64,000 bases of DNA from Amyloporia xantha. Taxonomy: Eukaryota > Basidiomycota > Agaricomycetes > Polyporales > Adustoporiaceae. Position 1 is the stretch's first letter, and each line of letters opens with the position of its first letter. The notes beneath the pieces were generated by a model, which saw only the letters and a program-made list of their open reading frames with translations, was not told the origin of the DNA and made no database searches. Location: positions 496,001 to 560,000 of the forward strand of contig JAYKKR010000006.1 of the NCBI GenBank assembly GCA_036971615.1, read 5' to 3'. Below, piece after piece: positions 1 through 64,000 of this stretch. Both the position numbers and the translations under genes were made by a program.

Positions 1-166
1 GCCTTAAAGTTGGCTCAGTGTATTCAACTTTTGCTCTCCGAGCATTTAGAGCGAGCATTTAGAGTGTTCTTAGAGTGATATGAATTATAGGATAGAAACT
101 GCAATATATTGATAATGGTGCGACAAGCAATTAATACGAAAGAGACTGAAATCTATGCCAGCAAAT
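1..166. other. AG-rich flank, no gene
   Basis: I see no gene here. The 12-mer GAGCATTTAGAG occurs twice (40-51 and 53-64). The AGAG/CTCT character resembles the tails at 10.9-11.1 and 20.3-20.5 kb, so this may be the subterminal part of a DNA transposon that runs off the left edge. Confidence 0.3.
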
Positions 167-2113
167 CTAGCTGTCAGCGACAGAAGCCTCAGCAGACGCT
201 TCAAGCTGAGCAAAGTCCAAATCATCAAGGTCCCCATTGTCGGCATCCACATGTAGGTGGGACTTGTTCAAAGAGTTTCTGATCATATAATTAGCCAAAT
301 ATAAAATGAACAATCCGCACGTACACAATCTCCATAAACATCTTCTTTTCCAACATGAGAGCCCATTTGGGAGAGTCTCTCTCCAGTTTAGACCACGACT
401 GCCAGTGAAAGCTGTATCTAAGCTATCAGTGAGTAAAGATTTCTATCATCGTTGCATAGCTAAAAGGTCACCTTGCAGTCATTGTTTCTTCACTGAATGC
501 GACTTTATGATGTACGCCTGTCTCAAACTCCATGATGGCGCATTCAACCTGGAATATACATATCAGTAAACTTATCTGATCAGATGGCACAGGAAACGTA
601 CAGCAGTGACTGTAAGAACAATGATACGGCCAAAGATCTTCTTTTGTGCAACCATCTTCTTATACGCTTGAGCGTCAGCCTTGCCCTTGCCAAACCACTG
701 TTGACTAATCATGTCTGTGATTATGGGATGGCAAAAGGGCTGCTGACGATCGACCTTCTGATTCTGTAGATGAAACTTAGACGACTGCTCAATTGAAGTA
801 GGCAGACATACCTTGAGATCCATGCCTCCAAACATGAAGTTAGAGCGCTCTCTCAGCCAGCGCACCAGCTTCTGAACCTCTATGGCAGACGTGTTGGTGG
901 AAATCCCATAGTGGCCAGCTATCTTCAACTTGGACTTGCTCTTGAGTTCGCCACGTAAGCCAGTGATGGCATAGCTTGCCTTTGAATAGTCATTAGTATA
1001 GCTGGCCAAAGAGACGATAACTTGACTCAACATAGGTGATGAGGAGCTCACGGAGATCCACATCGACATTGGCAGCCTCTACCGCATCCTCCATATTGGC
1101 CATACTTCTTCCTGCGACCTGAATAGACTCCCAGCAGAATGTGTCGATATCTCCTGGAAAGCCATTCTGAATAGCGATGGCCTCACGCGTACAAGCCTTG
1201 GCCAAATTGGCCAGGCTACGTATGTCAGAAGGAAAGTCCGTCAATACCACTTTACTGCTACCACGGGGCGTGGCAGTAGGAGAGGAGGCCCTAGAAGATG
1301 CCATAGAGGAAGCACGAGATGTGACAGAATGAGAACGCCTTCCACCTCTAGACTTGTCTTGTTTGGGATCTCGAACTTGAACCTATTGACAGGTGTTGAT
1401 AATGTTGTAAGTGCAAAAGAGTGAGTACATACCCCATTGTCCTCATCAAAGGCTAAGTTGTTCGGGTGGTCAGGATCGTCTTCCCCGTAAGGCTCTATTT
1501 CTATCTCATCTTTCTCCTTCTCCTCACTGCTCTGTCTCGCATGATCGGCATCTGAGCCCTCTGTGTATAGTTGAAGCTTCATTCGCAATGATATATGAAT
1601 GACAGGATACATCACCTTTGTCGGAGATGTCTTGATTACCCAGACTAGCAGCGAGCTGACGTTCTTCATCGTCCAACCTTGCTGAGACTTGCGTCTTCTG
1701 CTTCTTCTTGGCCTGTGAACCGTTTTCATTGTCATTGTCAGTATCTTCCTCTTCTAGAAGTGCAGCATTGCGCTTGCGGATGTCTATGAGGACGTCAGCC
1801 AATGATTCTCCCATGGCAACAACACCGACATACCTTCATCTTGCGCCTTCAACAACGCAGCAGCTGCTCCGTTGCTTTTGGCTTGAAGCTTCTTCAAGAG
1901 GGCCTTCTCCTTTGCCGTAAAGTTGGCTGTCAGATCTGAAGTTACTTCTGAAGCTGTCGCTTCTTGGACAGTTTTGCTACTGCGGCTGCTGCTTTGACTC
2001 TGAGAAGCTCGTGATTTAGAAGAAGCAGAAGCAGAAGGATTGGGACTAGGAGTAGAGGGAGGATCCTTATCCTGTGTACCGTTTTTACGAGAGGATCGAC
2101 GTGTGGCAGTCAT
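167..2113 (-). CDS. DUF6532-family protein, 8 exons, intact
   Basis: I read eight exons: 2113-1834, 1783-1616, 1560-1433, 1382-1032, 979-602, 548-472, 411-325 and 278-167. All junctions are GT-AG, phases agree, and the total is 1581 nt (526 aa plus stop). The first ~110 residues are Ser- and Lys-rich with KKKQK and acidic stretches, which suggests a nuclear, DNA-associated protein. The C-terminal half resembles DUF6532, a domain abundant near transposons in Agaricomycetes: it has a PFCHPIITDMI-like core, then the conserved-looking EFETGVH and VAFSEE segments in the sixth exon. The tail is acidic (DLDDLDF). The start is the first ATG after the TET-like gene, whose stop is only 73 bp upstream, so the two may be co-transcribed or travel together. 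The biochemical function of DUF6532 is not known to me. Confidence 0.68.
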
Positions 2114-2186
2114 TGTGACAGACAGGGTGAGAAGTGTCGCCAACAAGCGCCATGACATTCCATTTGTTTGGCGCACAAACAAATCA

Positions 2187-5100
2187 CTACAAATTCGACA
2201 AACGCCAACTCAAATGTAAAGACGACCTCATATCCTTATGCTCCATCCAACCACTCATGTTCTCACTGTACTTGACTCCAGCTCCGTCTGAGTGAAGAAC
2301 CATGGATGCCCTACAGCCCTTAAAATGCAAATTGAAGTGAGTGAGACGCTTTGAGAGAAATACCACCAAATCGCCATTCTGCAAAGGCAAAACAAGTCCC
2401 GCTTCAACCAAACAGAGCTCTCCACCTTCAAAATCTCCAATGGGAAGGACAAGGCAGGCTTCCAGATCTTTCACATCTCTGTGAGCATTGGTCGCCACAT
2501 TGATGTTGAGGACAAATCCACTGAAAGGATGGCATGGAGAGACCTCGCGTCCTGGCAGAAATTCAACAAAAGCCTCCAGTGACTTGCAAATCCCTGGGAG
2601 ACGTCTCTCAAGCTAATGCCAATGGCTAAGTACTCAATATATCAGAAAGGAGAAGCAAGCAACACACCTTCATACGTATCCACTCAAAAATTCTTGGAAT
2701 GAGTTACAGAGATTGTCGTACTCAGCTTGATTGCATAGAAGCTCCTTGGAAACATAAGCACCAAATTGTTGGTGATTTGTGTGAGAGGCATTTGCACGAC
2801 GCAGATGCAGGGGATGTGTATCTTTTGGAGCATCGTCACCCTGTAGAAATAATCAATCTTACAACATGTAATGCATATAGGAAAGACAAACCCTTGTGAT
2901 GTTGCGCGCATACCAGGAGAAATGAAGGCAAGGAAACCGCCTCTCTGCACTCCCATCCTGATGGGAACTGTCCATATCCTGCAAGGAATAACCTTCCTTT
3001 GTACCGACAGCAAGTGCGGTGCAAATGTTGCGCATCAAACTTTCACGCATGTTTTGAGGCATGTCGCACGCTATGAAAGCCATCAATTTGTCCTTCTTGT
3101 CTCGTATGTCAATCTCTTGCCTAAGTAGATGGTGAGATAATGAACAAGAATGCGGCGAATGACTTACTCTTGCAACATGTCATGCTCCAAACGCACATAG
3201 TCTTCAGCAAAGGTTTTGACCCCATCAGAAGAATACAGGTCATTGATCTGCAAGACGTATCATGTTGAGAAAGAAAATAGAAGAATGTATGAGCTACTCA
3301 CTGATTGCGCGGCGTCATCCAGAGTATGCACAATATATGCCTGACTTGCACCAAGGCGCTCTTTGTTTGTCCACTGACCATGCGCCTCAGGGTTGCCAGT
3401 AGGATAAGGAATATGACGATTAGCAGGAGCATCGAAATCAAACAGAGTGCGCAGAACATGATAGTTGGGCGATGCGGAGTCAGGATTTTGGAACTGGTTC
3501 GCGACTGCAAGAGTGGGCACAAAAAGATCATCATGGCTATCAGAAAACTCATCGTGGTGGTCTTTCTCATCCTCCGAGTCGCTCAGAGGCGTAGGTGGAC
3601 GAGACGTGGAGGAGGCGGTGGCATGGAGTAGATTGCTACCCATGATATGAAGAGACAATACCTCAGCATTGTCGTTCACAGGAACTAGGCATGATGCCCA
3701 TAGAGCACGATTTCGCGTCAGTCCGGCAAAGGTTCTGTATGTGAAATCAGACGACAGGGCTGTTCTGAGTAAAGAGCACATACCTCTCTTTAATCTGATC
3801 GAAGAATGCGTCTGACTTGTCAAGATCTCTGCAGTCTATCTCTGTCGGCAGGCCACACTCTTGCAGAATGGCACTGGAGAAGAGGACTGAGATGCGTATG
3901 GGAATATAAGTCCTCAGAAAAGAAATGAGAGGAATTATGCGCGTAATGATGTCTTTGCCTATGTTGGTATCTGATCCATGACTTAGCGCGAGATAATGTG
4001 AAAGACAAATAGATGAGTGGCTTACGCTCTTGGGGAAAGCGGAGTGCATTGCAAATGGCTTGGATTACCTCATCCTTTGTTCGCCCTAGGTCTCTGGGCA
4101 TATCTCTAGCCGCTATGACCATGAGAAGATAAATAGATCCTGGAAAAGAGCTGCAATCAGTGAAAATGAGATATTGTAGATACACGACATACCTGCGCTT
4201 GCCAAAGCAGCGAACTTGTAGCCCTGAGCAACCCAATTGCCAAACGTCCACTTTGACGGCGCGCTGGGATGCCCCTTGACCTTGACCATCCACAATCGCT
4301 GTGTCGTCATCTTGGGATCATGTGCTGTGATACTAGATCAATAGAAAATGTCGTCAAATCTCATGGAGGGTGATAGAAATTAAGAACACACCTATGCACC
4401 TTAGCCGCAAGCTCAATCTTGAAACTAGTCCCAGGAATGATAGGCCAGTACTCATTCCCTCAAAATAGTTGACGCGTTTGACCAAGGAAAACAGGTCGTT
4501 AGTAACATAGACAGAATTGCCTGCGTGGAGGCCCCGACGCCCTCCACCATGTTTTTCAGACTCAACATCCACTGAAGACAGTCCTCACTCTGGACGTTGC
4601 TCTTGGAGCCCTGTGCCAGATGAGACATCAGCTCCTGGGCTTGGTCACCTGCCGCGCCTCCCGCAACAGCAGGCTGGGGACTTATCCTCCAGAACCTGCC
4701 ACCCTCCCAAGCCACACGCGCCTCATCATCAGGAGGAACCACTAAGGAACCCCCCCGTGGGTTGATTGGCAATGGTGTCCCTCCACGAGTGTCACAATTC
4801 GACTTGCGAGGTTTGTGCCTCTTCGGAGGAGGCTCATCCGGATCACCCGCAACGCCGGTGCGAGCGCGTGTGCGAGAGGGAGTGCTAGAGCGCATCCTAG
4901 CGACCTCTTCATCCCTGGCTTCTACAGGAAGGGGAGGCCCTTGCTCCTAGTAGCATAGAATACAGATGTAGTCAGTCGAAATGAGGAGAAATCGGCTGTG
5001 GAACTTACGCCGACAGTCTGAGAGGGAGTGCTAGAATGCATCCTAGCGACCTCTTCATCCCTGGCTTCTACAGGGAGGGGAGGCCCTTGATCCTAGTAGC

Positions 5101-5439
5101 ATAGAATACAGATGTAGTCAGTCGAAATGAGGAGAAATCGGCTGTGGAACTTACGACAGTCTGAGTCCCCCTATTGGCCTCTATCTGTTCAGGAGCCACA
5201 CTGGGGCCACGGGATGGGGCCGGAGTCAAGTAAGCATGGCTGTTGGACACAGCTGAGACATTAGGGGTAGCCAAGGGAGTCACTCCAGACAGAGAAGTCG
5301 AGGTGGCAGCATCGAGGTTGTTGAGGACAGTAAGCACAGCAGGTGGGAGAGTGTGCGGAGGCTGAGACCTTACAAACTCAATGAGAACAGCAAGGTCTGA
5401 GTCCGAGAGCTCCAACGAATCCGGAGTGCCGCCAGCCAT
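2187..5439 (-). CDS. TET/JBP-like 2OG-Fe(II) dioxygenase, 12 exons
   Basis: Twelve GT-AG exons splice with consistent phase to 2622 nt (873 aa): 5439-5155, 5092-5009, 4946-4589, 4520-4400, 4332-4193, 4139-4026, 3970-3784, 3734-3302, 3247-3168, 3120-2892, 2840-2676, 2612-2187. The last exon holds the oxygenase core: an H-x-D iron motif (NAHRDVKDL, H776 and D778), a GGELCL strand, a distal His about 46 residues on (RLTHFNLHFKG, H824) and a 2-oxoglutarate-type Arg (CRASMVLHSD, R833). This matches the basidiomycete TET/JBP family, which oxidises 5-methylcytosine or thymine in DNA and is expanded alongside KDZ transposons. The N-terminal ~200 residues are low-complexity; residues ~200-700 contain a conserved-looking region of unknown function. 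Exon 2 is a duplicate of the start of exon 3. No KDZ transposase is seen nearby. The family call is strong; DNA-base oxidation is inferred. Confidence 0.78.
4874..5154. repeat. 146-bp tandem duplication of exon plus intron
   Basis: The segments 4874-5008 and 5020-5154 are near-identical with a period of 146 bp. Each holds the 5' part of an exon plus the preceding intron of the TET/JBP-like gene, and both copies keep usable GT-AG sites. The result is an extra in-frame 84-nt exon (5092-5009, 28 codons, phase 0 at both ends). Only a few mismatches separate the copies, so the event is recent. Confidence 0.88.
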
Positions 5440-5522
5440 GCCAGAGAGTAGGTGAAAACGCGAGGAACGACGACGGCGCAGGTGAACGTCGAATGCGCAA
5501 AGTGAACTTCGAACGCGCAAAG

Positions 5523-5580
5523 GCCTTCCCAAAATGGGTGCCAGTTTGTCGCGACAAACTGGCACCCATTTTGGGAAGGC
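5523..5580. repeat. Perfect 58-bp palindrome
   Basis: Bases 5523-5551 and 5552-5580 are exact reverse complements with no spacer; the centre reads TTTGTCGCGACAAA. It lies 83 bp upstream of the TET/JBP-like start. Two identical terminal inverted repeats abutting head to head would give this structure; a regulatory palindrome is the alternative. The core TGTCGCGACA recurs in a palindrome at 19,393-19,410. Confidence 0.9.
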
Positions 5581-7732
5581 AGTCTCTCGCTGCTAATTCA
5601 ATGCGCTCCCTTACCTCTCGTCCCCGCCGTTCTGGCCTCTTCGACACTTAATCTCTACACTACTGACACTCTCCATGCCGACGCGCTCTCACCTTCAAGT
5701 TTGCTCCTGGCCACTGCTGTCCTCGACGCTCTCGTCGACGACGCGGGCTCCCCGCCGACATGCTCAAGTTCAACACCCCGGCTCCGTTCTCACCCCTTTG
5801 GTGATGTTCTCCGCGCCGACGCGGTCTCCGCACCCGGCTGAGGTTGAGGCAAAGTGGTTAGAACAGCGTTGGTATGAGCAGCAAAAGGTGCGTCCCCTGT
5901 GCTGCTTCTAGCAAACCCGCTGTACTCACCCCCTGCCAGACCTTGCGATGGCGCGGTTGTCACCCGCCCCGCCCACGACTTCGCTTTGCGCCGCTGTTCC
6001 TGCTCAGCCCCGCCGCGGCCGCTGTCCTAAGCAGCTTGCGCTGGCTCCTCCCCGACGCTCTGGCTCGACCTGATCATTCTCCTCGCACCGCTACTCCCCG
6101 CCGCTCCTACGACCTTCGCTCTCCTACGACCTTCGCTCTCCGCCAACAGTCTCGCACTGCCGACATTCTCGAACTGCCGACGTTCGCTCCCCGCTGATGC
6201 AACCTCGCCCCACCAACGCCTGCTGGACAGCACTGTGTGGGAGCCGCGCACGCTGCTGTCATTGCCACACAGCTGTTCTCGCCCTGCCGCCGTTCTCGCC
6301 CCGCCGTCGATCTCGCCCCACCGTCGATCTCGCCCCGCCGTCGATCGTGCCCCGCCGACGTCGTCTCGCACCAACGACGTTCTCGCCACCCCTGCTGCTC
6401 TCTTCGCGCCCCCCGCTGCTCTCTTCGCGCCCTCCCGCTGCTTTCTTTGCCACACAGCCTTTTGCACCCTGCCGACGTCCTCTCGCCGTTCTCGCCCCAC
6501 CGCCGTTCTCGCCCCACCGCTGTTCTCGCCCTGCCGTCGATCTCGCCCCGCCGTCGATCGTGCCCCGCCGACGTCCTCTCGCACCAACGGCCTTTCGCAT
6601 CGACATTGTCGCGGCAGGCATCGCTCACCGTCACTTACCAAGAGGGAGGGAGAAGGGATCAGGGAGAGAGCAGGAGGAAATTGGGAGAAGGAGAGGAGAG
6701 GAGAGGAGAGGAGAAGAGAAGAGAGAGAACACATCCGAGTCTCCAGGTCCTTCCTCCCCCGCTTCTCGCACCACAGCCTCATGCTTGTACGCGCTGGCGG
6801 GGTCTCCTCCCGCCAACCTCATCTCGCTCTGCCGCTGCGCTCTTCGCGCCCCGCTGACGTCCTCTTGTCCTGCCGACGTTTGCGCCCGACCAATGTTTGC
6901 GCCCCGCCGACTGCTCTTCACTTTCTCGCCACACAGCCAATCGCGCCCCGACGACCTCATCGCCCCGTTCTCGCCACACCGCCATGGTTTCCCCGACCCT
7001 CGCCCAACCCACCTGCGCGGCCGACGTCCTCTTGCCACACAGCCGATCGCGCCCGCCATTCTCATCGCTCCGTTCTCGCCACACCGCCATGCGTGCCCGC
7101 CGACGTTCGCGCCCGACAAACGTTCGCGCCCGACAAACGTTCTCGCCCGACGAACGTTCTCGCCCGACAAACGTTCTCGCAGCGAACAGCGCTCACCGTC
7201 GCTCACGAAGAGGGGAGAGGGGAGGGGAGGGAGAAGGGAGAGAGGGCGAGCAAAGAGGGAGAGGGTCTGCGCTGCCCCCGCTCTCGCTCGCGCCGACTCC
7301 CCACCCTGCCCCGACACTGATCTCATGCAGCGTCTTGTCCGAATGCCTGGGCGAGCGCTGTGCGAACAACGTGCGCTCCGAACCGGCCGACTGGGGGTAT
7401 GAGGGCTGGGGGCTGTGGCGGTGGTCATTGTTCGCCCATCTGGCGGTCTCGGCATGCTCGTCGTCTTCCGCGTCGAAAATCGTGCGAATGGGCTGCATCG
7501 GGCGGTTACGCCTCTCGCGACCCGAAGATCTTGCTCTTGGACGCTGCTCGCCGACGTGCTCTCGCCCCGCCTCTCGTCCCGCCGACTCTGTTGCATCGCC
7601 GACTCGCTCTTCTCTTCACATTGATGCCCTCTCCTCCCGCCGACAATGTTCCGTCCTTGAAGTTCTCTCCTCTACGCTTGTTTCAATTCATGGTTTGTTC
7701 GCTCACTCATGCATGTCGATCACTAGCTCTAG
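5581..7732. repeat. CG-rich low-complexity repeat tract
   Basis: This tract is built from degenerate units such as TCGCCCCGCCGTCGATC and GTTCTCGCC, with a copy of 6328-6390 repeated at 6541-6603 (213 bp apart). Two purine-only blocks lie inside (about 6675-6730 and 7207-7260). Open frames of 300-400 codons exist on both strands at once, which is what such composition produces; none has recognisable domain content. I treat it as satellite-like spacer DNA between the minus-strand TET/JBP-like gene and the plus-strand transposase. Confidence 0.6.
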
Positions 7733-7752
7733 ACTAGATTACGTAATCTAGT
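7733..7752. repeat. 20-bp perfect palindrome
   Basis: The sequence around ACTAGATTAC/GTAATCTAGT is a perfect 20-bp palindrome 83 bp before the Plavaka start codon. It could be a protein-binding site in the transposase promoter; nothing else supports a role. Confidence 0.4.
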
Positions 7753-7835
7753 TGCGGTGTATAGGCAATGTTATCATGTTTGTGCCCATCCACTCTGTGC
7801 GCCTTCATCTGCCTGATTGAAGATCTTCATCCACA

Positions 7836-10800
7836 ATGAACCTTGTCGATGACGAAAGAATCTGTCCTGCCTGTGGGCGCAGCTTTGCCACCAGAAAATC
7901 GTGCAACATGCACATGTCGCGGGCCCAATCTTGTGCTTGGTATCGTCGAGGCAAACTGGCCGACCTGGGCCCCTTGGATCTTGAAGGGGAAGGAGGCGAT
8001 ATAGAGGCTCTTGAAGATGTGCAGACCCCTGGAGAGCAATCTTCCGATGAAGAAGATTTGGATGACATCTTCGATGAGGGCAGGGACCGCGAGCCTTTCC
8101 ATTTCATTCCCATCGAGAATCTCCCTCCGCCTCATGAATACGGGATTGGGGAGGCAGGACCAGGGCCTTCCACCGTGGCACATAATCACCAGGTCCAACA
8201 TCGTGCACTCGACGACGATGATGATACACGGGTGGAGGATGAGGATGGGAGTGTGGGGAAGGTCATTCGCATGAATGATAACCTTCATAGGCGGTGGCAT
8301 AAGCTGTTCGGTGCGGGAGATGGAGATGCTATGGACGTGGATGAAGACATAGAGGAGCCATCTTTCTTCCATCCTTTTGCATCCGAACTCGATTGGCGCA
8401 TTGCGAATTGGATGGTCAAGGACAATCCTGGTCACAACGCATTCAATCGGTTACTATCCATTCCTGGGGTAAGTGAGACAAACTCTGTTTAACAGTCCGA
8501 AGAGACTGATGTCCATTCAGGTCAAGGAGAAACTGGGGCTCTCTTACGACAATACAAGAGCTCTCCACCAAATAGTCGACAGCATACCTGATAGGGCTGG
8601 CCAATGGCATGTCAAGCACCTCACATTTCAAGATCGCCCACATGAAATTCATACAATCCGTTATCGTCACATTCTAGCTGCCATTTGCTCTTTGTGGGGA
8701 GACCCATCGCTCTCAAAATACATCGTATATCGTCCCAAGAAAGTATTCTCCGATGCATCAAGGGAGAATAGGATATACAATGAGATGTGGACAGGTAGTT
8801 GGTGGCACGCGGTCCAGGTAAGTCAGCAGTATGTATATATCAAAACTGGTTTGTTTAAGCTGTCTTGCAGAGTCGCTTACCCCTGGGGCTACGTTGGCCC
8901 CTCTTATTATCGCTACCGACAAAACCCAGCTCACTCAGTTCACTGGAGGCAAGTCGGCCTATCCAGTCTATCTGACGCTGGGCAATCTTCCAAAATCTGT
9001 GCGACGCAAGCCTTCCCTCCATGCATGTGTCTTGCTGGGGTATCTTTCGGTGGACAAAATCACAAGAGAGAAGCTTACGCAACAGGAACAGCGAGCACGT
9101 AATCAACGCCTGTTCCACGAGTCGATGCGGGTCATTTTGGAGCCCTTGTTGGAAGCAGGGAAGCATGGCGTCGAAATGACTGGAGGAGATGGAGCAACGC
9201 GAAAGGTCTTTCCCATCATTGCTGCTTATGTTGCCGACTACCCAGAGCAATGCTTGGTGACGTGTTCAAAATACGGAACATGTCCCAAGTGTCGCTGTCC
9301 TGCTAGCGATCTGGGAAACCCAAAGGCGCATCCTCTTCGCACGCAAGCTTGGACACTGGAAGTCATTCAGGAGGCGAGGAAAGCTACAGAGAGTGTGGCT
9401 CAGTTTCACAAGATATGCATGGAGCAAGACGTCTCAGGAAGTGTTTACAAACCTTTCTGGCATGGATTCCCTCACACCGACATTCACCTGTCTATCACCC
9501 CCGATGTACTCCACCAGCTTTATCAAGGTGTCTTCAAGCATCTTGTGAATTGGTGCACACGCATCATGAGCGCTGAAGAATTGGACTATCGTATTCGCTC
9601 ACTTCCTCCTGCGTATGGTGCTCGCCATTTCAAGAATGGCATTTCGGCACTATCTCAGATATCTGGTACAGAGCGAAAGCAGATGGCCAAGATTCTGCTG
9701 GGATGTCTTGTCGGAGTGTTCCCCAAGAAAGCTCTCCTTGCCTGTCGCGCGCTGTTGGACTTCATTTATCTTGCTCAGTACAGCACACACGACGACATTA
9801 CTCTGGGCTATTTGCAAGACGCGTTGGACACGTTTCAAAAAAACAAGTCCTATTTCATCGACACCGGCGTACGCGAAGACATGAACATCCCCAAGTTCCA
9901 TTCTCTCATGCACTATATTCAGTCGATTCGCATGCTGGGCACAACCGACAATTACAACACAGAAATGTTCGAACGTCTGCATATTGACTTTGCGAAGGAG
10001 GGCTGGCGCGCTTCCAATCACAGAGACGAATTCCCTCAAATGACTCTCTGGCTGTCTCGCCAGGAAAAGATGGCCGCATTCCAGAACTTCATCACCTGGA
10101 AGGAGTCTTTGCAACCACCTTCAGATGCCCGCCAAACCGCTTTGAAGTCTAAAGGGAGTGGACTGGCTATTTCTCTGCCGAAATTCCCCACTCAGTCCAG
10201 GAAACCTATTGCGCATATAGAGCATCAACACCATGCTCCAGGTTTCTCACTCCGCCTCAAAGAGTATCTCAATTCCTTGCTACAGCATTCTATTTCCAAC
10301 AGAAATGCGATTCTACACAGTCTTCCATTTGATCGCCTCGACATCTACCACACTCTCAAATTTCATCCTCCTAATCTTGAAGACGGAGAAGAGGAATGTG
10401 ATGTCCTCAAGGCAGTTCCATCCACCAGTCAAAATGCTGGACGTTTTGATACGGCTGTCATTTTACACAATGAAGATGCCGAATCAACAGGGCTAGAAGG
10501 TGAGACATATACATCATTGATATTAACCGATTCTAATCAAGCTTTAAAGGAACACGTATTGGACGGCTTCGAGTTATTTTCAAATTGCCAGAACATCTGG
10601 ACAATGCAAATGCACCATCGTTTTGGCCCAAATGTCCGCTGGCCTATGTGGAATGGTATACTAATCTGAAACCGGCTGCAGAGCCTGCTCACAATATGTA
10701 TGTTGTGAAACAGCTGCTTAGACCAGATGGATCTCCTGCGGGTGCAATTATTCCTCTCACCAGTATCCGTCAGAGCTGTATGTTGATTCCAAACTATGGT

Positions 10801-10866
10801 AATAAGGCTCAACCCGACTTGACAAAGGAAAATGTCTTAGATACGTCTTCTAGCTTTTTTGAATAG
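7836..10866 (+). CDS. Plavaka-type transposase, 4 exons, intact
   Basis: Exons 7836-8468, 8521-8817, 8873-10499 and 10550-10866 join in frame to 957 aa. The N-terminus has a C2H2-like finger (CPACGRS...CNMHMSRAQSC, residues ~10-32), then a long acidic linker. The catalytic half shows features of the Plavaka transposases of Agaricomycetes, relatives of the CACTA superfamily: YGTCPKCRCP, TPDVLHQLYQGVFKHLVNW, a DNYNTEMFERLHIDF segment and a C-terminal PLAYVEWYTNL...GAIIPL...IRQSC block. The third-exon acceptor must be the second AG of a CAGAG, because the first breaks the frame. There is no internal stop or frameshift, so it could be active. Element ends are not certain; a candidate 3' end is near 11,091. 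The protein would cut and rejoin transposon ends in the nucleus. Confidence 0.88.
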
Positions 10867-11360
10867 TTGGACGTCTTTGTATACATACAAAACCATCTGG
10901 TAATAATATCCTGCTTTGTAAGACCGTGAGAGACCCTCAGAGCAGTTATAGAAGTGCGCATACCTCCCAGAGCACATGAGAGTGACTGAGGCTACTCGCA
11001 ATTGCTCTGAGCTAACCTTATGTGCTCTGAGAAATCCGCATTATCTGAGAGTAATCTAGAGTACCCTAGAGAAAAAGTGTTTTTCCTGATGCACGTCATT
11101 CTCTACCACGGGCAGCTTGGCCTGCGGCGTAGTATAGAGTCAATATAGTTCAATAGTATGTCGTGTGTGCGCCGTCCAACGCGTGTGTTCATACATGCAA
11201 TTTAGATCGAACACTTTGAAGCGACATGTCGGCAGCACCGCTGTGTTTGAAAGAGACCCCTCGGTTGCTCCGTGAGTAGAGATTCCCAGTAGCCGTCAGG
11301 GACGCACTAAATCAGTTATGGCTAGGGGCTGGGGAACCCATAGAGTGGAACGATGGCAAG
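10867..11360. other. CTCTGAG-rich tail ending in a shared 13-mer
   Basis: No gene is seen. From about 10,925 the sequence is rich in CTCTGAG/CAGAGC words, has a small inverted repeat (TCTAG...CTAGA, 11,055-11,070) and then GTTTTTCCTGATG at 11,079-11,091. The same order and the same 13-mer occur at 20,281-20,526. This may be the 3' terminus of the Plavaka element or of a related non-autonomous element. Confidence 0.4.
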
Positions 11361-13313
11361 GTGGCTAGTGTCTGGAGCATGCACGCCGAAGCGGTTGTCA
11401 CCAGTCCGAATCAAACCTGGATTCCGGAATTCCCGAGGGTTCAGCCGGGAGTGATTACGTCCCGCGTAGATGGCCGCTGGGGTCCCCAGGAGTATTCGAG
11501 ATGGCCCCAGATGTACGATATCAAGATTCCCCACCATGCGTGCATCCCCGCGCGCATGCGCATTGCACCAGGAGATCCGCGTGAATTAGGCGTGCAGGAT
11601 ATCGTTTGGCGTCGCTTCGAGGAATGGGACTGGCACGAAGACGTTCTGTGCGGGGTGCGCCGTCTGGGGTTTCTGAAGAGAGATTGCATGGATGAGCTTG
11701 TAGGCGAAGCGGAGCGTATTATGCAGTTCTTCGAAGCGAGTGGTTCTGGTGTACTACAGGACAAAAACAGCTCGGCCACAATCTCTGTGGTATTCTGCGG
11801 CAAGCAATCGACCGTCTGCGGAAGCTCCCGCGTCCAAGATGCACGTCATCGCGCTTGCAGCACACATCCAGCGTCTTGCACTGGAAATTGCAGGATATGT
11901 GAACTATCTGGAAATCATCGCGCCGAGGATTACACTTCCTACCTTCCATGCCAAACTCGTATTGAATATCCGTGGAGCTTTCACACAGAACCCTAGCACT
12001 GCCCAATCGTTGTTCAGGGTGGGTGTCCCTGTGTGGTTTATACAGGATCTCACAGCACGCGTCAAGGTCCATCGTGTCATTGACGACCCTGTCCCCATCG
12101 AGTCTGAGTTGGCGCTAGCACAGGCGTGGCCGAGGATATACAGTGGCCAGGGTGATCTGGCTGGATTAGTGACACGGGTTGGAGATTGGCCGTATGTTAT
12201 GAATAGGGAAGTCACGCGTGCCCTGGTGGATCAGTGCTTGCCGGTGTTACCCCATGACCCCGTGGAAGACGACCGCGACTCAAAGCGCCGCAAACTGGGC
12301 GGTCGTACTCATCGGGGCACTCGTGGTCGGGAGGGCGCGAAGGGCGGATCGTCATCAGGACCCGCACATCCTTCTGTCGAACACCAGGCGGTCCCGGGCT
12401 GCAAGATACCTCCATGTTGGGAGGCCGCGCTCACGGCAGTCTCACCGCTGCCCTCGCCCCCGACTTCCGCGACATATTATTTCCTCCGCCCTTCCTATTC
12501 GTCGGTGTGAGAGAGCCCCTGAGTGATAAAACCCGCCGATATATACACAACTATGTACGCATACGGGGCTTCTGTCGCCACCGCCTACTTGACCCTGCAA
12601 TCGGTGGCAAGCCGTTGTCAATCGCCGAGTGGAGGGACAGTCTGTATGGTGACTACACGCTTGATGTCGGAGACAACGACCCCGGCTCTTCTTCCAAGTC
12701 CAAGGGCAAGAAAGTCACTCGGGCACAGGAACGTCATCAAATTGCTCAGAATGTGCGCAAGCTGTTCGCGCAGACGGGTGGTTTACCATCGTACTCGCCC
12801 TCCCAACTGGTACTGTGGGGCTCGAATGAAATCAACGGTGAGGCAGCGGGCTCGGGTGAGCTACGGGCGCAAATCCTGTGGGAGGTCCACGAGGTCAACT
12901 GGCGGTGTGAGGTTCGCGCGCTCGATGAAGCCATGACCGGGAGTTCGCAGTGGTCCACGCTGCATCGGTGGGATCGAGAAGCTCTGGTTGCGCGAGTCTG
13001 GACGTCGGGTGCGAGCGCACTCTCTGTAGTCCCGCAATGGGAAAGCGAACGCCCCGTGTTTTGTTGGTTGTCCTCGGTCGAAGAAGGCTGGAGAGACAAC
13101 CGTTGTTTCCTCAAGAGTCTCATCACGCTCATGGACCGATGGTCTGGTTTACCTGATGAATTGCGGGTTCAGCCAGAGTTGGTCATGTCGTGCGCTGAAG
13201 CGGAATACAACTCTCTTCAGCGTGCTGCCACTCTCTTCTACGCTCGCTGCTTCGTCCGCGTATTTCGTCGTCTTCCCGTAGTTCCCATGTACATTCCAGC
13301 TAGTTTACCGTGA
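11361..13313 (+). pseudogene. Unidentified Agaricomycete protein, frameshifted
   Basis: Protein-like sequence spans this interval but moves between frames. 11,361 to about 11,760 reads in one frame (MASVWSMHAEAVV...). About 11,830-12,400 reads in another and includes a conserved-looking segment (HIQRLALEIAGYVNYLE...VGVPVWFIQDL). From about 12,450 a third frame runs to a stop at 13,313 (PFLFVGVREPLSDKTRRYI...). Some changes could be introns, but I found no splice pair joining the first two frames around 11,770-11,830. I recognise this type of protein from transposon-rich mushroom genomes only as uncharacterised; I assign no function. A basic patch (KRRKLGGR) lies near codon 170 of the middle part. 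Confidence 0.4.
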
Positions 13314-13710
13314 CGTGATGGTGATGTCGTGTATGGCTTGTAGATATCCCGGTTTACTGTATCAGCATCATGCTTCCTTGCCCTGACCATGTGGACGTTG
13401 CTGATATCTCCCTTGTCATGAGATTCAGAATAGGACGCGGGTCCGGCATGTTTGACGCGATACCCGGACACAGTCTGATGATGATCGTGCTGAATTCCAT
13501 TGATCGACGCTAACCTTCTGCTTTCTAGATTTTTTTTCGGGCAAATAAATGCGAGCGCATCATGACGAATTTGGTAAGTGCGCTCATGAGTGCGGTATGA
13601 AACTGAACAGAAATTTGTGGCACGAATATTATGTGTGCATGTATTTGAGCATACCCAGCAGCATATAAAGGCGGCCTGAGCTCGGGGCGTTTTTGTACTG
13701 CACAAACATG
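13314..13710. other. Intergenic, nothing recognised
   Basis: Short spurious frames only. I see no repeat or RNA gene. Confidence 0.4.
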
Positions 13711-14889
13711 ATAAGGGCAGACACTCGCGTCAAAACCATCGTCAACCAGTTCATACCCTCCCGTGCGGTGATTCGCGGCGCTGTGGTTCTTTGCACCACG
13801 AATCCCGACGTTCGTCATCTCGTCGTCACCAGTTATGGAGTGGCGAATGAAGGTTCGCTCGGAATGCTGTTCGAAATTGTGAGTAAAGCTCTCTTTGATT
13901 GGATAACGGTCCTGACACATTATGAGCTAGTGCCGTCAGCCTGAAGCAAAGCGATGCGCGCGACATTTGAAACCGCTCAGGATTCAGATGACGAAGGAGC
14001 AGCACGACTTATGTATGGACCGCGTTCGTGCGCTCGACCCGCCGGCGTGTCTGGGCGGAGCGGGCTACTACACGGGCCCCGAACTTCAGCCTCCACCCCG
14101 ACTCCGACGAACACGCCGAGCCGTGTGCAGACGCTCACTGCGACTCCCCGCCGAGGGCGCCCGCCGTTGAAGACGGAGGAGATTTTGGTGACGATTTATA
14201 TCAAGGTACGGTGGTTTCGCATTTGCAACGTTATGACAAAGCGCTGATGGACGCTGAGCCAGGACAACGAGGAACCGATCACAATCCCTGCGAAAGGCAT
14301 CCAGCGCGAAGGCTTGTTGGAGTTCACCTTCCGCCAGCGTAATATCTATGATGTGCTGGGGATAGAGGACAACGAGTCCTCTGTCCCGTATGAACGCTTT
14401 CATAGCCGTCTGGGCTATTTTCTCGGCTATCCTAAGCCCCACGATAAGGAGTATTTGATGCCGGGGGATCCTGTAGTCTACAGACTGAAGAGCGTAGCGT
14501 GGTGCCCGGGACTCAGCGCCTTCACAGAAGTGCGGCCGATAATATTCCCGGATCCGCTCCCGGCGTTGCTGAAGGGCGTGGATGTCGGCGTCGGGAAGGC
14601 TGGGCCTTCTACTCCGAAGCGAGGACGCGAGCCGTTCCCCTTGATTTCGCCGCTGACCGCTAGTAGCTCGCGGACGTCGGACGGTCGTAGCACAGATGCT
14701 TCCCCCGCTACTCCTAGCTCTGGTTACAAGCGTAAGCGTTTAGCGGCGCACGATGGGCGTTCTAAGGCGGCGGCGAAGAAGCCTTGCGGCAAAGGGAAAG
14801 CTCGGGTGATCGAGATCGAAAGTAGCGACGAGGAAGCACCTTGGGAGTTGATGGAGAGCGACGAATGGGAGGTAGAATCGCAGATCTAG
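13711..14889 (+). CDS. Unidentified protein, probable introns or frameshift
   Basis: A first segment starts near 13,711 (MIRADTRVKTIVNQFIPSR...) and reaches a GTGAG donor near 13,878. A middle segment (13,940-14,200) shows protein-like sequence in two overlapping frames, so a frameshift or misread intron is likely. The last exon runs from about 14,265 to a TAG at 14,887-14,889 (EFTFRQRNIYDVLGI near its start) and ends in a Ser/Lys-rich tail with KRKR, KKPCGKGK and an acidic EIESSDEE patch, as in nuclear proteins. I do not recognise the family. It shares strand and style with the genes on either side, and the three may belong to one element. Confidence 0.4.
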
Positions 14890-15362
14890 ATAGCGGATAT
14901 ATCTGCGCATTGTTCGGCCAAAAGGTTATTTTTCAAGAAATGATTTCTTATCAGCTGCGACTGAACCTGACTGAAAGCGCGTCGGCCGGAATATAGTTGG
15001 TTAGGCTGATACGGTGCGCATGGATGTGGCTTAGGAAAACATCGGGTACTTGGCTGAGTTTTCCCGGCACAGGTGGTCGGATTAGGCTTGGTAAGGTCAT
15101 TAGTCTGCTGACTGAGTGGCAGGACTAACCTTTGAGACAGCCGCGGCAGTTGCGTAGTGACGAGTGTACATGCAAGCCCGTCAAATTGTGTGTAGCGTCG
15201 TCTTTCCCCGTTCGCCACTCGTGTGCACTCTGCCTTTCCTTCCCCCCCTCCAGGGGATACCACATTCGTTCAATTCATCCCCCCCCCTTCGTTCAAGCCA
15301 TTCCTCTATTGCCTTGCGGTTCGCTGGATTTTCTCTACCCCAGCCGTCCATTTTAGCTCGCA
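14890..15362. other. Intergenic, pyrimidine-rich promoter-like region
   Basis: No gene. CT-rich tracts with runs of C at about 15,240-15,295 precede the next start codon, a common fungal promoter and 5' UTR feature. No defined motif stands out. Confidence 0.3.
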
Positions 15363-17783
15363 ATGGTGGCTTCCGCTGGCATCAGCGACGAACAGGAGGG
15401 TGAGGTGCAGGAAGTCGCACGTCAGGCTAGGATGGTCTGGACTCCAGCGCAGACGGCGTACCTAGAAAGCACTCGAGCGGCATGGCAGGATATCCCCCCA
15501 AAAGACCGCGAGCGGCGCAATAAATTCAGAGGGGACGTAGAGGATGAGCTCTTGAAAAGATGGTCATTTCCCAACGCGAGTTACCTGCGCTTGGTCAGTT
15601 TTCGTCTGCTGTCTTAGATCCAAGACTGATTGTTACCCTCAATAGTCCATTCGCAACTGGTACAAAAACCATGGCGCAGGCACGAGTTCGACAGTGAATG
15701 AGCCGCACCATGCGAAGTCTATGTTTGGACGGCACACACGCTCGCTGGGTGCCTCGGAACTCTGGGGGCAAGAGAACAAAGATATCGTTACGGCTGCTGT
15801 TGGGAGTAACGGGATGGTCGGACACGGCGGGAATCGGAACGCGGTCCGTTCGCAGCTGTTCGACGCTCTCCCGATAAGATCAAGACAGACTGGGCAGAGA
15901 AAGCGCAAAAAGCCAAGGAGCAAGCGGCGAATGGTGATGTATGGGATGCTATCACTATGTGAGTTGTGCCTTTATGACGGATGGTTAATTTTCTGACGTT
16001 GATTTGACTTAATTAGCAATCAAGAGACAGTCTTTGATGTTATTGGATCGGAATTGCATAAGCTGATTGGGCACGGCCGAAACCAAATAGGAGATGCCGT
16101 TATCTTCCTCCGCATTGCGTTTGTGAATGCGAGGGGGGAGAAGGTAACACGCACGTAGGTGTCTTTCATAGATATACATTGATGAGGCTGAACGTGTGCC
16201 CTCAGGATTTCGATCGGATGCACGGCGAATGGAATCGACTGCAACTTCGAAGACAATAGACCGGAGAACATTAAATGGTTGCGCTTTATTGACCTGGCTC
16301 TGCGTACGTATGTCTTAAATTGTGCCGCATCACCAGTACTGATACATATATTCATCAGCGTGTGCTCGTCCAGGCGTGAATCAAGGAATCACATATGATG
16401 AAGACGGCAAGCCGCTCCTGCCAATGTGGGTGCCGGAGCGATCAATCGCTGAATCCATGAGTACTCTCCAGGCGTATTTAGAAGGATTGTGGGGTACGTT
16501 ATTGATGCAGTGTCTACAAACGACGTTCTGAATGAACATATTTCAGCTTATGCCCATGGTCATGGAGGCGACACACCACCAATCGACTGGGAAGCCGTCA
16601 ATGACCCGAAAATGAACATTTTATTACCCATGTGGCGCGACGTCAATCTACAGGACCTGGTGGACATCACTCAGAACACTCCAGTCAAATTGTTGACACT
16701 CTACATCGACATATACGACAAGCAGGGTACCGACATGGCACTGGAGTTCCGTCTTCCTCGTGACGGAGAATCTAAGACGGCTAGGGACAACACCGAGGTG
16801 GCGGGTGCAGCCGAGCACGATGTCAACCCGGATGCCTCGTCACGCGCATCGCAAGTCGGGATGGTCACGCCTCAGCGAAAATCACAAGAGCAAATCGTAA
16901 TCCCCGTACTCGATGATGAAGAACAGGAAGTCGAAGTTGTCGATACCAGCACGGTGTCGTTGCCGCCACGGCGCCAGGATCGAGATGACGCTCTCGTGGG
17001 AGCCAGTGGCAAGGAAGACGACGACAAGGGCATCGATATTCCGATATCGACGCCTCGCAAGAAGGTCCCGATTTCGACGCCTTGCAAGAACACGCCGATA
17101 TCGACCCCCCGCAAGAACACCCCTGGGCCGATATCAACCCCCCGCAAGAACACCGCTATATCGACTCCTCGCAAGAACACCCCGATGTCGACTCCTCGCA
17201 AGACGCCAGACATGGAAGCCAATGGTGACAAGCCCGCGCCGCTGGCAAACATGTTGCCAAGTGGGGTGATGCGCGAATCCCCGAAGAAGCCGACAAACGT
17301 GTCTCCGTTGAAGATGGCTGGTCACGATGAGGAAGATCGCGATGCTGAAGGTGAAGAAGAGGAGGCGGGGGAGAAGGATGACGAGGAGGGTCCTGAGAGC
17401 GGTAGTGCCGTTGAGAGTCGTCAGTCGGAGGAGTTGGAGGGGGCACGGGTCGGGTCAGGTAGTGGGGTCAGTTCGGAAACATTGAAGGTGCGTCATATGT
17501 GTCTTGCTCAGGTGGGTCAGGAGCTCACAACTCTCATTACTAGCGTGCTGCTTCCCGCAAGAAGGCTGCCGCGCCTATACCCCAGGGGCGGACGAGCGCG
17601 CTTACTGTCGAAGGCTAATGGGTACGCTTCATTCATTAATATCTTGGAATACGAGTTGATAATCATGGTGAAAGGGACGGACGGATGGTCACGCGCGGTG
17701 TCAAGCGTGTGATGGACCCGGGCAGCCAGACTGCGAAGTCAGGACCCACGGGGAGGCCGGCCAAGAGGCCGAAAGCCAAGTGA
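15363..17783 (+). pseudogene. Multi-exon unidentified gene with a 1-nt frameshift
   Basis: The first exon (from ATG 15,363) encodes an acidic-basic segment (WTPAQTAYLESTRAAW...ELLKRW). The next starts near 15,645 (SIRNWYKNHG). At 15,873-15,876 the frame breaks: an in-frame LFDALP is followed one base out by a natural continuation (DKIKTDWAEKAQKAKEQ), so one base seems to be missing. Later exons are near 16,017-16,143, 16,205-16,304 and 16,360-16,493, then a long exon of about 16,545-17,489, with small terminal exons to a TGA at 17,781-17,783. The long exon holds an ISTPRKN repeat and an acidic EEEEAGEKDDEEG stretch; the protein ends in basic TGRPAKRPKAK. The protein would be nuclear by composition; I do not know its function. 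A sequencing error cannot be excluded for the frameshift. Confidence 0.45.
17041..17214 (+). repeat. ISTP(R/C)KN tandem peptide repeat
   Basis: The coding sequence repeats a 21-27 nt unit (CCGATATCGACGCCTCGCAAG-like) about seven times, giving ISTPRKK/ISTPCKNT/ISTPRKNT. The S/T-P-R-K pattern resembles minor-groove-binding SPKK-type motifs and CDK sites. It sits in the frameshifted gene at 15.4-17.8 kb. Confidence 0.75.
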
Positions 17784-18171
17784 CGATTTTGTTGCTTGTG
17801 GATGTGTGCGGCATGTCTTGCCATAGTATACCCTTAGTTGGATTGTTCTCTTTCTTGCATATCCATTCCTTCCATCTCCACTCATTTCATCTTCGTTAGT
17901 TTTGTGCTATCGGAAAGTTCCTTGACTTTGGACACTCACGTGACTTCTAGTTCTCACGTGCGCCTTCCTTCTAACCCTCGCGCGCACTCTTTGTATCGCG
18001 CGCGGTCTTTCTAATCCTCGCGCGCCATCTTTCTAATCGTGTTCGGTGTTTCTTCGGTGTGTGCTCATTGTAATCCTCACCTGCATTTCCATCTCATGCA
18101 TGTTTTAATCCATAGGGGTGGTCTAATACTTTTGCTCGCCTCTATCCTTTGTGCTGTTGGCAACTTCTTTG
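17784..18171. other. Intergenic, nothing recognised
   Basis: No gene. Several CTCGCGCGC words occur around 17,945-18,030. Confidence 0.35.
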
Positions 18172-18775
18172 ACTTTGGACTAGTGGTAGTGGATAAGCCA
18201 TTGTAATCCCCCTTGGATAATCCTGTCTATTGGATGGATAATCTTTGGTAAATAGGAAAGATCATCCTTATGTCTAGTAGATAATCCTGTTATAATCCCC
18301 CTTGGATAATCTTCTCTATTGGGTGGATAATCCTTCTTGGACTTTGGACTAGTGGTAGTAGATAAGCTGTTGAAATCCCCCTTGGATAATCTTGTCTATT
18401 GGGTGGATAATCTTTGGCAAATAGGAAAGATCATCTTGATATCTTGTAGATAATCTTGTTCTTAGCTTTATGAGGTTGGGCAATCTTACTGGGGATTATC
18501 CTCTGGTTCATGGATTATCTTAGTTTCTAGGGAGGATTAACTTGAGGATAAGCATGGGATTAGGTGAGCATACAGTAGGATTATCCTGGATGGTAGGGTT
18601 GAATCAGAGGCAAAACTCAGGGATTATCCAGGGATAAGACACTGGATTATCCAGGGATAAGAATATTGAGACAGTGCTACTGTCCACTAGATTATCCCAG
18701 GATTAAAGAGTGTGGAGCACTCAGGTGTGGGGTGGATTAGACAAAAAAATGTACAAAGTGTAGAGAAGATTATCC
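18172..18775. repeat. GGATWATCC cluster with a 169-bp tandem duplication
   Basis: The near-palindromic 9-mer GGAT(A/T)ATCC, or its 8-base core, occurs more than a dozen times in about 600 bp. The first part is a tandem duplication (copies starting at 18,172 and 18,341, period 169 bp). Such clustering suggests an array of binding sites, for example subterminal transposase sites, and is followed 20 bp later by an element terminus at 18,795. Confidence 0.7.
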
Positions 18776-18794
18776 AATATAAATGACAAAGACG

Positions 18795-18830
18795 CCCTAT
18801 AGAGTAGGCTATAATGACTGAATGGGCTCG
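18795..18830. mobile_element. 36-bp copy of the long-TIR element terminus
   Basis: These 36 bases are identical to 42,791-42,826, the right end of the MULE-like element (starting CCCTATAGAGTAGG, ending GAATGGGCTCG). Sequence to the left differs from that element, so this is the end of a different family member or a remnant. Confidence 0.65.
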
Positions 18831-19392
18831 CAGAGACTGGCGGGAGCACCAGTGGCAGCAAGTACATGCCCCCTCCGGCAGTGAAAAACGGCAGGAGGGC
18901 AGGCATCGGGTCAGGTGTCGGGTCAGGCTGAGCAGCAAGAAACAGACCTTTGGGACCCTTCCCTGCTTCCCCTTCTCCCTCGCCTTCCTCCTCCCTCGAG
19001 CTGGGATGAATATCGAGGGGAGTCAGACGATGAGCGGTGGGCGGGGCGTTGAAACGAGCAGCCAGGCGTCGGAGGGCAAGTGGCGGGGTTTTGAAGCAGA
19101 CAGCGCGGTATCCGACGTGCAGTTGCTCTTAAGCATGTGCACAGCGGGGAGCGGTGTGACCCTCCGAGAGTGGGGAGGAGAGCGGGGTGCCGTGTGCGAG
19201 AACAGCGGGGCGTTGTGCGTGAGAGAGTCGTTTGATGTGTAGAGGTCGAGACGCTGAGACGAGCAGAGTGGCAGGGCGAGAGAGTGCGGGGTGACCACTG
19301 ACAAGAAAGCCAAGGTAGCAGCAAGGAGGAATAACTGAAGAGACGTGCAAATGTGCACAAGTCCATATTGACCCTAACCCTAGATCAGAGTC
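18831..19392. other. No supported gene
   Basis: Short open frames on both strands have no recognisable content. A telomere-like ACCCTAACCCTAG lies at 19,371-19,383. Confidence 0.35.
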
Positions 19393-19410
19393 AGTCTGTC
19401 GCGACAGACT
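19393..19410. repeat. 18-bp palindrome with TGTCGCGACA core
   Basis: AGTCTGTCG/CGACAGACT is a perfect palindrome. It shares its 10-bp core, and a similar flank (TTGGGA about 20 bp further on), with the 58-bp palindrome at 5523-5580. Both may be termini of one transposon family. Confidence 0.6.
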
Positions 19411-20280
19411 CGCGTCCAGAATTGGGACTGCTCAGCGCTCATTTTTGTTGTCACGTCTCTTCTACGACGCTCACTTGGCTTCATCTTCCTCTCTGCCATT
19501 GACTGTTTCTGTCCATTTCTGCTCACTCAGGTATTCTCTTTCTGATCTATAATACATATCTAGTTTGCTGCTGTTTCTTCCTGAGCAGTCCTGGATCACT
19601 GATGTGCTGGCATTTCTGAGTGAAGTGTATGTGTTTGTCGGTCATTGTGGGCTCAGGTAAGTCAATATTTTCTTTCTTTTCCTATCTATTCCTATAAAAT
19701 ACTAAGATCGGTTTCTGATTCAAATCTCAATAGTATCAACTGACAATGAAAGGTGAGTTGACTTCAAGTTATCTCTTGAAGGTAAACTCTGACGTGTCAA
19801 CTATATATAATAGATAGGCATCTACCTGGCATGCAACTGTCCTCCATGATGTTTCTGATGCTGGATTCATGCAGCCTGAGCCTACGTAAGTGATGTTTGG
19901 AATACAATTTCTGTTTCATTTTTTGACTTTGTTACACCTTCTTAGATTCCGTCTTCTATCCATGTGCCCTCCCCTCCAAGTCTCTCTCTGTCTTGTGCCA
20001 TCCACTTGACTGCTGTATCCATATCTTGTTGGAACATTGCGGTGAGCCCAAGTCCAATTGATTAATGACTGTAACTGATTGCATCGTCCACCAGCTTGCA
20101 TATATGTCAGGTAGCTGGTATGTATGTATCTTCCATGCCCCTGCTTACTTCAATTGCTTGACGTGGTAGGTGGTGGGGAATAGAATATTGGATGCTGGAT
20201 GTGGTGCTGGATCATACTATATGCTAGACACTTTATTGTAATATGCATGAATATATTATATTTATTTTGCAATACTCTGT
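19411..20280. other. Non-coding, intron-like sequence
   Basis: No open frame of note. Several GTAAGT/GTGAGT donors and pyrimidine tracts give it the look of a spliced 5' leader on the plus strand, but no coding exon follows. Confidence 0.3.
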
Positions 20281-20526
20281 CTTTATCTAAGAACATTCTG
20301 TGACAATCTGGGAGCAATAAATATGTCTTTAAGTGTACTGTTAGAGTAACTTAGGTACATACTGGGAGTACTCTGTGACGCTCTCAGAGATTTGAGCTAG
20401 AAGGGGTTAGTCTGAGGGTGACCTGGGACACTCTGAGCACTCTGGGCACTCTGAGTGCTCTGAGTGCTCTAGGACGCTCTAGGACAGTCCTAGAGCGTCC
20501 TAGTACCAAATGCGTTTTTCCTGATG
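20281..20526. repeat. CTCTGAG-rich tail with a 35-bp hairpin
   Basis: The words CTCTGAG, GAGCACTC and GTGCTCT recur, followed by a perfect hairpin at 20,469-20,503 (17-bp arms, CTAGGACGCTCTAGGAC, 1-nt loop) and then GTTTTTCCTGATG at 20,514-20,526. The gypsy integrase fragment begins immediately after, so 20,526/20,527 is an element junction. The tail matches the one at 10.9-11.1 kb in style and in its last 13 bases. Confidence 0.6.
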
Positions 20527-21403
20527 TTCCCCGCTAAACCACAAGGACCGCTCAAACCGAATGAGATTCCAGAGCGCCCTTGGCAGGTTATCACCACCGA
20601 TATGATCGTGGGTCTCCCCAAGTCCGATGGGTTCGACTCAATCCTGGTCACTGCAGATCGCTTCACCAAGATGGTACACTTCTCGGCATGTCATGAGACT
20701 CTGACTGCCGAAGGCGCCGCGGAACTTTATATACGCGATGTCTTTTCACATCATGGGGCCCCGGCCAAGGTCATATCAGACCGAGGTCCCCAATTCGTGT
20801 CAAAGTATCTGCATGCGATCTACAAGGGGATGAATATCGAACCAGCCATGTCGACTGCCTTTCACCCGCAGACCGATGGGCAGACAGAGCGGTGGAATCA
20901 GGAGATCGAGCAATACCTTAGGGCTTATGTCAGCCATAGACAGGATGATTGGGCGAAGCAGTTGCCTTTTGCGGAGTTTGCGCTGAACAATCGCGTCCAC
21001 TCTGCAACCGGTTACTCCCCTTTCTTCCTGAACCAAGCCTATAACCCCGATCTCCAAATCCGCTTGAACCCCATGTCGAAGGTACCCGCTGCGGAAGATA
21101 GGTTGAAGTTGTTGCAGGAAATACGGGATGACACGCGCGCTGCGCTTGAGCTGTCTGCTGAGCGCATGAAGACGTACTATGATAGGCACGTACAGGAGGC
21201 ACCGGTGTTCGAACCTGGTGACAAGGTGTGGCTGGATGCTCGTAATCTGAAGCTGAAACAGCCGAGCAGAAAGCTAAGTCCCAAACGCCTTGGTCCCTTC
21301 CCTGTCACACGGAAGATCGGTGACTTAGACTACAAACTGAAGTTACCCAAATCGGTGCCAGTTCATCCAGTCTTCCACGTCTCCCTGCTCAGCAAGCATA
21401 CGC
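20527..21403 (+). pseudogene. Chromodomain Ty3/gypsy integrase, 5' piece
   Basis: The frame from 20,524 encodes the integrase core of a Ty3/gypsy retrotransposon. The catalytic D, D and E are visible (VITTDMIVG; VISDRGPQF; TDGQTERWNQE), followed by the C-terminal GPY-like region (KRLGPFPVTRKIG...HPVFHVSLLSK). The 5' part of pol (protease, RT, RNase H, integrase zinc finger) and gag are missing at the 20,526/20,527 junction. The frame is cut at 21,403 by the 5' LTR of another retrotransposon and resumes at 36,440 with no lost codons once the 4-bp duplicated ACGC is counted once. Confidence 0.92.
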
Positions 21404-22485
21404 TGATAGGCGCTAAGCCCCTCTGGGCCCCGATACAGCTCTTTTCGGCAATCGCATCCCGCCCGGCACTTCGGCCCAGCGCTCAAAGCCTTCGATTTCA
21501 TCTTCGACGTCCCTCGATGCTACGCACGTGACCCCCGACGCTCAATATCCTTCGACGCTCTTCGCCCGCTTCTACCGTTCTCTACCCTTGCTCGAAGCTC
21601 GGCGCGGTCGTTCCGAGGCCTCGCCCTTAGATCCAGGACCATCTCCCGCATTCGGCGAACAATAGTGCCCCTCGACGCCGCTCCTCCAATGCATGCATCG
21701 CTTCGTGCCACACCGACGCGTCCGGTCTTTCCCGATTAGGTATCGAACCTCGCGGCGTGCCTTCGACGACGGATACCGGTCCGAAGTGTCTCGTATGTTT
21801 CTCTTCATCTCCGCGTTCGGCATGACGTCACTCTACCGATGGCCTCGATATGTGCCACTCGGTGAGGCGGACTCGTGTAGGACAATGCAAAGCCACTCGT
21901 ACTAGTGTGCCACTCTCGATAGTCGTAGCGTTCTATTTCGTAGTATAAAATCTGTCGTATTTCTCTCTCAAATACAAGTTCCTTTTCCCCCTCGAGTTCA
22001 GAGCTCATAAGTCGAGTTCGCCCTGCGTCTAAGTCCTCTACTGCGTCACTTCGTTCTTCGCTGCGTTACTTCGAAACCTCGTTACTGCGTCTGTTCGTCG
22101 ATACCGTTTCGACGAACCTCTGATCTTACGATCGCCTTCGACTACCGCCGAAGAACTGTGTTGCGCCTCGAACCGCGTTATAGCTAAGTCCTCCCTTTCG
22201 AATCATTTCTATTCCTTCTACAATACATCGAAGAGCTCTATCGAGCTTCGATCGTCTCTACCGAGTCCCGCTAACTACCCACAGTCTTCGAGTAGCTTCG
22301 ACGACGTGTCGAGCTACATCGTATCGTTCCCTAGTCTTCGTAGCCTCTTCGAAGGCGTTTCTCGTGTTCACTCGAACCGCGGGACACCTTGCTGCTAACT
22401 CCCCTCTCACTAAGACTATAATTCGTCTCTCTAGTCCCTTTAGGTCGCACCCAGGTTAGGGGTTAGGGTTTCGTAGGTCGTATCA
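21404..22485 (+). repeat. 5' LTR of the inner retrotransposon
   Basis: Begins TG and ends CA. It carries a TATA-like box at 21,944-21,950 and a telomere-like GGTTAGGGGTTAGGGTTT about 20 bp before its 3' end. The long open frames on its minus strand have no support. Confidence 0.93.
21944..21950 (+). promoter_or_regulatory. TATA-like box in the 5' LTR
   Basis: TATAAAA; an identical copy lies at 35,899-35,905 in the 3' LTR. It is the probable promoter for retrotransposon transcription, inferred from position and sequence only. Confidence 0.45.
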
Positions 22486-22488
22486 TTT

Positions 22489-22505
22489 CTGGAGCCCACC
22501 GCGAG
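22489..22505 (+). other. Possible tRNA primer-binding site
   Basis: TGGAGCCCACCGCGAGG starts four bases after the LTR end, and the TGG start fits pairing with a tRNA CCA end. I cannot name the tRNA. Confidence 0.4.
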
Positions 22506-22546
22506 GGGATTTCAGGCAAGAATTCGCCGCTTTCGGGTTTCCAAAA

Positions 22547-25500
22547 ATGTCTCCAGTACTCACCCGCTCGCAAGCACGTGAGGCTGCTAGTCGCAGCGCC
22601 AGCGAAAACCTCGACAGCACCTCTCGAACACTCTCGACTCCCTCTCCGACAATTCCCGGTAACTTCGACCGCGACGAAGAAGACGAGATCGACCAAGAAC
22701 TCCCAGCTGCTTATGTACTAATGATGCACCAACATGTTGGGTAGGCCCAAACGCGGTTATGCACCAGGCAGCGCATTGGCCTGGCTGTTGGTGCATCAGG
22801 TGCTAGGGGCCAAATAGGGCAGGTGTAGTGTGACAGTAGCTGGTGTCGTATGGCTTATAAATCAGGCCGAAAGCGGAAATATACATTAAATCTATAGCAG
22901 ATGTGTATAATTCAAACTCAGCCAGTATGTAAGCATCCAAATAAGGAAGGTGGGCATGTATGGGCTCATTTTGATGCTTGTAATGGTGGCTATTAGAATC
23001 TGCTGCTTGTAATGGATTCTAATGAAACATATTACTATTGTATACCATTAGAATGCTTACAAATGGGGCTATTCAAATATTGTAATGAGAATTGTATTGA
23101 TCTAGGCTGGTAGAAGCTTGTATTGAATGCCACTGTTATATACTGTTAGAATGCTTATACATGGAGCTATTCAAATATTGTAATACAAATTGTATTGGTC
23201 TGGGCTAATAAAATTTGTATTGGATGTATGCTTGTTACATATCAGTAAAAAGCCAAAAAAGTGGCAATTCCCAAAATGGGATTGACAAGTACATCTGCTT
23301 GTAGGCAAATGTGGATTTCATATGTTGGCTTTGTATGCTTGTATTCCTGGGCCTCTAGGCCTTTCCACTGACCACACAGCCAATATAGAGCAATACAGAT
23401 GCTGTATAACCATTTTCAGCCAAAATGATTTTCATACGCACCGCGTCTGAAAACATATTTTGTGTTTTTTGGCTCAAGTAAGCAAGCTATGATGCTCAAA
23501 CAAATTTTCCCATATCACTGGAGTGATGGTCTACGACTTTCATTTATACCATATATGGTAATTTTCACTTTTGACAAACACTCTCCGTGCCCACAGGGTA
23601 TATAAGTACACAGGACAGACATACAGAGTGTGTAACAGTCATCGAACTATGTCTAGATAAGTCTGTAACATGTGTCTGACATGAGTCTTACATGAGTCTT
23701 ACATTGGTCTTACATGAATGTTCATGTTTCACCACCCTGGTTATGCTAGTGTACGCACTTCAGTCACTCATATCCTAGTATCAATGAACACTCAAACCAG
23801 TATATACTCAATGTGTACAAAGTGATTGAATGAGCTATGTATGTAGTTGCTGTTGTGAAAGACTGACCACTGTTGAAGTGCACACAGAACAAGAGTGGTG
23901 AAACAAACTTGTGTAAGACTCATGTAAGACCAATGTAAGACCAATGTAAGACTCATGCCAAACACATATTGCAGACTTATCTAGACATAGTTTGACTTTT
24001 ACACCCTCTGTATGTCTGCTCTATGTATCTATATACCCTGTGGGCCTGGAGAGTGTTTCCCAAAAGTGAAAATTACCATATATGGTATAAATGAAAGTCG
24101 TAGACAATCACTCCAGTGATATGGGAAAATTTGTTTGAGCACCATATCTCGCTTACTTAAGTCAGAAAACACAAAATATGTTTTCAAACGCGGTGCGTAT
24201 GAAATTTATTTTGGCTGAAAATGGTTATACAGCATCTGTATTGCTCCATATGGGCTGGGTGATCAGTGAAAAGCCCAGGATTACAAGCATACAAGCATAC
24301 AAGGCCAATATGTGAAATTCACATTCACCTGTACCTGTCAATCCCATTTTTTTGAATTTTATTGATATATAACAAGCATACATCCAATACAAATTTTATT
24401 AGCCCAGACCAATACAAATTTCATTACAATATTTGAATAGCCCCATTTGTAAGCATTCTAATGGTATACAATAGTAATATGTTTCATTAGAATCCATTAC
24501 AAGCAGCAGATTCTAATAGCCACCATTACAAGCATCAAAATGAGCCTATACATGCCCACCTTCCTTATTTGGATGCTTACATACTGGCTGAGTTTGAATT
24601 ATACACATCTGCTATAGATTTAATGTGAATTTCCGCTTTTGGCCTGATTTATAAGCCATACGACACCAGCTACTGTCACACTACACCTGCCCTATTTGGC
24701 CCCTAGCACCTGATGCACCAACAGCCAGGCCAATGCGCTGCCTGGTGCATAACCGCGTTTGGGCCTACCCAACATGTTGGTGCATCAGGTCTACATAAGT
24801 TGGTGGAACTCCAGGACGACTTCGACGACGAACTGATCCCTTCGACTTCCGAAGAACGTACTTCGTCCCCCGAGCTCCTAGGTCTCACCACTTCCGACTA
24901 CACTACCTCGTCTCCAGACCTTTTCGATCAATCCGGTTCTTCGCCCGAACCCGAGGATCCCATCCCATCCACTTCGAATCTCGTACTTCCGACCCCGTCT
25001 TCTTTTCGAGCTCACGCTCAGCCATCGTCCATCGCATCCTCGTCGCGACTTCCAGTCGTACCTACGTCCATTCTGGCACCTCAGCCAGCATCGGCACCTT
25101 CGAACGCAGCTTCAAACTCCAATCCCGCACCGCCCGCACCAACGAATCCTTCGACATCTACCGCGTCCTCTTCGAACCCCGCTCCAGTAGTACCCCCAGT
25201 TCCCGGATCATCTTCGAACGCCCCCGTGCCTACTTCTAACACTACGAGCATGAGTCAGAACGCGAACCCACCGTTGATGCCCCCGCGCGGTCATTTGACG
25301 GCACCGAGTTTCGACCCGTCGGAAGTCCGTTCGCTTCGGCGTTACTTCCAGGATCTCGAAGCGTTGTTCGCCCGGTGTCAGATTACCGACAACGTGGCCA
25401 AGAAACAGTGGGCCATTCGGTACCCTTCGATCGACGTCACCGACTTATGGGAAACCATCGAGTCCTTCGTCGACGTAAACAAGAGCTACAATGAATGGAA

Positions 25501-27541
25501 AGCAGACGTACGAGCACTCTATCCTGGCACCGACGATACAAGAAAATGGTCGCTGGCAGACATGGATCAGCTCATTGGAGAGCGCGCTCGTATCGGGATT
25601 CACAACGCGGCAGATCTAGGCTGTTACTACCGCGATTTCATGGCCATCACGAAGCACCTCATTGCACAGAACCGTCTCTCGACTATCGAACAAAGCTGCG
25701 CATTCCTTCGAGGGTTCCAGCCAGCGTTGCTTACGCGGCTCGAGACCCGACTCCATCTCAAACACCCCGACCACTACGCCGACGACCCGTACACCATGGC
25801 AGAGATTCACGCTGCGGCTACTTTCATTTTACACGGAACTTCGAGCACACCTACGACAGCGGCTACCCAGTCTGTTGCTTCGACATCGAACGCTTCGACA
25901 ACGGTACCCCCCGGGATGATCAAAACCGAAGACATCTCGATGATCATCGAGAGCCTATCGAAGACAATTGCGACCCTCATCCAGCCAACGACGCATGCTA
26001 CGCACAACCACGCCCCCGCCCCGAGACAACAAGCCGCCGCCCACGTCCACGTCCACGAGAACGGCGAAACCGAGCAGACATGCCACTACTGCGGCAATCG
26101 TGGCTGCAGGGTAGGCACCTGCGAGTTCGCGGCGATCGACATTCGGGAAGGCAAGTGCAAGCGGAACACCGAAGGCAAGATCGTCCTCCCGAACGGTAGC
26201 TTCTGCCCTCGAACGATCCCAGGTCTTACGATACGCGATCGAATCTACGAATGGCACCGAAGAAATCCCGCGGCACCTGCAGCTCCGACGATGCTCTTCG
26301 AGATTGACGATCGATCGACCGTACAGACGTTCACGCTCAACACCAGCGGAAGGATCGAGGCGCTCGAACGAGAACTCCTTCAGCTTCGGAAGCGAAGGGA
26401 GGTCTTTGACGGCGTCGAGATTCTGCAGCGGAAGAAACCTACAACGACGGCGGTCCCGAAGAACGCGGAAGCCTCGGGATCTGGTACATCGAAGGAAGCG
26501 GCGGCACCCTCGAGCACTTCGACAAGCACGGCCCCGCCTCCGACGATACCAGCAGCAGCACCCTCACCATCTTCTTCGCCACCCACGCAACCCACGTCGC
26601 AACCTACTACAACTGCCCCGCCAGTACACCCCTTTGCAAACGCTCACGACGCAACCTACGCCCCGCCGAACGTTCGAAACTTCGCAACACCGCCGAAGCC
26701 CTCGAACGACAAGGGCAAGGAACCTGCGTACAAAACCATCGTCCCTATAATTCAGCCGAAGCTCGCCGAGGAGATCTTTCAGCGGTCGATGAAATCGCAG
26801 TTCGTCACGCTGACCCCCGAAGAGTTGCTTTCGATCGCGCCGGACGTTCGAACCAAGTACCGCGACGCCGTCACCCCGAAGCGAGTCTCGACGGAACCCG
26901 TCGCGTCGGCACACATCGTAGAGATCGCCGACGACGGGGTCGTATCCATCAACCAGCTCTCGTGTTCGGGCGCGACGCTGGAACCAGGTGCAACGATCGT
27001 CCCCGACCCCTACGAAACATATCTGAAGCACATCCCTCACGGCGAGTACCCCGCAGAATTCACCGTCGCCCGCGATTCGAACGCGATTCGTTCGATCATC
27101 GCGTTGATCGACAACAAGGAGCAAATTGAATGCATCGTCGATCCCGGTTCGCAGATCGTAGCCATGTCGGAAGAGATCTGCCTCGGTCTCAATCTATTGT
27201 TCGATCCTACCATTCAGCTAAACATGCAATCGGCGAACGGCGAGGTAGATCGATCGTTGGGACTGATTCGAAATGTTCCCTTCCGCATCGGTGAGATCGT
27301 GTTGTATCTACAGGCTCACGTCATTCGAAACGCAGCGTACGACATTCTCCTCGGCCGACCCTTCGACGTGCTCACGCAGAGCGTCGTCAAGAATTTCGCC
27401 GACGAGAACCAGACAATCACTATCCTCTGCCCGAACACCGGCGAAACTGTCACGATTCCAACGTACGCGCGAGGAAGATCGCGAAGCCAGCAGCATCCTT
27501 TCGGTTGTCGCAAATCGCATTTTCTCGCTTCGAGGAATTGA
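22547..27541 (+). CDS. Gag-protease polyprotein, split by a fold-back element
   Basis: Translation starts at ATG 22,547 (MSPVLTRSQAREAA). It is interrupted at 22,704-24,805 by a fold-back element and resumes in frame after the 7-bp duplicated target GAACTCC. A long Ser/Pro/Thr-rich region precedes a capsid-like domain (about 25,310-25,840, RRYFQDLEALF...). A zinc-knuckle-like cluster is at 26,080-26,121 (CHYCGNRGCRVGTC, C-x2-C-x4-C-x4-C, so not the usual CCHC), then a Ser/Pro linker. The aspartic protease has its active-site DPG at 27,140-27,148 and a DILLGRPF segment. The frame ends at TGA 27,539-27,541. Pol lies one base back in frame and overlaps, so expression would need a -1 shift. The interrupted copy cannot make full-length Gag. 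Confidence 0.85.
22704..24805 (+). mobile_element. Fold-back element copy A (2.1 kb)
   Basis: Flanked by the 7-bp duplication GAACTCC (22,697-22,703 and 24,806-24,812). Left end CAGCTGCTTATGTA, right end the complement of CACCAACTTATGTA; both are followed by TGATGCACCAACATG. Almost the whole element is one imperfect inverted repeat of about 1 kb arms around a spacer of about 160 bp (23,740-23,900). The left arm has an extra block of about 120 bp. No transposase is encoded, so it is non-autonomous. Confidence 0.88.
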
Positions 27542-29707
27542 TTCCCCATGATCAAGGAGAAGCCGCGCTAGTCATCGACTACGATGGGGTAAAACCGAGT
27601 ATTTCCTTCGTCTCTCCAATTGATTCCTCGACTCCGAACGCAGTCTCATCTCTCTATCTCTCCGCATGCACCTCCGTTTCCTCGTATTTACAGTCTCTTT
27701 ACGCTTCGGACACTACAGCTTCTAATGCCGCCCCGTCAAACGCTTCGACGTGGGCTTCGACCCTTCTATTTTCAGCCCCGCTCGCTTCGACTCCGCCCGC
27801 TCCCGTTCCGACAAAGTCAATTTCCCAGTTTTCCAACTCGATCCTCCCTTTTCCTTCGACGACCTCGACTTCGACCTCGACGCACAAAATACTTGCCGCA
27901 ACGAAGAAGAAGTACAAGCCTGTCGCTCTCAAGACCCGACCCGTCCTTGGTGCCGTCCCCGAACAATTTCGCATACTTCGGGACATCAAGGGCGACCCAC
28001 TATCTATCTTGCCAAAGCTTTCGACCGACCCCCCGCCGTTCAAACCTACCGGTCGGTACACGCTCGAACGCTTCGAAACCACCGAGAAGTTACACAACGG
28101 CGATTTCCTGCTTCCCGACGAACGTCGAGTCCTCCACCATTTCATGTGCCTGCACAACGAAGCTTTCGCATGGACCGACGACGAGCGGGGATGCTTCAAG
28201 CCCGAGTATTTCCCCCCCGTCGATTTCCCCGTCGTTCCGCACACGCCCTGGGTGCAGAAGAATATCCCCATTCCGCCCGGGATCTACAACGAAGTCTGCG
28301 CGGTGATCAAGCGAAAGACCGCCGCCGGAGTCTACGAGCCTTCGAACTCGTCGTATCGATCTCGATGGTTCTGTGTTGTAAAGAAGGACGGCAAATCGCT
28401 TCGACTCGTTCACTCGCTCGAGCCTCTCAACGCAGTCACAATCCAGCATTCCGGTGTACCGCCGACGCCCGAATACCTCGCAGAGCAATTCGGAGGAAGA
28501 CCATGCGGCGGCATGCTCGACCTCTACGTCGGCTACGACGAACGACTCATCGCGGAGTCTTCGAGAGACCTTACGACGTTCCAGACACCCTATGGAGCCA
28601 TGCGGCTTGTTACGCTCCCGATGGGTTGGACGAACTCGGTCCCCATATTCCACGACGACGTCACCTACATCCTCCAGCCCGAGATCCCGCACGTCACGGT
28701 GCCCTACGTCGACGACGTTCCCGTCAAAGGTCCCGAATCCGACTACGACGACGACCGACTCCCTTCAAACCACGGCATTCGACGCTTCGTATGGGAGCAT
28801 TTCGAGAACATGAACCGCGTCGTCACTCGAATGCGCTACGCAGGAGGAACCTTCTCCGGAGTAAAGAGTGTACTCATCGCTCGAGAAATCATGGTGGTAG
28901 GACATCGCTGCACTCCTCAAGGACGACTCCCCGACGACTCACGCGTCGCTTCGATACGCAATTGGGGTCCCTGCGCAACACTTTCTGATGTTCGAGCGTT
29001 CCTCGGAACCATCGGTGTCGTTCGTATCTTCATCCGCAACTTTGCTCACCGCGCCGACGCGCTCGTACGCCTCACGAGGAAGGACGTCGAGTTCGAGTTC
29101 GGTCCCGAGCAAATCGCGGCGCAGGAAGATCTCAAGGATGCTCTCCTCTCGTCCCCCGCACTTCGAGCAATCAATTACGATTCCCCCTCCCCCGTCATAC
29201 TAGCAGTCGACACCTCGTTCATCGCCGTCGGATATCACCTGTGTCAATGCGACGAAGCCAACACGCGCATTCGATACTACAATCGATTCGGCTCGATTAC
29301 GCTCAACGATCGCGAACGAAGGTTTTCGCAACCGAAGCTCGAGATCTACGGCTTATTCCGCGCGCTTCGATCCCTTCGACTCTACCTCATCGGCGTTCGA
29401 AACCTCATCGTCGAAGTCGATGCACGGTACATCAAGGGTATGCTGAAGAACCCCGACATCGCTCCCAGCGCAAGTATCAACCGCTGGATCGTCTCGATTC
29501 TCACATTCCATTTCACGCTAGTCCACGTCCCCGGTACAATGCACGGCCCCGACGGCCTCTCTCGATGAACGGCTCAGCCCGGCGATATCATCGAAGACGA
29601 GGTCGACGAAGAATTCGACGATTGGATCGACCAGATGCATTCGTTCGTGCACCAGATACAGCCCCTCCCACCCGTCCCTTCGCTCGCCGTCTTAACCAAT
29701 GACAGAG

Positions 29708-29739
29708 CCGAGGACGGCTCAGATTTCAATAAGGAGGAG
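29708..29739 (+). other. Central copy of the polypurine-tract region
   Basis: This 32-base stretch matches 35,326-35,357, just before the 3' LTR, at all but about five positions, including the shared ATTTCAATAAGGAGGAG. It lies between RNase H and integrase. It may be a central polypurine tract used as a second plus-strand primer. Confidence 0.55.
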
Positions 29740-30343
29740 GATAGCTACGAGCTAGTGCCTCGATCGGAGCAAGCGCAACTCGCCGACGCGAAGCTCGACG
29801 ACGTCCTCGAGTTCCATTGAACGCTAGCGAAGCCCGACGACATCTCCGACAGCGTCTACGAAGGGTTCATCAAGTATTGCATGCAGTTCTTCCTCGACAA
29901 CGACACCCTCTGGCGCAAGGACAGCCACGGCGCGCACAAAATAGTCGTCAAGCCCAGAGATCGCCTTCGAATTCTTCGAGAATGTCACGACCGCACCGCG
30001 CATCGAGGAATCTACGCGACTCGAGCTTTCGTCAACGAGCGATTCTGGTGGCCGTTCCACTACGCCGACATCACGTGGTTCGTTCGATCGTGCCACATCT
30101 GCCAGGCTCGCCAAGTTCGACAAATTCTTATCCCTCCAACCGTCGCATTCCCAGCCCCGATCTTCGCGAAAATACACATCGACACCATGCAAATGCCTGC
30201 CTCGGGCGGATACAAGTACTTGGTCCAAGGTAGATGTTCGCTTACGACTTACCCCGAGTTTCGAATGCTTCGAAAAGAGACAGCAAAGGCCCTCGCCGAC
30301 TGGATCTTCGAAGACATCCTCTGTCGATGGGGCGCACTCAGCG

Positions 30344-32444
30344 CACCAACTTATGTAGACCTGATGCACCAACATGTTGGGTAGGCCCAAACGCGGTTAT
30401 GCACCAGGCAGCGCATTGGCCTGGCTGTTGGTGCATCAGGTGCTAGGGGCCAAATAGGGCAGGTGTAGTGTGACAGTAGCTGGTGTCGTATGGCTTATAA
30501 ATCAGGCCAAAAGCGGAAATTCACATTAAATCTATAGCAGATGTGTATAATTCAAACTCAGCCAGTATGTAAGCATCCAAATAAGGAAGGTGGGCATGTA
30601 TAGGCTCATTTTGATGCTTGTAATGGTGGCTATTAGAATCTGCTGCTTGTAATGGATTCTAATGAAACATATTACTATTGTATACCATTAGAATGCTTAC
30701 AAATGGGGCTATTCAAATATTGTAATGAAATTTGTATTGGTCTGGGCTAATAAAATTTGTATTGGATGTATGCTTGTTATATATCAATAAAATTCAAAAA
30801 AATGGGATTGACAGGTACAGGTGAATGTGAATTTCACATATTGGCCTTGTATGCTTGTATGCTTGTAATCCTGGGCTTTTCACTGATCACCCAGCCCATA
30901 TGGAGCAATACAGATGCTGTATAACCATTTTCAGCCAAAATAAATTTCATACGCACCGCGTTTGAAAACATATTTTGTGTTTTCTGACTTAAGTAAGCGA
31001 GATATGGTGCTCAAACAAATTTTCCCATATCACTGGAGTGATTGTCTACGACTTTCATTTATACCATATATGGTAATTTTCACTTTTGGGAAACACTCTC
31101 CAGGCCCACAGGGTATATAGATACATAGAGCAGACATACAGAGGGTGTAAAAGTCAAACTATGTCTAGATAAGTCTGCAATATGTGTTTGGCATGAGTCT
31201 TACATTGGTCTTACATTGGTCTTACATGAGTCTTACACAAGTTTGTTTCACCACTCTTGTTCTGTGTGCACTTCAACAGTGGTCAGTCTTTCACAACAGC
31301 AACTACATACATAGCTCATTCAATCACTTTGTACACATTGAGTATATACTGGTTTGAGTGTTCATTGATACTAGGATATGAGTGACTGAAGTGCGTACAC
31401 TAGCATAACCAGGGTGGTGAAACATGAACATTCATGTAAGACCAATGTAAGACTCATGTAAGACTCATGTCAGACACATGTTACAGACTTATCTAGACAT
31501 AGTTCGATGACTGTTACACACTCTGTATGTCTGTCCTGTGTACTTATATACCCTGTGGGCACGGAGAGTGTTTGTCAAAAGTGAAAATTACCATATATGG
31601 TATAAATGAAAGTCGTAGACCATCACTCCAGTGATATGGGAAAATTTGTTTGAGCATCATAGCTTGCTTACTTGAGCCAAAAAACACAAAATATGTTTTC
31701 AGACGCGGTGCGTATGAAAATCATTTTGGCTGAAAATGGTTATACAGCATCTGTATTGCTCTATATTGGCTGTGTGGTCAGTGGAAAGGCCTAGAGGCCC
31801 AGGAATACAAGCATACAAAGCCAACATATGAAATCCACATTTGCCTACAAGCAGATGTACTTGTCAATCCCATTTTGGGAATTGCCACTTTTTGGCTTTT
31901 TACTGATATGTAACAAGCATACATCCAATACAAATTTTATTAGCCCAGACCAATACAATTTGTATTACAATATTTGAATAGCTCCATGTATAAGCATTCT
32001 AACAGTATATAACAGTGGCATTCAATACAAGCTTCTACCAGCCTAGATCAATACAATTCTCATTACAATATTTGAATAGCCCCATTTGTAAGCATTCTAA
32101 TGGTATACAATAGTAATATGTTTCATTAGAATCCATTACAAGCAGCAGATTCTAATAGCCACCATTACAAGCATCAAAATGAGCCCATACATGCCCACCT
32201 TCCTTATTTGGATGCTTACATACTGGCTGAGTTTGAATTATACACATCTGCTATAGATTTAATGTATATTTCCGCTTTCGGCCTGATTTATAAGCCATAC
32301 GACACCAGCTACTGTCACACTACACCTGCCCTATTTGGCCCCTAGCACCTGATGCACCAACAGCCAGGCCAATGCGCTGCCTGGTGCATAACCGCGTTTG
32401 GGCCTACCCAACATGTTGGTGCATCATTAGTACATAAGCAGCTG
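30344..32444 (-). mobile_element. Fold-back element copy B (2.1 kb), inverted
   Basis: Nearly identical to copy A but in opposite orientation: the CACCAAC end is on the left and the CAGCTGC end on the right. Flanked by the 7-bp duplication CTCAGCG (30,337-30,343 and 32,445-32,451). Removing the element and one repeat restores the integrase frame. Spacer and arm asymmetry match copy A. Confidence 0.88.
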
Positions 32445-33269
32445 CTCAGCGAGATCGTCACCGACAACGGTACGGCGTTCATCAAGGCGGCCGACTACCT
32501 TTCGAAGAAGTACCACATCAATCATATTCGAATCAGCGGGTACAATTCGAGGGCGAACGGTCTCGTCGAACGTCCGCATTTCAGCACGCGACAAGCTCTC
32601 TTCAAGACAGCCGACGGAGATGAGAAGAAGTGGTCTCAAGCTGCGTATTTCGTATTTTGGTCCGAACGCATCACGACTCGTCGACGCATGGGCTGCTCAC
32701 CATACTTCGCTGTTACGGGCACCCACCCCCTCATTCCTCTCGACATCGTCGAAGCCATGTATCTCCAACCCCCGCCGACTTCGATCCTTTCGACGACCGA
32801 CCTCATCGCCCGAAGAGCCATCGCGCTCCAGAAACGCGTCGAGCAAGTCACCGAACTTCATTCAAAGGTCTACGAAGCACGTCGAACGGCAGCAATTCGC
32901 TTTGAAAAAGAGCACGAGCACTCGATCCAGGATTTCGACTTCAAACGCGGAGCTCTAGTGCTCATACGTAACACGAAGATCGAGAAGTCTCTCAACCGCA
33001 AGATGCGCCCGCGATATCTAGGCCCCCTCATCGTTGTCTCGTGCAACAAGGGCGGCGCGTACATCGTGTGCGAACTCGACGGTACAGTCCTCGATCGACC
33101 CATCGCAGCATTCCGCGTCATTCCGTATTTCGCGCGAAAATCCATCCCAATTCCCGAAGATCTCGAAGATGTCTCGACAGAGCGCCTTCGAGAACTCGAA
33201 CTATCGAATTCCCTCGGCGACGACGACGACGACGATGAAGTCGAAGAAGCCGAAGAACACGACGAATAG

Positions 33270-33738
33270 AGGTTCTCCAGTTTTTCTTACTTGTACAACA
33301 CGATGCGTACTTTCTTCTCTCCGTTCCTGCTCTCATGTTACGCTATATGCTTGATTTTCTCCTACGCTCTAGATCTCCATTTGTACGATTACATTCGATT
33401 CAACTCAAAAGTCGCGATATCGCTTCGACGTTCTACGAACGCTTCGATTCGACCGTTGCGCGGAGGCTCACCTTAGATGAGTCCTCCTAGGCTGTGATGA
33501 CAAACTGAGCCTATATCTTATTAAGTCCCTTCTTTCTTATGCCACGAACTATTCGATTTTCCCTTTTTAGTTCTTCGATTCCGTTGCGATCGTTTTCGAA
33601 CACGCTTATTCTCGATTATTTTCCCTTAGTTCGCGCTGGGTTTTCGTCTAGGCACTAAGGCCACCTTTTCATTCATCACACTACGCAACGCGACTACGAC
33701 GATACGACTAGAGTACAAAAAACGCGCCATGCGTCCAA
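33270..33738. other. Retrotransposon region after pol, no gene
   Basis: AT-richer sequence between the end of pol and the 3' end of the antisense gene. I see no conserved motif. Confidence 0.4.
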
Positions 33739-35118
33739 TTACGCCTCGTCGCCCGAACCGTCGTGGAAATCGACGCCACCCGCAGCAATGTACGAAGCCT
33801 CCATATCCTTCAGTTCCAAGTCGAGATCGTGGAGGACCGCCCGACGATGCGCGATAAAGGCGCGTTCCTCTCGAATTGCCCGAATGACCGACGTCGAGGC
33901 AGCGTCAAGACCGAGAGACTCGAGGTCGTCCTGGTCCAGCCCTAGATGACTGCCCCCATCGAGCAGAACTCGAGCAGGAGCGCGCAGCGACCGGTCAAGC
34001 CTACGCCGCTTCGAACCGCTCGACTCGGCAACGGACGTGCCGGCCGACGGGGGCCGCTCTACGACAGACAAGTGAACTATACGTAACACGGCGGGATACG
34101 AAAAATGACCCACCTCGCCTCTTGGTCCCACCTCGAGTTTTCTTCAGTTTGCCAAGGACCGACACAGAGTCGTAGTAACAACCCTGGGCCTCCGAAAGGC
34201 ACTTCTCGCAGGAACGAGCACCCGTCTCCCAGACACAGTCAACGGGGACGGCGCGCCCGCGGCATCGATCGCACTACGAATAGGATATCAAGACAACCCG
34301 CCGAGGAGTTCGAAGTACGACGTACCTTTTCACCTCGCATTTGGCGGGCCCGAGCGATTTCGGCACGGTCCGACTCCGACATGAGTTCGGCACTTTCGAT
34401 TTTCGGATTCTTCTACAGTGTCGTCGGTTTAGCTCTCTTCGAAGACAGGCCAACACGGACTTACCAAGGAAGGTCCGTCCAGGATCTGCACGTCGTCGTC
34501 GGGTTGCGCACGGCCCTTCCCTTTCGAGTCCCTTTCGCCCACTTCGGTCAGGCCTTCGATGGCGGCGAGATTGGCGACGACGGCGTCGGCTTCGATTTGC
34601 GCAAGTCGATCGGCTTCGACCTTTGCAAGGCGGGCCTTTTCGGCTTCCTCCTTCGCGCGTCGGTCTGCGGCTTCCTCGCGAAGTCGACGTTGATCGGCCT
34701 CTTCGCGACGGCGCTTGGCGGCCTCTTCTTCGAGTCGTCGTTTTTCAGCTTCGCGGTCAGCAGCGACCTTTTCGATCGCATCCGCCAAAGCAGGCCAGGC
34801 GTCGCCAGCCCACGCAAGCCACGACTCAGGCACCATCTCCGCGAGTTTTCGAATCGCGCTGTCCACCCGACGGTCGGTCTCGACGTCGACGATCGAACCA
34901 AGCACCTGGCGATACGAGACCTGCGAGACAGTCGAAGTCAGCGGCAGGCAAACAACAACGACACGACTTACGAGCGGTGCGGAAATATCCAGCGCCCAGG
35001 CCTCGAATATGTCGAGGGCGGCGTCCACAGGCGGTTCCGAGTCGAGAACCTTCGACAAGGCAGCGAGTCGGTGCTGAGCGAGCACGGAAGTGGCAGGCGT
35101 TGCAGAACGAGATGACAT
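33739..35118 (-). CDS. Antisense spliced gene with coiled coil and Cys cluster
   Basis: On the strand opposite pol, between pol and the 3' LTR. Exon 1, 35,118-34,465 (218 codons, starts MSSRSATPATSV), ends in a long charged helix (EAEKRRLEEEAAKRRREEAD). A GTAAGT intron (34,464-34,274) leads to exon 2, 34,273 to about 34,114, with two Cys groups: CDRCRGRAVPVDC, then CEKCLSEAQGCYYD, a C-x2-C-x8-C plus C-x2-C-x6-C pattern like a small zinc module. A short intron (about 34,113-34,077) leads to exon 3, which ends at 33,739 with an acidic tail. Splicing is consistent across all exons. I recall similar coiled-coil plus Cys proteins, unexplained, in Agaricomycete genomes. A role as regulator or nucleic-acid-binding partner of the element is inference only. 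Confidence 0.65.
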
Positions 35119-35348
35119 TGTGGAAGCAGGAGATATCGAAGAATCACAAGAGTATCGGCGACGAAGGAACGATGGGCTGGGGAAAAATGAGGCTAAGTCC
35201 ACCCAGCTTATATCCCCTTTTCGACCAGCGTTTAGCGCCGACCACGAGGCATTCGAAACCGACACGGGTTGCCATGCCGCTTCGATCCATTCACGATCAT
35301 CACGCTTCTCGCATCACGTGGAGGACCGAGGACGGTCCAAATTTCAAT

Positions 35349-35358
35349 AAGGAGGAGA
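35349..35358 (+). other. Polypurine tract before the 3' LTR
   Basis: AAGGAGGAGA directly abuts the TG of the 3' LTR at 35,359, the expected site of plus-strand priming. Confidence 0.75.
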
Positions 35359-36439
35359 TGATAGGCGCTAAGCCCCTCTGGGCCCCGATACAGCTCTTTT
35401 CGGCAATCGCATCCCGCCCGGCACTTCGGCCCAGCGCTCAAAGCCTTCGATTTCATCTTCGACGTCCCTCGATGCTACGCACGTGACCCCCGACGCTCAA
35501 TATCCTTCGACGCTCTTCGCCCGCTTCTACCGTTCTCTACCCTTGCTCGAAGCTCGGCGCGGTCGTTCCGAGGCCTCGCCCTTAGATCCAGGACCATCTC
35601 CCGCATTCGGCGAACAATAGTGCCCCTCGACGCCGCTCCTCCAATGCATGCATCGCTTCGTGCCACACCGACGCGTCCGGTCTTTCCCGATTAGGTATCG
35701 AACCTCGCGGCGTGCCTTCGACGACGGATACCGGTCCGAAGTGTCTCGTATGTTTCTCTTCATCTCCGCGTTCGGCATGACGTCACTCTACCGATGGCCT
35801 CGATATGTGCCACTCGGTGAGGCAGACTCGTGTAGGACAATGCAAAGCCACTCGTACTAGTGTGCCACTCTCGATAGTCGTAGCGTTCTATTTCGTAGTA
35901 TAAAATCTGTCGTATTTCTCTCTCAAATACAAGTTCCTTTTCCCCTCGAGTTCAGAGCTCATAAGTCGAGTTCGCCCTGCGTCTAAGTCCTCTACTGCGT
36001 CACTTCGTTCTTCGCTGCGTTACTTCGAAACCTCATTACTGCGTCTGTTCGTCGATACCGTTTCGACGAACCTCTGATCTTACGATCGCCTTCGACTACC
36101 GCCGAAGAACTGTGTTGCGCCTCGAACCGCGTTATAGCTAAGTCCTCCCTTTCGAATCATTTCTATTCCTTCTACAATACATCGAAGAGCTCTATCGAGC
36201 TTCGATCGTCTCTACCGAGTCCCGCTAACTACCCACAGTCTTCGAGTAGCTTCGACGACGTGTCGAGCTACATCGTATCGTTCCCTAGTCTTCGTAGCCT
36301 CTTCGAAGGCGTTTCTCGTGTTCACTCGAACCGCGGGACACCTTGCTGCTAACTCCCCTCTCACTAAGACTATAATTCGTCTCTCTAGTCCCTTTAGGTC
36401 GCACCCAGGTTAGGGGTTAGGGTTTCGTAGGTCGTATCA
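35359..36439 (+). repeat. 3' LTR of the inner retrotransposon
   Basis: Near-identical to 21,404-22,485: one fewer C in the run at about 35,945 and about two substitutions. Followed by the second copy of the target duplication ACGC. Confidence 0.93.
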
Positions 36440-36805
36440 ACGCGTAGTGAAATCCCGGGTCGGGAACCTGACGAACCGCCACCAATTGAGGTCGAAGGCG
36501 AAGACGAGTACGAAGTTGAGCGAATCAAAGATTCACGTATATTCCGCCGCCAGCTTCAGTACCTTGTCAAATGGAAAGGATACGATGAGTCCCATACGTC
36601 TTGGGAACCAGCGCGCAACGTAGCGAACGCAAAGGAACTCATCGAGATCTTCCATCGTAGACACCCTAGTGCGCCTCGTCGACTCAATGCCGCTATCTTT
36701 GCTGGCTTGCGGTTTCGTCCACTTCCTGAAGCAATGACCGAAGCACGTTGCCGTTCTGGTTGGGAGATGGGGAAAGGAAGCGCGCATGAGGTCATGCGGC
36801 GTTAG
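36440..36805 (+). pseudogene. Chromodomain Ty3/gypsy integrase, 3' piece
   Basis: This continues the frame broken at 21,403. It encodes a chromodomain (EYEVERIKDSR...QYLVKWKGYDESHTSWEP), the integrase C-terminal module that directs chromoviruses to marked chromatin, and stops at TAG 36,803-36,805. A G-rich polypurine tract (GGAGGGGGG) and the 3' LTR follow. Confidence 0.92.
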
Positions 36806-36816
36806 GAGGGGGGTAC

Positions 36817-37384
36817 TGTCACGAGTTGACATCGAGTGTTTCTTCCTTTCTATATACGGACGATTTTCTCCTTTTACTCATCGTTATTGTCCCCTCTTAT
36901 TCAAACGGCCATTCTACTGTACACACAGCAAGCTCCCTGTTCATGGACTTAGACGCGCCGACCATTACAGGTCACATGTTCCTTCCCACGGACTCCATCC
37001 CGCCTTCCCTTTACGGACATTTACTTAAGCACGGTGCCGGCCGACCACGGGCCCCGCCGGGCTCCGCTCACGACATCACTTATGACTCATAGCCTGCTTA
37101 CTCAGGCTGCGCACAGACCACCTGTGCACGGACCATGTAGATAGCCTGCCCTGAACTCTTGTAGTATATAAGTAGTACACCTCTGCCTGGGGACTTCAGT
37201 TTCGACCTCTTGTCCCTAGGTAAGCCAAGCTTGCCTGTACCTACTTACCTTTACTTACGTTTATTTATCTTGTCCCTAGCCTTAGACTTGAGCATAGCTC
37301 GTCATCGCTTCGATAAGACCTAGTCGAACGCCCTCGGCCGTTTAGGTTTGTTCTTCCCCTGTCGCTTGACTCTAAGTCGCGACA
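36817..37384 (+). repeat. 3' LTR of the chromodomain gypsy element
   Basis: Starts TGTCACGAG after a polypurine tract and ends TCGCGACA (568 bp). It has a TATA-like TATATAAG at 37,165-37,172 and a GTAAG donor shortly after (37,217). I find no matching 5' LTR in the window. The element lies in the DIRS recombinase gene, whose frame stops at 37,385. Confidence 0.8.
37165..37172 (+). promoter_or_regulatory. TATA-like box in the gypsy LTR
   Basis: TATATAAG within the 3' LTR, about 30-50 bp before CTTGTCCCTAGGTAAG, a plausible transcript start and splice donor. Confidence 0.4.
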
Positions 37385-37777
37385 GCTTATGTAAGAGCCG
37401 GCGAGCGAAGCTATGAAACTTAGAATTAGAATGTTACTTGCCGGGGCCCTCTCGGATTCAGGTATGCACTTCAGATCACACATGACGTGGTACGCAAGAA
37501 GACCCGACCCATAGGTCTCAGCCGTGCTGACCGCCCATGCGCGCGCGGTTACGGCGTTGATGCGCGTGATGTCCTCGTCGGAAACGGACACTGGGGAGCC
37601 ATCTGCAGCGACAGCTCGGCGAGAAGTCGGCGGTTTCCATAGCCGAAGGCGATCTCTTGCTAGGCAGTGTGGGCGCAGCGGTGAGACAGCGGGGGTGAGG
37701 CCAGGGAGGTATGGGCGTGGGCGGGTCACCGGATCTTCAGGTGCTGGTATGACAGCGTCGAATCGCGCTTCAGTCAT
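37385..37777 (-). pseudogene. DIRS tyrosine recombinase, N-terminal fragment
   Basis: Starts at ATG 37,777 (MTEARFDAVIPAPEDPV) and encodes the core-binding part of a DIRS tyrosine recombinase (RAWAVSTAETYGSGLLAYH), which in DIRS elements inserts a circular DNA intermediate. The catalytic part is absent because the gypsy element is inserted at 37,384. Once the MULE-like insertion is removed, the upstream RT frame ends in a TGA that overlaps this ATG (ATGACTGA), a typical DIRS gene overlap. Confidence 0.75.
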
Positions 37778-37941
37778 CCCAGTATGAGAACTCCCATAGG
37801 TAGTCCTCGGAGCGCCCGTCGAGGCGACACACCATTCAGTCATTATAGCCTACTCTATAGGGAGAGATATGGGTGAAATTCTTATTACTTTGTCAGGAGA
37901 GCGGACGTCGGCCGACACCCTCGCTATAGCCTACAGTCAAG

Positions 37942-38285
37942 GGTCGGCCGAGGGCTATAATATAGCCTGCAGATACAGCGCGGCCGACTGCGCCATATTT
38001 CCCTGGTATATTCTCGCCTTCAGGTAGTGTCGGCCGAGGGCTATAATATAGCCTTTAGACACGGTGCGGCCGACTGTGCCATATTTCCCTGGTATATTCT
38101 CGCCTTCAAGTAGTGTCGGCCAAGGGCTATAATATAGCCTACAAATACGGCGCGGCCGAGTGCGCCATATTATTGTGGTATATTCTGGCCTTCAATGTAG
38201 GGATGGCCGAGGTGTATCATATAGCCTACAGACAGGGCACAGCTGACTGCGCCATAAACTCTAGCTATATTTCAGCATGGCGCAG
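37942..38285 (+). repeat. Four 87-bp subterminal tandem repeats
   Basis: Units begin at 37,942, 38,029, 38,115 and 38,202. The first three share GTCGGCC(G/A)AGGGCTATAA, then GCGGCCGA; the fourth is more diverged. The mirrored array lies in the right arm (about 42,370-42,710). They are likely transposase-binding sites. Confidence 0.8.
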
Positions 38286-39690
38286 CTTGATAGAGCATGG
38301 CACTTTGTTGGGAATTTAATCCTACAGCTCTGCAAACCGCGCAGCTTTTTTGGGAATTTGATGGCACAGTTGTCCAAAGCATGGCGCTTTTTTGACAATC
38401 TGATGGCGCAGCTTGGTAGAGCATGGTGCTTTTTGGGGGAATGTCATGGCACAACTTTGTAAAGCATGGCACATTTTTTTGGGAATTTTATGGTGCTTTT
38501 TTGACAGTCTCGTGGTGCAGCTCTCCAAAGCATGGCGCAGCTCTCCCAACCATGGCGCTTTGTTGGGATTCTCATGGTGCAGCTTTATAAAGCATGGCGC
38601 ATTTTTGAGAATCTCATGGCGCAGCTTTGTAAAGCATGGCGCTTTTTTGCAAATTTGATGGCGCTTTTTGACAGTCTCATGGTGCACTTCTCCAAAGCAT
38701 GGCGCTTGCTTGGATATTTCATGGCACCGCTTTGCAGAGCATGGCACATTTTTGAGAATCTCATGGCGCAGCTTTGTAAATCATGGCGCTTTTTTTGCAA
38801 ATTTAATGGCGCTTTTTTGACAGTCTCATGGTGCACTTCTCCAAAGCATGGCATAGCTCTTCCAAGCATGGCGCTTTTTGGATATCTCATGGCGCAGCTT
38901 TGCAAAGCACGGTGCTTTGTTGGGACTTTCATGGCGCTTTTTGTAATTTCATGGCGCCTTTTTGACAGTCTCATGGTGCACTTCTCCAAAGCATGGCATA
39001 GCTCTCCCAAGCATGGTGCTTTTTGGATATCTCATGGCGCAGCTTTGCAAAGCATGGCTCTTTTGTGCGAACTTCATGGCGCTTTTTTGACAGTCTCATG
39101 GCACAGCTTTGAGAGCATGGCACTTTCTTGGATATCTCATGGCGCACTTCTCCAAAGCATGGCGCAGCTCTCCCAAGCATGGCGCTTTCTTGGATATCTC
39201 ATAGCGCAGCTTTGCAGAGCATGGCACATTTTTGAGAATTTGATGGCGCTTTTTTCACAGTCTCATGGTGCAGCTCTCCAAAGCATGGCGCTTTTTTGAC
39301 AGCCTCATGGCGTAGCTCTCTAAAGCATGGTGCTTTGTTGGGATTCTCATGGTGCAGCTTTATAAAGCATGGCGCATTTTTGAGAATCTCATGGCGCAGC
39401 TTTGTAAAGCATGGCGCTTTTTTGGCAAATTTGATGGCGCTTTTTTGACAGTCTCATGGCGCACTTCTCCTAAGCATGGCACAGCTCTCCCAAGCATGAT
39501 GCTTTCTTAGATATCTCATAGTGCAGCTTTGCAGAGCATGGCACTTTTTTGGATTTCTCATGGTGCAGCTCTCCAAAGCATGGCGCAGCTCTCCCAACCA
39601 TGGCGCTTTGTTAGGATTCTCATGGCGCAGCTTTGCAGAGCATGGCGCTTTTGTGCAAATCTCATGGCGCAGCTTTGTCAAGCATGGCGT
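38275..39690 (+). repeat. GCATGGCGC interspersed array, left arm
   Basis: Dozens of degenerate units of about 35-70 bp, each with (A)GCATGGCGC and a T-run, such as CTCATGGCGCAGCTTTG. Open frames through it are an artefact of the repeat. The mirror copy is at about 40,967-42,380. Confidence 0.85.
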
Positions 39691-40966
39691 GTTTGTGGCA
39701 TAACACAGTGCTTTTTCTTGGAATTCCACAGGCTGCTCTGCAGATCATGGCACATTTGTGAGAATGTCATGGTGCAGCTTTTTACAGTATGGGGTATTTG
39801 TGTAAAGTTTGTGGTGCACCCCTGCATGATAATGCTTTGTAAAGTATGGTGGTCCTCTGTAGTATCATACATAGGCTAGTCATGGTTGCTTTTTGAGGTT
39901 CAAATTCACCCTTTTGCTTCACATCTTTGTGCTTGTTTCCTATGCAGTTGCCTAAACATGCAATCTGGAATGGGCATCTAGAGATCCTGCAACCCAATGG
40001 ATGCATAATTTGAAGTACCACCCCTGGGGCATAAGTTGCTAAGTAAAATGATTTGCTCCATGTGATTATATTACATATAATAAACATTTTGGCCAACAAA
40101 CATTGTAACTCTGCTCTTTTAGGCCTGTCTTACACCCATATCATGTCCATCTTATGCCCGTCTTACACCCATCTTACCCGCATCTTATGCCTGACTTATG
40201 CCCCTAAAGGTGGTGAACCATGACCATATTTATAGAGCATAGCACAGCTATGCAAGCACAATATATGTGTGCACAAGCTAAACAAAACCTGTCTTATGAT
40301 GTGGTATAGAGATTTCATCGAGATATGCCATAGATCAGCTGTGCCACTTCACTGTTGACAGTTGTTTGTAATATAGCTCACTCAAGTGTAGGTTGTAACA
40401 CACACTGTTTTGTGGCTTCTATAACTAGTAGTTCTGCAAGGACAGGTATCATATATACATAGCAGGCTTATATGACAATAGTAGACACTCACTATGTATA
40501 GTACTAGGGATATTACAAAACTGCTTGTTCCAGATGAACTGTGTCTCAGGCTAAACTGTGATAAGCGCAAGTATTGGCAAGTGTATAATCAACTACTTGT
40601 GAATACATAGCAGTAGTCAGTAATGAAATTGTTACTAAACATCTAGTCATCCAATTGGCTTGTCTTCACCAATCTTGCTATTCACCAGGTTGACATTCAA
40701 CACATTTCTCATCCACTGGTCTCACAATCCATCAGGCTTGCCCTTACCAGTGTCGTCATTTATAAAAATTGTGCTCTTCTTATTTGCATCAAAGCTCCAC
40801 CTGTCTCTACAAAGCTCTGTCATCACCTACAATGCTGAGCCATTGATATAACCAAGTATCATTTGCATGATTGATACAAAATTGGCATCACTCTTTACAG
40901 CCTATAAAGCTGCACCATACAAAAATGCACTAAGCTTCACAAGCTGTGCCAGGAGATTCTCAAAAA
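39691..40966. other. Central spacer of the MULE-like element
   Basis: AT-rich, no open frame with recognisable content. TCTTA-type words (CATCTTATGCC, CGTCTTACACC) repeat at 40,120-40,200. Confidence 0.5.
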
Positions 40967-42380
40967 CACGCCATGCTTGACAAAGCTGCGCCATGAGATT
41001 TGCACAAAGCGCCATGCTCTGCAAAGCTGCGCCATGAGAATCCTAACAAAGCGCCATGGTTGGGAGAGCTGCGCCATGCTTTGGAGAGCTGCACCATGAG
41101 AAATCCAAAAAGTGCCATGCTCTGCAAAGCTGCACTATGAGATATCTAAGAAAGCATCATGCTTGGGAGAGCTGTGCCATGCTTAGGAGAAGTGCGCCAT
41201 GAGACTGTCAAAAAGCGCCATCAAATTTGCCAAAAAAGCGCCATGCTTTACAAAGCTGCGCCATGAGATTCTCAAAAATGCGCCATGCTTTATAAAGCTG
41301 CACCATGAGAATCCCAACAAAGCACCATGCTTTAGAGAGCTACGCCATGAGGCTGTCAAAAAAGCGCCATGCTTTGGAGAGCTGCACCATGAGACTGTGA
41401 AAAAAGCGCCATCAAATTCTCAAAAATGTGCCATGCTCTGCAAAGCTGCGCTATGAGATATCCAAGAAAGCGCCATGCTTGGGAGAGCTGCGCCATGCTT
41501 TGGAGAAGTGCGCCATGAGATATCCAAGAAAGTGCCATGCTCTCAAAGCTGTGCCATGAGACTGTCAAAAAGCGCCATGAAGTTCGCACAAAAGAGCCAT
41601 GCTTTGCAAAGCTGCGCCATGAGATATCCAAAAAAGCACCATGCTTGGGAGAGCTATGCCATGCTTTGGAGAAGTGCACCATGAGACTGTCAAAAAGGCG
41701 CCATGAAATTACAAAAAAGCGCCATGAAAGTCCCAACAAAGCACCGTGCTTTGCAAAGCTGCGCCATGAGATATCCAAAAAAGCGCCATGCTTGGAAGAG
41801 CTATGCCATGCTTTGGAGAAGTGCACCATGAGACTGTCAAAAAAGCGCCATTAAATTTGCAAAAAAAGCGCCATGATTTACAAAGCTGCGCCATGAGATT
41901 CTCAAAAATGTGCCATGCTCTGCAAAGCGGTGCCATGAAATATCCAAGCAAGCGCCATGCTTTGGAGAAGTGCACCATGAGACTGTCAAAAAAGCGCCAT
42001 CAAATTTGCAAAAAGCGCCATGCTTTACAAAGCTGCGCCATGAGATTCTCAAAAATGCGCCATGCTTTATAAAGCTGCACCATGAGAATCCCAACAAAGC
42101 GCCATGGTTGGGAGAGCTGCGCCATGCTTTGGAGAGCTGCACCACGAGACTGTCAAAAAAGCACCATAAAATTCCCAAAAAATGTGCCATGCTTTACAAA
42201 GTTGTGCCATGACATTCCCCCAAAAGCACCATGCTCTACCAAGCTGCGCCATCAGATTGTCAAAAAGCGCCATGCTTTGGACAACTGTGCCATCAAATTC
42301 CCAAAAAGCTGCGCGGTTTGCAGAGCTGTAGGATTAAATTCCCAACAAAGTGCCATGCTCTATCAAGCTGCGCCATGCTG
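40967..42380 (-). repeat. GCATGGCGC interspersed array, right arm
   Basis: Reverse complement of the left-arm array, with the same unit order and homopolymer-length differences only. Confidence 0.85.
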
Positions 42381-42832
42381 AAATATAGCTAGAGTTTATG
42401 GCGCAGTCAGCTGTGCCCTGTCTGTAGGCTATATGATACACCTCGGCCATCCCTACATTGAAGGCCAGAATATACCACAATAATATGGCGCACTCGGCCG
42501 CGCCGTATTTGTAGGCTATATTATAGCCCTTGGCCGACACTACTTGAAGGCGAGAATATACCAGGGAAATATGGCACAGTCGGCCGCACCGTGTCTAAAG
42601 GCTATATTATAGCCCTCGGCCGACACTACCTGAAGGCGAGAATATACCAGGGAAATATGGCGCAGTCGGCCGCGCTGTATCTGCAGGCTATATTATAGCC
42701 CTCGGCCGACCCTTGACTGTAGGCTATAGCGAGGGTGTCGGCCGACGTCCGCTCTCCTGACAAAGTAATAAGAATTTCACCCATATCTCTCCCTATAGAG
42801 TAGGCTATAATGACTGAATGGGCTCGAGGCGA

Positions 42833-45204
42833 TGATTGTTGGCGGCGCACTCAGCTGCGGGGAGTTGGACCTTGTCGGCAGCTGGTGTAGGGGCTGTGCC
42901 GTGTTCAGAAGGAATTGCTGAGGGACGGGGTGAATCATAGTCGACGACGAAACGCTGGACGTCGGAGGGAATCGCGATGGGGGGAAGCAAGAGGCTGGAA
43001 GGGGGATAGAGTCCGCGCGAGGGACGATCGGCCGGGTTGCTGGCGCTCTCGACATATCGGGCATGAACGCGGCAGCCGGTAGGTTCAAGAAAGGCGTGTA
43101 AACGTTTGAAGACTTCGTTGACGGCACGATTTCGGCTCCGCCCGTTTCACCAGCCTTCAACAACTCCCGTGTTGTCCCTGAAGACCAGGACATCGGAGTA
43201 TGGGGAGGAGCTGCGCAGGAGGAAACGGACGAGGAGTTCGAAGCCGATTGCTTCTGCCCAGCCAATGTCACGGCCGTCATTCTGCCAGCCTGGAAGGAGC
43301 CGCCACGCCCTCCAACGGGTGCCGATGACAATTCCGATTCCAACTCCTGAGCTGGCGTCAGAGAAGGCGCTGACATCGAAGACCTCGCAGGGACCAGGGA
43401 TTGGCCGACTGATGTCTGGTTTTGCGAGAACGCTGGCCCACCATTGGAGGTCTCGGGGGGTTCCAGATGGCGGAGTGCGGGGAAGGAAAGGGTTGCTGTG
43501 GAAAATGCTGAGCATAGACTCCAGGTTGGTGAGGTAAGCACGGCCCGCAGGGACCACCAAACTAGCATGAAGGAGTTTACCATACAGCCGTTGGACTTCG
43601 TCCAGGGTGTGCGTGCGCGATTTTCGCCATTCCTCGATGGCGCGCAAGTACTTCGCAGCCTTGAGTGGTGGGATGGCGACTGTCTTGGCATCCAGGTTCC
43701 ACGAGAAACCGGTAAACGGGAACACCGGCTGGAAAGGGACGTCTTTTTCTTCTTGCCAGGGGATGCCGAGGTAGGAGGAAATCTTGTCAATGTCTGCAAA
43801 ACAGTAGGTGAATTGTGCATCAGCCGAGGATCTGGGCGAGGAAACGGAGAGGTCGCGCAGGGGCGAAGACATATCCTCAACGAATTCGTCAGTGCGCCCA
43901 TCGGGTAGGGGATCTCCCCCGAACCATAGACGTCCGCGTTCGTGATGCTGTCCCCCCCGTCGTTCGATTTGTCGTTGCCACGACTCGCGGCGCTGATTGT
44001 AATCTGCGAGATGTGTGAGTAAGATGCGGAGGAAGGTATGATCGTCGACCCATTTTGCAATGGGGCCCAAGCCTTCGGAGCGCATGATGTCCGTACCTGC
44101 ATCAGCCACTCGACCATAGACTCCGCCGTTTGATGCCACTCTGAACGCGGTGTTGGTGTCGATGATGAATTCATCACCTTCGGAGTACCAAAGAACCGCG
44201 CCTGGCCACTGCGATGGGTCCAGCGGGACTGTGCGATAGGCTTCGGCCACGTCGCGCACGGCACCTTGTGATCCTGGTGGTAATCGGTGGCAGAGCAAGG
44301 CGAACGCGGTGAAGGTACCCCACGTACACGGGTAATTGTCAGATGAGATAGAATAATTAATAGATGTGTATTCGAGAGAAGGGAGGTATGGAAACGAAAA
44401 ATTCTGTACAGGTCTGTAAGTGTTCGGTTTGTGAGGCTTGGGGACCAAGGAAAGGGGAGAGGTTTGGAAAGGACCGATGAGGGATTCGATAACTGCCTTC
44501 GGTGCGGGGCCCAGGTATCGCCCTCGTTGTACTTCGTGCTGGATGATATGTTCGAACTCGTTGCGGTGCGCGGTGAGAGACGGGTGGTTTGGAGGGGTGT
44601 GGGTGGACAGGATCGATGGGATCCCCACGTGGAAACCCTGCCTGAAGGAACGCACGAGTTCGGGGTATCGGGCTGTGAGATTAGAGTTTGATAAAGCAGC
44701 CTCCCATGCGGCTGCATCGTATGGCGTGAGAGGTTTAGACCTTCTCTGCGAGATTGCAGCGATGAGCTCCGTGTGTGCCACTTCCGCATCCGGAGCATTC
44801 GTGGACGTGGTTGGAGGCACCACAGCCCGCCGGGCGTTGCCAATCGAGGCACAAGATGGCATGGTCTGGGTTGACGATCTTGCCCGAGCGGTTTCGCGAG
44901 CATCGTGCAATTCCCCCGCTCCATAAGGTTCGGGATCTGCACTTTGCAATCTCTTCACGGATGTGGCGGCCCAAGCAGATGGCGCAGACCATGCGGCCGG
45001 ACGAGTCTGCGCCCTTGGGAAAAAACCCATCGCGATCCCTTTGACCCGAGCCCTTGGTAGAGTTCGGGCGGTAATCGTCGTTTTTCCACTTAGAAGAATT
45101 CGCTTGGGATTGCTCTCCCCGGCCTCGCCTAGGCGGAGAGGCAGATCGGCGGGTGCGACTGGAGCTGCCTGATGCCTGTGCATTTCGGCGGCCTCTGGGC
45201 CCAT
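42833..45204 (-). pseudogene. DIRS reverse transcriptase-RNase H
   Basis: The open frame runs 45,204-43,147 (685 aa). The RT shows PLSLVPKPHKPNTYRPVQ, a VASNGGVYGR turn and a WVDDH catalytic site in place of YxDD. The RNase H shows VFDVSAFSDASSG and a FRDNTGV segment. A TGA at 43,149-43,147 replaces what is probably a Trp codon; the same frame then continues with RNase H and C-terminal sequence (ARYVESASNPADRPSRG) as far as the MULE-like insertion. It overlaps the zinc-knuckle ORF at its start. The stop and insertion make this copy inactive. Confidence 0.87.
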
Positions 45205-45247
45205 CTTGGTTCTGACCAGACAGGCTGTCCAACTTAGGGAAGTTCAT
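44735..45247 (-). CDS. DIRS Gag-like zinc-knuckle ORF
   Basis: ATG at 45,247 after an A-run (MNFPKLDSLSGQNQDG). An Arg/Ser-rich segment is followed by several Cys/His groups (CAICLGRHIREEIAKC; HECSGCGSGTHGAHRC). It is probably the nucleic-acid-binding tail of the DIRS Gag, here separated from the main Gag frame by a G-rich insertion. It overlaps the RT frame by about 470 bp. Confidence 0.6.
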   Translation of the reverse strand: MNFPKLDSLSGQNQDGPRGRRNAQASGSSSRTRRSASPPRRGRGEQSQANSSKWKNDDYRPNSTKGSGQRDRDGFFPKGADSSGRMVCAICLGRHIREEIAKCRSRTLWSGGIARCSRNRSGKIVNPDHAILCLDWQRPAGCGASNHVHECSGCGSGTHGAHRCNLAEKV

Positions 45248-45262
45248 TTTTTTAAGGCATAG

Positions 45263-45665
45263 ATGATGCGTGTGTTACGGAGACAAAGCCATCCCAGGTA
45301 TTTTAAGCGTATCGCAGACGCAACGCGAGAGGGTCACGCCGACCAAAGAAGAAAAAGGAGAGAAAAACACAAAGAACGCGGGGGGGGGCCACGCCGACCA
45401 TGCAGAGAACGCAAGAGGCGGGGGGGTTTACAACCAACGCCGGCCAGAAAACAATCGCCGGGTGTGAACGCAACACGAAGAAAGGGGGGGGGGTCACGCC
45501 GACCAGGGGGTAGAGACACGGAGGGTGACCGTCAGTTCAATTTTCCCCGGCCACGCCGGCCCGCACAAGAGGGACGAGAAAAAGGGCCCCGCAGTGGGTG
45601 GACGCCGCGATTTTCGCAAGTTGCGGGGGGGGGGGGGAGGGGAAAGGCATGAGCGGGAGCGGGGA
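45263..45665. repeat. G-rich spacer with GGYCACGCCGRCC repeats
   Basis: Four copies of GG(T/C)CACGCCG(A/G)CC lie at 45,332-45,344, 45,387-45,399, 45,492-45,504 and 45,549-45,561, among runs of 7-14 G. It separates the two Gag parts of the DIRS element. G-runs of this kind can form quadruplexes and cause slippage. Confidence 0.6.
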
Positions 45666-45680
45666 TGGATTGGGATATGT

Positions 45681-46631
45681 TCAGGAGAAGGTTAGATTAT
45701 GGGGGAAAAGGGGAGAAGTGGGAGAACAAGGACGTGCCTTGTGAATGGCTGCGGTTTGCGCTGTGTGCATAACCTCCTGTAGGCAATATTGCAAGGTGAT
45801 ATCATTGAGCTTTCCGATGTTGAAAGCTTCTTGGTCCTCTGCTGAGGACAGTAAGCGTTCGTGCCAATGGCGACGGACACGCTCTTGGTACAGTAGTAAA
45901 GCCGTTGTGCCGTGCTCGCGTCTATGGAAAGGGTGCGTGGTTAGCGAGTAAAAGAAAGTGTTTAAGGTGTTGTAGTGCAACACCGGCCATAGCGGAATGG
46001 CCCGGATCTCAGTGAGCAGCACCGGGAAAGCTTTGAGAACCTGCGGCCAGGAGAGGTCGCGATCTTTCACGGCGTTTCTGGAAGCCTTGTGCGCCGCGAG
46101 GGGCTTGAAAGATAATACGTCGTCGACGCTGGTTAGACCGAACGATTCCTCCGCGGCCGTACGCTGGTTGTTGGAGGAGTCTGAGCAACCTTCCGGAGTA
46201 AAATACCACAATTCGACGAAATCGAAATTTCTTAGCTTATTGGTTGCGTAGGCTGGGGTCTTCGCTTCGATGACGTCGGGAGGGGCGAGGCTGTCGTTGA
46301 GGATGGATAACTTGGGTCGTTTCTTCTCGGCGGCTTTGTGGTCGGCTTCTGCTTCTTTCTCTGCTGCTGCCAATTGTTCTGCTAGCTCTTGACGATGGTG
46401 CTCCTCGGCGGCTTCTGCGATATCGCGGTCATGCTGTTGCTGGTCAGCCCATGCTATGAGGCGCTCGGCTTGGTTGTTATTCCATGCAGTTCTTAACGAT
46501 GCGAGGGCGTTTTCTTCTGTGAGTCCGGATGCGATGAGTACTGTGCGGATGTTGTCGAAAGCAGGACGAGTGTAGTCGGGGCAAATTTCGAGCGCTGGGT
46601 CTGATGCTAAGCGGGCTGGAATTTCAGCCAT
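45681..46631 (-). CDS. DIRS Gag-like protein
   Basis: ATG at 46,631 (MAEIPARLASDPALEIC), 316 aa, ends at 45,681. It has a helical charged N-terminal half (EEHHRQELAEQLAAAEKEAEADHK) and a conserved-looking core (TNKLRNFDFVELWYFTPEGC...SWPQVLKAFPVLLTEI...FFYSLTTHPFHRREHG) that I recognise from Agaricomycete DIRS elements as the structural protein. It is first in the DIRS gene order. The C-terminus seems truncated by the G-rich spacer. Confidence 0.75.
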   Translation of the reverse strand: MAEIPARLASDPALEICPDYTRPAFDNIRTVLIASGLTEENALASLRTAWNNNQAERLIAWADQQQHDRDIAEAAEEHHRQELAEQLAAAEKEAEADHKAAEKKRPKLSILNDSLAPPDVIEAKTPAYATNKLRNFDFVELWYFTPEGCSDSSNNQRTAAEESFGLTSVDDVLSFKPLAAHKASRNAVKDRDLSWPQVLKAFPVLLTEIRAIPLWPVLHYNTLNTFFYSLTTHPFHRREHGTTALLLYQERVRRHWHERLLSSAEDQEAFNIGKLNDITLQYCLQEVMHTAQTAAIHKARPCSPTSPLFPHNLTFS

Positions 46632-47954
46632 GGGGAACTATTAAGGAGAGACTTATGCTAGGCGATAATTAAAGACTCGTATGCGAGGAGAGTAAATGAC
46701 GAGATGCTTTTTTAGAGATGTTTTCGGACTCTTAGACGAAAATCGATACCAGCAAGGTGGCAGCGAGAGGAAGAATACTTAGACGCTCGCCGCCGCGTGT
46801 ACACAGACTAGGCTCTAAGTTTGCGCTCGTGCCTCGCTACTCCCTAGAGCGTTTCATCCTTGGATATTAAAGAACGGTACCTTCCAGAGCCTGCATTAGA
46901 TTCTGTCGTCACAGTTTCGACGCAACTGAACGAATCGGAGAGCCTATATTTATTGCTGGAGACCGTTCTTCCGAAATTAAAACGTGGAACCGTTGCTTTG
47001 CCAAGTTCGATTTCACTACCCGCATCCAATAAACACCGCCTCCATACTCTGGCCGTCAACCTCTGACAGGTATCGCATCGAGCTCGACGAGATGATGGTT
47101 TAAGATCTTACACGATTGCCTCGCAATTGGAGAAGAAGTGTAAAGGTGTGTATCTTCTATAGTAAATGAGCTGAGACCGATTAGGAAAGTCACGTGCTGG
47201 TATTTCCAAATCTGGAGTCTTCCAATTCGGGAGTGCGCACATTGGACGGTGTCTCCGATCTTCTCGCGTCGCGTTCAAGGGCACGCTATCCTCGCATGTA
47301 GGTCGCTCGCGCGCGTTTCCCGTGCGTTTGGAGGTTTTCCGTCAGTTACTGCATGTGGTCTATGATTCTCAGAACAGCTCAATCATGTTCAAGAGCACTC
47401 AGTACCGACGGGTACCTGCATGCAGTGCTAGCATGCTCGCACATGTAATCCGTGTCCAAGTCTTGCTCATTCTCCGGTTATGTATACTGTTCATGTGTGG
47501 CCTGTGGTGTTCCCCAGTTATGCGTGTGGTGTATGTGCGCCATCCTTGGGACCTGCATGTGCGTGTCTCAGCACTGCTCAGGCTGGCAAAAGGATTTCGG
47601 TGTTGGTTTGAGTACAGATAATGGGCATGACATACCTTGCTACTTGAATATGCTGGCCTGACATCTATGGCATTATAGATGTACAAGATTGGATGGTGCA
47701 GTCCCTACAGTAGTGAGATTCCACCACACTTTATGTAGTTACTAATTTGAGATTTATTTGACTTCAATGACTTTGAGCTTGACTAAGTGGGGGGACTCCC
47801 TCACCTGTGGACAAGCACAAGCCAGAGGATGTGATAATTGATGGCTTCATGAGGTCCCATAAGTATGTATTGTCAGGTGTAGGTATCAGTAGTAATTGAA
47901 TGATTTCGTACTCATCCTTGAATGGAGTGGTCATATTTTGAATTCAGATAGTGG
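46632..47954. other. DIRS 5' flank and intergenic DNA, no gene
   Basis: Upstream of the DIRS Gag. Only short unsupported frames are present. I looked for a terminal repeat matching the right side and found none. Confidence 0.4.
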
Positions 47955-47959
47955 AATGT

Positions 47960-48483
47960 TACAGCTGTTTGCAGAACATACGGTGCATGATTGAAATTTC
48001 TTTTTTTGGACAAATATATATATTTTACAGTATATCTGTGTTAGCTCAGTCAATCCATGTTGGATTGTCTTGAAAATTGGAGCAATGAAATGGCACTGTA
48101 AACCCAGAGGGGATGGTCAACTCAGAATTTTAAAATAATAAGTTTGAACACTTTACAAAAAAGTCATCATATAAAGTCAATATATCTGGATTTCTGTGGT
48201 TCCTGGGTATATATTCAGAGATAAGCCCAGAAATACCCAGGAACCACAGAAATCCAGATATATTGACTTTATATGATGACTTTTTTGTAAAGTGTTCAAA
48301 CTTATTATTTTAAAATTCTGAGTTGACCATCCCCTCTGGGTTTACAGTGCCATTTCATTGCTCCAATTTTCAAGACAATCCAACATGGATTGACTGAGCT
48401 AACACAGATATACTGTAAAATATATATATTTGTCCAAAAAAAGAAATTTCAATCATGCACCGTATGTTCTGTAAACAGCTGTA
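47960..48483. mobile_element. 524-bp hairpin (fold-back MITE-like) element
   Basis: Two arms of about 250 bp are near-perfect reverse complements around a short loop at about 48,222. Ends are TACAGCTGTTT. Flanked by AATGT (47,955-47,959 and 48,484-48,488), which can be read as a longer 8-bp AATGTTAC if the terminal TAC is counted. No coding capacity. Confidence 0.85.
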
Positions 48484-48488
48484 AATGT

Positions 48489-49190
48489 TACAAATTTGAA
48501 ATACCTATGGATCTGAGTTCCTGCCACAGTTGTTGAAATCAATATTCACACCGATATTCTGCTGTGCGTTGGCACGGGTAGACTGCTAGTGTACTCATAA
48601 TGCATTAGTATGTGGCACCACTTAGCCGAGTATCAGCCTTATCCACTTGGTATGCCAAAGCTGTCTAAGGACGCCCGGAGGGGCCTGTCTACGCTGCAAC
48701 ATGCGTGTGGGTGGTTCACAATCTAGCGCTTGTATCACAAGTTTACCTCACAGTCTGCTCACGCTCAGTCATATAATCAATGCACCGCCGTATGTTCTGG
48801 AGATAGCGCGCTGGTTATCACAAAGTCACTTTGACTTGTTTGCAATGTCCACGGATATTATCTACTTCGAAAGCGTTCGGGGGATGACAACGTTTTGTCG
48901 ACAACCTGCGGCTAGGGTGAGTGAGATAGCGCTCGGCGCCTACCTCGCATCTGATATGTCTAAATTCGTATAGAGCATCATGGAATAGTTCTATATGTTC
49001 CGTTCCGATTGAAGACTTAGCGCTACATTGAGCTTCTTCATGTGCGGCCAGGGACTGTTGTATACGTGGTGAAGCTATTGTAACATCAAACGGACGCCAG
49101 ACGTGGTCGCGAACAGCTGCAACTAGTCTCCTGTGAGCAGAGTAGATACTTCCTTCAAACCTTCGCAGGCTCAGGATATCCGTATCTGAC
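48489..49190. other. Intergenic, nothing recognised
   Basis: Unsupported short frames only. Confidence 0.4.
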
Positions 49191-49228
49191 GTCTGCTTTC
49201 TATTGGGGGGGTCTTATCGGTAGGGTCC
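49191..49228 (+). repeat. Left TIR of the helicase-DUF6589 element
   Basis: Starts GTCTGCTTTC and ends CGGTAGGGTCC; pairs with 55,364-55,401 at 32 of 38 positions without gaps. It lies 163 bp upstream of the helicase start. Confidence 0.75.
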
Positions 49229-49390
49229 CATCGCCATCCATCTGCCGTACGGCATGTCACGATATTGTACAAACAAACCATAATTTCGCGTTCAATGAGA
49301 CGCGTCTGAGCGTGTCGGGTGAGCGTGTGCTCTCTGGCAAAACTTCGTTCGCTCGCTTCCCGGTGATGTATTTATTGCCTGGTATTTAAT

Positions 49391-52183
49391 ATGTCCTCTA
49401 TCTCGAGACCGTCTACATGGTCAGACCATCTACACTACGACTGGACCTCACAGGAAGGTCTCATAAGACTCAAGAGTATCATTCAGCCGGCACTACCTTA
49501 CGAGCTTCGTTATTTTCAACTCTACGACGCCGCGTGCATCTTAAGTGGACGCGATGTCATCTGCGTAAGCGCGACTGGTGATGGAAAATCTGCGCTGATA
49601 TATGTGCCAGCAATGGCCCGTCCCAGTATGATTACTGTAGTAGTCGAGCCAACCAATCTCCTCGAAAATGATATGGTACGTTATGGAATATAGAATCCGT
49701 ACCCATATGCCTCAATTGATCATATCAGGCATCCAACCTCGTCACAAAAGGGATCTCATCAATAGTCATCAATGCCGAGACACTGGTCACAGCCGCAAAC
49801 ACGGGGCGAGACTTATGGGAGGAGGCAAAGAACTGTGCTCACCGCATCATCACATGTGCCCCTGAGCGGCTGCAATCCGCGGAATTCAACGGGATGATAC
49901 AAAATACACAATTTCGCTCCCGCTGGGGCGTCTTCGTTGTGGATGAGGCGCACCTGACGGATCTTTGGGGAGCCGATTTCCGCCAGGCCTATGCAGATAT
50001 GTGGAGTATTCGATCACGCGCGCCTGAACATGTCGTCTTTGTGGCTCTATCAGCAAGTATAGAACCAGGGCGTCAGACTATGCAAGTCGTGAAATGTCTG
50101 GGCTTCCGTGCAGGGCGCTATCATATGGACCGCCGGGACTGTGAACGCCGGAATGTCAACTTCATTTTCCGTGAAATACAGCACCCATTCAGCGGCCATG
50201 CATTCCGAGATTTGGACTGGCTGGTACCCGAGAACCTAATGAAAGTGTCAGATCTCCCGAAAAGACTGGTCTTTTGCGAGACTATCGAACTCGGGCATCG
50301 GGTGGCATTATACTTGCGCGGGCTGCTTCCTCCTCATCTGGGAAGGATCGGGCATGTGGTCATTCGCCATATGCACTCAATGAGCTGTGTCGAGTGTAAA
50401 GCAGAAGGCTTTGCAGCTCTGGGAGAAACGGGGGAAGAGAGAACGACAGCTCTCTTCATCGCTACCGCTGTCCTCGAGCAGGGTGTTAATATCCCCGGGC
50501 TGCAGACTGTGGTCATGTTTCCCTGTCCCAGCAGTGCTGCTTCATTGATCCAAATGGCGGGACGCGCCGTGCGTGAAGGGAGCTCACAAGGTGAGGCAAT
50601 CGTGTACGTGAAGCCGGCCGACATTCGCACTGCCAAAAAACTTGTGGACTCGGACATTCACGATGCACGGCTCTTGGACACTCACATTGATGAGCGCGCC
50701 AGGGATAAAGATTGCCAGCCATCAGATAATCGAGGTTAGTCTATGTGTTCGGTCTCTTACTGAATCACAGCACTGACCGTGAACGCAACAATGTTGGCCG
50801 GTGTCCCGACATTGCAGATCCTGATCCAGAGCAAACTGTGGCGACTGGCTCAGAAGTTAATGTGGATGGGACTGCAATTCTCTCCCAGCACCCACCTCTC
50901 ATGGATTCGGAGGCGTGCGCGAGCGCCAGTGGATCCAACAGGGACGGCATGCAGCCTCCTCCCTGCTCCGAGGGGTTGGTAACACCCCCATCTCCACCTG
51001 CCAGTGAGGGCACAACCACCCTGGCTAAAACGAAGACGAAGGGAGTCACGACGAGTAAATCCTCCAAAACAACCGACAGAAAGCACGAGAAGGGTTTCCA
51101 ATCCCTCGATCTTATCATTGCTGCTCATGCGCGGCAGTTCTGCATTACACGCCAGATCAATATTATATACGGGAACCAGGGAGTGACACATGACTGCGGG
51201 CGGTGCAGTTCTTGCGTTTCCTATCCGTCTCCTTCACCACGAGAGGTCGTGGCGCCTGCAAACTCCAATTCATATACACTTGACAACCGCACTGCGGCCG
51301 GCCATGACGATGCCTCAGGTCCATTGCCGACTCACCTCAAGTTGTTAGTCAAGGATGCTGCACGAGTTGCCCAGGCTTTGTTGGCTGCTGCACGCAAAAT
51401 CCGTCAGACTCAACCTCGAAATGGGGATGCCCTCTTCTTGGGTGCCGCCTGCTTCCTCCCGGAAGGAATAATCAAGTCAATCACAGCTGACTTCTTGTTG
51501 GTGACTTCGAAACAGGTTCTCGAGTCCCGGGTCAAAGGTTGGCGCTATTGGGAGAAATGCGGAGACTCACTCTGGAGTGCCGTCGAGGCTATAAGCGCTT
51601 CCACGCGGACCATGCTAGAGAAGCGCCATGAAGACAAAAAGGCCAAGCGGCGAGTGGATGATCAAAAGCGCAGGGATAACAAGGTTCACGCCACGCTCGC
51701 AGCTGTCGGTCTGGGCAATATTTCTCGTGTTCGGCTTGTTTTACCGGAGCACAAAGAGAGCCAGCCCGAGCATTTCTCCAGTCCAATTCCTGACTTGGAG
51801 CCCCAGCTAGCAAGCGGCTCAATCCCAGTGATGTCTGCACCAGCTTCGGCATCTACGAGTGCCCACCCCACTCCTCGAGTCGTCCTTCGTGTGACGTCCG
51901 TCTCCGAGTCAATCGTGCATATCGCTGCGCCCTTGGTGAACCATAATGGCAAGCGTCCGGCTCAGACATCCCATGATGACTTAGAGACTCGAAAGAATCA
52001 TAAAGTTCAACGTCGGGTTGGGTATGAGGACAAGGTGAGTTAAATTACCAACCTGCAGTAAACGCTAATGATCGCCAACCATTGTAACAGCGATTCAAAG
52101 AAAATATCGACAGTGGTGCCATTGCCGGTGGCCAGCGGGGGACCAGACGGTCTCAGCGGCAGCGTAACCCTGTCATCCGTTAG
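49391..52183 (+). CDS. RecQ-like SF2 DNA helicase, 4 exons, intact
   Basis: Exons 49,391-49,675, 49,729-50,734, 50,818-52,034 and 52,091-52,183 give 866 aa. The acceptor at 50,817 is chosen because a nearer AG breaks the frame. Helicase motifs: Q-like region (ELRYFQLYDA), I (ATGDGKSAL), II (VVDEAHL), III (ALSASI), V (TAVLEQGVNIPG), VI (QMAGRAVREG). About 110 residues of low-complexity linker follow. Then comes QFCITRQINIIYGN...HDCGRCSSC, which looks like the RecQ zinc-binding module. The tail has a basic coiled region (KRHEDKKAKRRVDDQKRR). It should unwind DNA in the nucleus using ATP. It is convergent with the DUF6589 gene inside shared terminal inverted repeats, so its job may be processing of transposition intermediates rather than host repair. 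Confidence 0.85.
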
Positions 52184-52242
52184 GTCACTATGTGCTGGCC
52201 TGACTTGACCTGTTCTCGCAGACATGTTGTCTACATACACAG

Positions 52243-55192
52243 TCATTCATCCATGATCTCTGAGTCGTCCGAGTCGTCCGCATCATCAATCTCTGATTCC
52301 ATATCTGAATTGTCTGCCCCCACAACCAAGGTCCCGTCGACATGAACATTTGGCATTGGCCGTGAGTTCTGGCTTAAGAGGTTGTCGTCGATGTCGTCAA
52401 GACTGTCATCTTCATGAATCGCCCCTGCATCCCGCAGTGTTCTTGCAACAAAGTCATTGATTCGCTTCCCATCGGCCAGCCGCGCGTAGCCTGCCGTGAA
52501 ATCATCTTTGGCTACATGTGTGGAGGTACGCCCTGATTGAAACTTGTGCAATTCTTGCTCAGTGAAATTGCGAGCTAACTCCTTCATTGCGGCATTCTTG
52601 ACGGAGCGGTGATGCGTGCCTGATGTCGAGCCTACACGTACTGCAGCCTTCATGGAGGACGTCGCCAATAGAAATGCACGGATGTTGAGAGCGATGATCT
52701 CTTTGAAAAATTGGCCACCGAAAGACGCATCGCGTTTTTGAGACATCTTCTTCAATTGCTTGATGTTTTTCTCCTGCAAGAGGTCCATTGGGAACCAACA
52801 ACCGGGTATTCCAGACAGGTTGCATAACCAGTTGTTCAGCAGTGCCTTCTTGAGATCATCGGAATATTCATACTCAAATTGGCATGCCATCTCAAGTAGC
52901 TCGTTTGCATACTTGCTTCTCCCAGATCCCGTGAAGGTGAATGTCCAAACCTATAGTGAAAATCACATGAGTTCATTCACTGCGACGACTGGCCAATAAT
53001 CCTGATATCTTACAGCCATTACATTCATTGCACGCCCGATATCACCCTCCGCAATTGCACACTGGAACTCATAGTGCAGGACACTATCCCGCATGCGAAG
53101 AATTGTATTACCAAGTACTTGATCTCCTCTGAACGGCTTGATTGGTTCCACATCTTGCGGCACCTCAGAGACCACTGGCATAGCCTGTGATTCCGCTGGA
53201 CTGCCCTCAGCCGTTGGTGAAGTCCACAGTGATCCAGTCTTGAAGAAACCATCCACGGAGTCCGCCGCTGAGTCCACTGCACGCTCGTATGCTTCAGTGG
53301 ATAGGTAATGATCACGAATTTCATTTGCAAGCTTTAACAAATCTTCGAAAGCTATCTGGTGCTCGGTGAAGTATTCATCTAGGTCAGACACATTCAAATG
53401 GACCCTGGCTAACATGGTTAACCTCCATCGTTCAAGGGCATGCATGGCAAGAACATACCTCCAGCAGTCAAGAACCTCAGCTTTAAGTGTATCAAATACC
53501 AAGTGTTGCGCTGGATAATAATCAGGGCGCTTTTGATCTTTTACTTTCCGTCCAAGTAATACATTGGCCGCACGGAAGGAGGACAAGTCATCTGCCTCCG
53601 ACTTCCCCCAGTGTGTATTCAGGACACGCTCCAGGTCCGCCCAGCCCATATGCCACAGTTGGATTAGAGGCAGAACCCACCCATACTGTGAATAGCCATG
53701 CGGGCACGTTGCCATGAACTTCTTCAGAGTACGAAGCTTTTCTACAGTTGACTGATCACCTCCGACAATGACCAAAAGCCGGGCTACTTCTTCTTTTGAT
53801 AGACCAAGTTGGCGAATGAGCAGATCATCGAGGACCTTCGCATTCTCGGCAGTAACCCCCTCATTGAAGTCGGATGTCGCCAAAGGATGAAGTGTCGTCT
53901 TACGCCCTGCTCGCATACGGTGCATGGCCAATGATGTCTCGAACCGCAGTTTTATCAGGTCACGATGCCCCTGCAAACTCGGTACAGCCTCGGCCAGCAT
54001 GTTGAGGGCATGATGCGCCATGACAGCATTTAGCTTTGCCCAATCAACACGGTTGTAGAGAACATCCAGACTGAGAGCCTTGCGTCGCTGCTGCTCCTGA
54101 GCCTCTCGTAATATACTGATTTCGAATGCTTTCTCCACATCGCAGTCCTCGAGTTCAACGTATGTCGCAGCCGTCCCGTTGTGCATCCGATCCCTCTCAC
54201 CCAGGTCAGGATCCCAAGCCTGCATCCTGCGGTTGATATTGTCATAGATAACTTGAAATGCGCGCATTTTGGCCTTCTGCTGAACAGTCTTCTTCGCCGA
54301 CTCCGAGAGTGAACATAACAAGGATGACACTGTGGTGTATGACACAGATAGCCCAATGCGGCTGAGAACTGCATATATACCATATGAGGCTGTATGTGCG
54401 AAAAGCCACAGGCCGACAATCTTCTGAAACATCGTAAAATGCAGATTGCGCGCACTCATGAGCATGAGGCACGCCACGAGAGCTATCTGAAATTGAGCAC
54501 GAAATTAAATGAGGGCTCCAATTGTCCTGTGCAGGTAAACTCACGAGAAGTGGATCGCGGCGATTCTGGCCGATGCCAGAGGGTGGGGGCTTGGAGAAGT
54601 ACGTTTCATATGTTTGCGTTTGGAGAATGAGACGTTCCTTGACCGGCACGGCAGCAGCCACAACCAGACGTAGAATCGTAGGGCCTTTGGTTGCGAAAAG
54701 CGAAAGAACTCGTTGCATTGAGAACTCATGCACAAAGTCCCATGACGCCTCCTTGTCTCTCATATGGAATCCTCCGTCCTTGGAAGCCACCTCCGCCGCC
54801 TCCCTGTCAATAACCCCCTCGACTTTTGTTATAGCCCAATCCAATAGTAACCATTGAGCCATCATCTTCTCGTTGCGACGCGAGACGTCAGACGCGGGGC
54901 GGCCAGGCGTGGAGCGCACTGAGATAGGTGCACTGTATCGGCTGGTGTACATGAGCTCGACGATTTCGACGACGGTGACAGTTGTTCTACCACTCAGGAA
55001 CGCAGAAACCATTTGTGCATGGCGCTGCCCGTTTCCCTTCTCGACCTGTGTCTGCGGTACTGTGAAGAGAGCTTTCATGAACGCGCCGAGAGTGCCGTAG
55101 TCTCGATGGATGTCTTGTAGCCGGGCGTCCATGATAGCGTCTCGTTGAGCTCGCCATTTGACCTCTCCAGGAGGCAGTGTATTTTGAGGCAT
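52243..55192 (-). CDS. DUF6589-type protein, 3 exons, putative transposase
   Basis: Exons 55,192-54,545, 54,486-53,014 and 52,950-52,243 (942 aa) join in phase 0. The middle exon carries the features I associate with DUF6589: LLVIVGGDQSTVEKLRTLKK, then YGWVLPLIQLWHMGWADLERVLNTHWG, then LLGRKVKDQKRPDYYPAQHLV and a C-terminal LHYEFQCAIAEGDIGRAM. The third exon has FEYEYSDDLKKALLNNWL and an acidic tail (DDADDSDDSEIMDE). DUF6589 has no assigned function that I know of. The Asp in GGDQST at the end of a hydrophobic strand would suit an RNase-H-fold transposase, but I cannot place a full DDE set. Its position inside inverted repeats beside a helicase supports a mobile-element role. Confidence 0.72.
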
Positions 55193-55363
55193 TGCAGACA
55201 GAGGAAGTACATCCAGAAGTTGTGGCGGGCGATGCTAAAGAAGACAGACTGAACGCTACTGTACGTCCTACTGGAGCTCGATCGCAGCCTCTGATCGAAT
55301 AACGAACTCCGATCAAATTCCGACCAGCATCTCCCCTTTGGGTAGAAACTCCGCCTTAACTTA
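55193..55363. promoter_or_regulatory. Upstream region of the DUF6589 gene
   Basis: 171 bp between the DUF6589 ATG and the right TIR. It must contain the promoter; no TATA box is obvious. An imperfect GATCGCAGCCTCTGATCG inverted repeat lies at 55,279-55,296. Confidence 0.35.
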
Positions 55364-55401
55364 GGACCCTACCGTTAAGACCCCCGCGTCAGAAAGTAGA
55401 C
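55364..55401 (-). repeat. Right TIR of the helicase-DUF6589 element
   Basis: Starts GGACCCTACCGTTAAGACCC and ends GTAGAC; inverted relative to 49,191-49,228. Confidence 0.75.
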
Positions 55402-55817
55402 TAGCTGCAACAGGCAATCAGCGAATAATCCACGTCACTATTGCGTACCGGCCGTATCAACATCGGCAGCAGATGAACATCCTCAGCGCTGTGCATTTAC
55501 GTGAAGTATGGGTAAGTGTCCTCCTTTGGAATTTGAGCAACGTCCCTCCGTTGATAGCTCCATTCATCCTCCTCGGGGGTCACTCATGACTTTATCAGAG
55601 CAGATGCCGCCCGAACGTCGCGTGAAATATTCATATCCCATGATGTTCTTTTACCAGATTGCGGGGCTGGCTGCTTCTCATCTTCTATTGGCTCTATGTT
55701 TGCCACTCATAGTCCGCACGTTGATGAGACTATTAAAACAGCGAGCCGGTGACACCGGCTCTCTTCAGATAATCACTTTATTGATTGCATTTGATGCTTC
55801 CAGTTCTTGAAGGCGAC
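55402..55817. other. Intergenic, nothing recognised
   Basis: An open frame from 55,508 has no recognisable content. Confidence 0.35.
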
Positions 55818-57126
55818 ATGGCCAACGGCGGTAACTCTGCAACGTATCCGATATATCTCCCGCCAGAGGTCCTGTACGATGTACTTGGCGAGATTGTCGT
55901 GGCATTTCTCTTGGATCTGTTCTCAACCCCCTCGAAAGCATAGATGCTGGTCAGCAACGACCTCGCCTGAATCCTATCCCTCCTCTACTTCAGGTCTCGC
56001 ACCAATTTCGTGAGACGACTTTCAAGGTGTTGTTCGATGCGCTTGCAATTGAGAGAGGTGCCGATGGGACGTGAGTAGCTTTATGAGCATACGTGTCTTT
56101 CCTTCTGATTTGTATCCATGCAGTCTCCCCAAAGATGCATGGAATGTGCTTGACTACATTATGAAGTACATCTTTCTCGTTCGCCACTCCGACGAAGAGA
56201 CTGCTGAGCTCCATGCGCAATCGGGAGCACACTACAGACTGTCGGATATGCTATCCGTCTTTCTGAAGCAGGGTGTCTCGGAGGCTATCACTCGTGCACA
56301 TCTTGGAACAGAGAGACTACGTGCCATCAGAGGCGAAGTGGCTATGTATTCCCCGATGGGAATGGCGGACGAGATGGGGGAGATGGATGAAATGATAGAG
56401 TCACTCTACCGCCTTGAGCAGCCTGTTTTCCGCATTGCGATGGAGGATCAATGCTTGAAATTTATGAGCTCTTTTGCGCCTCGTTCGTTGACATCATCAG
56501 TATCCTGTTTGACTTACTAAAATCAGAATTTCCAGTTCTTGCATTGGCACAGTTTCGTAGCGACGCATGGCCGCTGATAAAGCTGCTTCATCTAGGACAA
56601 AGGATGGGTATGCCAAATGATGAAATTCCGGTGATCGCTTCCGTATAAATTGATTATGATTGTGCACTCATTTGCTTCCGTTTAGCTTGCAAAGGGTACA
56701 GCCTCTATTATTCATTTAACGCTGCTCAACCTGGTCGGGGGCCAAGAGTCAATCGCAGCGTCTACCATGGATTTTGGGTTCCCTAGCCTCAGGACGTTCA
56801 CGGGATATGTCCCCGTGGTCACTGCAGAGGTCTTGTCTGTACGTTCGCTTCACTCCATTCTTCTGCAAGAACGGGGTTGGATGGCGTAGTCGCTGGTGGT
56901 CGGTTCACGCAATAATTCTCCTTTCTTCCGCGAATTTGGTTTCTCTCGACAAAAAGGCTAAAGAGGGGCTGTTTCAGTGTACAAGGCTCATTCAGATATT
57001 ATGGTGTATTGAGAACACCGATGTCCTGTTTCGGGACAATGGCATAAACAAGCTTGTGCAGGAATTGTTAAGTAAATGGACGCCTATTACCTTCCCGGAG
57101 GCCACCACGCACATGGCTGGAGGTTA
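55818..57126 (+). pseudogene. Unidentified gene with two frameshifts
   Basis: ATG 55,818 opens MANGGNSATYPIYLPPEVLYDVLGEIV, reminiscent of F-box-like openings in Agaricomycete proteins. Near 55,920 the frame must slip by one base to continue into NPLESIDAGQQRPRLNPIPP. An intron (56,071-56,123) then joins to LPKDAWNVLDYIMKYIF. Near 56,448 a second one-base slip links MEDQ to MLEIYELFCASFVDI. After an intron ending near 56,687 it continues (LAKGTASIIHLTLLNLVGGQES). Two independent slips suggest a decaying gene rather than a misread intron. I assign no function. Confidence 0.45.
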
Positions 57127-58382
57127 GTGTCTCATAGTCCTGTCCTTCAGAGATTAAAGGCTTTACAGGTCGACCGCTTTCAAGGAGGCACTCAATTGGC
57201 TCGATTAGTTCGAAAAGCGATAGTATAGCGTCCCTGAAACCTGGTATGTGACGCTTCGTCAAAATTGATCTATAGCATTAACGGGAAGACCGATGTGTGC
57301 AGGTCTGAGTGCGTACCGTTCGAGGTCTAACTTATGGTTATATAGCTGATTGAGGGGACCAGAATGTGCCGTCTCTAGACGACGATCGATGACCCTTTAA
57401 GAACCCCGCCGTCGCAATATGTGATTTTTAAGATCTGAACCGTAGGTCAGCATGTACTTGAATATGAAGACCGAAGATAACGGTTTCGTCTTTAAGGTAG
57501 AACGATCACCACCAGAATATGCATACACGACACCGTCGGGATAAGATAACTTCCTGTGACATTGAGCGGTATCTCTTCTGTTATTTCGTTTGGAAAAAAG
57601 GTCTATGTGCAGTCTACGATTTGCTGCTGGTACAATCACGAAACGATGGCCTGTCTTTCTGCATGTATATGTTTGAGGCTTGATCTTCCCTCATTTCTGA
57701 AGCACGCTGTTGTCCTGTTGCCCAACCGTTATTATCAACGTTCTGGGGAGGTTTTGCAAATCATCACTCTGACAGGTAGCTCACATGTCCCGAATAGATA
57801 CAAGTTCTCGATCTCGACGTTGGGGCATTGACCCTTTTTTCACTGGTTCTTCGTTCCGTTCTTCTGTGACCGGCGAAACCCTCAGATTATGCTATTCCTG
57901 TTCAAAGTAGCGTGGTTGTGTTTTTGATGAATACTTTTGTACTGAAGTTCTATCATGCAGATCGATATTCCAACAGTGACTTCATCTCTGCTTAGAGTTC
58001 AGCAAGTCGTCTTATAAGGTGGATTAAAAGTATGTCATCTGGTACAGTATGACTTGTCTCATACCGTTCTTTGGTTGGAAGGACACCTATTTGTCGTGGT
58101 CAGCTTCAGCTGGTATTGTCTAGGTGGTGTGCTTGGACCACTGAAAGCAGGCCCATTGTCGGGAAACAACTCTGTCTCTCGATAATGGGCCTTCGCAGGC
58201 AGGTTCAGGCTATACGATCTTCAGATATAGATCTATACCTTTGCCTTTGCTTTGGCCCACAGCGGTCAAAGCCACGGATTTGTTAGTACTTAAGTATCAG
58301 CCTGAGCGCGGGCAAGAGTCTCGCAACGTCCACATTTACTGTGTCCGTTTGTTATTTCCACTTCCTACAGGCCACTGCAAGT
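57127..58382. other. Long intergenic stretch, nothing recognised
   Basis: Both strands have only short frames without conserved features. No repeats stand out. Confidence 0.4.
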
Positions 58383-59121
58383 ATGTCTATTTCGCAATAC
58401 TTCATTACCAACCTCGAAGATCCCATTTTGGCGGAGGGGGCCGTACCACCGCGACTGCATGATCAACGGCGAACTCGCAAAGTGGTGGAGCCAGTGCCAC
58501 AAGCGATCCAACCAAACGGGGCACTCTCCACAGTCGAAGTTCGTAGGATCCAATTTGACCTGCATAACGCAACTGCCGGGAATGGCGTCTCGTTGGCCCG
58601 TGTGCACCACACAGACATGCGTAGATTGTTGATCGACGCTGACCAGTATGTTGCACCGATCTTACGAGCAGCGGACGGCAAGCTGCAACGGAACATTTAT
58701 CTTAACATTGGAGTATGTGTCTTGTCCGTCCTCATTCACTACCAGCGCCATTACTCATGACCCCGACTCAGTGGCCCGCTTATCCAAAAGTCAGAATGGA
58801 GCAAAAAATTTCGCTTTTCTTCGACGACTGTCGGCCTATTACAAAGTTGGACCTCGTGATATGTGTCGTCGAGAGCTTCCGCGGATACATGCGCGTGAGT
58901 GCAATCGTTTCCTTTGCTTTATCACGCGTTATATTCATTTTCCTTTTTAGAGTTGTCAGAGCCAGAAGCCTGCGCCTGGATCGATGCAGTGGGCTTTTGG
59001 TCTTCCGGAGAATAGCGAAGAACGCCTACACCTCATCGCATTATCCAGTTCCGACGGAAAATACTTTGTGGCGGAGGTTGGACGGTTACGGTCCATGCTT
59101 TCCTCGGGCGTCAGTTTCTAG
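58383..59121 (+). CDS. Small unidentified protein, 3 exons, intact
   Basis: Exons 58,383-58,712, 58,772-58,894 and 58,951-59,121 splice in phase 0 to 207 aa (starts MSISQYFITNLEDPILAEG). All introns are GT-AG and 56-59 bp long. Notable segments are DMRRLLIDADQYVAPILRAADGK spread over exon 1, SLFFDDCRPITKLDLVICVVESF in exon 2 and a GRLRSMLSSGVSF end. No membrane segment or signal peptide is seen. I do not recognise the family. The clean splicing argues that it is a real, expressed gene. Confidence 0.5.
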
Positions 59122-59551
59122 CTGCATACTATCACTGGTTAGATCTGCAGCACCCTTCAGAAGTCTCGATTGTCATTAATAGTGTAGTCTCTGGACTGTT
59201 CAGGCGTGTTACTGGGTAGACTTCGCATGTGTTGCTTAGCGGTCTTGTTTGTCCAAGAGGTCCGATGCCCGTGAGTGTACCACCTAGTATTGGAATTCGA
59301 AAAAGACGAGAGATATATCGAACATATATATGTACATCGGAACACCAGATGTCACCAAGATGCGATACCAAAGCTGTAGAGAAGAACCCCAGTCCCATCC
59401 CAGACCAGGCTCCATGCAGGGGTCAAACAGTGTAACGGATAATGTATGTGCTGTATGTGATTGCTGTGGTCGTAAAATATGCCAGACGAGATTGCGGTTT
59501 ACAATCCTTTTCCTACCTTCACGCCCCCAAATTCTACCTGATACAAGCCTC
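59122..59551. other. Intergenic between convergent genes
   Basis: Probable 3' UTRs of the small gene and the RRM gene. A TATATCGAACATATATATG stretch at 59,312-59,330 is AT-rich and could hold 3'-end signals. Confidence 0.35.
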
Positions 59552-62500
59552 TCATGGCTGCGCGCCTGGATCCGCCATGCCGATACCTAGCCCTATGTTC
59601 ATAGTTCCGGCCAGTGTCCGCACTGGGTCCGAGTCCGCACGCTGCAGGAGCGTGGGCGGCGCAGGTAGCCCCTGCTGTGGTGGTGGTTCATCCGAGTACG
59701 CACGCGGCTTCGTCGACCCTGTACTCGCTGGTCCTAGGCCATTATCGCCATCCATGACCACGAGCGCATCCATGCCCTTGGCGAGCTCTTGCAGTTGTTC
59801 CTGCACACCAGCACCGCGCGCAGGCTCCTCGGTATCCGTGTGCCACGACGTGCCCTGCGAACTCGACGGTCGTGGACTCACATCCGTCCCCGTCCCCGTC
59901 CCTGTCCCAGTACCCGTCGTGCCACTTGTCGTCTCGCTATTTGACGATTTCGAGCGCGTCTGCTCCGGCCTGAGGCTGCTGTCCTCCTTGCCCTGCTCGG
60001 TGCTCACATCAGTGTCGCTCTTTCTCGCTTCAACACTGTCGCTATTGCTTCCGCTATCATCTCTTCCGAGTTCGTTGGCCAGCCCGCTAGGTCTCGTTGT
60101 ACCGCTCCCCATGGGTGCGCTTCCGCTTGGTGGGACCGGCGGGAAGTAGCCTTCATGGCCTTGTCCTGTGGTAGCGGCAGTACTCGCCGGGACCGGAGGG
60201 AAATAGCCCTGAGGCTCCTCTGGCCCCGCCCCGTTCTCCCTGCGTCCAGGTCCGCCCGGCTGAGCCCAATAATACCCTCCCGGGCTGCCTGGCATCGGGT
60301 GTGCATGCACAGGCGCACCGACCGCGGGGTTGATGAAAGGATTCCCAGCGCCGCTCCCGGGGCGGCCCCAGAACGCCCCAGGCGACATGGTCACGCCTGG
60401 TGAGAACGGTGAGAACGGCGACATGACGTGCCCGTAGCCATGGAGAACCGCACGGTTAGCGTCGTAGCCTGCAGGCCCGTACCCTTGCCCTTGACCAGGT
60501 GCACCAGTAGCACCGGCGTTGTTTCCGCCTGCGCGCTGTGCACTCGCGTCACCGGGGGCAGGCCCAGCGGGCGACGGCTGCGGGAGGAACGTGAAGCTAG
60601 GCATGCTCGGTGTGATCGGCGGGAGCCCGTGAGGAGTCATCGTCACGCCCATACTCAAGCCCATGAGGGCAGGGTGGTGTAGCGGACTGCCTGGGTACCC
60701 GGGGTGCATAAGTGGTGAGTAGAATGGCGGGGAGAGGGTATGTGGTGGCGGCACCGGGAATGCGGAGACAGGTGGTGGTGGCGGCAGCGCGATTGGCCCG
60801 GGGTGTGCGGGGTGCTGATGCTGATGCGGGGTAGAATGCTGCTGCTGTGTCTGAGATTGCGATTGCAATGTGGACGTCTGTAAAGTCTGTGAGCCTACAG
60901 GTTCTTGGGAGACTAATGAGCTCCCTACCTGTTCTGTGAGCGAGGGTCGCCGTCTGTCTTTATCCTGGGACTGCATTTTGGACTGCTCCTGCATGACTGC
61001 GGCCTCCACCGCCCGCGCTGAACCCAAGTCTGCCCCTGCAGAGCCCGAGAGTCCCTCCTCGGAACCCGACCCTGATGCGTTCGCAAGTGTGCTGAAGCTC
61101 GACGTCGACTGCTGTAATGCGTGAGCCTGCTCCGCGCTCGGGCCATACCGCCCCATGCCCATCCCGAAGCTCATGCCCATGTCTCCATACGGATCATAAG
61201 GCGTGTTCGGGCTCGAGCTGAGGAACTCGAAGGTGTATGGCGAATGGTAGGGCATCGTGATGTGCCCCGGCGACTGGTGCTGCTCCTGTCCCTGTTGCTG
61301 CTGCGACTGCAGATGCGCGGCGGAGAACTCGCTCTCCCCCGGCGAGCGTGCCTCGTCATACACATGGTACTGGAAAGCGTCTGAGCCTGTTCTTTGCATA
61401 TGCGCTGCGAACGCGTTCTGCATTTCTTGTTGTTGTTGCTGCTGTTGTTGTTGATGCTGCTCGTGCTGCTGCTGCAGGATCTGCTGGGCGAATGAGGCGG
61501 CATGCGACAGCGGATGTGGTTGGCCGTGAAGCGAATGTTGGGGCGTCATCGCTGGTGTATGTCCGTGAGAATGCGGGAACGACATGCCCGCCGGCGAGTG
61601 CGGCGTCGAGCCCGACATGGGCGTGACGGCGAGGGCGGCAGTCGACGCCGGAGCCGAGAACTTGTCAAAGTGCACCTTGAGCGCACGCCCGTTGTATTCG
61701 TACCTGCGCGTACACCCACAGCGTCAATCCGACCAGGAACCGAAGAAGTGACAGCGTGTAGCGAGCGACGCACCCGTTGAACATCCTCACCGCGCGCTCC
61801 GCGTCGGGCTCGTTCGCAAAGCTGACCGTGCCAAACCCGCGCGAGCGCCCGTCCGCGCCCAGCGCGACGTCCGCACGCGTGACCGCGCCCGCTTGGCGAA
61901 AGAGGTCTTTCAAATCTTGCCACTGGATATGGAACGGCAGCTGTCACACAAAAATCCCAGCGGCGTCAGCGATCAGCTTCTTCCGTCCATCATACCTGCA
62001 GAAAATAGAACGGCCGCGTCGACGCGGGGCAGGAGGAGCGAAAGGAGCAGGCGCCAGCCGTCACAGCGGGTGCAGCCCCGCCCAAGGTCAAATAACGAGT
62101 CAGAAAGCGGACAAGCGCAGTCACAAGACCGCGTCCCGTGTCCCCACGCGGGGCATGTGAAAGCGTGCGCAACCCTCATACGGAGATTAGAGTGCCCAAC
62201 TGTCGAACACGCGTAAACGGCCTGGGCTCGACTTCGCTGACGTCCTCCCGGACAGCTGAACGCGTACATCCGTCATATTTAGCTCTGAGGACCTCCGTAT
62301 AATGCAGGCGTCGGACGGGTGCAGTCCTCTCGCCTTCCTGGTGATCCTGTCCCCATGCCCGAACCCGAACCCCGCTATATCGCCCACCGCTAGACAGTCT
62401 TGGCACAGTACCCGCATTGGCCGCGAGACACCTGTCTTTGCCTCCACAAGAACGCGGATACACAAGAAGTCGAGATAACACAGGAACACTACCGACCGGG

Positions 62501-63326
62501 CAACGTGCGCCGTCTTCTTGCATTCCCACTACATTCCGTTCCCAGCCCATCCGAGATAGTCCTGTACATCCCTCCTCTATGTCATTCGGGAGAAATTTAC
62601 AGGACCGCCTCGACAACGCAAAAGCAAAACGACACAGCAACGAAACACTCACATTCCCCACGAACAGATTCCTGCTCACACTCCCTCCCGCCTGGCTTGC
62701 ACCCGCAGCCGACCCCGGGCCTTGCGCACTCCCGCCCGCACCGCTCCCCGTCCCCGGGCGCGACATCGACATGCCCCCTCCGAGGACATCTTCCTCACCA
62801 ACAGCACTCACGCCTGGATTTGGACCTACTGCACGGACACGGAGAAACGAAGACCGCGGCGAACGAGAACGCAAACACACATCAGCGAATCATCCCACCG
62901 ACCAAACCAGCGAGAAAAACACGCACCGACCGGACTCCCCGCACTGTACCCCATCCCCGACGGAAACCGGCTCAGCGGCGCCGGCGCAGCGAACGCCGAC
63001 AGCGGGCTCGCGCCCCCACTCAGACTCATCCCCGCCCCACTCACACCGCCCAACCCTCCTAAGCTTCCTCCGACAGCACCGATCCCGCCTCCCGCCCACT
63101 CCTCGCTCACGCCCGCCCGGTCCCTTCGCACCTCCAGCACACGCCCCTGCCACGCCCACCCCTGGAACATCCCCACCGCCCGCTCCGCGTCCTCCGCCGT
63201 CGCCAGCAGCACCGTCCCGTGCCCGCGGCTCCGGTTGTCGGGTCCCAGCGCGACATCTGCGCGCAGCACCGTCCCCGCGCGCCGGAACAGGTCTTTCAGG
63301 TCTTGCCATCGCACACGGTATGGGAG
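59552..63326 (-). CDS. Two-RRM RNA-binding protein, 5' end outside window
   Basis: Exons in the window: 63,326-62,927, 62,828-62,653, 61,940-61,774 and 61,703-59,552, in consistent phase (964 aa without the N-terminus). RRM1 resumes after an intron as LPYRVRWQDLKDLFRRAGTV, and RRM2 as LPFHIQWQDLKDLFRQAGAV; the RNP2 part of RRM2 (NLFVGN) ends the exon before. This WQDLKDLFR type resembles Gbp2/Hrb1 and hnRNP-M-like proteins, which bind mRNA in nuclear processing and export. A tail of about 700 residues is rich in Gln, Gly, Pro and Ser, with a poly-Gln run and TGTGTGTGT, likely disordered. The intron inside RRM2 is 712 bp, and the one inside RRM1 is at least 674 bp and leaves the window. This is the most host-like gene here. 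Confidence 0.85.
61418..61490 (-). repeat. CAG/CAA repeat coding poly-Gln
   Basis: Encodes a Gln run of about nine, with further HQQ and QQQ groups, in the tail of the RRM protein. Mixed CAG and CAA codons suggest selection for Gln rather than pure slippage. Confidence 0.75.
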
Positions 63327-64000
63327 CTGCAGGGAAGCATGTCAGTACGATTCAAGGCAGGGTATATGCAGGCAGGAGAGCGATAAGGAACACTAGAAGG
63401 CGGGACGGCGTAGAGCAGGGCTCGGTGGAAGGCCTCTTGATCCCAGTCTGAGCGCATACAAGTCGTGCTAACGCGAACAATGGCCGTAGAAAAGCAACAC
63501 AGAAACAAAAAACGAAAAATCGATCCTTGCGACGAGAGCGCGACGAAGGCCATGAGAGTGTAGCGCGAGTCGGCTAGTTCGGACGCATATTCGGACAGAG
63601 AGATACGCCCACCCGAGCCAGGAGCAGGAATAAGTTGGCCACCACCAAAAGGCGCGCGATTCGTGAAAAGGGTGGGATGGACGGCGGGATGTATGCGGGC
63701 GGGCGAGTGAGATTTCACACTCGTGCCCATGTCCCAGAAGATGGACCAGGGCTACGAAGGTGCCGCCTTTCGCACCTGCCTGACCATCCTCACAGCGTCA
63801 AGGGCGAAGCAACGCATACGCTAGGTGCAGGGAGAGTCTGCCGTGTCCGCGCACGCGATTCGCGGCGCGCGAGAAGGGCCCGACGTCCTTCCCATCCCCC
63901 GCATCCCAGTGAGGAAGCAGGGAGGCGCGATGCGCGAGTGGGGTTTAGTGACTAGGTATCAGAGGAGCAGAAGGCGGGCGGCGTGACTATCCGAGGCGCT
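63327..64000. other. Intron of the RRM gene, continuing off the edge
   Basis: No frame here supplies the missing RNP2 half of RRM1 (an LFVGN-like end before a GT donor), so that exon must lie beyond 64,000. No other gene is seen. Confidence 0.5.

Follow-up and report, generated by a model that had tools for sequence, protein, structure and literature searches.

Why does a gene for a RecQ-like helicase converge on a gene for a DUF6589 protein between matched inverted repeats in Amyloporia xantha, and do the two belong to a mobile element? The locus lies in the 64,000-nt stretch of contig JAYKKR010000006.1 (assembly GCA_036971615.1) that we analysed, here called the window, to which all coordinates refer; the surrounding assembly comprises 46.8 Mb in 60 contigs. 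An earlier, sequence-only reading had called the locus a possible transposon, with DUF6589 perhaps as its transposase. The interpretation that we favour, with good confidence, is an intact, probably autonomous AcademH-like DNA transposon, in which the DUF6589 protein would act as a Hermes-like DDE transposase and the RecQ-like helicase as an accessory.

The element and its ends

The sequence-only reading had taken as ends a pair of 38-bp inverted arms, at 49191..49228 (forward strand) and 55364..55401 (reverse strand). An alignment count confirmed that these arms match at 32 of 38 positions without gaps, but the left end had been placed wrongly. On the left, homology with the copies on C10, C49 and at two places on C3 continues for 67 bp outside 49191 and ends at 49123/49124; on the right, homology with copies elsewhere in the genome extends past 55401. 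The identical 8-bp sequence GCTGCAAC is found at 49116..49123 and 55404..55411, and this direct repeat borders 49124 and 55403 rather than 49191 and 55401. Because both the 8-bp duplications and the limit of homology with other copies lie there, the element was set at 49124..55403 (6280 bp, TAGTCTCC...GTAGACTA); a boundary at 49191/55401 was ruled out, since no direct repeat is present there and the homology extends further. A ninth base of duplication matches only when the last A of the element is counted as target.

The terminal inverted repeats are short. The left one (49124..49131, forward, TAGTCTCC) agrees at 7 of 8 positions with the right one (55396..55403, reverse), which reads TAGTCTAC inward. 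As homology and direct repeat reach 49124, the left 38-bp arm is subterminal, preceded by a 67-bp terminal module (49124..49190, forward) that is dispersed in the genome also as a solo unit, while two bases separate the right arm from the right end. No empty site for the window element was found in its own genome.

A 654-bp copy on C10 consists of the two element ends joined, with identities to the window element of 98.5–98.8% on the right and 95.6–96.8% on the left. It carries both 38-bp arms with no mismatches, which indicates that the arms are more than a chance match. The copy is flanked on both sides by the 8-bp GTGCCCGC and, on the evidence of these flanks, this internally deleted copy has been mobile. 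Two more deleted copies, on C3, have a similar left end, and their flanking 8-mers are alike at 6 of 8 positions by eye.

A helicase and a putative transposase

The helicase gene (49391..52183, forward; introns 49676-49728, 50735-50817 and 52035-52090) encodes 866 amino acids, and the DUF6589 gene (52243..55192, reverse; introns 54487-54544 and 52951-53013) encodes 942. Intron borders were picked by hand with the frame kept. Both genes can be spliced and lack internal stops, and together they are the entire cargo of the element. Splicing and Pfam matches thus bear out the two intact, convergent multi-exon genes, with stops 59 bp apart, that had been read between the arms. The helicase belongs to superfamily 2, matching the Pfam families DEAD (6.6e-17) and Helicase_C (1.4e-9); its nearest solved structures are the RecQ entries 4tmu (E 1.7e-23) and 1oyw (1.9e-22), followed by BLM.

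The DUF6589 protein matches PF20231 (2.3e-121). Apart from DUF6589, only one unrelated, sub-threshold Pfam family appeared at E <= 1, and no hAT family; neither protein matched an HUH Rep or PIF1 family at that threshold. A profile search against solved structures by sequence returned two matches at E 1.1, neither of them a transposase. The structural comparison that had been suggested used a model of a relative 58% identical to the DUF6589 protein, identical fold families being confined to the matches listed: the best of these was Hermes, a hAT transposase. Foldseek returned nothing at E <= 0.001 (best 3.5e-3), and the Hermes matches had TM-scores of 0.13–0.21 normalised on the query, with the N-terminal part of the model barely tested. 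Candidate catalytic residues, chosen by conservation and strand order without superposition, are D298, D460 and E767. Taken together, model, fold matches and conservation support the proposed role: the protein looks like an RNase-H-fold DDE transposase. A family labelled as of unknown function (DUF6589, PF20231) would thereby gain a likely one. In the literature that our search covered, which left out most subscription papers and Kojima 2020, DUF6589, PF20231 and IPR046496 are untreated, the sole match being unrelated optics; a search on helicase-containing transposons in Agaricomycetes gave no match.

Sister elements in the genome

A genome search located DUF6589 at no fewer than six loci (14 matching pieces), on C55, C58, C21, C14 and twice on C1, these counts being lower bounds. 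A helicase relative adjoins all six, so the pairing noticed in the window is regular. Helicase relatives also occur on C18 (two), C12 and C13, with no DUF6589 among the matches listed there.

The elements on C14, C21 and C58 (7,043, 7,100 and 6,870 bp) form a sister family. They start with TAGACTCG or TAGGCTCG and are bounded by perfect 9-bp duplications, GATCGATTC, GCGCGCCTG and CGTCCTCCC, at differing sites. Their genes are divergent, whereas those of the window element are convergent. Inner inverted repeats match at 96/105 (derived from the alignment score), 98/105 and 60/65 positions, respectively, and sit 59–111 bp inside outer tips of the form TAG[A/G]CTCG. These 65–105 bp repeats were considered as the element ends and dropped, as they have no target duplication and the TAG tips lie farther out. 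From the tips and inner repeats read in both families, a short outer tip with a longer inner inverted repeat is the common arrangement; on the right side of window-family elements, the inner repeat lies almost at the tip.

The transposase exons of C14 and C21 are 85% identical, with a dN/dS of 0.11 over 359 codons; selection was measured for this pair only, because dS was saturated in the others. Their ends are 98–99% identical, which, set against the 85% of the exons, is suggestive of recombination there or of a strong constraint.

Perfect target duplications were found in 5 of the 7 insertions that were read at both ends, window and sister families combined. This count omits the two C1 loci, whose ends were not located; C12, with a single end; C49, which has its left flank in common with C3:364k and is interrupted by the contig start; C25, with both ends some 16 kb from each other; and four loci, two on C45 and one each on C5 and C23, that are embedded in a repeat spanning at least 9.5 kb. 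Judging from the flanking sequences, transposition inserts the element with target duplications of 8–9 bp.

Pairs without inverted repeats would have spoken against a transposon. Those on C14, C21 and C58 have repeats as well as duplications; the two on C1 have no inverted repeat beyond chance matches of 10–15 bp in the stretches examined. The earlier transposon call is upheld by defined ends, target duplications, sister insertions and a deletion derivative.

Some loci have a more complex structure. At C1:3663694-3674882 two DUF6589 and helicase pairs are mirrored, one DUF6589 match having nine stops, and the arrangement looks like a decayed inverted duplication. At C25:42892-58952 both family-2 ends enclose scattered internal fragments but nothing that matched DUF6589; this may be a degenerate copy that has received nested insertions. 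The repeat shared by C45, C5 and C23 is 99.6–99.85% identical in the pairs compared (four of six) and includes a fragment of a helicase/DUF6589-type element, perhaps captured by a larger, recent mobile element.

The 67-bp module

For the left module of the window element (49124-49190), 56 candidate places in the genome gave 40 scored matches. Thirty loci were read, of which 4 repeat another locus; the remaining 26 divide into 23 solo units and 3 that terminate larger copies. The flanking 8-mers of the solo copies are alike at 7–8 positions in 10 of 23 cases, allowing offsets of up to 3 bases, a level reached by 0.5% of shuffled pairs; the other 13 fall below 7, four of them matching at 6. Given these 10 matches, the 67-bp module appears, from its flanks, to move alone as a tiny mobile element, with a duplication length as in the window family. 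Its right end and the right-hand tip of the complete element do not match. Intron-like insertion of the solo units into genes found no support: open frames around the 23 sites were not longer than controls (median 78 vs 109 codons). It is a speculative and rather doubtful extension that DUF6589 forms a superfamily of its own, with two-part ends and a standing helicase partner, and that the module is a minimal substrate of its transposase and disperses by itself as a MITE among the smallest.

Relatives in other species

At least 45 DUF6589 relatives were found, at 26–62% identity; the named ones are from Agaricomycetes except for one Entomortierella. Both this list and that of the helicase relatives hold one member per 90% cluster. 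Close helicase relatives among the matches listed came from nine named species, eight of which are also in the DUF6589 list. In three of these eight the two proteins lie on equally sized contigs (Mycena galericulata, 894,606; M. citricolor, 57,159; Athelia sp., 325,940), and in five they do not; in Athelia sp. the gene numbers of the helicase/DUF6589 pair are 19613 or 19597, and 19595. Equal contig sizes hint at linkage of the two genes without proving it. AcademX is expected to carry an XPG nuclease; none was found beside DUF6589 among the 16 distant relatives listed, each annotated with PF20231 only.

Mechanism and alternative explanations

In the mechanism that we envisage, the DUF6589 transposase would recognise both the short TAGNCT tips and the inner repeats, excise the element and join it to a target cut with a stagger of 8 or 9 bp. 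Less certainly, the RecQ-like helicase may act on intermediates of transposition, unwinding or processing them at the element ends or at the gap in donor or target DNA, which would make it an accessory of transposition rather than a host gene captured by chance. As the element is intact, has two genes and exactly placed ends, and comes with a short derivative, the role of the helicase could be tested directly.

The strongest alternative is a separate superfamily outside Academ, a Hermes/hAT-related DDE transposon that gained its RecQ helicase independently of AcademH. The 8-bp duplications of the window family, the TAG tips and the best fold match to Hermes favour it. The duplications point both ways, being 8 bp, as in hAT, in the window family and 9 bp in the sister family. 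However, hAT elements are not known to have a helicase partner, and the Pfam search found no hAT family at E <= 1. The helicase partner, the fungal host and the 9-bp duplications agree instead with AcademH as described in the parts of two sources drawn on here (PMC10045372, PMC10799480). We consider this alternative unlikely.

Much less probable is that the helicase is the main engine, in a Helitron-like or other helicase-driven replication, and DUF6589 the accessory. The constant presence of a helicase relative at the DUF6589 loci would suit it, but the transposase-like fold is in DUF6589 and HUH Rep and PIF1 matches are lacking. The elements also have 8–9 bp target duplications and terminal inverted repeats, neither of which we know as a Helitron trait. 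That the genes are a host pair at a fixed locus, with inverted repeats by chance, could appeal to both being open but is practically untenable, refuted by the target duplications and contradicted by insertions at different sites, each with a distinct duplication, and by a deletion derivative with both ends.

Comparison with known transposons

The AcademH-like reading can be set against the known helicase-carrying systems; helicase-carrying AcademH transposons were reportedly described by Kojima in 2020 (Mobile DNA 11:15). Helitrons have an HUH Rep and PIF1-type helicase and are not known to make target duplications; the window element has target duplications, and its proteins matched neither family at E <= 1. 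Kolobok inserts at TTAA, whereas none of the five perfect duplications (GCTGCAAC, GTGCCCGC, GATCGATTC, GCGCGCCTG and CGTCCTCCC) is TTAA. KolobokH is a DNA transposon of fungi that carries a RecQ helicase, and the window element has a RecQ-like one, but in KolobokH the helicase is encoded downstream of the transposase domain (PMC9587614), whereas the window helicase is a separate convergent gene and, in C14, C21 and C58, helicase and DUF6589 are on opposite strands. Neither KolobokH nor Helitron therefore fits as the identity of the window element.

AcademH is described, in two secondary sources, as a helicase-encoding lineage of animals and fungi (PMC10045372, PMC10799480), low in copy number in Basidiomycota, Ascomycota and Mucoromycota (PMC10799480). 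Given these accounts and that of KolobokH (PMC9587614), the sequence-only reading, which knew of no classic DNA transposon with this layout, is not supported on that point. AcademH duplicates 9 or 10 bp of target and AcademX 3 or 4 bp, a difference that the author linked to helicase and nuclease (PMC10045372, in part). The window and C10 duplications, at 8 bp, fall outside the AcademH range; those of C14, C21 and C58, at 9 bp, fall within it. The window element is likewise a fungal DNA transposon with a helicase (DEAD and Helicase_C, RecQ relatives) beside its transposase, and the RNase-H (DDE) fold expected of an AcademH transposase is what model and conservation indicate for DUF6589. Because the sister family fits the range and the window family nearly does, the window element is probably AcademH, judged by how that lineage is described.
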